Notes under the pieces: model-generated | Database searches by the model: none | The model's input: only the letters and a program-made list of their open reading frames with translations | What the model was told of the DNA's origin: nothing | Part shown: one piece after another, positions 1-64,000 of the stretch | Layout: each line of letters starts with the position of its first letter | How positions within the stretch are numbered: position 1 is the first letter of the stretch | NCBI GenBank assembly: GCA_030248195.1 | Contig: JASAND010021340.1 | Location: forward strand, 1-64,000 | Reading direction: 5' to 3' | DNA from: Trissonchulus latispiculum | Taxonomy: Eukaryota; Nematoda; Enoplea; Enoplida; Ironidae | Length of the DNA: 64,000 bases | Made by a program: the position numbers and the translations under genes

Positions 1-130
1 AAACACAATCTGACACTGAATTAGTCCTTTTAGACAGGTTTTAATTCTGGGGGGATGAAGTTCAATTGAGGTTCTGGGAGGATAAAGTTCAATTGATCCC
101 AAAAACTTTTATAGTCCGAGAAAAATGTCC
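1..130. repeat. Inverted copy of a TTTAACTTTATCCCCC-type repeat
   Basis: This stretch reads as the reverse complement of 8740-8845: both contain the AAACACAAT..TGACACTGAATTAGT end, a TTTTAATTCTGGGGG block and repeated GGATAAAGTT(C/T)AATTG units. The two copies face each other 8.6 kb apart. A related short hairpin sits at 9243-9300. It lies in an upstream intron of the NO66-type gene. Either two independent insertions of one family or the ends of one large element would explain it; the first is simpler because host exons lie between them. Confidence 0.6.
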
Positions 131-379
131 GTTAAGAATAACTTTTTCGATATCCAGAGACTTTTCAGAAGTCCCACCAGCTGCTAGAAATGAATACAAA
201 AGCCCAACTGGTAGTCAACTTTGTAAGAGTATCTGCCCTCGTCTTTTTTTATAGAGTCTGCAGAGGCTAGAAAACATCCAAATTTCCCTGGCAAATTCGA
301 CGGACTTTCCTTAAAATTACCAAAAGTACGTAACCCCTTTGCCTGTAACATACGATATGTACGTCTTAGGTTATCAAAT

Positions 380-440
380 AGCTCACTTGGTTAGAGCTAT
401 TAGAGCGTCTGCGCATTGATCATATGGATTTGGGTCCGGT
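380..440 (+). repeat. tRNA-derived SINE head (probable)
   Basis: The stretch TAGCTCACTTGGTTAGAGC resembles a tRNA D-arm with a box A promoter. A box-B-like GGATTTGGGTCCGG follows about 30 bp later. Together they suggest the 5' head of a tRNA-derived SINE rather than a functional tRNA, since no clean anticodon arm or acceptor stem is visible. It lies in an intron. Confidence 0.45.
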
Positions 441-661
441 AAAGTACCCCATTTTCGGGTGCCTTGGTGGTGTGTACAACTTTCTTTAATCTGTCAAGTC
501 AATAAGAAGTGGAGAAGACATTGCCATCAAACATTTCTATTGAAGCACTGTAAATGTGTGGTATTTAATGAATAGACGAACACACCTTGAGTTTATGGGG
601 AATATTTTACAACACTTTGGTGTTTATTTCAAACTGTTGATAGATATGATATGTTGTTTAG

Positions 662-3600
662 CTTCTACCGAAGGCTCTTGACGATGTCCTGAAAAATGAC
701 TCATCCTTTTTAGAAAATCCTTACCTGTAGATTATTTGAACTATATGCTGGAATGGTTCTACCCTCCCATGGTTTTAGTGGTAACTTATGGTGGCTACTG
801 CTACTTTGAGTTGCTAGAGGTACAAATGTAGGTAAAAATAGATAAAACTTTCCTGTGCCAGTTTTTTTAACATTTTTAATCACCTGTTTCGCAATCTCAG
901 TTTGGAAAGTCGAGCGTTGTTTTCATATTATGAAGCTTTGTCTAAAACTGTGCATCTGCTGTATTACACTCTCTTTTTCGGCTTGGCCGACAGAGCAGGT
1001 TATATTTCTTCCAGAAAATTTCAGCAAATTTTATTCCATTTCGGTAGCCAATTAAAGCAGTATACTGTATAGATCAATGTCCGGAAGAATAATCTTTAAC
1101 TGATCTGCTGTTGGGTGGATGCGAATACTTATAAAATTCGCGAATCTCCAGTAGGTTCATTGTTTATGCTATTCCATATCTAATACAGAACTCTCTGCGT
1201 TCTAGATGGACTACAACTACATCGAATCTTAGGGCCTTTTGTGCGGCGAGTTAAAAGAGCTAAAATTAACTCACCCTTTTCGCGCACAGAAGCGTTAAAA
1301 TGTTAAGCAGTTTGTTTTAACCTCGTCTGCAGGTTAAACTGGTTAAAAGTTTTAACTCTATTTCTTTATCCTCGCACGCAAGTACCTTTACTTCATGCAG
1401 TTGATAATTTTGAACTAGCAATTACTATACGTAAATCTATGTTTTTGGTGATTACTCTGAAAACAGTAACTTTATTTTGGTAGGATTCAAATGTTGAATT
1501 TTACTTATAGAAAGAATCTATTGACAGAGGGAAGTTCAAGGAAAATTTGAAACTTCTTTTGCACAAACTTGTGGATTCTGCCCCAGTGGATTTGGCAGTC
1601 GATGAAATGGCAAAACGATACATTCATGCTGCATTACCTCCTCATCTAACAGAAAGTTAGTCTGCTCTCAACGATATCGTGTGCTAAATATTAAGAATAT
1701 AATTGGGTGGTCTATATACGAATTTAAACTGAGACGAGAACTGAAAACTAAGCACCGGAAATCATTAGAATACAATACTCATTCTTTAGAATCAGTAGCG
1801 TCGGCATTTAAAATGAACGAATTTTCAATCCCTGCATTAGTGAATAGCGGCTACGATCTGTTCTGATTTACATGAAAATTATTTATTTCGTTGCCTGCCT
1901 TTTGTTGCCTTTTGTTATCCTTGCAACAATTCAGCAACTTTTTAAACTATTTGCTTTTTTCTTTTAGACGAGAAGATGTGTTCAATTCATGGTCATGGTG
2001 AGCACTGGGTTCCGGCCAAAAATGGTGTTGCGGAAGTCACTCCTTTGGGTTTAAATCATTGCATCAAGCTCCTGCGTAGACATGCCATAAGGTCTGATTT
2101 TTTCTGGCTAACTTTTTCACAAACTGTCTCCAAGTCCAACGTTGCTGTTTACTAAGCCAGATTCAATATTTTAATGAATTTTTCGGTTTTCCGGGTTTCT
2201 TACGGTTGATGGGTAATTGTTTTTAAAATCCAAATATATACAAAAACGATAGAGCTTGTTTTGGTCACATTTCTGAGCAAAGTTTTTTTAGTAAAGCTAC
2301 AATTTTGACCCGTTTTACCTGGAGCAGAAGTGGACATAGAACTTTTGCTCGAGGTCGAGGGGCGGACCTCAAAACGTTTTGTGGGCTCTGAAGCCCTTCA
2401 GAAGTAAAAACTTGTAGATATTAAAAATTGCTATGTAAATGTTTAAAATGTTTATAATGCGGAACTTGAAGAAATGTCGCGTCGGAGGATCGAAAATTTA
2501 AAGTTTTTCTTTACTTCTGGTTTTGAGGGCCGTTCCCATAAGTGCGCCCCTGCCCCGGGTACAGAATTTTATCCTGGGCTTATTCTAGGGATGTTTTCTT
2601 GGGGGGTACTCCTTGGGGGCCCCCCAAAAGTCCGAGGGGCAAGGAATTTTTTTGGGGGGGGGGCGAAGATTTTTCGAAAAATATGCTACAAATAGCGCTA
2701 TTTTTCTGGCATATACTATAAAAGTTGATTTTATAGCAAAAACAAGCAAATTTTGTGTTGAAAAGGGCAAAAATTGAGTAAAAATCTCCGACGAAGCCGG
2801 AAAATTTTTGAAAATTTGGCCCTCTGAGCGATTTTTTCAGGGCAAAATTTTGTACCAAAAGGGGCGCCCACATTTTTGGAGAGGGGGCGATTTTTTTGGG
2901 GGGGGGAAGGGTGTTTATGGGGGGGGCCCCACCCCAGTTATCTTTGGTAAGTTGCTAAGAATTCAATTTTAATTACAAGGTACCATTATCATAATTCAAT
3001 GTCGTAGCAATAGTAAATGACAAGACTGCGGCACATTTTAAAAAGTTTAAAATGTTCAGAATCAGCTACTTTCTATTTCAAGCGTATTTTAGTGTACCTG
3101 TTATAGTAAGCAACGGAAACTCCAGTCTTTTTTTTGGTTTTAACATCGTAAATCTTAAGTTCAGCAGGAAACTCTTTCTATGGCTACGTAGCTCTTGATA
3201 GTGAAGAAATAAACGTTTGCCCAAACATATACTGTTCCGTTTTTACATACATTTCTTCTATTACGTACCTACTAATTAAAGCTTACACATTTTTAGAGTT
3301 TGTCTGGAAGATGATTCTGTTGCAATTTATCATACAATGGAGAATTCTCGAGTTTATCAGGAAAAGGATATCCAGAGCTTTGAGTTACAACCAGAGGTAT
3401 GAGTATGGTATGCATATTCTGAACTAAATTCTTTCGCTTAAGCAAACGAATTAGCCGTTTGTTAAACTTTAATTTATTGAGATATCTAAATTTCCCTTTT
3501 CGTTATTGAGATATCTAAATTTCCCTTTTCGTTTTATAAGTGATGTGTATATGCTGATGATTCTCTTTTTGTTTTATTTCAGTTTTCTCCTGGCATAGAG

Positions 3601-6426
3601 TATCTGGTTCACACATATCCAGCCTACTGTCCAATCTCTGCCTTACCTCTGGAATCTGATGAAATAAAGGTATAAAATGCCAACTGTAAATACGCGCAGA
3701 TTTTCAGTAAGGTAGCATTTACATTTTATCCTGTTTCTATAAAACCTTAAAATGGTAGGACCATAAATGGATCAAAATCAGCGAGGTTATGTATGGAGAT
3801 TTAATAATACCAAGAGTACATAATACATAAGAGTATGACAGCGGGCATACTCTATGTATTATCAGCTTGACACATCGTTTGCACGCTAACGGCTGACCTC
3901 TCGGCAAATTGGACCCCAGTGACCCCCCCCGTAAATTTGTACCCAGTCGAAACGGGGGTACGCTCACTCGCTCTATGCTTGTGTGTTAAAGCTCGAAAAC
4001 ACAAACGTGCGCGAGTTCTGTGTCTGTTTCGAGCTTTAGAACACAAGTATAGCGCACAAATTTCTTTGAAGTAGAGTTGGGACCGGTTCCACTAGAACCG
4101 GTTGGAACCGGAACCGAACCGGAAGGAATTTTAGAACCGGAACCAGAACCGGAACCGGAACCGGAACCGGTAGGATTTGGAACCGGCCGGTTCCACTCTT
4201 AAAAATGGACTTGAACTAATTTTTTTGCAGGAGTTTAAATTTTGCAAAAGCTGGATTTTGTTTTTGGGGTTGCCATTCACTGTTGCCATTCATATTGTCT
4301 TTTTCAAGCTAGTGACTGAAATTGAAACTAAAACTCTAGTTTGAACTGAAACTAAACAAATTTATACCTGAAGGCGAAATATGTTGGATGAGACTGATAA
4401 TTTAAGAGTTTCAAACTACACGTGAAATGAAGGTACAATTATTGGAACTGAAGCTGAAGCTGACACTCCGTGGAATAAATTTAGACCCTAAACTGAAAAC
4501 GACAGCTTCAGCTTCCACTGAAGGTGACACAAACTCACCGCTTCCCCTTTTCAGGCGGTCGAGGCACGTTTCAGGTTTCACTGAAGCCGAGGCATAGAAT
4601 TTCAAAGAAGTTTCAAGAGAAATTTCAAATGTTTCTTTGAATCAACACTAGTGACATTATCCCGTCTGTTAAGACAAAAACTAAATGTTAAACATACTTG
4701 AAAAATTAGGAACATGTATTGTAAGGGAAAATTTCTACTTCCTTTATTCTGGAAGGAATTTCGTGATTTTTTGTTTTCATGCTTCTGATTTTTCAAATTT
4801 TGTTAAGTAATTTTGTGTGTATTACAAAATGCAGTTGTGAAAATGTCTCTAAATTAGTTTTAACGAATTTTTGAAATTTTCTGTTCTGAAATTCCAATTG
4901 TAATTGATGAAAGACGGGCACTTTCGTTACGATACAGCGCCGAATGCAAACCTTAACTAGCTTACATATTTTAATATTAACATCATAGAAAAGATGAGAG
5001 CTCGATGATATGTAGTCGGAAATTGAGAATATCTTCTCAAAAAATTGGTAAATGGCAGGTGGTGTTGTCAGCACACAAGATTTAAGCAACAGTTTTTTTT
5101 TAAAAATAGTAAATTGTAGAGGAGTAGAAAACTTCAAAAGTTGAGTACTTATTTTCTTATTTTTAAGCTATCGGCAACGGAGACGAAAGTCAGTCAAAGT
5201 TCAAATAATGGAACAGCATGTAGAAGTATCTGTTAGCTATTTTGTGTAATCAAGCGACTGCACATTTCCTCGTTAAATATAACTCTAATATATATGTTCT
5301 TCTTTCCAATTTGGCTTTCAGCTTTTAAATATTTTAAATGCATTAAAATGTTTTGGCAACTATTTGCTTCTTTAGAGACACTGTACTCTTTTTAAAGAAA
5401 TAAAAATTTAAGCTCCAGTATATCTCAATTCTCAACACGTTTTACTGAAATGCTGTGCAGTTTACAAGATTCTGTTCAGAAGGCGCTGTCTGCATTTAGA
5501 TGCACAGTAGAATCTCACCGTGAATTATCGAAACAATTTGCTCGACCATACTAAAGTTTTAATTTTTTTACAAGTTTTAGTGTATGTTGTGCATATAGTA
5601 ACAGCATTTGAAATGGAGCAAATTCAAGGTAAGGCAAAAACTTTAAAATTCTATTTAAACAAAAAAGTTTAACCCAGTTGGTTATTATCGCATTACCTAT
5701 TCCAATTGTTTTGCAGTATTGCTTTATAATTTTGATAGTATAACCCTTGCTGGGGGCCTGCATCCAATATTAAATAATGTTAAAATGTAACTACGAATTT
5801 TGTACTTGGAACCGGGAACCGGAAGCTAGAACCGGAACCGGAACCGGTACTTTAGAACCGGAACCGGAACCGGTTTTGAAAATTGGAACCGGTCCCAACT
5901 CTACTTTGAAGTGAAGGGTCCAATTTTCGGGGGGGTCAGCCGTTAGCGTGCAGAGGATGCGTCACGCTTATAATACATAGAGTATGACGGCTGTCACTCT
6001 CTTATGTATTATGTACTCTTCATAATACTTGGACAGACTAAACGGATTAAATTTAGGTCTTTTAATCGAACCACTTTAATTCACCTGTGAAATTATTTAT
6101 TTTAATCGGTTTCCACTGTAACAGAACCAGCTGTTAAGAGTTTTAATTCATCGACATTTAGTCGGCTTAATTCAAGTAGCAGGTTGGAAGAAATATCATT
6201 AGAATTTTTTGCAAGCGGGTTACTCGATTTTGTTCTAATCGTGGCCTTCTTTAGTGGTTTGTGGCTGAAGACTGAACCACGCCAAACGCTTCCAAATTTC
6301 TCTAGGTCAGACTTTGTACCAGTGGTTGATTTTAAATCACTTTTGTCGTGCTTTTAGCTGGAACTGGCATCGATACTTTATGATAAAGGATTAATTATTA
6401 CCGAAGAACCTCTTCCATCTTTATGA
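662..6426 (+). CDS. NO66/RIOX1-type ribosomal oxygenase, C-terminal half (spliced, possible frameshift)
   Basis: NO66 (RIOX1) is a nucleolar 2-oxoglutarate/Fe(II) JmjC oxygenase that hydroxylates a ribosomal-protein histidine and is also reported as a histone demethylase. Only the part after the JmjC core is here. I read exons 662-780 (3' end uncertain), 1511-1655, 1968-2091, 3297-3396, 3583-3669 and 6358-6426, with GT..AG borders and compatible phases. Recognisable segments are LLPKALDDVLKN and LPVDYLNYM (exon 1), VDEMAKRYIHAALPPHL (exon 2), HGEHWVP and LLRRHAIR (exon 3), NSRVYQEKD (exon 4, winged-helix region) and a terminus near LIITEEPL before TGA. The first exon needs a one-base frame change near 715, so it is an indel, a sequence error or a decaying copy. 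The 2.7-kb last intron holds two nested DNA transposons. The assignment rests on remembered family features, not on an alignment. Confidence 0.72.
2310..2945. repeat. G-run-rich dispersed repeat in an intron
   Basis: Purine-rich DNA with runs of seven to ten G (2653-2663 and 2899-2935) and filler of the form TTTTCGAAAAATATGC. A similar layout, with GCGAAGCCGGAAAA-type filler, recurs around 44340-44800. The open frames across it are low-complexity and not credible as genes. Confidence 0.5.
3474..3531. repeat. 29-bp tandem duplication
   Basis: Two identical adjacent copies of a 29-bp unit that begins TTATTGAGATATCTAAATTT. It sits in the intron just upstream of the NO66-type exon at 3583. Confidence 0.85.
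3810..6032. mobile_element. TIR element with AAGAGTACATAATACATAAG ends, in the NO66 last intron
   Basis: About 130 bp at each end are inverted copies (3810-3940 and 5912-6032), sharing AAGAGTACATAATACATAAG, a local palindrome ending ACTCTATGTATTAT, and GCACGCTAACGGCTGACC. No transposase frame is visible, so it is non-autonomous. A second element (4072-5903) is inserted inside it. A lone related arm lies at 6558-6665, and the element at 11784-13745 has related ends. No convincing TSD could be set. Confidence 0.7.
4072..5903. mobile_element. hAT-like non-autonomous element with GGAACC arrays
   Basis: The ends are TAGAGTTGGGACCGGTTCC and its inverted copy, and the element is flanked by an exact 8-bp duplication CTTTGAAG at 4064-4071 and 5904-5911. 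An 8-bp TSD is typical of the hAT superfamily. Immediately inside each end is an array of GGAACC/GGTTCC hexamers (4090-4195 and 5805-5895), plausible transposase-binding sites. The interior has TGAAACT-rich tandem sequence (4310-4600) and no transposase frame. Confidence 0.85.
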
Positions 6427-6557
6427 TGTTATAGTTGATTGTTTTTATTAATAGTTCACTTTTATATCGTATTTTTAGTAAAGTATGAGAATGTGCGGTA
6501 CTCTTGGCGGTACCTATAGTCAGTGTTCTCCAAACAAATCGTCAGCAATTAAAATCC

Positions 6558-6665
6558 AGCAAGAGTACATAATTTATAAAAGTATGACAAGCGTCACACG
6601 TTATGCAGTTACTATGCTATGCTTTCTAATGGCTGATTTCCCACAAGTTGACCGACCCCGTCTCA
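6558..6665 (+). repeat. Solo arm of the AAGAGTACATAAT element family
   Basis: Begins AAGAGTACATAATTTATAAA and continues with AGTATGACAAGCG, matching the terminal arm of the element at 3810-6032. No inverted partner follows, so it looks like a truncated copy. It lies in the short space between the convergent NO66-type and FOXJ-type genes. Confidence 0.5.
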
Positions 6666-6918
6666 CCAAGCCTCTATATGGGTAGGAGTCCAAATGGGAG
6701 TAGCTTACTGCTTGTAGTTACGCGATAAAATTAGGGGTCCAATTTGGAAAGGGATCCAAGAAGCTTCCTATGAAAATCGGAATGGGTTTATTTGTTATAG
6801 TATTCCAATCTTAAAAACAGCCGCGGATGTTTAAAGTGTAATATTGCTACAAAAATGATACGTACACATTTACTGTTACAATCCTGTTTATATTACATTT
6901 AAAGTTTGTTCAGTTCAG

Positions 6919-9900
6919 TTAGGTTATTTTATCCCAGTTGAAATTGAAACCATCTAATTCGTCTTCGTCATCCTCCAAACTCTGAAGATGCGGCACCGAC
7001 TTAAAATTAAAAAATAAAAGTATAGAATTGTATAGTGGATCATGTTATGGATCACTCGCAAATAACCGCTGATATGGGGGCAAACTTAGCTTATAATGCA
7101 ACAAGCGAAAGTAAGCTTAGCATCAGGAGTTCATCGGGTATTAGGAGTCCCTCCAAAGGGAGGGAAATAAAGCAGAGAATTGTTGCAAGTTATCCCCATG
7201 CATCATCCCCCCTTCTGGCGGAAGGAGGGAATCATAGTTCCCTTTTCACCATCCCCCCTAAAGGTTTCCGTGCAGTGACTGAGTGGTAGTTGACATTTCG
7301 GCCCATGTCAAGATAAAAGTTAGAACCCCCAGAACCCCCATCAGAAAAAGAGGTTCTCAAATTTTTTTCATGCGTTTGTATCCAGGACTTTGATTTGTAT
7401 GTGCCTACGTTGCGGATCCTTTCCCGCAACAGACACTTCCGCAGACATGATAAAGTTTATCATACGTGTATAAGCATAGCAATCATCAAATTTGTAGCAT
7501 ATAACCCGGGTGTAGTTGGGGGGGGCTTTTCTGGCTTTTCTCATAAATTTAGACTAAAACGTGTGTATATGCTACATTGAATATGCACAATATGGATATG
7601 AATCAAAAGCAGACGAAAGAAAAAAGTTCGTCCTAAATCTAAGTCCAGGCACCGCACACACTTTTCGGCATACCCGGACTCCAGAACCCTCAGAACATCT
7701 AGCAAACACTTAAAACTAAACAGTGGAGGATCAAATCTTTTGAAAAAATTTCAGAAGCCCCATCAAAAATTTGAAACTAAATATATGTAGTTACGGATCA
7801 AATCTCTTCGAAAAGTTAAGAACCCCCAGAACCCCCATCAAAAAATGAAACTAAACATAGTTATAGATCAAATCTCTACAAAAAAGAACCCCCAGAACCC
7901 CAAGAACCCCCATGAAAATAAAAGCTGCAAGAAAAACAAGTGGTAGATCAGAGCACATCAAAAAGTGACTTTTATCTTGACATGGGCCGACATTTCAATT
8001 CCCAAACGGAGATATATTAAATGTTTCCCTTCCCCAACTGGTACATTCAAGGAATCAGAATAAACTCAACGAGTACCTAGCCGCAACGGATCTCTAACTT
8101 CTGAATGGGATTGCTTTTGCCTTACGTTACGGAAAAGCTGGTTTTAAAAACGTAACGCTGCTGGAATGACGAATTGTTATTATCACCCCATAGACAGCTA
8201 TAAAGTAGACAATGTTCACTCAAAATTTTAGCCAAAAAGTTCGAGATCAACAAATCACTTTTTTCATAGTTACAAGATTGGATCTTTTTCACAACAAGGT
8301 GATTGGTTTGGTGGTTATGGGTGGGTCAAGTGCGATAATATATTCATGATCTTTGCTGTCTGTAGGATCTTATGTTGAGATTGCAGGAAGAATTTTTAGA
8401 TGTTAGATACCTGGTGCAAGAAGAAAAATGCTCACTGTTGATGATTCTACCGAATATATGGAAATAATTGCAAGATACTACAATTTTAACACTGTGTCTC
8501 AGAGAATATTCTACTATCCTTAAAGTATTAACGTATTTGGATCACCAAGTAACCAGTACCACAAACCCAACCAGTTTGTCTTGAGAGGGGTGATTGTGAA
8601 ACCTATCCGCATGATTAAGGGGGGATTTATATATTAGGGATCCACCATGAAAAATTATTTAGTCACGGATTCTGCTGACTTCATACAAAAGTTTGTCACC
8701 TATCCTGCACATAGAGTTTAATTTGTGAGTAGTTTCGCTGGACCAATTTAACTTTATCCCCCCCAAGAACCCCAATTAAACTTTATCCCCCCCCCCCAGA
8801 ATTAAAAGCTGCCTAAAAGCACTAATTCAGTGTCACATTGTGTTTTATTGCATTATTTATTGTATGGCTTCATATTGTAGGCTGATGAATTAAAAAAATT
8901 TTAAATTTTAAAAAATTTTTAACATTTTAAATTTTAGTTTGGTAAGGGGGGACCAAGGGGAAACGAATAATTTTTTGGAAAAACATTTGCTGAAAATGTG
9001 CATACAGGGGTTTTCGGTGGCGCTGAGCACGAATCTGACATCCGTTTTTCAATCAGCTTTTCAGCTTTTCGTTAGCTCAGTATAGGCTAAACTTGTAAGC
9101 TTAACATGTAAGCGTATATATACTGAGCTAACGAAACGAAATAACTTTATTCAAATTGTGTTCATCTTATGATGGAACAACTTCTAATGACTACTAAAAG
9201 GACGCCAAGTACACATTGTTTCCCTTTTACACAAATTTTGATTGCTGACCCCAATTTAACTTTATCCCCCCCAAACTAGTTGGGGGGGATAAAGTTAAAG
9301 AGATCCGTTTCGCTCAGTAACGAGTAACCGGCTATTAATTGTATATATGCAATTTGAAAATAGGTGAAAACGGCGGTGCCGCAGCAAATACAGGCACTTT
9401 AAAACTAACTAATCTTTTGCTAGACCCCCCCCCAAACGGAGGGGGGTTTCTGCAATCTGATTGGCTGTTGGCTACCCCCACCCCCCCACCAAACGGGGAC
9501 CTCTTTTTGGCTACTTTTAGTGTTGTACATTGGCCGGTGCGGCCAATGGCTGGCCAAATGCCGAGTGCTGGCCAAGCTCAAATTTACTGATCTTGTGCGT
9601 TAACTGAGCTGAAAAGTTTAATTTTGCTGCATAATATCTTAAACAGTTGCTGTATCATGAACGTTAGATACAGTACTACAGATTTTCATTTAGATGTTGA
9701 CAATTTTTATCGTTATTAGCGCTATTTTACAATTAAATTTGCTAATTGCATGGATGCATGGAAATTTTAAGTGTGCTAACAACGTAGTTTTTCAATTTGC
9801 CTGGCGGTGAACGTCTCATCACTTTATTGCGGTCCTCCAGCAAAATTAAAACAAAGTTACGCGGGTTGGAGCTAAATGTTTGGAAAAACTATTTTACAAA

Positions 9901-12900
9901 TATTGTAAATTGTACTATTGAGATAAAGTTTAATTAAGTTAACGCCTAATTAAGCACGGTAGACGAATAAAAATAGTAAATTCCAGCTCGCTAACGTTGA
10001 CAAATAGCTTATATATAAGGGTCGAAAGAACGGCCCATAGCTTACGGCCAAGAAACAGCCTACGGCCAACGAGCGGCCAACGACCAACCAGTTGGCCGTT
10101 GGCCGGCCAACGGCCAACGGGCAATTGGCCGGCCACCTTAAAGCTCCGGCCAAGCCAAGCCAAGCCAACCATGCAAATTTTCGGCCAATCCCAACACTAG
10201 CTACCTTCCCACCAAACGGAGGGGGGTTTGCGCTGTCGATTTGGTGGACCCCCCCCCCAAACGGGGTAACATTCGCGTTGTGTGGGCAGAGCATCGTTAC
10301 TCAATGCCAAGAAGAGAAGCCCTCTAGTGGCTTACTCTTCTTCTCAATAATAGTGCAATTATGCACTCTTGGTTGTATATTTGACAGCTGATGTAAACAA
10401 AGAATTTAGGGTACCTTTTAATGGGTGAAGTCTACTTTATGGCTTAGTGAATTCTGGGAGGAACTGGCCCTGGAAAGCTTTGACCACGACAATCATTTTA
10501 ACGGCTGATAAGCTGAATTTCGTACATTTACGGGCAATGGGCCGGCCAAGAAGAAAAAATGTTCCCGGAACTTTTCAGGATAAACCACCGCAGGCCCAGA
10601 TTCCGCAAATCTTGACCAAATGAGCTGAAATTTGGTATGGGTATGTTTTCGACCACGCTGAATTCAAATATAGCAAAATTTCTGGATTTCGCGAAATTTG
10701 ATTTTTTTCGATTCGTAAGGGGGGACCCAGGGGAACCAAAGAATTTTTGTCCTCGATTTTGCCGAAAAGGTGTATTCAGGAGTTTTCGAGGTCACAGAAC
10801 ACGAATCTGAAATCCGTTTTCTGATTCAGCTTTTCGTTATTTCAGTATAAGCTAAAGTTGTAAGCTTAAGATGCAAGCTTATACTGCATACTGAAAAGCT
10901 GAATCAAAAATCTGATTTCAGATTCGTGTTCTGCGACCTGGAAAACCCCTGAATACAACTTTTCGAAAATCGAAGACAAAAAATTTTTCGGTACCCCTTG
11001 CGAATCGAAAAAAATCTAATTTCACGAAATCCAGAAATTTTGCGATATTGGAACTCAGCGTGGTCGAAAACATACCCATACCAAATTTCAGCTCATTTGA
11101 TCAAGATTTGCGCAATCTGGGCCTGGGGTGGGTTATCCTGAAAAGATCCATGTTCCCGACGTTGAGAGCTTTCGATTGATATAAAATTGAACATATTTCG
11201 AGAATTTCGAAAAAAGCTAATTTTGAGATTATGGTTTGCCAGACTCTCATATTTGACCCAAGCGACCAACTAACTGCACCATTTGTACCCAAACTTGACC
11301 TGAAATCATGAATATATAACTGTGTTCAAATAGATAGACCTGTGTTGCCATAGCTCTATGTTATTTGCGAATTTCCGAAATTTTACTAAACAATCAGATT
11401 TCTGCGCGAGAAATCTCTAAATCGGGCAGAGCTAGCCAGGATCAATTGATATCGTTCGAAATGTCTATGAGAAATCTATAAGAAATAGAATTTTTAATTA
11501 GACTTTACAGCTTTCAGAATATTTCATCCAAATTGCTGACCCCCAACTTCGACGTTGCAAAAGAGTCAAGTTTGGCTGTTCTCAAGCTTAAAAAATAAAA
11601 AACAAACTTTAAAAACTATGAAGGCGTAAATTTAAATTCTGCTTCCTACAAATCACCCTTCCAGATTGTAAAATGGACGCTGACTTGTTCCATTTTGTCG
11701 TTCGGGGATTTCTCTGGCGCACGGAAAAAGTCACCACTATTTTATAAACTCGTTAAAATATACTATTATATACGCTTGATACAATCAAGAGTTTATCATA
11801 CCAAGAGTACGACATTCAGCTCTTCCTAATAGAATAAGCCTGCAAGATGCTCGAAACATAAAGGCCGAAATCTCGGGGGTGGGGGCTTCTTAGCGTGTAA
11901 GCATACAACGCTGACATTTTTATTCCGCCGGAGGCGGAATCTTTGTAATGACTCGACCCCTTTCACAGTGCAAAATTGTTGCGACTGCTGCACTAATCCC
12001 TATCTTTAACACATAATCCCAGTAGCATCAGTTTTTTTCGGTGGTGAGGGCCTGGAAAAAAAGCATGCTGGCAAAAATACCTGAAATGAGTTTTCGATGC
12101 CAGGACCTTATTTAAAATAATCTTCGTGTTTTAAGCGACCTTAAAATGGTTCTCTTTTGTTAACTTTAATGATCTGCTCCCCTGTTGTTTTTCCTTCAAA
12201 CAAGCACAATGTCCCCCTCTTGACAATCTCACAATTGCGAAAAGTTAGATTTAATGTGCAAATATGCAAATTAACCGGCACTCCAAATCTTAGTCGAACA
12301 GTCTGTTTGCCAGAGAACGGTGTCTTTCCTGATTGCTAGTATGGTATTGAATTAGTTGGAAAGATTGGCAAAATGTTGGCCACAAACTTGAAAGTCGGGA
12401 TCAAAATTACTGAAGATCATTTTTAATATCAACCATGATACATATGAGCAGAAATTGAAGTATATAAAATAATGATCAGTAGTCACTTTGCTCAAATAAA
12501 TTTTTCTAATCATTTTGACAAAACCCTAAAAATTTATATATATATATATATATAGGTAAAAGGTACTCCAGCGAAACTTTCGATGTCGACTCTATGGTAA
12601 TAATGGTAGTTGATCTATTTTCAGCCAAGAATTTATTTCTTATAAATTACGAAGCGAAAAGTAGAAATCTGTTGTCCATTGGCGTTGGTTGACCTGCTTG
12701 TGACGCCTTCTAATCGTCACAGAGTGGCCAGGAAGTGCACCGATTCACCGGTGCCTTCCCTGTCTGGACAAGGCCAGTGACAGTTTACATCCGATCTTTG
12801 TTCATTATAGCATAAACCAAATTGGAATGAACTGTTTTTCTTTTCATTAAAAACTCAAGCATAGGGTATTGCAGGCAGGCAGTGGCGGCCGCTGAAAAAC

Positions 12901-15900
12901 CGGAATCTGGGGAGGGGGCTGCAGGTCGGGGATCCCTCCCTCAGACACATGAAATGAATGATTCAGAGTGCACACTTGCACTACATTAAAACAAGAGTGA
13001 GGCATTATCTTCATTGCATTACGTAGCGGTGCTCCGACCAGAAACCGCGAATGTTCATCTGTTTGGTGGGGATTGGGGGGGGTTACTAAAAGAGGTCCCT
13101 CGTTTGGAGAATGAGGGTCGACAAAATGGGCTCATGTTAGTAGAATTTGATAAGATATTGGCGACCTCCCCCCAAAACTGGATCATATGAACTCCTATAT
13201 TCTTCACAAAGCTAGGGCGGAATACTACCCCTTTTAGGGGTTACTTGTTTAAAAATGGACTTTTTCGACAAATTAAACACTATAACTTGAGCTAGGAAAA
13301 TCGTACAGTAATAATTCTTAGATCATTATGTTGCGTAGAACAAAATCTTTTTAACGATCGGTGCAGGCAACCTCTTACAAATCTGGCAACAAAACAGCCT
13401 TTCCCCGAAAATTCTAGGAATTTCAACATTTCTTCAAAATGCCTTACGTTGTTGCCGGATTTGTAAGAGATTACCTAAACTGAACTATATAATTTTTATA
13501 TCGTTAAAAACATCTCGTTCTACGCAACATAATGATATAAAAATTATTACTGTACAACTTTCCTAGCTCAATTTATAGTATTTAATTTGTCGAAAACGCC
13601 CGTTTTTAAAAAAATGTCAGCGTTGGTTACACGCTGAGAAGCCCCCCCCCCCCGAGATTTCGGCCTTAATGTTTCGAGCATCTTGCAAGCTTATTCTTAT
13701 TTGGAAGAGCTGAGTGTCTTACTCTGGGTATTATAAACTCTTGATACTATTTATGGTCGAAAAATCGGCCAAAAATAGATCCCCCTTTAAGGTCTCTTGA
13801 TAAACATCAGGTAAGATTAATTTGGTTTAAAAAGTATTTTAGATGTTTTTATCAGAACTGTGCACTCGCTGTTGCTGACTGAAATCAGTTAGCTAAAACT
13901 TCTTGTTGCTTGTCTCATCTTAAAGATGTGCTTGCTTATACGAGATGTCAGCGCTAAAAATATCGCATCGGTGCATTCTATTATAGTTGTTTCCGATCTG
14001 ATGTAATATTTTACCTGTATCTCGCAAATGTTCGAAGGACTAACGACTGCTTGTTCAGGAGATCTCTCTACAGCGTGTTCGTCGATTTGTTCACTATTTG
14101 ATGTAATCTCAGGAAACAGAGGTTCTGATGGAATCGGGGCAATGAAACTGTTGCTAAGGGATAAAGACACGCCTATAAAATGATAATATTATCAAAGATG
14201 GCGACTTTATACGTCTATATCTTCCGGTCGTCAGTGTTTTAGCTCTTCTTTAATCCTTATTAAGAGTTTGACCCTTGTCTCCAAATAATGAACAATGAAC
14301 AATGAACAACCTAGTACACGATAGAAAAGTATTTGATCTATTGGCTGGAAATAACAGCCACAAACTACATTTTTGGTGGTACCGTACTTTTACCTGTAGG
14401 CCAGTGTCTAAGTGCAACACTTGTGGTGGGGTGCGTCATTTCCGCAGAAATAAAAGGAAACGGTTCTGTTGGAGCGGTAGTCGGGACAGACTGATTTGTT
14501 TGATTACTGAAGCTACAAGCCAACAGATTTCTACTGAAATAGCCAGACGCGTTCATGAAATATTGTTGAACCAAAGTGGAAATTGATGAATTTCTCCAAT
14601 CAGGAGCTTCATTTGATGTGGTATCAGGTAGGTCTGAAATATCAAAATCATTGGTGCTTAAGTGATTCCTTTCCTGCTCTAAAAGCTAGCACTTAGCAGG
14701 TTACAAATGTTATAGAAATTCACTTTCAAGCGGCAACTGTTTTGAAAAACTATCATGAAACGCAAATTTACCAAAATTAGTTAATTCTAAATCTCGAAGG
14801 CTTGCGGTTAAGTCTGGGCCACAGAGAGATTTTGAAGAAGTTAAATTTAACGTAGTATGTTCTGCTGAAGCACCAGCGCTGGAGGCACAGCTTAAAGACG
14901 TCGTCCGGGGAGAGTCTTGTGGTCTTAGATCAAAAACATCGGGAAGCTCGGACAGATCTGCAAATTAACAATTTAAAAGTTATTCCCGACAAACAAAGCT
15001 TTGTAAGAAAGCGTAAGCTTATTCTTAGCTATCGAAGAAAAGGTCATGACGTATTTTGAAAACACTACAACGTTTGTATATTTTAATTAAAACGGGCGAG
15101 TTACATAAATACAGTTTTCTTGATCCCTCATCACACATCGCAAATGCTGCCAAATCAAAACTGATTCGAAAAACAAAACAAAAAATGATAATATAATGTC
15201 TAATATTATAATATTTCAATCCTTTCAGTGAGCATAAAAATATAGTAATAAAACTCTTACTTTTCTGTGCACGCTCCTAGCTGAATAGACTACTTCCGAA
15301 GATCTGGGGCCGACGTATCAAATCCGAAAATCCGGATTTCAAAGGGTTGATAACCCCAAACGCGATAAAATCAAAGTCTTTATGAAATGGGATTTTCTAG
15401 ACCCTACTGTGCAATTGGGTTTTGGGTGTTATAATTGCGGTCAAAATCTGACTTCTTACTAGACGTGAGTTGAGCTTGATGAGAACATTGGGATAATCCA
15501 ACCATAAAATGTCAGTGTTAGCCAAGAAGTCAAAGATGCACGGGTTTCACAAAACCCCAGCTTTAGAATATCGGCTCTTAGATGTGTGCAGTCATCCCCT
15601 AAGCCATGCAACTTTATCAGCCTCAAAATCTGATCTGTATATATATATACAAAATACAAACCAATAGAGTGGGAAAACCTGCTAAATCAAAGAAAAGTGT
15701 TGTTTTATCATTTCCCAAGAAAGATATTCTAACCGTTGCGTTCTGCTGAAAGATAACTTGGTGTATCACAGCCACATTTCTTTAATCTAGCTGCCAGTTT
15801 ATCTTCGGCAGATTTCATTGTCAACTGCCCTTGCTTGAGGGCATATTCTATGTAGGCACCGTTTACAGAACAGCACGCTAGATCAGAATCGTTGGCAGCG

Positions 15901-17309
15901 GAATCATTGGATACTATAGGGAAGCATCTCTCCAAAAGGGGATTTACATGCGGTTTTAAAGACGTTGATTCAGCACATATTTTGCCCTTACTATAAGGCT
16001 GAAACAAAACAAATATATAACCCAAAACAATAAAAAACGGTAAAGTCAATAACTGTACAAAAATTTGGCGAAACATTCAAGTACATTGCATAAGTTGTAT
16101 AAAAACTCTTACCATAAATCGTTTCGAATTACTCCTTCTTTTCTTAATTTCTCCAGTTGATGTCAAATTCGGCAATTCTCCTTGTAACTCAGCGCTCTCA
16201 TCCACAACCCAATAACAACCCTATAGGGCACAATAAACACTCAAAAATATGAAGCAAACAAAGCAGGGATCAAATCAACAATTTTAAGATGCTACTGAAC
16301 GTGCTTTTGAACAGCACAACTTTTGATCTCTAAAATCTATTGAAGAAATTTTACCTTTCCTGGATCCCCTGGTTCTCTTGGTATTTTCTTGAACAATTTG
16401 CTGACAGTCAGATTATGTCTTACAGAGTTCTGAAACATCATAGGAGAAATACAAGGAGTTAAGTGGTGGGTTGTCGGCGGCTGCTTTTGCTAATAAAGTG
16501 CTTTTTATATGAATTTTTTGTATTATATACTTTTTGATATTTTGTCAGCAAAGGATCCCATCACCGATGCGCTTTCTAGCGGTACCCATTGTATTCAGGA
16601 AATAGAGCCCTTAAAAACGGCTAAGCCAATGTGCAGATTCGTCTGGAGCTCTATAGATTTGGTACGAAAACAATGTCATGCTCGAAAGCGTTGTGAGGCA
16701 AATAAACTAAAGATTACTAGAGCGAATGTACCTTCCAGTTTTTCTGAGCTTCTCTATAGTATTGATAATTGTCTGCAATCCATTGATAAATTTCGTTTAG
16801 CGTCATCTTTTTTGTTTCTACACTTCGAATGGCCAAGGCAATCAATGTCGCGAATGTGTGTGGAGGTTTCTTTGTAAAGTTAGAGGAATCATTTATTTGC
16901 TTTTCTGAAAAATTAAAATGAAATACAATTTGAACCTTTGCTATCTATTTTTCATGTGCTCAGAAGTTATACGTCGGACGGAGTGGACTACCCTGACCAT
17001 TGTACAATCAAGAAAACCGTGCTCTGGGAACACTTGCACAAGAAGATTTTCATTCTATAAGCAATAAACTCCTTCAATCCAAACAAGTTTGGCAGGATGT
17101 CGAGGCTTTTATGATGGATTCTTCTAAATAGGTATAGTCTTACGCGATGTTTCCGGTGACTTTTCACACCATATTCCGGGATCTTCACTGGTTCCATTGG
17201 CTGACGGCTGCTCAGAAATTTGTGCAGTTGAACAGGGTTTGCTACCGCCTTGACGAGACCAAGTAGAAATCCAATCCAAACTTGTTAGACTGCTGTCCAA
17301 TTCACACAT
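6919..17309 (-). CDS. Forkhead transcription factor, FOXJ2/FOXJ3-like (nine exons)
   Basis: A sequence-specific nuclear DNA-binding transcription factor. Exons in order: 17309-17144, 16904-16732, 16429-16355, 16220-16113, 15998-15734, 14957-14772, 14633-14394, 14172-14015 and 6999-6919, all with GT..AG borders and matching phases, giving 1452 nt (483 residues). The start [13 protein letters not shown] resembles the FOXJ2/3 N-terminus. The forkhead domain spans exons 2-4: [14 protein letters not shown], the recognition-helix region [13 protein letters not shown] and DPGKGCYWVVD. The stretch [17 protein letters not shown] is characteristic of the FOXJ2/3 branch. Later exons are Ser/Pro/Thr-rich. 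The last exon, ending in acidic [16 protein letters not shown], lies beyond a 7-kb intron full of transposons. It is the least certain part, though phase and splice site fit. Confidence 0.8.
7290..7998. mobile_element. MITE with CGGCCCATGTCAAGATAAAA ends
   Basis: About 33 bp at each end are inverted copies (TTGA.AT.TCGGCCCATGTC...). Inside, AGAACCCCC is repeated near 7320, 7815 and 7885. There is no coding potential. It lies in the last FOXJ-type intron. The TSD is not clear. Confidence 0.7.
8740..8845. repeat. TTTAACTTTATCCCCC repeat, partner of 1-130
   Basis: Inverted copy of the window's first 130 bp, ending at TGTCACATTGTGTTT. It contains two AACTTTATCCCCCCC units and a 12-C run. Confidence 0.6.
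8885..9145. mobile_element. Truncated copy of the GGGTCTTTCC foldback family
   Basis: Carries the interior of the foldback family found complete at 17445-18020 and 51260-51887: A/T blocks of AAATTTTTAAA type, TTTGGTAAGGGGGGACCAAG and the central palindrome around CTTTTCGTTAGCTCAGTATA. The outer parts of both arms are missing. Confidence 0.6.
9243..9300. repeat. Short hairpin of TTTAACTTTATCCCCC type
   Basis: The block TTTAACTTTATCCCCCC is followed, after a short AACTAG spacer, by its inverted copy GGGGGGATAAAGTTAAA, a near-perfect hairpin related to the repeats at 1-130 and 8740-8845. Confidence 0.7.
9518..10199. mobile_element. hAT-like non-autonomous element with GGCCAA arrays
   Basis: The ends read TAGTGTTG...CCAACACTA. 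The flanks are GCTACTTT (9510-9517) and GCTACCTT (10200-10207), an 8-bp duplication with one mismatch. Subterminal arrays of GGCCAA/TTGGCC motifs lie at 9530-9575 and 10035-10190. The end motif is shared with the elements at 4072, 48143 and 57400. Confidence 0.75.
10567..11149. mobile_element. Foldback (fully palindromic) element, 583 bp
   Basis: The whole element is one imperfect palindrome centred near 10860. Its ends are GGAACTTTTCAGGATAA and the inverse ending GATCC, with an exact 8-bp TSD ATGTTCCC at 10559-10566 and 11150-11157. The central part resembles the GGGTCTTTCC family. It is non-coding. Confidence 0.8.
11784..13745. mobile_element. TIR element with ATCAAGAGTTTAT ends
   Basis: Inverted ends of roughly 140 bp (11784-11925 and 13608-13745) share ATCAAGAGTTTAT, AGCTCTTCC, CTTGCAAGATGCTCGAAACAT-like sequence, GGCCGAAATCTCGGGGG and AGCGTGTAA. 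A (TA)n run lies at 12533-12553 and a long palindrome fills the right third. No transposase frame was recognised. Confidence 0.7.
13250..13612. repeat. Long palindrome inside the 11784-13745 element
   Basis: Arms of about 160 bp face each other around 13430. The left arm contains GACAAATTAAACACTATAAC and TTATGTTGCGTAGAAC; the right arm carries the inverse. Several mismatches show it is old. Confidence 0.75.
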
Positions 17310-17444
17310 GGTTTAACCATGACTGAAGCTAATGTAATAATTGTAGGCAAAATAAAAGTTTCATACTGACAGTGACAATACGAACTTATATGTTACTACT
17401 CTATTCTAGAGCTGACAATTTTTATAATTTTATCTGAGACATAC

Positions 17445-18020
17445 GGGTCTTTCCCATTATCACCCCACAGCTCCGAATAAGTATTGAAGAAGCAGAATTT
17501 GACTGATCGAGTTGAAATTTGGTAGGGGTAGGTTTTCCGACCTGCTGATTTCAAAAAGACAAAAATTCTAAATTTTTAAAAAATTTTTGAAAATTTAAAA
17601 ATTTTAGTTTGGTAAGGAGGGACTAAGGGGAACCAGAAAATTGTTTAAGGTTTTTCGATTCAGCGTTCCGTTAGCTCAGGATTAGCTTACATCATATCTT
17701 AAGCTTAAAACTTTAACTTATATTAAGCTAAAGAAAAGCTGAATCGAAAAACTGATTTCAGATTCGTTATCAACGCCCCAGAAAATCCCTGTAAGCAAGT
17801 TTTCAGCAAAACTTTTTTCAAAAAATGTTCCTCTTGGTCCCCCCCCTTACCAAACTAAAATTTTTAAATTTTTAAAAACTTTTTTAAAAATTTTAAAATT
17901 TTTGCATTTTTGAAATCAGCAGGTCCGAAACCTACCCCACCAACTTTTATCTCAATCAGTCAAATTGTACTTCTTCGGTACTTGGTCGGAGCTGTGGGGG
18001 GGGGATAATGGGAAAGACCC
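17445..18020. mobile_element. Foldback element of the GGGTCTTTCC family, 576 bp
   Basis: A complete palindrome with ends GGGTCTTTCCCATTAT and its inverse, flanked by an exact 8-bp TSD AGACATAC (17437-17444 and 18021-18028). It lies about 135 bp upstream of the FOXJ-type start codon, so it may lie in or near the promoter or 5'UTR. It is non-coding. Confidence 0.85.
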
Positions 18021-18028
18021 AGACATAC

Positions 18029-19619
18029 TCCGCAGTGACTAGATATTCTATGAGTATGTCACTTGAGTATCTATGGGCGAGGGATTTGGTGACTTTTTAT
18101 AGTTTAGCTCCTCATGGTGAAGTACGTGTGACAGCAACTTAAAATAAATTAAGCCCGTCAAGATAACGATGCAACATAGCGATTGGACATGAAGAAAAAT
18201 AACTAGCAGAAAATATAATTGAAACAAGGTTTGGTCAGGTCAACCTGAGTTCATCCTACGCCTCTTAAAGTATCGAATTAGAAGGTTAAATATTAGTTGC
18301 CGAATGCTCAAATATATCGGAATACCATACCAAATAGTAGGTATTTGAAGGTTTTTAGCATAGAAGCCGTATAACAGTTTCTTAGGAAGGAGAGGAGCTA
18401 TAAATGTGTACCGAGTGTGGCAAGGCAAGAACAATCTAAATGTCATTGTAAAAAATCATGATACTACAATAGAGTTATGATAACCTCAAGTGGTAGTTTG
18501 GGTAAGAAATGGAAGGTTAGGTATGCATATATTGTTCCTGAAAAGAGTCTTGTTCAATAGAGTGAAGTGAGATTTGAGTGGATCACTGTTGCCATGGTAA
18601 CCAAAGAATGAGTCTCCCAGCAGGACAGCTATATTAGCGTTTAGTGTAGGTATGACAGAAAGTCAGCGTTTCGAATTTCGGTTTTCTATAAAAGTTTAAC
18701 GTAATATGTCTTGTCAATGGTATCAAATGCATAAACTCAGTACGTTATAATGGGTAAATAGTTTCAAAACACATCATTAATTTAGTTATATAATTTAGTG
18801 AACTCGGCAACATGTAAACAAAATACTTTCCATAACTTGCGGAATGGACTCACTGTCTGCCACCAACGAAGTATTTGTCCTCCTAAATCGAAAAACACTG
18901 GATTCGTACCTAGAATGTAGAAAAGCAGAAACCGAGGTTCCTGAGTGCGTTCTTTGTGCCTAAACCGGAAAGAAACAAGTTTGGTTATTCCATATCTGAT
19001 GGAATCGAAACAGATTGAAGTCTTAGAGAATCACAGGCTCCGGATTCAAAATTTTAGGGTTAGTCCCAATCTACGTAACCCTCAGCAACCCCAATTTTGA
19101 AGCCTAATCCCCGAGCTTGATCAATAAATTGGGACATGTAGCCTTGCCAGGAAGAGTATCGATCATAACTAAAATAAAATTTTTGCAACATGTACTGGAA
19201 GCACAAATCGAAAAGGTTTGCCTCATACATAGCTAGTAACAGTTTACCTGAAATGTCTCACTGAATCAGTGTCAGCCATTGATTTTTTTGAGTAGGGCCT
19301 AGCAACTGCGGCACACAATGTGACCATTATGTTGCTGCTCTCCGCGGACCGTTAAAAATATTAGTCATGCGTGGTAATTTAGTCCTTTTTTCTTCAAGAT
19401 ATATAAGGCCTGTTTTTAACGTTTTAGGCGTTTTTGCACCGTTTCAAAGCGATTTTATTTCAAAATATATATCTAGTACGGCATAGAGAGAAGACAAATG
19501 TAATGAACTGAGTTGGATTAAATGAATAATTTGATTGATTTGATTTGATTTAATTTGCCTTTCCTAGATTAGGATCTAAGATCAAGAAGGGGGTCGTTTC
19601 AATTGAGGGTTCACTTACA
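18029..19619. other. Non-coding stretch upstream of the FOXJ-type gene
   Basis: AT-rich DNA with no repeat or domain that I recognise. The only local frame of note is a 39-codon ORF at 18844-18963 (MDSLSATNEVF...), with no family match that I know. It may contain promoter or untranslated exons of the minus-strand forkhead gene, but no motif proves this. Confidence 0.4.
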
Positions 19620-19700
19620 CGGAAGGTTAGCGCGTTTGCCTGATTAGACAAACTTAGGTACCAGATTCCCGAAAGGTAGTTTGCCGAAATCGGGCATCTC
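19620..19700 (+). repeat. Possible tRNA-like SINE fragment
   Basis: GGTTAGCGCGTTTGCC resembles a tRNA box A and GGTACCAGATTCCCG a degraded box B, about 30 bp apart. No intact cloverleaf can be drawn. Weak call. Confidence 0.3.
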
Positions 19701-20989
19701 TACAGCCAATCTGTTAGACTGCCGTGAGTTCGTTAGGTTAGGGGAGGTTAGGCTCTATCCAATCGCACCTGGAGTATGGATAGGAATGTTCTGACGCAAC
19801 AGTTCAAAACTCACCTCACACAACTAGGCTTTAGACTCGAGATTCAGATCTTATTTAGATCTGAATAATTTTACCTTTATTACTCTTGGGGAGATCTCAA
19901 ATGGATCTCTTTTCAGCTGCTAAAATCTAAGTCCGAAAAACAGACAAGTAACAAGATTAATTTATTAAGATAGATAATTACTGCTACAATTATACTGATA
20001 ACGTGCTTCACTTCAGGTACTGAGAATAGTTCACAAACGATAAGTTTACAGCTAGTGGACAACAGGGTTAACAGTTGACAACAATTACACATTTTATAAC
20101 CAGAGTTGCCAGCCCGGGGAATAGGGTTGATTTAGAGACGAGAGTTTACCAAATACAAACTAATTAAATTCAATGTTTAAGCGGTTGCTAATTACTTTTA
20201 AGACTAATTGTTAGTCCTAATCTTCAGGTATTATGACTGGGCACGTTAGGTAGTGTGGTGGTTTCGGACAGGTGGACTAGAGACAATACAGGGGTCGGTC
20301 CTGGCGGGGTGTTACCAGCAGATGGCTACAAATATTATTATTAAGTAAATTAAACAGTTAATTTAAAATGACTTCACTATCTTTCTTTTAAGAGCAATTT
20401 CTTCTTCTAGTATGGCTTGGCAGTTGCCCTAAGCCAGAGACAACACAGGGATGATAACTTCCAAAGAGAGAACAAACGAACAGGTAAAGGACTGCATTTT
20501 TCAGATACTTTTTAAAGCACAAGAGTAAACACTGAACAGAGATTAATTTTCAATGTGGTTTTTTGGTTCACCCGACAATGATTAGGTTCCTTCGGTCAAG
20601 TCTCTGCCTCAGATTCTTCGACTGCAATTTTCCTCCAATGTACCTTCAATTGTGCTGAATAGCGCTCAACGGACTCAAAATCGGATCAGGCAAGTCAATA
20701 TCAATCACTACTGGCTAATCTACTGGATAACTGGACTACTGCTTCTGCAGACACTGGCTCATCAATTCGCTCAAAGCTTCACTGGATCAGAATACTGAAG
20801 ATCCAAAGCCGGCAGGAATGACCTTCGACGAACCTGAATCAAATGGGTTAAAACCCATTAGTTCAGAATACAAATGCGGGAATTAAACCCAGCAACTATT
20901 ACTCACTTATGAGGCTTTCGGAGACGAAATTTAGAACTTTAGTCAATTCTGACTGAGATTTTGTTGAAAACCAGAAATAGTACACTTTG

Positions 20990-21010
20990 ACCGCTTTAGC
21001 GGTATAAAAT
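20990..21010 (+). promoter_or_regulatory. ACCGC hairpin abutting a TATA-like box
   Basis: A perfect 5-bp inverted repeat ACCGC-TTTA-GCGGT runs straight into TATAAAATA. The layout looks like a core promoter. No downstream gene on the plus strand supports it, so this is motif-level only. Confidence 0.25.
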
Positions 21011-21072
21011 ATGATCAATTATACGTTACTGGCTTGATATAGATTAAAAGTTCACCGAATACGAATTTTTGG

Positions 21073-21106
21073 GGCGATTTCCTGCATTGGAATGTAGGAA
21101 ATCGCC
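21073..21106. repeat. Hairpin, 14-bp stem
   Basis: GGCGATTTCCTGCA pairs with TGTAGGAAATCGCC around a short loop, with one mismatch that becomes a G-U pair in RNA. A further CGAATAC/GTATTCG pair flanks it, making a two-level stem. Confidence 0.6.
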
Positions 21107-21918
21107 GATTCAACATGTATTCGTTTACAGTTATATTCGGTCTGCGCATAATTAGGTTTGAGGCCTAAGGCTTTTCTGCCAGTTAGGGCCTTTGCGACAG
21201 GAAAGCACCTGTTTCCTGTATAACGAGTTTACAAGAGTAGAAACGTGTATTCGCAAGATCATTTCTTTTTTGATTCATTAGAAGATGGTTTTATCGTGAT
21301 TCTCAATTCTTACGTAATTACCTAATATTAATACATTAACTAACTATCATTTATGTGATTTTAGGTAATATTTTGATACTTACATAATGATATTCACCAT
21401 ATATGCCATTTGATCCCATAATTGCTCATTCGCATTAACTAACAAGCACGATTCTATGTTTATAACCTAGTTTTGAAGAGAATTAATTAACGGGAAACTT
21501 TTACCTTTTGAATTAGCGGGCTGAAACAAAAAGCTGGTGCTGTACTGATACTGTACTAGGTATAAATGCAAACTACAGCGAAATCGGTTGTCCCATTGGT
21601 GAGCACGAATGAGGGATAGGACAACTGTTTTGACATGATTTCTGCGATGTTGATTAAAACTAACTTTTGCCTTTTGTGCTAAAGGCTGACAAAAAGTGGG
21701 AACTATTTTTGCAATGCACTAAACGAAACACTAGCTCGAGACGAATTTGGCTGTTTTAATAATAAGTTTTAAGTATAGGCATAACTGGCACAGATCTAGC
21801 TAATTAATACATACAATTACGAAATAGTGGACAGACTTAACTAATTTATATTACACGTTTCGGGGCAAAATTTGGCTCTAAACAGATAAAACAAACCAGC
21901 ACGAAGTCCTTTATTTGC

Positions 21919-21963
21919 GATTCGTCCACTCCCTCCTTGCGGGGATACCTACGTGGACGAATC
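21919..21963. repeat. Hairpin, perfect 11-bp stem
   Basis: GATTCGTCCAC and GTGGACGAATC are exact inverse copies separated by 23 bp. Outer GTCCT/AGGAC can extend the stem with an internal loop. Its role is unknown. Confidence 0.65.
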
Positions 21964-22744
21964 GAGGACCACCTGGTAGTATCAGCTTATCCTGGGGGTC
22001 CCGTGACCCTGGTCTAGATTAACTACCTAATTTGCATATTACCTCGATATCGAAAAAGGCACTCATTTGCACTGTTTATCACACTCATATCCCTCAGATC
22101 AACCAGTATTCAACATACAAACAAACATTCGTACACATTCACACCATTCTTCACACCATATAGGAGTTTTAGGGCAATTTCACGGGAATTGGTCTCATGC
22201 ACCAGATGAGAACTGGTGAACTGCCATATATCAAGATAATCCAGTTTGACTGATATTTCGGGTTAACTAAACGCTTCCTTTAACCAATACTGAGTTCATT
22301 TTGATCTATAACTTAACAATCATAGGTAAGGTTTGCTGCAATTCGTCAGATTCTGGGAGCTCTGGATTATCCCAATATTACCACCAACATTATCAATAAT
22401 CTTTCAATCAACTGACATTTATACTGAACTGGCAATATTGGTATACCTCACAACCCCTATCGTACAAGGAGAGTTTCCATGAGTTGCCACCGCAATTATC
22501 CAAAAACATTCATTCTGCGCATATGCAAATCAGGACATTCTATAACTATTCAACCAAACATCCTTGAAACTTGGTTAATTTCGGAACCTCACGCTCCATG
22601 AGGGGTTTACCCGAATAACCGCCTTAGGTACTTTTTAGGGACACAATCACATTTAAATTTTAAAACACATTTACGCTTCAATCTTACAAAACATTCACAC
22701 TTCACTTTTACTAAGCATTCACACTTTGATCTTATGAAACAATA

Positions 22745-22965
22745 GGCCCAACATGCTATGGAACTAAAAATTGACCCGAAGGTCCAACATGCTATGGAAA
22801 TAACAGGATGGCCTTAGGACCAAAAAGTTGTTATAAAATCGGGGCTCACTGGCCCAAAAATTCCATAAATATTGGCCAAAAAGGCCTAAAGCTGCATATA
22901 TAAAAATCAGGCCCGAAGGCCGAGAATCGCCTAGAAAAATACGGCCAAAAGGGCCAATGACTCCT
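22745..22965. repeat. GGCC-motif cluster with a short duplication
   Basis: CCAACATGCTATGGAA occurs twice 37 bp apart (22748 and 22785). It is followed by many GGCC motifs in forms such as GGCCAAAAAGGCC, GGCCCGAAGGCCG and GGCCAAAAGGGCC. This is a decayed simple-repeat array with no coding signal. Confidence 0.45.
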
Positions 22966-23321
22966 AATATTTTTGTCCTAAATTGCAGGTCCTGAGCCGG
23001 GCATAATAAACCCATGCGGCTCCTCAAGTTGTAGTGTCCGTGCTTTTCTTCTCAGCCCTTTTCTGGCCAGAGTGGGCCAGAAAAATCCTAAATGTGTTCT
23101 ATGGGGAGTGTGTGTTACTATATTCCCGTACCACACCTGTGGTCCGAGAAGTAATACACACAGGGGAAGGGGAGTCAATATCCCGGCCGCTCTCGGGCAC
23201 TGCTAAACAAACACTGATGAGGTGGAAATTTTGGGAACCGAGCTGACAGTTTTGCTGACAGCTCGGTGACAGGTCATTAGCGAACTGGATGCGGAATTCC
23301 TCTTTTAGTTTAGAGTAAAGC

Positions 23322-23349
23322 TTCTAGAAAGTTCTAGAACTTTCTAGAA
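23322..23349. promoter_or_regulatory. Perfect six-unit heat-shock element
   Basis: Six alternating TTC and GAA triplets at exact 5-bp spacing: TTC at 23322, 23332 and 23342, and GAA at 23327, 23337 and 23347. This is the consensus for binding of heat-shock factor trimers, and six uninterrupted units would be a very strong site. The nearest coding remnant is the minus-strand retroelement about 3 kb away. It could belong to that element's control region, which is inference. Confidence 0.7.
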
Positions 23350-25100
23350 GTTTGCTATCTTTTGCACAGGGCCTACAGCGGCTGGTTGAGCCAGCTGGAC
23401 CATTAAGGGAGAAATTAATGAGATTTGCCCCCCAACTGATTTTTGATGGATATCGGGCTGCTGAAATTCTGCAAAACTTTGCGAAATTTTGGTTAACATA
23501 GAAACGTAACCAAAGGGGAAATACTGTGAATTTCGACTACTTTTCATTAATTTTATGCAATCTGTGTAATTTTCAAAGACTTAAATAGGGATCTCGACAT
23601 ACTACGTATTGGGTTAGATGTGTTTGACTAATTTTCATAATAATTTAATTATGGGGGAATAATTTAAGCCCCCTCCGAACTTTGCGTGTGTGTAAAATGT
23701 GTGTTTTATTGTCTTCTATTGAGGCGAACTTTTGTTGTCCTCCTCTTGTTGGACTAGGCCCAACAAAAGTTCAAGATCCTTGCTTCTTTTTAAGCAAAGT
23801 AAGATTATGGAATATAAACTAATCTTACTAAAACATTTTCATCTGTAACTCACTCAATTTTGGGAGTTAAAACGTGGGGATTGCATTTTTGGAAATGGGA
23901 GAAAATTCTCTTTCTTATGAGCCTGAGTTATATCATCGACCAAAAATTCATTCCTTACGTAATAATTAGCTAATTAAGGTAAAATAAGCCAAACTAACAC
24001 TAATTAACACTATTAATAACAAATTAAGACCTAGGAACATTGTAAAACACGAATTATTGCAAATTTACGCACTTAAGTACTTATTACGTATTATTTCTTA
24101 AGTACGGCATAATTATGTGATTATTTTGCTAAACCATCTTCTAATATATGTTATTAAACAGCAAAAATGCTTTAAGACACTACTAACAAGGATTATTGCA
24201 TTCTCCTCCACTAGAAATACTGAGTTCCTTCAGTGATAGTTCTACATTCTGATTTTTATGCCAACACTGGAATTCCTGGACTTTTATGATTCTTTTTTTG
24301 CATTATCTTTAGCAATGGAAGAGAAAGTGACCGCACCCGGGTCACTCAGGGAAAGGACACCTGTCCTTTCAAGGAGGGGAATTTCAGGGATTGACCTTAT
24401 TATTATTGTTATAATCACCTCAAGTGTAATATGTCATGATTTTGAGCAAAATAATCCTAACTAGGCTTTAGAGTAGACCTTTTTTAAGTGTTAATAATGA
24501 AATAAACTTAAGCTTTTCCTCTCGTAATAACGATTAGATGCTTAATTGGGACTGGCAACTCTGATTTTAGCAGATATACAATCACAATTAATTATGGCTT
24601 GGACACAATATCATGACTAAAGCTTAATATAAGCAGGACCTTTAGGCTACATCTTCTGTAGAAACTTCTTTTGGGATGATTACTAGCTTGCAACTGATTT
24701 TTTAACTGCTTTTGAACAAAAGATTTAAGTTATTCCATTACAACCTGCACAAGAAAAATGGATGGGATTTCTGCTAAGGGGAATAAACCAAAAACATTGA
24801 CTAATCTCCTTCATAACATCATTCATCACACATCATAACAGTTATCTTCACTTCTGATTCACGATTACTGACAATTCTTCTACATAATAATCCTTTGATC
24901 AATCAAGGTTAAGACCAATAAAGAGTACTCTACATGTGCTCTGTTTCGTGCTTGACGTACATCCCAGTTCATGTCATTATTCCTTTCGTAGACTATTTTC
25001 ATACTTTATCATACTTGCCTTCTAGGGCTTACTAATTATACTCCTCTATTATGTTTGCTCCATACATTAAGCTGTTACTTCTTTTTCTTCTTTCTTTTAT

Positions 25101-25416
25101 AGGTGGGGTCGACCTACTATGGATCAGCTCCGCAATCACTATAACCTTCGAAACGTAAACTAATTTGCATATTCTTTTCAGGTGGGGTCGATCTACCATG
25201 GATCAGCTCCGCAACCACCATAACCTTCGAAACGTAAACTAATTTGCATATTCTTTTCAGGTGGGTCGATCTACCATGGATCAGCTCCGCAACCACCATA
25301 ACCTTCGAAACGTAAACTAATTTGCATATTCTTTCAGGTGGGGTCAATCTGCTATGGATCAGCTCCGCAACCACCATAACCTTCGAAACGTAAACTAATT
25401 TGCATATTCTTTTCAG
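25101..25416. repeat. Four-copy 79-bp tandem repeat with octamer motifs
   Basis: Units begin at 25101, 25180, 25259 and 25336 (79, 79, 77 and 79 bp). Each runs from AGGTGGGGTC through GGATCAGCTCCGCAA and CCTTCGAAACGTAAACTA to ATTTGCATATTC and a pyrimidine-rich TTTCAG. Each has one perfect ATTTGCAT octamer (POU-type site) and ends like a 3' splice site. Another octamer lies near 22030. The minus-strand frame over it changes phase between units, so it is not a repeat protein. Confidence 0.85.
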
Positions 25417-26311
25417 TTCAATTTATACGGAACACACCTGGTTCAGTGTTGGCAGGAGTTTGGGTTCATAAGCGCACCTGGCATATATTTCAGCATGGGG
25501 ATTCACAAGCGCACCTGGCTTATATTACAGCATTTACTAGGGGTCGGCCTTCAATGGGCCAGCGCCGCCCTAGTCTCATTTCCTTCTATAGATATCAAAT
25601 TAAAACTAAAATATTGGTTATCCATTTACTGTTCCCGTCTCACGTCACTACAATTAATGCAAAAAATCATATCCGTATTCAATACCAGATTCAAATCATT
25701 ATTAATCATTACAGAGCAAGAAATAACCACGGGACTGTCTCAAAACAATTCTTTGCAAAAATTCCTTATTCCTTTGAATTCATCAATTTTCGTATTTAGG
25801 GATAACCAATAGGGTACAGTACAGATATATAGCAATTACAAACATACAACTAAATACTTCCGATTAGGACCTGGTACAACTCGTCTAGACTTTTACTATA
25901 ATCTTACGGCAAAAGTTAGAACATCCCCTTTTTAACACTCTCGATTATTAGTAACTACGCTGTCAGAAGATTGTTCAGATTCCTTTTTTGGACTGTCACA
26001 AGCGCATAACATTTGATACAATCATAAAATATAACATATACTTATAACAATTATTCTTACGAATATAACCATATAACAATATACTAACAATACACTAAAT
26101 ATTATCGATACTGATGTAGATAAAATATAAACATAACATATGTAATTAATGCACAACTATCCAATAAAACACAAATAACTAAAAAAAGTAATATTACGAA
26201 TAAAACTACAAGTAGCTAAAATTCTGAACTTGAAAATTTTTCTACAAAATAGTACCTTTTTGTGTGATTTTAGAGCATTTTTAACTACAGTCTTTTATTT
26301 TACAAATGAGT
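25417..26311. other. Non-coding stretch with a short duplication
   Basis: AAGCGCACCTGGC..TAT.TT.CAGCAT occurs twice (about 25470 and 25508), with a third CACCTG just before, so E-box-like sites are clustered. The rest, to 26311, is AT-rich with no gene seen. Confidence 0.45.
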
Positions 26312-27587
26312 CTAACTGCTCCAACGAGGGGGAGTGTAATCTTCTTCCTCATAGTAGAAGGGCTCGGGTGATTCCGTGAGCCATCTCAGATAGTCCTCCA
26401 TTTGTTCCTCCAGTGTAGGAGGGTCACACTCGAAGCAGGCGCAAGGGAGAGTGTCTGGCGGAGGGTTAATCGGTTCGGGCTCTTTTTCTGGCTCTTTGGC
26501 TCTGCAAAGAAGCCGTAATTCCTCAATTTGACGCCAGTATTCTCGGGCTGGAATGATGTCGGCTTCTAGACAACTTCGAAGGGCTTGAGTTTCACGGATG
26601 TCGTAGTTGGGGACGTCATGCCGCCAATCATCCGGTACTAGGGGAGGCGCCATACCAGGCGGGGGGAGTGGGTCCAAACTGTCGACCAAGGATTCCGGAA
26701 GGGATTCAGGTTCGGTTTCCTCTTCAGATTCGGATTCGGGTTCAATCTCCTCAGCATCTTCTTCCCGATCCTCCTCTGCTGAAAAGTCCTGGTTTGGGGA
26801 CTTGGGGGGTGTAATTGGAGGATAGGGGCGGTATTCATTGATCATAGTGGGATAGTTGGGCTCCGGCCCAAACGGAGGTGGGGGATAATAGGGCTGTGGA
26901 TTTTGAATTTCAGGATTGTTGACTATCTGCACGATTTCTTTACGCAGATTCTCCAAGGAAAGCTCTGTCTCCAGGCGTGTCATCAGACTTGTAGGTGTTG
27001 AGCGCGAAAATGCGGAAGGCCGCCTGGATGTGATGCTGAACTGTCGTGTCAGGATGGATACTGACAGCATTATCTGTATCAATTTTAGCCTTTCTGAGAC
27101 GCAAATCGGTATCATCAAACTTGGCCTTGAAACCCGGATATTGCATGGCAACCGGGTACTTGTCTTCCTTGGGAAACATCTCTAAAAGACGTTCGGCCCC
27201 ATACAAGTATGGCTCATGATGAGGGTGTTCATTCAGATTTTTTAGCACTGTATAAGTGCCTAACCAATGTGGCACTTTGACTGGGCAGCGGGTGGCTCTT
27301 CGCTTCTGTCCCGGTTTGGATAAAGGGACTCCACATTGAGGGCAGAGTGCCTGACCATTTGATGAGGGTGTACAGGACGTGGGCCTGTAACCAAGATATG
27401 GCTGGGCAGGTTGAGGACTGACTGGCACTCCGACGGGAACTGGGGCTCTGTGTTGAACAGTTGGGGAAGGATCTGTTGAGACGGAATAAATGCCCCATTC
27501 TATTAGGGCTTCTCTGACACGATTCCGCTGAGGTGGTTCCATAGGATCATAGGTATTAGGAGAGGGATTGTTTTCCTTATTTTCCAT
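26312..27587 (-). pseudogene. Retroelement-linked ORF B, Pro/acidic-rich, frameshifted; function unknown
   Basis: Two overlapping minus-strand frames make one broken ORF: 27587-26940 and 27151-26312, with a frame change near 27000. The first part starts MENKENNPSPNTYD and carries a possible zinc ribbon (CPQCG...CP, residues about 83-101). The second part is rich in proline and in Glu/Ser runs, then has a Cys cluster (CACFEC) near its end at WSS. Base composition is higher in GC than the flanks and coding-like. It lies downstream of, and on the same strand as, the pol and OTU remnants, so it probably belongs to the same element. I do not recognise the family; a gag-like or accessory protein is possible. 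Confidence 0.5.
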
Positions 27588-27884
27588 CTGAAAGTAGAAA
27601 ACACTAATGCCACAGATTAATGAATTCTAAGAGTGGGTTTGTGTGTGTGTTATGCAGTCTAGCCTGACGTACCCAGTCGAGGTCCATTAGACGCATTACT
27701 TCTGTAATTTGGGAGTTTTAGGAGCAGTTAGTGAAGTGAGCTTCTCAAAAATATCTTATTTCAAAATTAGCTAAAAGAAATAGTTATTGGATGCATGTCT
27801 CATATACAGTGCATAAACAGACAAGACAGATATCTGTACATAACAATCTCAACAAAAAATGATACAAATCACAGCCATAGGCAA
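27588..27884. other. Spacer between ORF A and ORF B
   Basis: About 300 bp without a frame, including a short (TG)n run at 27640-27650. Nothing else seen. Confidence 0.4.
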
Positions 27885-29355
27885 TAGTTCAGCGGCGTCT
27901 GGCTTCTTGAAGGGCGGTCCACGGGAACGAGGTGGGTCCCGCAAAGAAAGGGACATCAGCGAAGGGACGGAGGGTAACCTTTTTGGGGGAAGTGTGTGGG
28001 ACCTTTCTCTTGGGTGGATCTGGGATTTTCGTCTGGGGCTCCTTGGGTTTCGAGGAGTTGTCGGGTTTGGATTCAGGGTGACGGGGGCGGTAGATAGGCG
28101 AGTCTTTATGGGGCCGGTTACTGAGGTAAACGGATAGAGGGACCCGCTTCAAGGAAGTGGCCGTCCAGGACTGATGAAGCCTCTGATTGGAACAGAGGGG
28201 TAGGGCATGCCCAGTTGGGATGGCCACAGGATCCTGGGGCCGGAAGTGGATGCCGTGAATCATAGATGCCGGAATGTGTAGCATCACCATACTAATCCGG
28301 CCCAGGCAGGATCGTTCTTCAGGGTCTTCACGGGGTCCACTGAGTCTGGGACATAGACCAATGTTGGCAGGGCCCGGATCATGGGCACTGATTCCATGTA
28401 GGGTGGGACATCTTTGAACTCCTGATGGAGTCGCATGGTTTCGTCCCGGTAGAGATCATTGGTGATTCTGTGGATGGTGGTGTCAATCTCCGGGACCACC
28501 ACAATTCGGGTAAGCAATGGCGAACGGATTGCCAAAGCCACCCGGAGACACGGACGGGGGTAGCCTTGGTGATGGGGAACATCAGTAGTTCTGACGTTCC
28601 GGCAATTTCCCTCAATAAGGCTAGGACTTGGGGATTCTGGAGGGCGCATACTCCAATCACTGCCACACGGGGACGTACGGTATAAATTCCTTCAGGGTCC
28701 TTCAGATAGACCCTGAAGAATTCGAGCAGCTGGCCGAGCATGTTGGCGGCCTGGTGGGAGGAGCAATGATCAGACGCCTCCTGATCAAGGGTTTTCTTTG
28801 ACACTTTCATCTCTCGGATGCGAAGGTCAAGCAGTTCCTGGTGGATCCCCCAGAAACGGTTTCTGGTGGCCTCCATGAGGCGACTGTCTCGGGTCGCCAG
28901 CAATTCCTCCTTGAACATCGGGATGGAAAATTTGGCAAAGAGGACAGCACCCATTATGAGGGTCTTGAAGGGATAATGATGATTGGGGTTCATGAGGAGT
29001 CGGCTAAGCTGACCATCCTCATTTGTCAATCGTTTGGCCTACTGGAGGGCATCAATTTTAAGGATCTTGTAGGCGGTTGAAAAAGATCCTGTCAGAAAGG
29101 CAAGAATTGCCTGATAGAGATTCTCAGTCGTGAAAGCGGCCTTGTTCCAATGGCGAATCATGATGGGATCGCCATTTGCATCACGGCCTTCGACTTTGGC
29201 GAAGTTGGACAACTTCTTATGTTGGGTGGCATTACTTCTGAAGTAGATGTAATGTCCAGGACTGTCAGGATGGTAAGGGAGTTGAAAGAGAGAGACAGTC
29301 TCCTCAACTGTTCAAGGGAGTTCTGATGAATCACTGCGGCATTGATGTTGTTCAT
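27885..29355 (-). pseudogene. Retroelement-linked ORF A, frameshifted; function unknown
   Basis: A coding-like stretch broken across frames: 29355-29158, 29029-28379, 28649-28284 and 28290-27889, implying three frame changes. It starts MNNINAAVIHQNSLEQ and ends ALQEARRR before a stop. The middle reads as a helical soluble protein (around LLMNPNHHYPFKTLIMG and NMLGQLLEFFRVYLKDP). The C-terminus is Lys/Pro-rich and basic. It lies between the OTU ORF and ORF B on the same strand. I recognise no domain. Helical then basic composition would suit a nucleic-acid-binding structural protein, but that is a guess. Confidence 0.5.
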
Positions 29356-30154
29356 CTAGAATGCAAGAAAACCACATAGAAATAACTGTCGAACCATAAC
29401 AATCATTCCTCGATTTACAACATTGGGCTCGTTAAGAAATACCAATTTCTTAGTTCGATTTGCCAATTAGGACAAGGACCACCCGTGATTTCCAAAAGTA
29501 TACCCGAGAATCGTGTATGTGTAGTTACAATATAAATTTACATATGTAACATAAATTAATACAGTTAATAACACAGATTGTTATTATAAATACAGTTAAT
29601 TATGCATACTTGATAATAAGATTAAGAATTAAGGTACAACATTTACATACATCAGTACATGTGTGAGACGGGAAGGAAGGGCATGGCTTGCTATTGGCAA
29701 CTCTGGTTTACACTTCCTGACTAGATTCATTCACAAGTTCATGCATATACAACAATTATTTATACCCTTGGAACACATTCCATAATTAAAATTCTACTAC
29801 ATCTTCTAAATTAAACTTTACACGAAACTGCTAATCTTAAATGTTCTGTCCATATTTTTATATTATTTTTCTAAATATATTTCTTTCTATGCGATTTTCT
29901 TTGTTATCATATGGGGAACGACATTAGAGATTTACACATAGACAATTTGTTTATTTAAAAGTATGTTATTTTGCTATTAATTTGAGATTACTAATTTTGA
30001 ATTTACAAACAATACTTCTCTTAGTGGTTAAATCGTTCAGAATATAAATATCTCATATTACACGATTAGTAAACCGATTTACATTCCTAATAGTCGTTCC
30101 CGGGACAAGAGCTTACATTGAGTTTGCCCCTAATTACAAACAGTATTTTACATA
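29356..30154. other. AT-rich spacer between the OTU ORF and ORF A
   Basis: About 800 bp with much lower GC than the flanking frames and no ORF. It could hold regulatory or untranslated sequence of the retroelement. No LTR copy was recognised. Confidence 0.4.
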
Positions 30155-30958
30155 CTAATTTTGCCCGTAGGGCTTCTGGTATCTTCGACCAGATCTGAGT
30201 ACTGAGGACCAAGAACGGATATTCTCTCTAGCTTGTGTTGCTGCTAATCTGGAAGGTTTAGTTTCTTCTAAATCTTGGGATGGGACTGGATAAGTATCAT
30301 AGGACTGGTTGGCTTGTGCTTCTGGGGGCGCCTGTGATGGTATTGGAAGAAATCTGGCAGCTGCTAGACGGGGGGAGTTGATATCTAGTAATTCTTGGTG
30401 CGGGGTAGGACGGAGAGCTTGGGACCAGGATTTCAGGATCTCTGGACTTGTAGTATGGAACGGCTTCAAGGGTGCTTTCTCTATATCCAGGACCAGCATA
30501 TAATGATTCTTGTTCACGTGCCAAATATAGATTGAGCGAGGATCAGGGTCAATATCTGATCCTAAAAGCGCGGGGTATGGTTGGACCACATCCAATAATT
30601 ATCTTGGGGATTCACATAGGTTGCGATCGGGGTGTTCAACATATTTGATGCAAGGAATATCTCTATTTCTGTAGCAAAGGTTGCAGGTCTTGAAATAACT
30701 TCTGGATCATATCTTTTTGGGGCTTCGAGTCGCTGTATGGCTTCCTGAATTCTGGGGTGATGATCGTAATAATCTCGCATCAATTCTCGGACTCTTAGAT
30801 GACGGTCTTCACCACCATAGATGGCAGCTGATAGCACTCGATAAAAGCAGTTGCCGTCTGCTCTTACGTCGAGCACCACAGTTGGATAAGTAAGGGGAAT
30901 ATCCTGGCCCCAATCTTGGAGGTGAGGATTAGCCGTGATAGCAACATCTCCTAGTCGG
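30155..30958 (-). pseudogene. OTU-type cysteine protease domain linked to Gypsy-like pol
   Basis: OTU proteases cleave ubiquitin-type linkages with a Cys-His-Asp centre. The frame opens near 30958. The motif ADGNCFYRVLSAAIYG (about 30861-30814) is the classic OTU active-site block, with catalytic Asp and Cys in DGNC. HLRVRELM follows. After a frame change near 30580 a second frame (30595-30155) has WHVNKNHYMLVLD, fitting the OTU catalytic-His block. The tail is Pro/Ser-rich. It follows the integrase ORF by about 55 bp on the same strand, so it looks like the next protein or the C-terminus of pol. The frame break argues that this copy is dead. Whether the active parent cleaves ubiquitin or a self polyprotein cannot be told. 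Confidence 0.72.
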
Positions 30959-31013
30959 TTTAATTAATAATTATTAATAGGAACCCAAGTTAGTAATACG
31001 GGAGCTTCGGCAA

Positions 31014-33733
31014 TCAGCTCAGGATCTGAGGTGTTATCTTCCACATCACTGTATTGGTCAATGGGTTTTCGTATGTCAGGAGAGGGGTTCTTCTCTTTCT
31101 GGAAGTGCGTGATTTCTTTTCAGGTTCTGATCCTAGGGTAGGGGCCGTTGATAGGAGGTCTTCATCTGAACTGACATCAGCATGGAGGTTTGGATCTCCT
31201 TCCATTTGCTCGGTCAATTGGTCTCCTGGGGACAGGGGAAGCACATGAGGTGCAGGGACCGGTTTCATTCGTCTAAAGTTGACTTTGTGTATCTGGGCTT
31301 TACGTGAATTGGCCAGTCTGAGATCAGCCACTGGTGGATGAACATCAATAATTCGGTAGGGTCCACAGTAGAAGGGTCGTAGTTTATGGCTCACATTCTG
31401 ACCAGCTTTCTGAGGTGCTTGTACCATTATCAAATCACCTGGCATGAAAGCAATTTGACGGACACCGCGGTTGTAGTTCCTTTCCTGGGTGATTTGGGCA
31501 GCTTGAATGTGATCCCTTGCGTATTTCCAGGCTTTCCTTAGCTCTTCGGAGACTTGAGCAACATAATCGGGAACGTGATGCAATTCTGCTGGTGTGATTA
31601 ACTTGTAACTGTTTGGGAGGGTAGGATCCCATCCATGCGCCAGATAGAATGGGGTTCTCCGGTTGAGGCATGAACACTGGTATTGTAGGCAAAGGTACAG
31701 TAAGGGATCATCCTGTCTCAATCGATAGGTTCCTGTACAGTGGTGCGCAGCATGTGCTTAAGGGTGCGATGCCAGCGTTCATTACTGCTAGGATTGTATT
31801 TAGTGGTTTCCACTTTCCTAACATCAGCTAGCTTACGGTTTGCTTTGTTCAGCGCTGATACAAACTGGACTCCGTGATCACTGACCAATTTTCGAGGGGC
31901 TCCAAATTTGAGTAGGATGCGCTCAACGAACACGTAGGCTGTTACTAGGGCAGTAGCAACTCGGACAGGGACAGCCACCACATATTTGGAAAAGGCGTAT
32001 GTGAAGGAAATCACATACCGGTGACCGTGAATTGATGGTCTCCTCATGTCCATTATATCCACGTGAATTCGGTCAAAAGGTTCCGTGGGAGGAATAGTAT
32101 GTAGATGGGCATTCTTCCTTCGATGAGGGGCTTTGTGTACCATACAGATCCGGCAAGTGTTTACCCAATCTCTGGCCGATGCCCACAAGGAGGGTCACCA
32201 ATAATTTCTTTGAATCCTTGAGTGCGTCCGAGCGATTCCTAAATGTCCAGCAAAGGGACTGTCGTGGGCAGCCAATAATATATGTTTCCTGAGAGGCAAA
32301 GGTACGGCAAGTTGTCGGTTGGTTTCTTCTCGGCTTTTTGACAGTCGATATAAGACATCATCATCAATGATGAATTCTGTGGCTGCCGCTGCAATCTTAA
32401 CCGCTTTGGTGAAATCTGTGGGCAGGATATCGTGGACGAGGTATTTTTTGATGTCGGCGAAGAAAACATCATTTTCTTGCTGCTCTATTAGGCGATCCCA
32501 TATGGTGTTGGTTTGGTACAGGGGTCCTTCGATGGGAATATCTTTCCGTTCTTCATATTCCTTAGAAGTAGCTGGCATTTCCAGCTGATTTTCGTTTTCC
32601 GTAGTTTTGAAGCGAAGAAATCAGCGTCCTATGATCCGGATGAAATGGATTCAGGACTGTGTTGGTTTGGTCCTTGGGAGGTTCTTTCGTGCTCATCCTC
32701 AATAGGGTTACTTTCTGGGTCTTCATTCTTTTGAGAAGAGGTGGAATTTGAATCTATATGTCCAGGTTCAGCTGAAACATCTTGTATTCCTAAGGACTTT
32801 CCTTCCTGGGAGGAACTTTGTAGATCTAGATCCTTCTGTTCTTGTGCGTCAGCCAAATTGGAAGCCAGTTGAGCACCTTTCCTTGGCTTTTGTAATGTAC
32901 TGAGGGCTTCTTCCACTTCCTCTCATGCTTCTTTAAGGATCTGGCGGCGTAAGCCACAGGGTGTTCCTTCCCGTCCTCCTGATCTTGTGACAGGACTGCT
33001 CCCAAACCAAGGTCAGAAGCATCAGTATGTAGGACAAATGGGCGGTCAATATCAGGATAGGCCAACACAGGTGCTTCTTGTAGGGCTTGTTTCAATGTCT
33101 CAAATGCTTTCTGGTGGGCTGCATTCCAAGTGAACTTATTTTCCTTCTTCTTGAGTTGGTATAGAGGGTTAGCCAGTGAGGCAAATCCCTTGATAAACTT
33201 GGCATAGTAGGCACACATCCCGAGGAAACATTCTACATCCTTTACGCACTTGGGTTGGGCAAATTCTTGTATGGACTTAATCCGATCAGCCAGGGGTTCT
33301 ACTCCTTTAGCAGAAATAGTATGCCCCAGATACTTTACTTGCGTCTGTAGGATCGAACATTTCTCGGTATTCAACTTTAAATCGGCTGCTATTAATCGGT
33401 CAAAGATCTCTTGCATGATTTCAAAATGTTCACCAAAGTCCTTGGAAAAGATCAGGATGTCGTCGATGTAGATAATGCATTTCTTCCATTGTAGCTCTCC
33501 TAACACTCGTTCCATACATCTCTGAAAGTTACCAGGTGCTGACTTTAATCCGAACGGGAGCACATTGTACTCGTATTGTCCATGGAAAGTGATGAATGCT
33601 GCTTTGGCCCTGGACTCTTCATTTAGCTCTAACTGATTGAATCCTTTGTTCAAATCCAATGTACTGAAGTAATTAGCTCCTCTCAAAGCAGCCAGTATAT
33701 CATCAATCCGTGGTAGGGGATAAATGTCAGGCT
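31014..33733 (-). pseudogene. Ty3/Gypsy-like pol: reverse transcriptase, RNase H, integrase (degenerate, 5'-truncated)
   Basis: Read right to left. The RT frame (33686-32826, open to about 33733 with PLPRIDDILAAL) has FSTLDLNKGFNQLEL, VLPFGLKSAPGNFQ and the catalytic YIDDIL at residues 73-78, then RNase H start FVLHTDASDLGLGAVL. RNase H stops after a frame change near 32910 and gives way to an acidic linker (to 32629). Integrase resumes at 32578 with an H2C2-type zinc segment (HDSPFAGHLG; CRIC at 32155-32144), then core Asp in HVDIMD, Asp in SDHGVQF and Glu in NERWHRTL. The Asp-to-Glu spacing is three residues shorter than D,D-35-E. The last frame (31721-31014) has the GPYRIID module near the C-terminus. 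Gag, protease and the RT N-terminus are missing beyond 33733. Confidence 0.9.
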
Positions 33734-33989
33734 TTCAAGAAAATTTATCGATTTTGCAGTATATAAACTTTAAATTTTTCTGTCAATGTTTCGGTACGCT
33801 GTGAATTTCTATTATACAGCTAAGCCACAACCTTGGTTTTAACAATAATTTCACAGAAATTTTTGAAAAATATTTTTAAAAGTTTTGAATTTTCTGTCAA
33901 AAATTTGCTAATTTTTCGTTACTTTGTAATAACACGGATATCCGGATATTATTCTCAAATCGGATACAGAGGTCGGGGAAAAACCAACC
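33734..33989. other. AT-rich junction right of the pol breakpoint
   Basis: The coding similarity stops abruptly at about 33733 and is replaced by A/T-rich unique sequence. No LTR or TSD is visible at the break. Confidence 0.4.
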
Positions 33990-34446
33990 AAAGCAAGGGA
34001 CGAGCATAGTTTCCTTTGGGGGGGGGGGTTGGGGGGGGTATCCCCCCCAAAATTTTTGACCAAATTTATCCCCCCCCCAGATTTTTTGACTTACCCTCCC
34101 CCAACTATTGGCTACCCCCCCCCGAACCCCCCCCAACGATTTTTGGACCCAAAAAGTTAGCTAAATTTGGTCGAAAAATGGTCATTTTTTGAAAAATGTT
34201 TCTAAAATTTTGACCTAAAATCGCTTTAAAACGGTGCAAAAGCGCCTAAAACGTTAAGAACAAGCCTTATTTTGATGAAAAAAGGGCTAAGTTACAGAAA
34301 ATTTTGCATTTTTTGGCCATCTTTCGAAATTTCTGAGGACCGAATTCTGGGACGGGGGTTGGGGGGGTACCCCCCATCACATTTCGGAGGTCGGCCAAGA
34401 TTTACCCCCCCCCCCCCCCAAGACCCAAAGTTCCAGGGAAACTATG
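33990..34446. mobile_element. C-run-rich TIR repeat (GCATAGTTTCC family), copy 1
   Basis: Starts GCATAGTTTCCTTTGGGGGG and ends CCAGGGAAACTATG, so the extremes are inverted. Its interior (TTTTTGACTTACCCTCCCCC, CTAAAATCGCTTTAAAACGG, AATTTCTGAGG) recurs at 34975-35372 and 49085-49502. It is non-coding and contains G and C runs up to about 13. Confidence 0.65.
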
Positions 34447-34974
34447 GGGACGAGGTCTGAGGATAAGCTAGCGGGCTCAAACGTAGGTGTACCAGGCTAC
34501 AGTTTGCCCCCTGTGAGACCCCCCCCCACGGAAAGGCCAGACACCCCTCTCCCCTACCCGACCTCAACTACTCCCCCCCAAGCCGAGCTCAAACCCCCCT
34601 CCCCCCTAAAATTGGGTCCAAACCAGGTAAAAAATGCAAAATTTTTGAAAAATTTTTTGCAATTTCTGAATATTTGACGCTGTTTAACTTAGCCAACCAG
34701 TAGGTGGTACGCAGTATAACCATTGGCAGGCTGGAAGTACGCTGTTGCGTACTTTAGCGTACCACAAGTTATTTTTTGCGTACCTTCTCACACAACGAAG
34801 TACGCAGACTTAAAAATTTCTGGGGCAATTTTAGATAAGCGTACCAGTAGCTAACAAGAACAAAACATTTAGCATCAAAGAAATTTTATGTTGTTGCGTC
34901 ATTTAGCTACATAGCAGATTATAGATTTTAGGTACAACTTTTGTGCCAATTTCTGTATAAATGGATGCATATAA

Positions 34975-35372
34975 ATGGTGTTCCCCCCCAAAATTTTCGA
35001 CCAAATTTATCCCCCCCCCCCAGATTTTTTGACTTACCCTCCCCCAACTTTTGGCTAGCCCCCCCCGAACCCCCCCAACGATTTTTGGAACCAAAAAGTT
35101 AGCTAATTTTGGTCGAAAAATGGTCATTTTTTGAAAAATTTTTCTAAAAATTCGGCCTAAAATCGCTTTAAAACGGTGCAAAGACGCCTAAAACGTTAAC
35201 AAGCCTTATTTTGATGAAAAAAGGGCTAAATTACTGAAAATTTTGCATTTTTTGGCCATTTTTCGAAATTTCTGAGGTCCGAATTCTGGGGGGGGGGAAC
35301 CCCCATCACATTTCGGAGGTCGGCCAAGATTTACCCCCCCCCCCCAGACCCAAAGTTCCAGGGAAACTATGG
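34975..35372. mobile_element. C-run-rich TIR repeat, copy 2 (left end missing)
   Basis: Same interior as copy 1 in the same orientation, ending CCAGGGAAACTATG. The left terminal GCATAGTTTCC is absent. With copy 1 it makes a direct repeat about 1 kb apart. Confidence 0.6.
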
Positions 35373-35990
35373 GTGGGGGTACCGACGGAGGGGGGGCGGG
35401 TCCCAGAAAATTGCCCAAAACCCCCTAACTTTTCGATTTATCTGTCATTTTTGGCCAAATATCTGAGGGGCATAGGTGTAACAGAGATTTTGATTCAAAA
35501 ACTTCGACTTTTAAAATTTTTTGCAAAATTTACCCTGAAAATACTCAATTTTTGGCCGTTTTTCGCTCCTTCTAGGCGCGAGTATCCCCCCCCCCAGTTG
35601 GGGGGGACGTCCCCAAGTTCAGGGAGGGGGTTGAGAAAATGGCTGGGGGGGGGGGGGTTCACAGGAAATTTGTCATTCTGGTGTTCCCTCCTTAACTCAT
35701 CTACGGCAACTCTAAGCCCTCGCCCCTGTCCCCATATTTCAACTCAACAAACAGGGCCGTATGGAAGTGGGGGTGGACTTTGGGGTTCCTCCCTCCCTAT
35801 ATATTTGTCTCTTCCCAGAATTTTTGACTTATTCTCTACTCCCCCACTTTTGTGCATGGGTGCAAGGTGTAAGGATGGGGGTGGAGCGATGGGATGCCCT
35901 CCCGTAAGAATTGCTTAAAATGATATAAAAATGCAATGTCAACAACATATACATATACGTATGTATAGTCACTTAATCTTTGTCTATTTC
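35373..35990. other. G/C-run-rich low-complexity DNA
   Basis: Includes a run of about 13 G at 35646 and C runs near 35586. The frames here are low-complexity and carry no recognisable domain. Confidence 0.4.
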
Positions 35991-37172
35991 AGGCACGTCT
36001 TGATTTGGCTGACTTTATAACATATATGCGGGCTGTGAACATGTTGTGTATATATATATATATATACAGAGTCGAGTCGTGGCCACGTCCGCATATACAC
36101 ATGAAGCAGCTTATTATAAATATATTATTGTTGCTTTGGTATTATTATTTTTGTCATTACTGCCTGTGCAACTAAAATACTGACAGGATCGATTCAAGAA
36201 AATGGGTATGTTGGTGTATTGCATTCATTGTATTTTAGTTCTATAGTCGTTAAATTATGATCTTGTCAATTCGGCAGCCAAGGCTACGTATATGTTACGC
36301 CACATGTTACACATTGCGTCAAATTTTTGCGTGAATATATAGGTAGTGCGCGGCAGCGACTATACACAAACAAACACAAACAAGCAAACAAACCAACACA
36401 TATACATAGGGATACAAACATTTAGTAACATTGCCATACATACCCAAAAGCATGGTACATGATCTCAGGAATTGTTCAGGATGAGCCCAGTCCAATATAT
36501 CCGGATTTACAGCGGATTTAACTCATGCAAAGAAACTTTCTAAAACTGCAACATTTAGAAAATCAGCACAAGTGTGCCGTTGCAGTTGTAGAAAATATCG
36601 CTGCATGATAGGAAATAAAAGGAACCATCAATAATGTTAAACCAGCCCAAATGTACAATAATGACCTGAAACGCGCAAAACAAATAAAACGTATATATAT
36701 ATATATATATATACAATACACTTGCGTATGAGTATATTTATACGTACGTATACAATTTTTTTCCGAAGTCTTTCTATAACATTTTTGTAATTTTGTGAGT
36801 GTTGCCAAACCATAATTTAAAAGATTTTTCTTGCTTGGTAGTTTACTAATATTTTGGATTTTTACTGCCAGCCGGAATAAAAATTTTTAGTGTTTCTGTC
36901 TGGCATTTTTTAGGGTTTTGAAAGTGGTATACATGTATATATAGTAACTTTACGAAGTGAAAAACTTGCAGTAAAATAGTATATACAACGAATGGCGGTA
37001 ATAAAGAGGACAAGTTACAAGGGCAACAAAGATAATGTGCAAAACGGGGGGTCTGGCGGATCCAGGATATTTAAAAGGGGGGCCCGCTGAAAAACTTTGA
37101 AAAAAACTTGATATATGTATATATATACGTTATGAAAGCAAAATAAAATTTGTAAATTCCCGTATATAAGCC

Positions 37173-37223
<51 letters not shown>

Positions 37224-37554
37224 TCATAAAATAAACTAAAGGCGTTGAGTACAATTATATACTTACAAAACAGGAAAGGAAACAAAATAGAAGACACTTA
37301 AAGAGACAGAAGTTCTGTCACAGAACTACGTACGCAATAAAGCAGCACAGAAGTATAAGTGCGCTGGCGAAATTTTTTAAAAATTTGTGAAATTTATTAA
37401 AATATGCTTAATCTTCACTCAAAAGCTGCATATAAACAGCTGAAAAAATTTTCTAGGGGGGCCTGGAATGTCAAAGGAGGGGACCCAAATCGCAAAGGGG
37501 GGGGGGCCGGGCCCCCCTATAGGTGTACCAGGCTACAGTTTACCCCCTGTGAGA
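35991..37554. other. AT-rich intergenic DNA with microsatellites
   Basis: (TA)n runs at 36048-36065 and 36692-36712, a CAAACAAACA-rich stretch at 36365-36395, and a degraded G-run repeat at 37040-37110 and 37450-37530. No gene seen. Confidence 0.5.
37176..37220. repeat. (TA)n microsatellite
   Basis: Uninterrupted TA dinucleotides for about 44 bp. Short frames here encode only alternating Ile-Tyr and are not genes. Confidence 0.95.
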
Positions 37555-37810
37555 CCCCACACGAAGCCCATTTCTAGAAAACAATTAGAAAACAATTATT
37601 TTTTCTGATTGTTTTCTAATTCTTTTCTAATATACAGATATTTTTTCTAATTGTTTTCTAATTTTTTTCTAATTGTTTTCTAATCTAGAAAACAATGAGA
37701 AAGTTTTGAAATTTGTTTTCTAATTATTTTCTAATTGTTTTCTATTTGTTTTCTGTTGTAGAAAACAATTAGAAGATAAATAGTATTTTTCTGATTGTTT
37801 TCTAAAAGCT
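37555..37810. repeat. Minisatellite of TTTTCTAATTG units, inverted partner of 44905-45250
   Basis: Dozens of imperfect 11-bp-type units (GTTTTCTAATT and its inverse AGAAAACAATT). The left flank CACACGAAGCCCATTTCTAG appears inverted at 45232-45251, so the same unit plus flank is present in opposite orientation 7.4 kb away. Confidence 0.8.
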
Positions 37811-38339
37811 GCAAAAAGGCGAAATACACGTTGTAACGTTAGTTTTATGGATTTTTCAACTAAAGCGCAACTGCATAAGTCGAGTCTAAAAATTGTATAA
37901 GAATTCACTGATGACGGCTTTTCAAAAATTGCCCTATGTTTATGTGTCATTAATTTTGACCGAGCCAAATGTCATGACAGTGTACTGTATTATCGAGGAC
38001 ACTACGCCATCCTATGCTGTCAGATTTGGGCAATTTGAATAGTGGGTGGGTTTATTTTCCCCCATTTGGTGTTCCCCCACTACTTTTTGCATTATGCCGG
38101 CCTAACGGAACAACCTAGAGAAGTAAAAATGGGTTTAAAAGAAAGTTCTAAGCACGCCAAGTACGATGATATATATTCTCAGCTAGCCCTTATAACAGAA
38201 AAGTTTTAGCCAAAATCCGAAAATGTGGATTTTCCCCTGGGCTGTACACTTTTCTGAAAATAAGCTTCGCAAAATTTCGAAATTCTTAGGTTATGGAGGT
38301 GTCTTGTCTGGCTTATTCTACGGGGGGGCGTACTATAGC

Positions 38340-38677
38340 CAGTAGCGGCGCCAGGATTTTTTGAAGGGGGGCCGACCCAAAAACTCCGGCGGCCTTTTTT
38401 TGGGAAGTCCAAAATTTTTGGCTCATTTTGGCAAATTTTACCTTCATTTTCCAAAAAATTCTCAAACTTTAGCAAAAAATTTTCGATTTTTAGCAAAAAT
38501 TTTTCAATTTTTAGCAAAAGTTTGCCGATTTGTTAAAAAACTTCTTAAAAACACTCAAATGATGCATACCAACAGCTGCAAAATTTTTCAAGGGTATGGG
38601 CCCGACACCCCGAAGAAAGGGGCCCAAATCGCAAAGGGGGGGCCCGGGGCCCCCGGGCCCCCCTGGCGCCTCCACTG
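38340..38677. mobile_element. hAT-like MITE, 338 bp
   Basis: The ends are CAGTAGCGGCGCCAGG and inverse CCTGGCGCCTCCACTG, typical of hAT/Charlie-type termini. An exact 8-bp TSD ACTATAGC lies at 38332-38339 and 38678-38685. The interior has tandem AAAATTTTT.GATTTTTAGC units (38450-38525) and no coding. Confidence 0.88.
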
Positions 38678-38868
38678 ACTATAGCCACAAATTGTTTCCG
38701 TTGAGTTGGTAAAAAATTTTCCAAAAAATTTGGATCGGTGTTCTCTCCAATGTGGGCTTTCCCCCTGTTTCTCCCTCCCCAACGGTGCATCGGATAGATC
38801 TAATTTCTACTGTGTGCAGAGAGGTATATATATACTTGCCATCAGTGCATACTTATATATATATATGT

Positions 38869-40925
38869 ACAAGAACCAAAAATGCTCCTTCGTCGCATGT
38901 AAAATACATATGAGTACTCTCAGGCAGGTTGTACAAACGCGGAAATTAGTCTGTAAAATGCATATGAGTGGCGTTGAGATTGTAAATTAAGGAAAACAAG
39001 TTGCAACGGCTTAACATATGAGCCTGTCCTACAACGAGGCTCATATTGGCGTATGTCATAACTCATAATATAATTTGTCGATATTTGACCTTCATATAAA
39101 ATGCACGTAAAGCTTTCATTACAAAATTGTCCTTTACACATCTTGTCGCTAAGACATTATACTGTGCATACGCATTATACGGCATGCCACTCTGCGCTCT
39201 GATTCAGAGCCAAGTGGGGAAAGCATTACGTATGTGAGAGTAGTGTGTCATAGTGTTCCGAGAATACAGTAGGTGTACTATAGTGCTTCCGGAAGTAGTA
39301 GGTGCCATGGTGTTTCGGGAAACATCTGCTTGCATGTACAGTTAAACTTGAGGTGTCGCAGTTCACTTCGTTCAGTCCATTTCTTTCAGGCCACAATGTT
39401 AACATATTATAGCAAGCTTAACAAAAAAAATCAAAATTCGGTTTTTTGGCTGGAACTTTCGCAAAACTAAACCAAATCGATTACTTTGAGGACCCATGGA
39501 TAGGTCTTGGGCTAAGCTTTAAAACCACCCCAGTTTCATTGCTCTACGACGTATCAGTAAGCTGCAGTAGACGAAAATGTGTGATTTTTTTGTTAAAGGT
39601 TTAACAAAAAAAATCACCCGTTAACAAAAAAATCAGTGGCGGATCGGATCCCAGAGAGCAGCTAGCAAGTTTTTCTCATCAGTTTTGGATATAGCGCACT
39701 AAATAACGTATTTAGAACCCCAAACCGCTAACCTAGTGCCCCAACTAAGGCAACTGACCCCGCCGAAGTCTTAGTGGTCACTGATGGGCCCCCAACAGCG
39801 TCCAGTATGAAGTCTGGTGGCTTTAAAGTGCCGTTTTAAAGGCTAAAACGTTGTTTTTTCGTGTTTGTGAGTGATTATAACCTATTTCCAGGCATTTTGG
39901 CAGAGAAACTCAGAACTTCTTATGTTGCTTGGGTATGACCCACGGTCACGTGACCCCTGCCGGACCCGTCCGTACCCTCCAGGTACCAACTGGACAGTCC
40001 AAAGTGGCTATAAACATGTCCTAGGGGGTTTTCGAGGGCGCTGAATTCAAATCTGGCATTAGTTTTTAGGTAACTATGGGCTAATACGGACTTCTGGGAT
40101 CACGTTTACCGTCGGACGGTCCAAGCCCGGCTGGTTACCAGGTTGGACTCCCAGAAGTGTCAGGCAACCTCAAAAACAACTTATATAAGGGTTTTCGAGG
40201 TCGCTGAGCTCGATTTTGACGTTAGTTTTGCTCTACCTGCTGTTCTGACTTCGGTAACGAAACATAAAAATGATTTTTTATTTGTTAAAATTTTAACAAA
40301 AAAAATCACCCACCCCAGGACGGCTCAGAGGTCCGACTGGGAACTTCTATATATGTATCGATAGCCCACAGTCAGGACATGTCACATGCACAATATGGGT
40401 TGCCTAGGGTTTTCCCTTAGTAAATAGCAGCCGAAATTCGAACTTCGGTCATGAACGTTTTTGATGTCACTTTTGGGTACCCTCACTTAAAGGTCTGCCC
40501 TGAACGCATGGAGAGAGCCTAGGGGCTCAAACTCACAGGCTGTAATGTCGAGATGTGTGGCTATCATCATGCAAAAAATTGGGTCTCTGCGCCTTTCCTG
40601 TGAGTCAGGGTGGGGTGATTTTTTTTGTTAAAATTTCGAGTGATTTTTTTGTTAAGCTTGCTATATATATATATATATATCTATTCATTCGTTTTTTCTT
40701 TAATATGATGATCTGATGATCTTTATCGAGGCTTCACTGTGCCGCCAATATGAGCCTCGTTGTAGGACAGGCTCATATGTTAAGCCATTGCAACTTGTTT
40801 TCCTTAATTTACAATCTCAACGCCACTCATATGCATTTTACAGACTAGTTTCCGCGTTTGTACAACCTGCCTGAGAGTACTCATATGTATTTTACATGCG
40901 ACGAAGGAGCATTTTTGGTTCTTGT
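38869..40925. mobile_element. TIR element with ACAAGAACCAAAAATGCTCC ends
   Basis: Inverted ends of about 185 bp (38869-39053 and 40742-40925) match almost perfectly. The terminal motif is nearly that of the element at 41016-42058. It contains a second inverted-repeat unit (39408-40665). No transposase frame. Confidence 0.85.
39408..40665. mobile_element. Nested TIR element with TTAACAAAAAAATC motifs
   Basis: The ends are TATAGCAAGCTTAACAAAAA and its inverse ending AAGCTTGCTATA. The motif TTAACAAAAAAATC or its inverse recurs at the ends, near 39580-39635 and near 40285-40310. The rest is non-coding with no similarity that I know. Confidence 0.7.
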
Positions 40926-41015
40926 TTTCCATTCTTTTACATATATATGTATGTGCAAAAAAGAACCAACATAATATATTTCCGAACACCATGCGCAAGC
41001 AGCCACTATATATAT

Positions 41016-42058
41016 ACAAGAATAAAAATGCTCCGATGGAGCATGAAAAATGCAATATGAGTGACACTGGGTTTTAAACAGACAGAGGACTAGGTTTTAA
41101 AACGTTAATAATATGGGAGGGGCAGGTTGTAAATGCCAGGAGGACTAGGTTAAAAGCGCACTAATATGGACCAGCTTCGCTGAACAACCCATATTCGCGG
41201 AAATTGTCCAGGCAAAAATGCTGGCGGCAATCGTTCAATAACAGTTTAACAATTTGTCGGCACGACTTTGCAGCTATTACTATATACGTACATATAGTTG
41301 TGTTCGTAATACTTAACATTACATAATTAATACAACTTACAACACAACTTAATTTAATTAATTTAATTAATGCATATAATCCAACACTTAATACAACATA
41401 TATAAATAAATATATGCAGTAAAAATTGGTGTCACAAATTCCGCTCTGGTAACTCACTATAAAACGCTTGAAGTATATAAAGCATAATATTTCAAAATCA
41501 GCAAGCTCACCTGGAAAGCTGACGAATTTAGAACTTAAGACAATAAAGGTCAAATGCGGAGTGGAGCATGCGTACCCGCGAATATGGGTTGTTCAGCGAA
41601 GCTGGTCCATATTAGTGCGCTTTTAACCTAGTCCTCCTGGCATTTACAACCTGCCCCTCCCATATTATTAACGTTTTAAAACCTAGTCCTCTTGGACATT
41701 CTTTCCCAGGTTTGCCGCTGTCGTCCTGGCCTGGCACGCCAGGTGGAGGGGCGGTCGGAAGAAGCACCGGTAAGGGAGACGTCTCCGGTCCATTCGGGCT
41801 GTCCAACCATCCACCTATATTTCCTCGCGCTTCCAATGGAGGTCTTTCCGCACGAGCTCTGAGTTCAAGATTAGTGAAACGGTCAGCCAGCCTTAGCCCA
41901 AGATACGACGCAAGCTCATTTTCGAAACCTGGATATCGCACGCGTAAGGGCGTGTCCAGCCCAAAGCGTACGACTGCCTGCTAGTCCTCTGTCTGTTTAA
42001 AACCCAGTGTCACTCATATTGCATTTTTCATGCTCCATCGGAGCATTTTTATTCTTGT
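41016..42058. mobile_element. Palindromic TIR element with ACAAGAATAAAAATGCTCC ends
   Basis: Arms 41016-41190 and 41575-42058 are near-perfect inverse copies and share the terminal family of 38869-40925. The right arm is longer only because of an insert at 41693-41981. The end also folds locally (GCTCC-GATGGAGC). Confidence 0.88.
41693..41981 (-). pseudogene. Captured GC-rich coding fragment inside a MITE arm
   Basis: The insert is 289 bp with much higher GC than its host element. It is flanked by an exact 9-bp repeat TAGTCCTCT (41684-41692 and 41982-41990) that occurs once at the same site in the other palindrome arm, so the insertion is certain. The minus strand is open through the whole insert, with protein-like content (YPGFENELASYLGLRLADRF, then Pro/Gly-rich). 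I do not recognise the source gene. No poly(A), no terminal inverted repeats. Confidence 0.6.
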
Positions 42059-42504
42059 CCTATTTCATTTTTAAGGTTCTCAGTAAAACTTAAGCAAGAA
42101 TGTTAAAGCTTTATGAAAGAAACTTTAAAAATTCCCCCAATAATTACGTAACAGTCAACCAAGCCATAGAACAAAGAAGCTTGAAAAGTACAAATTACAA
42201 AGTACAAAGTTCAGAAAAAACCAAACTTCACCGGCTGAAAATGCCCAGATCGTTCAGTTTTTGAGTTCGACTAAAACGGCTTCCCCAAGCGTGACTTACA
42301 CGGAAAAAAAAACAAACGGACCTAACTTGTCCGGAAGCCAAAATTTTCAAAGTTGAAAATTTTGACCAAAACTTTTTCGATGCTTGTTGTACTCGTCGTG
42401 CTGATTCCAACGATACCAAATTTGTCTATTTTGGTTGAGTATTTAGCTGGCACGGTGCTCGAACGGGTCTCTAAGGGCCGCGCTGAGCCTTTTACACCCA
42501 TATT

Positions 42505-42528
42505 ATAGGGGGTCGCTCTCGCGCCCCC

Positions 42529-42592
<64 letters not shown>
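42505..42592. repeat. (TA)n tract beside a G/C hairpin
   Basis: An inverted TTATAGGGGG...CCCCCTATAA pair (about 42504-42534) runs directly into roughly 58 bp of TA dinucleotides. Confidence 0.9.
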
Positions 42593-42594
<2 letters not shown>

Positions 42595-42644
42595 AATAAT
42601 ATATATATATGATAACTATTTTTACTAACTATGTTAGATGCGTA

Positions 42645-43772
42645 GGTAATGTATAGTCAAGCGGGAAAAAAAAACCCACTCGCCAATGCGGGAAAAAAAA
42701 CCCACCCCCAGTGTGGGCTTACCGGTATGAGCTATCTAGGATTTTAATAGCCTATCTTGAAGAGCATCCAAAATAACCCTGGAGGGTGTATTATGGTAGC
42801 TCCCACTGCTTCCCTGAAAATTTTTTGGGACTTTGAAATTTTTGGAAATTTTGGTCCGACCAAGTGCCGAAATTTGGCAAACTTTGCCGGGCCACCCTGA
42901 ACTACTGGAAAGACTTAGACCAAAGCGGATTATATGTACCTGTAGGGCATCTGTTGCGCTTCATGATGATATATGTTACACTGCTCTGACCCCTCCGGTG
43001 CGACCTGGGGGTGACCTGGAGTTGGCGGGAAAAAAAAACCCACGGCGGGAAAAAAAAAACCCACTTTTCAAAATTAAATTTTTTTTCTAACCATTGACCG
43101 GAAAGGTCAAACCAATACATACATTTGTTTAATAGAGCCTATAGATTAAATTGGTATAGGTTTTACCTGGGTTCGTACTGTTATGGGTGGTCCAGGGGGT
43201 CTAAATCGGACACGGTGCCATTTCAAGCCAAAATTTCAATTTTGACCAAAAATGCTTATTTTTGCCTTAAAATGGGTCTAGTTTGGCTCTAAATACAAGA
43301 AAAACACGTTTTCTACACGATAGGATGCTTAAACTGCCGAAAATAAACAATTTTAAAAAATTTCCAAAATTTGCCTATGTTTATGTGTTAAAGATACAAC
43401 ATTTTCAAATGACCATATGACCTCAATTTTAGTACAAAAACTAATATATTTTGATGCAGTTGTACTAAAAACAACCCGCTCTTTCATTTGGAATGGTTAG
43501 AAATGCTCCTGGCAGCTTGCCAAAAATTTTTTGGGGTGGGTTTTTTTTTCCCGCATATGGGTTTTTTTTCCCGCATTGGGTTTTTTTTCCCGCCAGTTTG
43601 GGACAATTTTTCTCGCTAACGGCACACCCTAGAGAGGTGTTCTATAGCTCATAAGAAAGCTTATGACTAGGCCTAGCTACCTGTATAATCAGCATTTCGA
43701 TATGTCAAACCATTAAAAAGTTCTGGCCAAAAATCTGAAAAGTGGGTTTTTTTCCCGCTTGACTATACATTC
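42645..43772. mobile_element. TIR element with GCGGGAAAAAAAACCC motifs
   Basis: The ends are AATGTATAGTCAAGCGGG and its inverse. GCGGGAAA lies at 42661, 42688, 43025 and 43044, and TTTCCCGC at 43547, 43567, 43586 and 43751, so eight copies point inward from both sides. No coding frame and no clear TSD. Confidence 0.75.
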
Positions 43773-44900
43773 CCCGTGGCCTAGCAAACCCTGGCGTCAC
43801 CGTAACTGTTTGTCTACTAACCCTGACTTGATCTTGCCGCTTGCATGCACCAGCATTGTCATGTCAGATGTAGTACATTGTTGTATGTGGACGCGGCGTA
43901 ATGGGCTGGGCAGCCGCGGGGTGAGTCACGTGGATGTAATAAAAAATTTGTTTACTAACACCACGTGATTTGCTCGGGATCCCCCCCAAAAAGAGAAGAA
44001 ATTTCAGTTCCATGACCTATGTGCATAATTATATATAAATTACTGTTCTTTAAAAACCTTTTTCGCGAAAGGTATATACGTAGGGATTTTTGTTAGATTT
44101 GGCGAACTTCGCGGATTTTTCACAAAAAGCTTAACTTTGCTAAAGTTCAGCTCTGCTAACCTCCCATGCATATATATATTGCGTCAATTCAATTTTTTCG
44201 TGAAATGTCTGCGCGAAATTCGCCAACTTTGGCGAAAATCACTTCGCGAAAAGGTATATATAAGTTTTTACAGAGCTATATATATATAACTAAGCTAAAA
44301 CGTGTTCGCAAACAGTCAGTTTTAGCGCCAAATTAGACGATTATGGAACAAAAACTTCCGACGAGGCAGAAAAATTTAAAGCTTTTAAACCCAAAATCCT
44401 TAAAAATTTACTATGGGCTTTTACTCCTGGCTTTTTCCTAGGCAAAAATTTCTGGGGGGAAGTCTGGGGGGTGGTCCCCCCCAGGTCTGGGGGGAGGGTT
44501 CGGATTTCTGGGGGGGGGAAGAAAAATTTTTCAAAAAATGCCTAAAAACAGCTATTTTTTGCTGTTAAGCTAAAAAATTAACTATATTTAACTTAAATTT
44601 AAGTTTAAAATAGCTAAAAAAATGCTTAAAAATGGGTAAAAATCAGGCGAAGCCGGAAAAAGTTTTCAAAATTTACCCTCAAAACCCTATTTTCCCGGGA
44701 ATTTTAGAGTTCTGGGGGGGAGGGCCAAGTCTGGGGGGGAACGAATTTCTGGGGCCCCTCCGTAGGAAAAAGCCAGAAACCCATGGAGAGTAGTGGGACG
44801 AGTTGGGGGCAGCCCACCAAAATGAGGGGGTTTGGATATTGACGACAGTAGGACGAATAAGGAAATCGGATAGGAAAACACCAGAAAATTAATTTGGTGG
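43773..44900. other. Inverted-repeat and G-run-rich non-coding DNA
   Basis: 44055-44260 has inverted TTCGCGAA- and TTGGCGAA-type segments with GGTATATA-like blocks. From 44440 to 44760 G-run DNA resembles 2310-2945. No gene seen. Confidence 0.45.
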
Positions 44901-44904
44901 TGTA

Positions 44905-45250
44905 AGCTTTTCATTTGGAAACCATTAGAAATAATTTAGAAAACATTAGAAATAAATTAGAAAATAATAGAAATCAATTAGAAAACAATTAGAAATATTA
45001 TCACTTTTGCAAGAAAACAATTAGAAATAAATAAGAAAACAATGAGAAATTAATTAGAAATTAATTAGAAAACAATTAGAAAGTGGACACTGGTTTTGCA
45101 GAAAACAATTAGAAAAAATATAGAAAACAATTAGAAAATAATTAGAAATTAATTGGAAAACAATCAGAAAACATTACAGAAATAAATGAGAAAATAATGA
45201 GAAAACAATTGACATATTTTTCTAATTGTTTTCTAGAAATGGGCTTCGTG
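44905..45250. repeat. Minisatellite of AGAAAACAATT units, inverted partner of 37555-37810
   Basis: Imperfect AATTAGAAAACAATTAGAAA units run for about 330 bp and end in TTTTCTAGAAATGGGCTTCG, the inverse of the left flank at 37555. Confidence 0.8.
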
Positions 45251-45264
45251 TGAGCCCCCCCCAA

Positions 45265-46330
45265 GCCTTTTTTCAACCCTCCCCCAAAACTTTTTGGGGG
45301 GGGACGTCCCCCCCCCCCCAACTGGGGGGGGGGGGGTAGTCGCGCCGAAGGCGCGAAAAATGGCCAAAAATTGGGTATTTTTAGGGTAAATTTTGAAAAT
45401 TTTTTCAAAAATGTCGAAATTTGTGGCTTGAACTGTTTATTATTATGAGAAATACACGTTTTTAATTGTATTATGGATCTTATGACTCAATATTGTCCTT
45501 ATTTTGGACTTGGAAACATGTTGGCAATCAAGTTTTTGAGTTTAAAACCACTGTCTAATGATAAAATTACTTCATGGTTGAATGTTTTTTGGCATTAGAA
45601 ACGGCTGAAAATGCGATTTTTGGCATAAAAAATGAAAAATTTTTTTGGGGGAGGGTTGGGGGGGTCCTGGGGGGGGGGGGTCGCCAGAGGGGCCCCCCCC
45701 AGAAAATGTTGGGGGGGAGCCTCCCCCACCCCCAAATCTCGTTACACCTATGGTTCCCGACGGAGTTTGGTGGTACGGGACCCCCCCGAAATTTTCGATT
45801 TTATGCCATTTTCGGGCACTTTTTGGCCAAAAATCTGGGGGAGGGTAGCAAATATCTGAAAAGATGGGGGGGGTTGCCAAAATTTGTCATTTTGGTGGAG
45901 GGTCCCCCCCCCCCCCCCCCCCCTAACACATTTATGCCCCTGGGTGCGGCCTTGCCCAATCGGCCTTCGGCCGACCCCCCCCCTAAGAATTTTAAAACCC
46001 CTACCTGCTTTTTGCAACTTTTTAGCCAAAAATTAGAAACTTTTCAAAAAATGAGCGGAAAATTGCTAAAATTTGCTTAATTACCTTAAAAATCGCTAAA
46101 AATAGCTGAAACTTTTTCAGTTTTTTAACGAACAACCGACTTTTCGCCACCCCCCCCCCGCGAACATTTTTCTTACCCCTCCCCCAAATCGACTTTTTTC
46201 GACCCCTCCTCCCCCTTTTTTGACAGACCCCCTCCCTACTTTTTTTCAAACCCCCACCCTCACTTTTTTCGCCAGCCACACCTATGTATGTCCCCCTCCC
46301 CAAAATTTCTGATTTTGGTGGGGTCCCCGG
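45265..46330. repeat. C/G-run-rich dispersed repeat, inverted partner of 50650-51060
   Basis: 45360-45650 is inverted relative to 50650-50975, sharing AACATGTTGGCAATCAAGTT and AGAAACGGCTGAAA. It includes a C run of over 20 at 45905. The frames are low-complexity and not genes. Confidence 0.6.
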
Positions 46331-46794
46331 CAATTAAGATACATCGTTCTCAGAAATTATTTACTGCATTTCCGAGGTAATTTAATCTTCCTGATTTTTG
46401 CAGACTAAAGTAATTTTTTGGAGACTCCTTTTCAATTTATGAAACCGCTCTTCGTTATAAAGAAATTAGCTAAAATATATGCGCAACCTGGATTTTGCCT
46501 ACTTTTTCGAATGGCAAGCGGCAAGCTAGAACGCAGCGATCGGGGCAACTAAAAAAGGGTCCCTGGATATTTTTGTGTAAAATAAATCTAGTAAGTGGCA
46601 ACCCTATAGCCTGCATAGTAGGACCACAATTGCAGGAAAAAACCTGGTCGTTTTTCTAAAAACTACATTTTTATGATAGCAGCGTGCGGGATAACAGTTA
46701 TATTAAGATATTAAAATGTCATGGATAATCGGCCTTGACGAGACCTTCAAATTGACAGCCTTAGTTGAATTTTAATGCTTGTGTAGCTTTAGAA
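46331..46794. other. Non-coding stretch before LINE ORF1
   Basis: No repeat or frame recognised. It may be the 5' untranslated part of the LINE that follows. Confidence 0.3.
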
Positions 46795-47570
46795 ATGGCG
46801 GACTATTTGAGCTTTTCGAAAATGACAAGTTTTCACCGCCAAAATAGGAATATCGGCTATGTCTCTCGACAACGAAAAGCTAGAAAGGTGCTTCAAAACG
46901 CAAAAATACAGAGCTCAACAAGATCTTTCGATTGAATATAATCGTAGCTGTGCAGCAGCTGTCTAACTGTCAAAAGTCGGCAAAAACCACTCTGTGCGGA
47001 GACGTCGAATTTGTGAAGAGGGATTTCCCGGAAGGTGTTAGAATGCTAAAAGAACTTATTTTGGAAAGGTTCATCAAATTTCATCTTGATTTGAACCGTC
47101 AACGAATAATATATGCCCGGAATCACAACCTTAAGGAAGTAATCGCAACCGTAGCTCAAGCAGCCGTGGAACGCATGTAACGAGTTAGCTCCGGAACTTT
47201 ATGAAAGGAAGGATAAGGCGAATAACCTTGTTATTGTTGGTATTCCGGAAAAAGCAGAATCAAATGCAGATGGCGGATGATTGTTCTTTAATTGGCAGTT
47301 ACTATAGGCATACCTAAAAATTCCAGTTCCAATTTTTTCGGTGATGGATGGACGTTTCCTCATCGTGGTCGTATCATGATGGTCTGTTTCAGAGATTGTC
47401 TCGTTGGCGAACGTCGTGCCTTTTTAGGCCACTGTATCCAAACACTGTATTTTTGGTTACTGAAACTTTTTGATGATGAGTTTAGTGACATTAATTTGTC
47501 TTTCCTAAAGCACCATATAGTTTATCGGTATAGGTGGGTTAGATGGAGGGGTGATGATTTAACTTCCTAA
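46795..47570 (+). pseudogene. LINE-1st copy ORF1 remnant (frameshifted)
   Basis: Short plus-strand frames in different phases: a start at 46857 (MSLDNEKLERCF), 46932-47180, about 47194-47280 with ERKDKANNLVIVGIPEKAES, and 47292-47570 with MMVCFRDCLVGERRAFL. The NLVIVGIPE and MVCFRD..ERRAFL pair is the usual layout of non-LTR ORF1 RNA-binding proteins. It is broken by several frame changes. By position and strand it goes with the ORF2 at 52725-60620. Confidence 0.6.
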
Positions 47571-48142
47571 GTCTTTGAAAGGGGTTATTTTTAAATAAGG
47601 TTGCAAATCGTTATGTTGAGTTATTATCCTTAAATGTTGTAGCACAAGGACAAATTCAAGCTCAAGCTGGATTGTATATAGAACACGTTCAGCAGTACTT
47701 GAAATTTCAATTGACAATTTTGACGCAGGAAATAACTGATTCAACTTTTAGAAAAAGTTTTGGCTTATGTCGATCTGAGTCGGGGCAAACATTTTCTTCT
47801 ACTTAAAGGATTAACTTAATTACTCGGTCCACTTGAAATCAGCAGACGTGTGTCTCATTAGAACCCCCACTTAATGATCCAACTGCGCTTGGCATTGATC
47901 CATTTTTGCCACACAAACTTAGGAGTGATCTATCAGCTATTTTCATTGATCCACTTTCAGATTTTTTAAAAATCATGCTTTTTTAGCGGGGGTGCTAAAA
48001 ACGCATTTGCGAACCAAACGAATGATCCAGTGGTAGAACTTTGCATATCAAACGAAAACTTTGTTAAATCATTGATCCATGATTTATTTTTATTTGAATT
48101 CGTTAATTTGTTTGCAGAAATATAAAAATTATGTGCGCATAG

Positions 48143-48993
48143 TAGGGTTGGTTTTTTCCGGAAAAAAAAGATTGCCGGAAAAAAACCTTTTTTTCCGGTT
48201 TTTTTCCCATTTTTTTTCCATTTTTTTCCTTTTTTTTCCGGTCACTCCAAAATTACACAATGTGCTAAAAGTTGCGTTATTTCATGTTTTTGCATGCGCA
48301 GAAGCAGTTTTCACGATATTTAGTAGCCCCACAAGGGTAATGCAATAACACAAGCGCTTAAAAAGATTCCAGTATTGATTATAGGAATCAAATATGACGC
48401 TGTAAAGCAAAGGACAGGTGATTTCTGTATACCTTGGCGGTTATACTAGACCCAGTTTGGGGTTTTCGTAGGTAACGCGCTTCGTAAAGTAAACAATTCT
48501 AGATTTTTTAACAGTTTTGGTTGAACACTAAACTGTTAGGTATGGAATTATTATATAACACTACCTGAGTTATGCAATAATTTCCACATTCCAGGGGAAA
48601 AATGTGAAATCCAAAAATTAGCTCAAATTCATCAATATATATCGTATTTTTACCTCATTAAACACTGTTTTTGATAGTTTCTTAATGTTCTGAGGTCATA
48701 AATTAACTTTCAGAACATGTCCCGAATATTTTTCCATTTTTTTCCGATGCGCGGAAAAAAACCCAAATACAATTTCGTCAGATTTAACATACCCCCACCT
48801 ACTATGACCCACGGAAAAGGTTGTAAATAGTGTGAAATTGCAGGAAAAGCTCTGAAAACATGATATTTCATTGTAAAAATCGTCAAAATAACATTAGGAA
48901 TATTTTTCCATTTTTTTCCACCCCATCGGAAAAAAATGGAAAAAAACGGAAAAAACCTTTTTTTCCAGTCCTTTTTTTCCGCGCCCATCCCTA
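48143..48993. mobile_element. hAT-like non-autonomous element with TTTTTTCCGG arrays
   Basis: Ends TAGGGTTGG and CCATCCCTA; exact 8-bp TSD GCGCATAG (48135-48142 and 48994-49001). Arrays of TTTTTTCC/GGAAAAAA motifs lie inside both ends (48155-48240; 48725-48765 and 48900-48980). The opposite arm of the host inverted repeat keeps the empty site near 51158. Confidence 0.85.
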
Positions 48994-49087
48994 GCGCATA
49001 GTGTCACAAAAGTATACGATAAATGCTATACATACATAGCTAACTTCAGGCTTAGAAAGGGTACAGTGGAAAGTTAGTCATCGTGGG

Positions 49088-49502
49088 CATAGTTTCCTTT
49101 GGGGGGTTGGGTCTCAAAATTTTCGACCAACTTTACCCCCCAGATTTTTTGACTTACTTCCCCCAACTTTTGGCTACCCCCTCCCCGACCCACCCCAACG
49201 ATTTTTGGACCCAAAAACTTAGCTAAATGTGGCCGAAAATAATCATTTATTGAAAAATGTTTCTAAGATTTGACCTAAAATCGCTTTAAAAAGGTGCAAA
49301 AACGTCTAATACGTTAAAAACAAGCCTTATTTTGATGACAAAAGGGCTAAATTACCGAAAATTTTGCTTTTTTGGCCATTTTTTGAAATTTCTGAGGTCC
49401 GAATTCTGGGGGGGGGGGGGGTTGGGGGTACCCTCCATCACATTTCGGAGGTCGGCCCAAGATTTGCCCCCCTCCCCAGGCCCAAAGTTCCAGGGAAACT
49501 AT
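49088..49502. mobile_element. C-run-rich TIR repeat (GCATAGTTTCC family), copy 3
   Basis: Complete copy matching 33990-34446 in order and orientation, from GCATAGTTTCCTTTGGGG to CCAGGGAAACTAT. Confidence 0.7.
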
Positions 49503-50073
49503 TATCTTGGGCATAGGTGTAATAGGGGGTCTAAAAGAGAGGAGTTGGGGAAGGGAGGAGAGGAGAGTTGGGGAAGAGAGGAGTTCCTCTAAAAGAGAGG
49601 ACAAGAGAGGAGTTGGGAGAGGTCTAAAAAGGGCCCCTCCCAAATTCCGGGGGAGGGGACCCCCAACCCAAATCCCCATTATACCTATGCGGTACCCCCC
49701 CCGTCGGAAGCCAACCCGACTGGCTACAGCTCGCCCCGTGCGAGACCGCCCCCCTCCGAAAAGGCCAGACCCCCTCCCCCACACCGGACCTCGAGTACTC
49801 CCCCCAAGCCGAGCTCAGACCCCCTCTTTCACCCCCTTGGGTAACACATAAAATCACAGAGCCCCCTAAAATCCACAAAATGGGTCGAAACATCATTTTT
49901 AAAAATTCGAAAAAATGGTTAAAAGTCAGCTAATAACAGCTAAATACGTTAAAAATAGCTTTTATAAGGTAATGCAGGCAATTATAAACTACCATTTGTG
50001 CTAATTTTGGCACATTATTGCATAAATTTGTCACTTTTCACCCTGTTTTCGGATACAAAAACTACTATGCATT
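49503..50073. other. GA-rich and C-run low-complexity DNA
   Basis: GAGGAGAGGAGAG-type repeats at 49540-49625, then CCCC-rich DNA resembling 34480-34600. The overlapping frames are low-complexity artefacts. Confidence 0.45.
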
Positions 50074-50532
50074 GGCACTTATTTAGATGGGGGGGGGCGA
50101 TTTTTTGCCTTGGTCCCCCCCTTATGGTTCGAAACATTTCTTGTCTCCGATTTGGCTGAAAAGTTGCCCCAAGGGTAATTCGGGGCCGCTGATTCTAAAT
50201 CTGCAGTCGAAATCGATCGTTCGCCGGCAGAAATAGATTTTCATCGATTTTTCAAAAATTCGACAATAACTTGATTTTGGCAGCTCGGATTGAAATTTCG
50301 ACTGTAGATTCGGAATCAGCGGCCCCGATTTACCCTAGGGGCGACTTTTCGCAAAAATCGGAGACAAAACATTTTTGACCGATTTTGATCGATCGATTCT
50401 ACTGATCGATCCATTTACCGGATCGATCTCTCGATTCGATTTTTGAAACCAGCAACCTCGATTTACCCTTGGGGCAACTTCTCAGCCAAATCGGAGACAA
50501 GGCGAAAAATCCCCCCCATCTAAATAAGTGCC
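50074..50532. repeat. 459-bp palindrome (GGCACTTATTTAGATGGGG ends)
   Basis: The two halves are inverse copies around about 50310: GGCACTTATTTAGATGGGG and TTTGGCTGAAAAGTTGCCCC on the left, inverse on the right, with a CGATCGATCGA-rich centre. Probably a foldback MITE. Confidence 0.75.
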
Positions 50533-51259
50533 AAAATTTTTTACCCCCCCCCCCAAATTCGATTTTTTCCGGACCCAACCCCACCTCAAAATGGTTTACC
50601 CCACCTACCCTAATTTCGGCTACCCCCTCCCCCAACGTTTTCTCAAGGTACACCTATGCGTCTGAAGACTCCCCCAATCCTCCCCCAAAACATTTTTCAT
50701 TTTTTATGCCAAAAATCGCACTTTCAGCCGTTTCTAATGATAAAAACATCTAACCATAAAGTAATTTTAACATTAGAATGTGGTTTTAAACTCAAAAACT
50801 TGATTGCCAACATGTTTCCAAGTCCAAAATAAGGTCAATATTGAGTCATAAGATCCATAATGCAGTTAAAAACGTATATTTCTCATACTAATAAACAGTT
50901 TAAGCCAAAAATTTGTACATTTTTGAAAATTTTTTCAAAATTTACCATAAAATTACCCAATTTTCGCCCCCCCCCCCAGTAGAGGGGGGGGGGTCCCCCC
51001 CCAAAAAAGTGGTGGGGGAGGGTTGAAAAAGGCGTGGGGGGCCACCCCCCCCACCTTATTTTTATGCCCATAATGACTAACTTTCGACTGTACTCTTTCT
51101 AAGCCTGAAGTTAGCTATGTATGTTTAGCATTTATCGTATACTTTTATGACACTATGCACACATAATTTTATATTTGTACAAACAAATTAAGGAATTCAG
51201 ATAAAAATAAATCATGGATCAATGATTCAACAAAGTTTTTTTGATATGCAAAGTTCTAC

Positions 51260-51887
51260 GGGTCTTTCCCATTATCCCCCCCATAGCTCCGAAGAAGTAC
51301 CGAAGAAGCTCAATTTGACGGATTGACTGAAATTTGGTAAAATTTGAGCGTTTCAGAATGCAAAATTTTAAATTTTTAAAAAAAATTTTAAAAATTTTTA
51401 AATTTTTAGTTTGGTAGGGGAGCAAAGTGGGACCGAAAAATTTTTTTTTAAAATTTTTTGCTGAAAACTTGTTTACGTGGCTTTTGGGCGCTGATCAAGA
51501 ATCTAAAACCAGAATTTCGATTCAGTTTTTTCGTTAGCTTAATATAAGCTTTAAAGTTTTAAGCTTAAGATTTAAGTTTATCCGAGTTGAGCTAAAAAAA
51601 GCCTGAATCGAAAAACCGATTTCAGATTCGTGATCAGCACCCCAGAAAACCCCTGTAAACAAGTTTTCAGCAAAAAATTTTTCAAAAAATTTTTCGTTCC
51701 CCCTTGGTCCCCCCTCACCAAACTAAAATTTAAAAATTTTTAAAATTTTTTAAAAAATTTAAAATTTTTGCATTTTTGAAATCAGCAGGTCCGAAAACCT
51801 ACCCCTACTAAATTTCAAGTCAATCCGTCAAATTGAGCTTCTTCGGCACTTCTTCGGAGCTATGGGAGGGGATAATAGGAAGGACCC
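51260..51887. mobile_element. Foldback element of the GGGTCTTTCC family, 628 bp
   Basis: The ends are GGGTCTTTCCCATTAT and a mutated inverse; exact 8-bp TSD AGTTCTAC (51252-51259 and 51888-51895). The facing arm of the host inverted repeat has the empty site at about 48028-48040. Same family as 17445-18020. Confidence 0.88.
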
Positions 51888-52075
51888 AGTTCTACCACTG
51901 GATCATTCGTTTGGTTCGCAAATGCGTTTTTAGCACCCCCGCTAAAAAAGCTTGATTTTTAAAAAATCTGAAAGTGGATCATTCCTAACTTTGTGTGGCA
52001 AAAATGGATCAATGCCAAGCGCAGTTGGATCATAAAGGTGGGGTGGGGTGCTAAGGAGACATACGTGAAATACGT

Positions 52076-52653
52076 AATCAGCAGGGGTCAATTTCTTTCC
52101 AGTTCTACCAATGGAACAGTTCAGCTCTGATGCACTGGACAGAAATAAAGAGTTGGTGAATGTTAAAAACTAGTTTTAATTTGAAGTAATGCCAGAATTA
52201 TTAAGAATGAAATTAATTGCAAAAACTGTTGGTAGGATAACTTGTTGCAGACTTATATACATTTGTGCTTTCCAATTTATTAAAAATATAAGTTTACATT
52301 AATGTTACTATTAGTGTTTCTAATAATGTTAATGTTACCATAGAACATAAAAGTTGTAAGTCGTAAAATTCAAAAGTTATTTGAATTTAACTTAGTTCCC
52401 TTTAAAATCCGATTCATAACTATTCATATTTTCACGATCTAAATAACTGTTCACTTAATCGACTGATAAATAAATACATTCCTAATAATTTCAAAAAATT
52501 TCAAACTGATAAGTGAAATCTGTTTACAATGCAAAAATACAAATATAGGAAATTTCATTTACCTAACACTCACCCTCTCTTTATTTCTGTCCAGCGCATT
52601 AGAGTTAAACTGTACTATTGGTAGAAATGGAATGACATTGACCCCTGCTGATT
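52076..52653. mobile_element. Inverted-repeat insert (AATCAGCAGGGGTCAAT ends)
   Basis: Arms of about 110 bp (52076-52185 and 52560-52653) share CAGCAGGGGTCAAT and GGACAGAAATAAAGAG in inverse, around an AT-rich core. The facing arm of the host composite lacks it. Confidence 0.65.
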
Positions 52654-52724
52654 TCAAGTGGACTGAGTCATTAAGTTAATCCTTTAAACAGAGGAAAATG
52701 TTTGCCCTTACTCAGACCGAGATA

Positions 52725-54235
52725 AGCCTAATTTTTTACTTTGGGTGACATTAATTTGCCCAATATAAACTGGTCTGCTGGTACATTGCCTACATGTGAA
52801 CTTAGTTCGAACTGGTATGTGAAAACGATGGAGATGGGGTTTTCGCAGTGTGTTGACAAACCAACACACATAAACGGAAACATACTAGATTTGGCATTTT
52901 GTAATGATGAATCTAATGTGACCATTCTTGCGGTAGGTGAACCTTTTGCCAATTCGGACTATTTCACGGTTTCAATCCAGCTTGGTCCTTTCAAGTGCCG
53001 TCAAAGTCCTGAGGGTACAACTAAATTTTTAAAATCGTACAGCAAATCATGCTCAAATTTGCAACTTTTTAGAATCAACAAACTGGGTGGAATTGCTGGA
53101 AGTGGAGCTCCATATTGACAGTGTATGGTTAACTTTTAAAGACAAAATAATGGAATGTATTCTGAATTATGTACCCTTATGTGATTTCAGTAAAGGCAAA
53201 TGGTCACACGTAACTGTTAAATTACTTAAGCGTCAAAAATGTTTACATAAGCGATACAGAAAGCAACATTCACACAGTTTAAAACGTAAAGATATCTATA
53301 ATTTTGAAAGTAAAATTTTAAATTCGAAGAATTAATTAAAATTTTGAACATATGGAAAGTCAAACCTGTCCCCAAACTATGAAATTCCAGTCATAAAAAA
53401 TTCTGCAAACAAAATCTTAGGTGATTAGATTATATGAGCAAGGCTAACGAATTTGATGATTATTTTGCATCAGTTAATTTCAAATATACTGATAGCATTT
53501 TTGATCTTGGTCGTAGAACAGATAAACGTTTGTCGGGTTGTACCTTTAGTCCCTTTGTTGTTTTGAAACTCTTGAATTGAAAAATTGAAGCCTAAACTTA
53601 GCCTAGGCCATGATGACATACCTCAGTGACTTCTGGTAAACTTTGCTGAACAGTGATCATTTCCTGTATCATTTATATTTCAGTATAGTTTCGAAACGTC
53701 AGCTTTGTCTGAAGAATGGAAATTAGCGAAGTTAATACCTGTTAATAAAAAAGGAGACTAACCCAACTCTAAAAATTATCTGTTAGGCTTTTGTGTTCTT
53801 GCGCTATAGGTAATGGAATCAATTATAGATGAAGCTTTGATATTGAAGAAAATTAACTCATTTCTAAAAGCCAACATGGTTTTCGTGCCAGGCGATCAAC
53901 TGCAAGCCAACTTTTACAAACTTAAAATGATTGGACCAGACTGATTGATTTGAAAAAGGCTATTGATGTTCTATACTTAGATATTGCAAAGGCATTTGAC
54001 TCAGTTTCACATAAAACTTTATTAAGCCAACTTAAAAGCTATGGTATTGTTGGTAAAATGTGTTTATGGTTTGAAAATTATTTACAGAATCGTAGACAAT
54101 TTGTCCAAATTAAAAAAGCTAAGTCAATGATTCTAAATACAGCTTCAGGTGTACCACAAGGTGGTAGCATTGGACTTACTTATACTTTTCTTCATATATA
54201 TTATATGATATCAAATATGATGATTTTTAAGCCAC
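52725..54235 (+). pseudogene. LINE-1st copy ORF2: endonuclease end and reverse transcriptase start (Jockey/CR1-like)
   Basis: The endonuclease (52741-53118) shows GDINLPNINW, CVDKPTHINGNILDL and a terminal NSDYF where the family has SDH, so the catalytic His is changed. A linker follows (53087-53335). RT blocks: EEWKLAKLIPV (about 53708), SQHGFRARRSTASQLL (about 53870), LYLDIAKAFDSVSHKTLLSQ (53971) and GVPQGGSIG (about 54150). There are many stops and frame shifts. Coding similarity ends at about 54235 at an insertion and resumes at 59770. Confidence 0.85.
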
Positions 54236-54239
54236 ATGT

Positions 54240-57110
54240 GAACGGCTATCCGAGTCCTGGAGATGATTTCTGCTGGCAGCTTATCCCACAGTCTTGCTAC
54301 ACAAGGAATAAAAGCTAATGAGTAGTCCTTGGCAGTGTGGGACCACACGGGAAAAGGGATTCACTTCTAGTCTCGGGATCGCCTGGCATGTTGCAATGGT
54401 GGAATTATGGATTGAACAAGGGCAGGCCAATTCCCACAGACTGCCTGATGATAGAAGGTGTCCACATTTGGACGATGCTGTGGCGAATCCAGTCGAAATG
54501 TAGGGAACAGCCGCTTAGCTTTTGCTTGGACAGAGTCTAGGGCAGTTAGGGTATACCTGGAGCATTTGTCCATAGAGGGGAACAATAGTCAACAATTGAT
54601 CTAATTGCGGCTTTATAAACATGATACCTGGCTCTTTCGGACAGAAAGGCAGCCATTAGGCGTAGCATTGACGTGAGTTTGCCCGCTCTGCCTTTTCTGA
54701 GTTCTTTCAGAGTTCTGCCTTTTCCATAATGCGACTACCCCACGAAACTTGTTGTGACAAAGTTAGTCCAAGCAGCTTAATTGATGTCATCATCTCATCC
54801 ACCTCCACATGCCCAAACCTTAATGCTAAGATGTCTGCTCGATCATGCCTCCTTGAAACTAGGAGGGATTTAGTTTTGGCCAGGCTGGAGTTAAGTTGCC
54901 ATTTCCTTGCCCAATTACCGGCAAGTCTCCTTCCGGCGGAGCGTGCACAACCTTCCTGTCGGCCTTACGAGCAATTTTAGTAGTGGGGGTGATGTCTTAT
55001 GACAACGTCGTTGCCTATATTTTCAGGTCATTGATGTACAACAAAAATAAGATCGGTCCAAGAATAGATCCCTGGGGGACACCAGCGCCTAGAGCTGCAG
55101 GTCGCGATGGAGTCATCAACAGCAACCGACTACACCCTGCTGTCCAAGTAGCCAGTCAACCATTTCAAATTTGGTCCATCAACACCATATTTGAGTGCTT
55201 GTGTAGCAACCCTCAATGCCACACAGTATCGAAAGCTGTTGCTATGTCCAGCCAGACCAGTCGTACTTCCTCATTTGCATCAAGGCCGGCTTCCCAAATG
55301 TTGGAAAGGTGCAAACAGGCACGGACGGTTGAATGCCGTTTACGAAATCCGAACTGCACATTCGCCTGGAGACTCTGCTTTTCCAGGTGATGGGAAAAAT
55401 GGTAAGCAATGTACTCTTCCATGACTATGGAAATCAGGAGCAGCAAGGCAATAGGTCTACAGTTTTTGGGATCGGTTTTACTTCCCTTTTTGTGGATAGG
55501 TACAACTTTTGCATTCTTCCAATCTGCTGGACAAACACATTCCTGCATAGACTTGTTAAAGCAGACAGCGGTCCAGCCAACTCAGGAGAACAGTTCTGCA
55601 AGAGGGTGGCAGGGATTTCGTCCAAACCCGGGGCTTTAGAACAGTCTAGACGTCGCAAAAGCTTGAGTACGACGTTCTCCGGCAACAGAATCGGTGGCAT
55701 GGACATATTGCAGCGTCTACTAAAGTAAGGCAACCGAGTATTTGGCGAGCGCAATTGGACTCAGCCGAGAAGGTACTGTTCAGTAGCTCAGCTTTGCTGG
55801 CAGAGGCAAGCTCTTCTCCAGAGTCGGTATACAAAGGCGGGATCATTGTTGTCACACGCCTACCCAGCACGCTATTGACTTTTTGCAACCAGACCCTTCC
55901 TTCACAACGGTCGATGTTTTCTGCAACACTGGAGGCCAGTTCGTTTTGAGTACACGATTATGTCGATTCCGGATGGATTTATACACTCGTCGATCGTCAA
56001 TGTTGCTGGAAGATTTCCATTGCATCCACGCTCCTTTCTTCTCCCTAAGAAGCTGTCTTAGTTCAGAGTTGTTTGTTCTTCTGCGGTTTAATAACCTTCC
56101 GAGTAGCTCCATTGCAGTACTTATAGTAGACTTCAATGAGTTCCTAGAATACTCCGTAGAACCATCCATAAGACTGTTCAAGTCTTGCTCAGCTAGATAT
56201 AGTCGGATGCTGTCCCAGTCCACTTGACTTAAACAGTGTACGTCTTCGTAGGAATGTCCCCAGAAACAGTTGAATGGGTTGCTGCCTCGACACAAACAAT
56301 GGCATGATCTGAGGTGCCAATAGGTACCTGGCAACCACAAAAGCAAAAGCAGTCGCAGTCCGCAATGCACAGATGGAGTCTCGGACATTCTGGTAGGCTC
56401 CGTCACTACTTGGGCGAGTCTGTTTGCGGCAGGCTTCGCAAGCAACTCCGGCATGATTCGTAGGACCTGAGAAACGCAACGAGGAATAATTTTGAGTGTT
56501 TGGTGGCCCAAGACTGCAAAAGCCGCATCTGGAATTCTATTGCTCAACATATCAACATATTCCATATCGCGATCTAATGCCTAAAACAGGTGGTTTGAAC
56601 TATTAGGCCTTTGGTAGCAAAGAGCAATGACCAGTGGACGCCGTGAGGCGTTTATCTTAACCCACAGGTACTCCAATTCAGGATTGTCCACAAGAAGAGT
56701 ACACGGCATGTCTCTTTTGAAGTGAAACATGTTTCCTCCGCCATGACCTTTCCTGTCCTGTCAAAATAAGAGTAGCCAGGCAAGTATCACTGATGGAAGA
56801 ACGAAGGAAAGTTTCATTTACTGCAATACGGCTGTTTTGACAGATGCCACATGTCTTCGGTGGCGTAAAGCATCGAGATTTCCATCCAACCAGCGAATAT
56901 TGGTAAACCAGCTTGGAACACCTTGCTGGGCCCAATCAGGGGCGAACACCCGTTGCCGGTTTTTGTTCGCCCCGTCACATTTGCCTGTTACGCACGACGT
57001 CTGACCGCTAACCTTGCGATTTGGGTTTGTAACAGTCTTAACAGTCTTCGTGTGACCAATCGTAGCTAGAAAAGAAAACTCCTATGGGTGAGTTGGGCTG
57101 CCAACCCATC
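54240..57110 (-). pseudogene. LINE-2nd copy, ORF2 on the minus strand (endonuclease and reverse transcriptase)
   Basis: Read right to left. The endonuclease start region is near 56990-56870 (NKNRQRVFAPDW, GVPSWFTNIRWLDGNLDAL) and its middle near 56730-56620 (GHGGGNMFHFKRDMPC, INASRRPLVIALCYQRPN). The linker is 56220-55880. RT blocks are CSKAPGLDEIPATLL (about 55640), ADWKNAKVVPIHKKGSKTDP (about 55530), FGFRKRHSTVRA, WLDIATAFDTVWH (about 55250) and AGVPQGSILGPILFLLYIND (about 55070). A C-terminal tail is recognisable to about 54370 (DSVQAKAKRLFPTF). Frame shifts and stops are present. GC is higher than in the plus-strand LINE it interrupts. Confidence 0.85.
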
Positions 57111-57124
57111 ACCAGGAATTCCAG

Positions 57125-59515
57125 GGGCCGGTGTTATCAAGCATCTCAACCCGGGTTGAAACCTGAACCCGGGTTGAAATTAGGGTTGAAAACTTCAACC
57201 CAATGTTATCAAAATAGGGTTGAATAAACCCGGGTTGAAATAGCAGGGTTGGGGTTGAAATCTGGGTTGAGTTCCAACCCAATGTTATTATTAAATTTGG
57301 GTTGAAACTTTGGGTTGGTTTTAGGGTTGAAATGGCTGAATCTCAACCCTCCTCAGCTAGGAGGGTTGAGATTTCAACCCGGCTTGAGATAATGGTGAGT
57401 AGAGTTGTGCGGGGGACCGGTGGTGGGGCTGGCCCCCGGGGGGCCGGCCCCGGGGGCCGGCCCCCCAAACGGCCCGGCCCCCATTTTATTTTCGGGGGCC
57501 GGCCCACGGCCCGGCCCCCCAAATCAGGGCGCCGGGCCCAACACGGCCCCGGGGGCCGGCGTCGGTCACGGCCCCCAAACCGGCCCCCATTTCGATTTCA
57601 TGTGGAAAGTATTAATTTTTCCAATACTAATGTAGTAAATAAAGGTGTTGGTAGCTATTATTTAATTTCAGTTTTGGCAAACTATCAGATTTCATCTTAT
57701 ATTAATAGCTTCTTGGATGGAAATACTTTGGAAAAATTATTGTCGAAACAAAGTAGTAATCGGAACTCAGATCTTATCTATCAAGATGCATGGAATGTGT
57801 GCTCTATGTTAGGATCAGTTTCTATATTCCCTGACTCAATCCTTCAGTCTTGAGGTTTTTGTGGAAGCTATAGGAAGTTTTGTAGCTTTTTAAGCGATCC
57901 TTTCACAGAAAAGGTTCGCTATTTACCCAATCTCATAATTTTAAATTGCAATGGATTGCACATGCAAAGACGACTATTTTGATACAAGATAATGTAGTAT
58001 ATAATTATGCTAATTCTAGCTGTAACTTAACATTAGAAATTAACATGGAAACTTGCCATATTTTAAGAAAAACCCGTCGTGTTGTATATCATTCGAAAGC
58101 TCTTGACGAGGCGAACTTAATGGTGTACAAATATGGTTTAGCGGAAAAAAGTAATTTTTCCGTAATAGCTATTATAGCTATTCGAATTGATCGGCTTAGT
58201 TCCTTTACCACTGAATCCACTAAGTCAACTCCTTTCGAATAATATTATGCAACATGATAGGTTTCGCATAAAATTTTAAAAATTTCCTTGTTAATTCTGT
58301 GTTAGTTCGCAGCAATAATTAGCTTAATCACCTCATTATTTTATACTAAAACAATCATTTTTACAACACGTCTATCCATTGCAATTGAAAATAACGAAAT
58401 TGGCAAACTAACGATCCTTTTCTGTGAAAAGTTAGCTTAGGTGAGACCTTAGCATAGTGACAAAACGACTCCGGCAGGGAGTACATTCCAGTTTGTTTAT
58501 TCTGACTTCTATAATTTCTTTCTACTCTAATCTACTAGTCTAGTTTATTTCTTGCGCCACTGCACTGGCAGGATGGGTTAACTTGGAGATGTAGTGTGAA
58601 AACAACATATTGGAGTCATTTATTTCTCCAGAGCCAAGAAAATAACGCAAACTTGCGACGTAGGATAAAACTATGCAAAAATTACTATTTTCAAATCATT
58701 ATATTGATAAGGAAAATTTTTCTGGCATTGGGGCCGCGGGGGCCGGTGGTGAACTCGGCCCCGGGGGCCGATGTCGATCACGGCCCCGGGGGCCGGTGGG
58801 GGGGCCGGCCCCCCGGGCCGGCCCCCCAAATGAAGTGGCCCGGCCCACGGAACGGCCCCCCAATTTGGGGGGCCGGGGGCCGGCCCCGGCCCCCCTTTTT
58901 TCGTATTTAGCACAACCCTAATGGTGAGCCATCCTTTTGTTCTAGTTTTACCAATTGGCCATAGCTGACGAACGCCACTAGGAATATATATATATGCTAG
59001 TTTTAAAAACTTAAATATTTTCATAAAACATGGCATGAAGAAGTCCAAACAAAAACACGATATAAATAAAGTCAAGAGCCGATCAAGGTGAAGTGAAATG
59101 TTGACCCAGTCTTGTTCATAAATTTGTTCCTGGACTTTTGTGACCACAGTGAGTGTCTTATTTGCTAATATATCAACACATGATAAACGAATGAATTGCA
59201 TAATGACCTATTTGTTCTTACATAACTTGTTGCGTTTATAGCAATCTTTCGTTACACGCTTTCAAATAGTCGGACCAGTAGCATTCTTCACGCTAGACCA
59301 GTAGCATTCTTCACGCTAAGGCTCTTTTTGGGTTGAAAACTGGGTTCAAATTGGGGTTGAAACAGTTCAACCCGGGTTAAGCTAACCCAACCCCAAAAAT
59401 GTTTGATAACATTGGATTGAGCAGCGGGGTTTAACCAACCCGGAAATTTTAGGGTTGAACCCAAAAATGGGTTCAACCCGGGTTGAACTCAACCCGATTT
59501 TGATAACATTGGCCC
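57125..59515. mobile_element. TIR element with CAACCCGGGTTG arrays (PIF/Harbinger-like ends)
   Basis: The ends are GGGCCGGTGTTATCAA and inverse TTGATAACATTGGCCC, with a 3-bp duplication CAG at 57122-57124 and 59516-59518. A 3-bp TSD with GGGCC ends suggests PIF/Harbinger. GGGTTGAA/TTCAACCC repeats and the self-complementary CAACCCGGGTTG fill both ends (57147-57385 and 59330-59500). A hAT-like element (57400-58920) is nested inside. No transposase seen. Confidence 0.75.
57400..58920. mobile_element. hAT-like non-autonomous element with GGCCCCGG arrays
   Basis: Ends TAGAGTTGTGC and GCACAACCCTA; exact 8-bp TSD ATGGTGAG (57392-57399 and 58921-58928). Very GC-rich arrays of GGCCCCGGGGGCCGG units lie at 57415-57590 and 58730-58895, with an AT-rich interior. 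The frames across the arrays are low-complexity; the interior frame 57946-58242 has no family that I recognise. Confidence 0.85.
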
Positions 59516-59518
59516 CAG

Positions 59519-59760
59519 GAGACTGCCCCGCAAGGTCACGCCGTGGGCAGGACCGAAAGGGCAGGAGGGGTGGTTGGACGAACCTCCCCTCTTTGTTTGG
59601 GTTGACAGAGACTGGTAATTTGCCGGGGTGCGGCACTTCATCGCCGGTGGGGGTCTGTCCGCCTTGGTAGAACCTGCCAGGGACTAAGTCCCGGACAGCA
59701 TAGCCTCAACACGCCCCCGTTGCCACTCTCCCACCACGATGAGGCCACAGGTTGAACTTG
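59519..59760 (-). other. Probable 5' remainder of the minus-strand LINE
   Basis: GC-rich DNA, with composition like 54.2-57.1 kb, continuing on the far side of the TIR insertion. It is most simply the 5' end of the second LINE, displaced by the 57125-59515 element. No protein motif is visible. Confidence 0.4.
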
Positions 59761-59764
59761 AAAT

Positions 59765-60850
59765 AGATCCCATCTATTTTTGATATTTATGAATGGTATG
59801 GAAGAAAATTTACAGTATATAACAGCCAAAGTTTTGCCGATGATACGTAATCTTATATCACTCATCTATCTCCTTTTCCTTATAGCCACAACTATATGCA
59901 GTCTGACATTGACATTGCTATTTAGAGTAGTCGTAAGCTCAAAGTTGTTTTTTATAAATATAATGTAATATATTCAGGTTGGAACAACGATGAGCTCACT
60001 TACTGGTTTGGTGCAAATGTAATAAATAAGGTAATGGAAACAAAATAGCAGTTCTTGTTTCGAATGATCTAAAATTGGTTAAGCATATAGCTATAGCACA
60101 TCTTGCTAATACAGGCTTCAATAAATTTGGTTTTTAGAAAGTTTCAATCAAGGTCTATTCCTTTCTTAATTAAGTTATATCATCTCACTTTTGTCAGGTC
60201 TAATTTGGAATATGCCAGTGTTATTTAAAGTCCGCATCTCCAAAAGGACATAAGTTTATTAGAACGAGTTCAAACATTATTCTTTAGATGGTTACCTGGT
60301 ATGTTCGGGTTCAATTACGAGCAGCAGTTAAGTCTGCAGCAGTTACCTTGTACACTGGTGACTAGAAGAATTCATAAACACCTGATTTTAACTTACAAAA
60401 TATTTAATGATTTGATTAACTTGAACTTGAACGCCTTTTTCGATTTTAGTAGTGCAAGTAGCCAGAGGTCACCCTCTCAAAATCACCGAAATCACTTCTG
60501 AACTTTCTCGCTTAGATATATTTTAGCAGCAGAGTTTCTAAAATTTGGAATAGTCTGTCTACCGAAGTTGTTCTCGGTCCAACCGTGGCTAGTTTCAAAA
60601 GTCGACTTTCGAGTTTTCGATTTAACGTAGAAATAGGTGGTCGAGTAGTTGCAGTCGATAACCGGCCCAGCTCGACCATCGTCAGTCGCTAAGTACCTGT
60701 CCTTCACTGCAGTTTTTTCGTAATGCAATTATGTGTGAACTGTGAATTATCCGTTTTAAATTGACGTATATGGGTATTTTGTATTACTTGTTTCTACCTT
60801 CCCGTGTTGTGTTGGCTGGCAATAAACATAATACCTAATACTAAAGATCG
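59765..60850 (+). pseudogene. LINE-1st copy ORF2: reverse transcriptase end and 3' tail
   Basis: The RT catalytic FADD motif is at 59833-59844, followed two codons later by a stop. Downstream, SNLEYASVI (about 60190), LLERVQTLFFRWLPGMFG (about 60259) and RRIHKHLILTYKIFNDL (about 60367-60415) are the usual C-terminal landmarks of CR1/Jockey-type ORF2. A short basic and serine-rich tail follows to about 60690. It is the continuation of 52725-54235. Confidence 0.8.
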
Positions 60851-61204
60851 GCTGTCTATATATAACTAGTAAGTCAGAAAAATTGACTTGTGTTGCTTGT
60901 TGCATACATTGTGTTGCTGTTGTACCAGGTGTTCCAAGCTGGTTTACCAATATTCGCTGGTTGCATGCACACATACGTTGTTGCGTGGTTCTGTCGTAAT
61001 AGTAGTATCTTTTGAAGCTGTTTGGAAAGAAATCTATGATGTAGGATGTTTAGACTATTTCCAGATCAATGTTAAGGTTGTTCGAGATTAGACTTTGGTT
61101 CGGGTAGACTCTCAGAGTTAGAGTTTTGTTTTGAAGAGCCGTTCGGGTTCTGTTCTTGAAAAGTGCTGTTGTTGCCGGATTTCGAAGTAAAGACGGCGCG
61201 TTAT
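60851..61204. other. Short LINE-derived fragment and unassigned DNA
   Basis: About 33 bp at 60929-60963 (encoding GVPSWFTNIRW) match the second LINE near 56890-56920 in opposite orientation. The rest shows no feature. Confidence 0.4.
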
Positions 61205-62100
61205 TTATTACAGTTGGCGTCGTTGATTATTTTTTGATGTGAAAGCTTGACTACTTGCCTCCACCGTGGCGGTAATTAAGTCCCTGGTATTGTCGTCATC
61301 GAAGTGTTGAGATTCTTGGTTCCAGCAGACATGCTGAGATAATTTGCGAAATCCCCAGCCTTGTTTTTTGTTGCAGCCATTGTCATTTTTGGCTTTTAAG
61401 GTAGGAATAAGCCTCAGTGGACCAGCATTGTTGATCCCCTGAGTGTCCTCCACAGGCCGGGGATGCCATGCTAAGTCAATTTGAAGTGGGTCGGTGCCGT
61501 TCGTAAAGCTTCTCGTCGCGACTAGTTTCTGCTAGATGGATCTGCACATGTGGGTTCGCAGGTGGCAGAGAGCTGCATCTTCGATTCTGCTCAGTTTCTT
61601 CCTGATGGCGCTGCGTAATTTCTCTTTATTAGGGTTTTCCATGGTCGAAAGCTCTCCCGCTTCTTAGGCACAGTTTTCGGGATGCAGTCGTAGGCAGAAC
61701 TTCATCTTCCCTCTTTTGCCATAGTTGTAGATATGAACGGTTGGAGTGCTGCTTTGGTTCGGATCTAGCACATGCTCAATGATTCCCTGGTTTTCTATCA
61801 GTGGCTGTAGTTGTTGTTTGTAGCGGTCCTAGTCAGCCTGGTTTCCCCTGAAAATTGGTTCAGGTGGCGGCGGACCATGGAATGCCATGTTGGAGGTTGT
61901 CCAATGGTCGTTTCTTTCAATAGCTATAGTTGTACCATCACAGCATGAGCAGATTGCTTCGGAAACCAGGTTCAAGTCGAGTACACCTTCTGGCACTAGG
62001 TCCTGTGGTCTGGCCTAGTGCAGGACGGTCAGTTCACTGTCTTCAATGTATATGCGCTGAGTTGCTGAACGCTGACAGGCGTTGTTTTCGCTGACCAGAA
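61205..62100 (-). pseudogene. Coding-like minus-strand remnant, unidentified
   Basis: One minus-strand reading stays mostly open for about 900 bp with only a few stops, from about 62100 (RIYIEDSELTVL) through TTSNMAFHGPPPPEPIFRGN and KEKLRSAIRKKLSRIEDAAL to NNQRRQL at 61208. It is rich in charged residues and coding-like in composition. It is likely part of a retroelement ORF, perhaps ORF1 of a LINE, but I cannot name the family. Confidence 0.35.
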
Positions 62101-64000
62101 ATGACAGATGTCCTTGGGGTCACTAGCGATGATCACGTCATGGTACTTGGGTTCTACCCAGTTGAGCCGATTTTCGTTTATTCGTTCATCTTCCCGAGGA
62201 TTGTGGACATAAGCATAAGTAGTTTTCTGTTATTCTCGGTGAGGCTACTGCTTCTAGAGTTGTGGCAGGGAGATCTGCTTGAACCGTTAAGGAGTTCGTC
62301 TCGGACCCACAGTAGAACTCCACCGCCGTTACCGTTGGGCCGTTCCCTCCGTAGGGCTCAGTTGTTCTTTGGTGCAATGAGCTTGCTATTAGGTTTCAGC
62401 CATGTAGGGAGATGTGCCATGAGGAGATGCGCACAGAGTAAAGTTCTTGCTGTGATAACAGTGTACGCTTACTGTCACACTTTTACTATTATATACTCTT
62501 GTGAATACTAAATATTTGTTATGTCTGCTTTCCGCTTGTTTAGTGTGGTTTAATGTATCCCTTTTTAGTGCAAGTAATGGTAACACAGCTCAGAATCTCA
62601 GAATGTCTTTCTCATGATTTCTCAGAACGTCAGCTTAAGAACAGAACGGCTACAAGAAATTTCAGGGTTGTCAGTGTGAGACTGAGTATCACTGAAATAA
62701 ATTGACACATTTCTCACTTGGATCCTAAATTCAATTATGCCAGAGTTTCTATCAATATATCATTCCTGTCTCCTAAAGTTTAATTTACTTTACTGAGATC
62801 TGTGGGCACGTAATTTGTCAGGACTTACTCTGCTCATCTTTAAATGTCTCTTGCTGCTGAACCACAAATACACACGCCTTTGCAGTAGATATCCAAATTT
62901 TATATTCTAATGTGAACCATGTTATATAATTTTTGCAGTCTGATTTTAGATGATATTGTGGTTTACTTATAGAATCCGACTTGACTACATTAAAGCAAAA
63001 AGTAGCAAGCAAATTGTTGGAAAAAATGTAGGTATCACTTTTTGCACTTAAATATATTTGTGGGGCACTCCACTTCCATTACTCATCTTTTCACGATTCT
63101 GGACAGCTATATTTTCGCGGGTGTAACCGAGGTTGTGGCCCAACTGAACTGTCCTAATGGCCAAGCTTCGTTTTTGACAAAGATAACTGCTGTACTTTGG
63201 GTAGGGAAGGGATGGACTTTGACTTTGTCAATTACTATAATTTGGGATGGGGGTGCATGCCAAATGTCGTGGTGTACCTGCATGAACTCAATCAATTTTG
63301 CTGTTGCGCGCAACCAAACTTAGTTCTAAGATGCCTCTATTTTGATAAGAAAATTCAAGACCCTGGTTTGAAACGATCCGCAGAAAAATAACAGCTTCGA
63401 CCACTCCCATGCACGATAATGTCGTACGCCAGTAACTTTGCGAGGCTGCTGTGGACGCTGTGAGAAACAAATTAAATATTATGAAGGAGCCCAGTTACTA
63501 AGATGTGACAAAGTTTGAGCGAAATCGTCAAAAATTTATGTCATTAGTGTAATTTGGTATATCACCTTTAATGAGTCCTGTTCCATGTTGAACACAGAGT
63601 ACAATTTTTACACAGCTAAAAAATGATAAAAAAGAAACTAATTCGGTTCGAACAATCTCGTCTCCGGGCGAGATAAAAAGTTCCACTCTTCCAAAAGTTC
63701 CGACACCCTCTATTGAGTTAATAAATTTTTAATACAGACTTTCAACTGACTATATAAATTCAGTCGGTACAGAAGTGTGCAAATAGAATTTCCTTTATCA
63801 GTCTTATTATGATGCTGCTCAACACTCAGTTTTATGACAATTTATCTCACTTATAGCTGTGAAACGCTTGTGATTTATGGCTAAGAAAATTGTTAGTATG
63901 CATCCACATAAAAATGATGTTTATTATAGCTAAGTTTTACAATTTTGTAATGTAAGCGTTATCAACTATTAATGTATAAACGCTAACTTAGTTTTGGAGG
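62101..64000. other. Mostly non-coding right edge of the window
   Basis: AT-rich. A minus-strand frame at 63313-63107 looks mildly protein-like, but no domain is recognised and no splice partners were found. Nothing else to report. Confidence 0.35.

What the first reader, a model, noticed from the sequence alone, without database searches (positions are those of the whole stretch)
30155..33733. Ty3/Gypsy-like pol followed by an OTU-type cysteine protease
The sequence shows RT (YIDDIL), RNase H start, integrase (zinc segment, Asp/Asp/Glu, GPY module) and then, about 55 bp downstream on the same strand, an OTU active-site block with DGNC and a matching His block. OTU domains are deubiquitinase-type proteases; I recall reports of them in some viruses and retroelements, but not this arrangement. 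Inference: the live parent element may counter ubiquitin-based control or use OTU for polyprotein processing.
Basis: partly seen in the sequence, partly recalled or inferred. Interest (0 to 1): 0.75.

Follow-up and report, generated by a model that had tools for sequence, protein, structure and literature searches.

The report
Decayed retrotransposon with ubiquitin-protease domain
A dead copy of a Ty3/Gypsy-type jumping gene, in what looks like a eukaryote's genome, carries right after its integrase an OTU-type protease domain of the sort that removes ubiquitin, an arrangement known from a related class of DNA transposons but which I did not find described for retrotransposons.

Summary
On the minus strand a broken Ty3/Gypsy pol (RT and part of RNase H 33734-32826, H2C2 32620-32195, integrase core 32194-31718, GPY module 31757-31014) is followed by an OTU domain (30963-30562; Pfam E 1.7e-6, 29 bits, cut-off 23.3). 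Its His block, read by eye, lies in another frame (30598-30155). INT and OTU form one coding-like block that ends at 30155. The copy is dead: frames broken, RNase H half missing, 5' end gone, no LTR pair found. Integrase followed by OTU is published for Ginger1 DNA transposons, so the order has a precedent; 8 paper searches listed no LTR retrotransposon with it. No TIRs or YPYY motif were found, against Ginger1. No second copy could be examined: the host-genome search did not complete (13 tries), and other collections gave Gypsy relatives but none with OTU. Of 21 such loci only 10 reach far enough to show one. A Gypsy element with a C-terminal OTU is likely, on one copy.

The parts
32826..33734 (-). 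reverse transcriptase and first part of RNase H; the coding sequence starts inside the RT domain, so the 5' part of the element is missing
   Evidence: Pfam RVT_1 3.1e-32, RT_RNaseH_2 5.6e-28 (profile 1-73 of 100); Ty3 RT 4ol8 E 2.4e-51
32552..32904 (-). hydrophilic linker without recognisable domain; the second half of RNase H is not seen here
   Evidence: piece 32922-32629 has no Pfam match at E up to 10; the next similarity to a Gypsy locus (L011, 21% identity) starts at about 32551
32195..32620 (-). integrase N-terminal part with H2C2 zinc segment
   Evidence: Pfam Integrase_H2C2 2.1e-9
31718..32194 (-). integrase catalytic core (DDE)
   Evidence: Pfam rve 2.0e-8; PFV integrase E 1.7e-6
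31014..31757 (-). integrase C-terminal part with GPY motif and acidic tail
   Evidence: Pfam SH3_Tf2-1 7e-5 (below cut-off); GPY read directly
30562..30963 (-). OTU-like cysteine protease domain, Cys part (DGNC at 30858-30847)
   Evidence: Pfam PF02338 1.7e-6, 29 bits, above cut-off 23.3; weak OTUD3 and OTUD1 matches
30155..30598 (-). OTU His block (His codon 30505-30503) and proline-rich tail, in another frame
   Evidence: read by eye; no OTU profile or PDB match alone; codon-position GC like the Cys part once the phase is shifted by me
29400..30154 (-). AT-rich stretch directly after the pol-OTU block; candidate 3' LTR or UTR, not proven
   Evidence: GC 0.30 against 0.46 before it and 0.51 in the NADAR block after it; no second copy in the window beyond 14-base matches
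28379..29311 (-). NADAR-like ORF in two pieces (29311-29039 and 29038-28379, same frame); whether it belongs to the element is not shown
   Evidence: 29038-28379: PF08719 3.0e-5, 24.8 bits, below cut-off 35.1; PHROG 1017 3.6e-7; TIGR02464 0.0061. 29311-29039: no match
26312..27626 (-). two overlapping ORF pieces without convincing domain match; ATG right after a polypyrimidine-AG; whether they belong to the element is not shown
   Evidence: best Pfam match E 4.8

Best explanation
This is a decayed, 5'-truncated copy of a Ty3/Gypsy retrotransposon whose parent encoded an OTU domain as the C-terminal part of pol, after the integrase. Shown: the domains, their order, one strand, one coding-like block. 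Inferred: that the parent made them as one polyprotein and that the OTU was active. Most likely mode of action (inference; my odds about 0.4 if the architecture is real): the OTU travels with the integrase and strips ubiquitin from it, or from nearby host chromatin and repair proteins, which protects the integration complex from the proteasome or eases repair of the integration site. Cleaving the polyprotein itself is a second possibility (about 0.2). The OTU protease of turnip yellow mosaic virus is described in both roles.
For: OTU above the Pfam cut-off, directly 3' of the GPY module on the same strand. The OTU frame is open for at least 45 codons upstream of one stop and overlaps the end of the integrase frame, so no stop-rich gap separates them. 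Third-position GC is alike in RT, integrase and OTU (0.39 to 0.48, phases of two segments shifted by me) and overall GC falls from 0.46 to 0.30 at 30155. Precedent for integrase then OTU in Ginger1. The turnip yellow mosaic virus OTU stabilises the viral polymerase (PMC5967125, passages).
Against: One copy only, broken along its length. No LTRs found, so the class rests on pol alone. Three-base periodicity over the junction is raised (2.3) but below the 95th percentile of 163 background windows (2.48), and the RT windows are lower still. No relative with OTU: 0 of 21 fetched Gypsy loci show an OTU-like motif, though only 10 of 21 extend 2.2 kb or more beyond RT; 0 of 8 ORFs scanned have Pfam OTU. 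The OTU piece found no homologue in the protein collection (4 candidates, none at E 0.001; padded, 191 candidates, none at E 1). The RNase H to integrase junction runs through a stretch with no recognisable domain.
Confidence: 0.65

Rival explanations
1. Composite of two elements: a Gypsy RT-RNase H fragment, cut inside RNase H, joined to a Ginger1-like DNA transposon (integrase-OTU). The OTU would then be the ordinary Ginger1 domain.
For: RNase H stops in mid domain and about 350 bases without recognisable domain follow. Ginger1 transposases have integrase then OTU. The window's integrase is less like that of the nearest Gypsy loci than RT similarity predicts (L001: RT 45.4%, INT 31.2%, expected 38.4%).
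Against: The YPYY pattern of Ginger1 is absent from the three pieces tested, each in one frame. No inverted repeats: the best match between 32480-34000 and 29300-30155 is 12 bases, 24.3 bits, against a control median of 20.3 and maximum of 28.2 in 30 random pairs; a decayed copy could have lost them. The integrase deviation is within 1.8 sd for 15 of 15 loci and in the other direction for 5 of 15. RT, linker and integrase are on one strand in Gypsy order.
Confidence: 0.17
2. Chance junction: an unrelated OTU gene, or a fragment of another OTU-bearing element such as a Helentron, happens to lie downstream of a Gypsy fragment.
For: OTU domains occur in several unrelated mobile elements (Helentrons, PMC6431247 passage; adintovirus PolB, PMC11071296 passage). 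The window holds many repeats. The junction's periodicity is not beyond background.
Against: No stop-rich gap, same strand, similar codon-position composition, and the GC drop comes only after the OTU. The OTU follows the integrase where Ginger1 has it.
Confidence: 0.13
3. Longer element (compatible with the best explanation): OTU, NADAR-like ORF and the last ORF are all 3' genes of one virus-like retroelement expressed from spliced RNAs, or the NADAR block is the 5' part of a second, tandem copy joined by a shared LTR.
For: All blocks are on one strand, all are broken, and AT-rich stretches separate them; polypyrimidine-AG lies right before an ATG at 29355 and at 27587. NADAR domains are published in Ectocarpus Gypsy pol and in oyster Tx1 LINE ORF1 (PMC12477816 passages).
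Against: The ATG at 29355 is not in the frame of the NADAR piece as it stands. NADAR third-position GC is 0.59 against 0.39 to 0.48 in pol-OTU. No repeat of 29300-30155 elsewhere in the window. No domain in the last ORF.
Confidence: 0.2

Closest known systems
Ginger1 DNA transposons (Bao et al. 2010, PMC2836005; passages and sections 5 and 9 seen)
   Same: Gypsy-like integrase with H2C2, DDE and GPY, followed in the same protein by OTU in 7 of the 16 families of its Table 1 (Hydra, Aplysia, pea aphid).
   Different: The paper describes Ginger1 as coding for a transposase with terminal inverted repeats of about 40-270 bp and a YPYY motif. Here RT is present, and TIRs and YPYY were not found.
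Ty3/Gypsy LTR retrotransposons (Metaviridae)
   Same: RT, RNase H, H2C2, DDE, GPY in Gypsy order; Ty3 RT is the best solved match (2.4e-51); 1877 proteins at E 1e-10 or better, the 120 listed all bearing the Pfam RT domain.
   Different: OTU at the C-terminal end; LTRs not found.
Helentrons and adintoviruses with OTU
   Same: A mobile element or virus that carries an OTU domain (passages of PMC6431247 and PMC11071296).
   Different: Rolling-circle elements or PolB viruses. In adintoviruses the OTU is on the polymerase, not after the integrase.
NADAR-bearing Gypsy elements of Ectocarpus (PMC12477816, passages)
   Same: A Gypsy-type pol near a NADAR domain.
   Different: [quoted passage not shown] here it is a separate ORF 3' of pol-OTU and may be unrelated.

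Membership tests
Ty3/Gypsy LTR retrotransposon | RT and RNase H of Gypsy type | tested here: met
   best solved relative is Ty3 RT; RNase H only in part
Ty3/Gypsy LTR retrotransposon | domain order RT, RNase H, integrase | tested here: met
   the RNase H to integrase junction is damaged
Ty3/Gypsy LTR retrotransposon | GPY/F motif in integrase C-terminus | tested here: met
   letters CGPY in 31757-31014; SH3_Tf2-1 below cut-off
Ty3/Gypsy LTR retrotransposon | long terminal repeats | tested here: inconclusive
   no direct repeat above 30 random pairs in three comparisons; the copy is 5' truncated
Ty3/Gypsy LTR retrotransposon | gag and aspartic protease | not testable with these tools
   the 5' part of the element is missing in the window
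OTU cysteine protease | profile match above curated cut-off | tested here: met
   PF02338 29 bits, cut-off 23.3
OTU cysteine protease | catalytic Cys and His | tested here: inconclusive
   DGNC lies inside the profile match; His block by eye only, in another frame
OTU cysteine protease | deubiquitinase activity | not testable with these tools
   needs an experiment
Ginger1 DNA transposon | integrase-OTU in one protein | tested here: inconclusive
   same order, frames now broken
Ginger1 DNA transposon | terminal inverted repeats | tested here: not met
   no inverted match above controls; a decayed copy could have lost them
Ginger1 DNA transposon | YPYY motif before the zinc segment | tested here: not met
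   pattern absent in linker, H2C2 and INT pieces, one frame each
Ginger1 DNA transposon | transposase without reverse transcriptase | tested here: not met
   RT directly upstream, (unless the locus is a composite)
NADAR domain | profile match above curated cut-off | tested here: not met
   24.8 bits against 35.1 for the C-terminal half; N-terminal half no match; PHROG 1017 3.6e-7

The most novel reading that the evidence does not exclude
A lineage of Ty3/Gypsy retrotransposons carries integrase-OTU as the end of its pol polyprotein, and is the retrotransposon stock missing from the Ginger1 story: either the source from which Ginger1 DNA transposons took their integrase-OTU transposase, or a retrotransposon that took it back from them. 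If the NADAR-like ORF belongs to the same element, it would be a retroelement armed with both a ubiquitin-removing and an ADP-ribose-processing domain.
Probability: 0.2. Interest if true: 0.8.

Novelty: new variant of a known kind. Interest (0 to 1): 0.5.

Why it matters
Bao et al. (PMC2836005, Discussion) left open whether Ginger1 came from a Gypsy retrotransposon: no Gypsy lineage grouped with it with significant support, and they noted that the ancestral lineage may be absent from the data. A Gypsy element that already has OTU after its integrase is what such an ancestor could look like, so the question becomes testable with an integrase tree and an OTU tree. It would also add LTR retrotransposons to the mobile elements that carry a deubiquitinase-type domain.

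Tried and rejected
Protein collection: OTU piece, 4 candidates, none at E 0.001; OTU padded with X, 191 candidates, none at E 1; RT piece, 1877 hits, 120 listed, no genomic context. Viral contigs: OTU, RT, integrase C-terminal, an RT alignment, NADAR and the last ORF gave no confirmed relative; single-protein queries reach close relatives only. Phage records: no OTU match at E 0.01. Prokaryote genome contigs: 21 Gypsy-like loci, by my inference eukaryotic contamination. None of the 21 shows the OTU-like pattern in forward ORFs of 150 codons or more from RT on, but 8 of 21 have less than 1.6 kb after RT and only 10 of 21 have 2.2 kb or more, so 10 is the useful number. Rfam: 0 matches in the window. 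ARAGORN with the bacterial code: 0 tRNAs.

RT trees: I gave 15 of the 21 loci and the 120 listed proteins; 135 of 136 rows were kept. The window RT pairs with P0097 (named by UniRef as a Caenorhabditis japonica RT protein), local support 0.987, yet P0004 is nearest by branch length. With 63 of those 135 rows the pair recurs with its support label lost on rerooting; P0097 has a branch of 1.0. Long-branch attraction is possible, so I draw no clade from this.

RT against integrase similarity as a test for a composite: 15 of the 16 loci with an integrase match (L015 dropped, partial), 105 pairs. The window is below expectation for 10 of 15 and above for 5 of 15, all within 1.8 sd; the correlation of 0.94 leans on near-identical pairs. 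Inconclusive.

Structure models of the OTU and NADAR pieces had pLDDT 34.6 and 38.7 and were not searched further.

Literature: 10 searches in an open-licence library, of which 8 bear on OTU and 2 on NADAR. None listed an LTR retrotransposon with OTU as far as titles, abstract starts and the passages that I opened show; most listed papers I saw only as listing. Passages opened: PMC12477816, PMC7926851 (only an author's name matched), PMC11943222 (an OTU gene unrelated to the transposons), PMC9503650, PMC6431247, PMC6875170 (OTU as taxonomic unit), PMC5967125, PMC12863088 (no OTU), PMC11071296. PMC2836005: passages and sections 5 and 9. PMC12440569 (Troyka): outline with abstract, first of five parts, and section 12. 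Subscription papers and Repbase are not held, so this is weak evidence of novelty.

Full report
What is there. The minus strand between 33734 and 30155 encodes, in broken pieces, RT and the first part of RNase H, the H2C2 zinc segment, the DDE core and the GPY module of a Ty3/Gypsy integrase, and then an OTU domain. OTU scores 29 bits (E 1.7e-6) against a curated cut-off of 23.3, and the DGNC block lies inside the matched stretch. The His block lies in a second frame; I identify it by eye only, as neither Pfam nor PDB sequences recognise that piece as OTU. Of 14 PDB sequences matched by the Cys part at E up to 1, 7 are OTU proteins and 7 look like chance; the best E is 0.0012.

Is it one unit? 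The integrase frame ends at 31014 and the OTU stop-to-stop frame begins at 30963. The OTU frame is also open for at least 45 codons upstream of a single stop, overlapping the integrase tail. Third-position GC is alike in RT, integrase and OTU, and overall GC falls from 0.46 to 0.30 at 30155. Periodicity over the junction is raised but not beyond the 95th percentile of 163 background windows (2.3 against 2.48), so it supports continuity only mildly. I take the block as one former reading frame, or nearly so, now broken.

State of the copy. The coding sequence begins inside RT, the second half of RNase H is missing, and frames change or stop several times before the end. No direct repeats that could be LTRs, and no inverted repeats that could be TIRs, rise above 30 random pairs of equal size. 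This copy is dead, and its class is inferred from pol. The host is not identified; that it is a eukaryote is my inference from the repeats and retroelements.

Relatives. RT finds 1877 proteins at E 1e-10 or better, the best-scoring 49% identical, and Ty3 RT is its closest solved relative. Twenty-one loci with Gypsy-like RT were fetched from prokaryote genome records, most likely eukaryotic contamination. None of the 21 has an OTU-like motif in its longer forward ORFs from RT on, but only 10 of 21 extend 2.2 kb or more beyond RT, about what would be needed to show one. 16 of 21 show the integrase core. ORFs of 8 of the 21 were scanned with Pfam; none has OTU, and one has a chromodomain match just under its cut-off. 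The OTU piece has no detectable relative in the protein collection, viral contigs or phages. The host genome, where the decisive test lies, could not be reached in 13 attempts (last).

Known precedent. Ginger1 DNA transposons carry a Gypsy-like integrase with GPY, followed by OTU in 7 of 16 listed families and by Ulp1 in 8 (PMC2836005, Table 1). The authors discuss that Ginger1 may derive from a Gypsy retrotransposon and that the ancestral lineage may be missing from the data. The window shows what such a lineage could look like, but the YPYY motif shared by Ginger1 and some Gypsy groups was not found in it. So it is not shown to be that ancestor. The converse, that this locus is a Gypsy fragment fused to a Ginger1 fragment at the RNase H break, is not excluded; the lack of TIRs and YPYY speaks against it.

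How it may work. If the parent made an integrase-OTU fusion, the OTU would be delivered with the integrase. Deubiquitination in place is the simplest reading: it would protect the integrase or pol from the proteasome, or act on ubiquitinated repair factors at the integration site. Bao et al. propose a repair role for OTU and Ulp1 in transposition. The OTU protease of turnip yellow mosaic virus is described as cleaving the viral polyprotein and stabilising the polymerase (PMC5967125 passage). None of this is tested here.

Surroundings. After 30155 comes an AT-rich stretch of 755 bases that could be a 3' LTR, and then, on the same strand, a broken NADAR-like ORF (29311-28379; Pfam 3.0e-5 but below cut-off, PHROG 1017 3.6e-7, TIGR02464 0.0061) and a further broken ORF (27626-26312). 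Polypyrimidine-AG sits right before an ATG at 29355 and at 27587; the first of these is not in the NADAR frame as it stands. NADAR is known in Ectocarpus Gypsy pol and oyster Tx1 LINEs (PMC12477816 passages). Whether this block belongs to the same element is open; its third-position GC differs (0.59).

Verdict. Observation confirmed; interpretation partly supported; new variant of a known kind, on one copy. Interest 0.5.

Noticed in passing
29311-28379 (-): NADAR-like ORF in two pieces of one frame, about 0.85 kb after the end of the OTU block; a polypyrimidine-AG followed by ATG at 29355 lies just upstream, in another frame.
   Followed up: partly
27626-26312 (-): Pair of overlapping ORF pieces without domain match, acidic and proline-rich, ATG right after polypyrimidine-AG at 27587.
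   Followed up: partly
34004-34448, 34982-35373, 49087-49502 (+): Three copies of a roughly 400-bp repeat with long C or G runs, 84-91% alike; the truncated 5' end of the element lies near two of them.
   Followed up: no
38869-39051 and 40743-40925: 183-bp inverted repeats, 99% complementary, 1691 bases apart: possible recent DNA transposon.
   Followed up: no
41084-41200 and 41576-41692: 117-bp inverted repeats, 100% complementary, 375 bases apart: MITE-like.
   Followed up: no
25097-25416 (+): Four tandem copies of a 78-79 base unit, 91-96% alike to the reference copy.
   Followed up: no
53926-54318 (+): Fragment of a reverse transcriptase, RVT_1 1.7e-7; of non-LTR type by eye.
   Followed up: no
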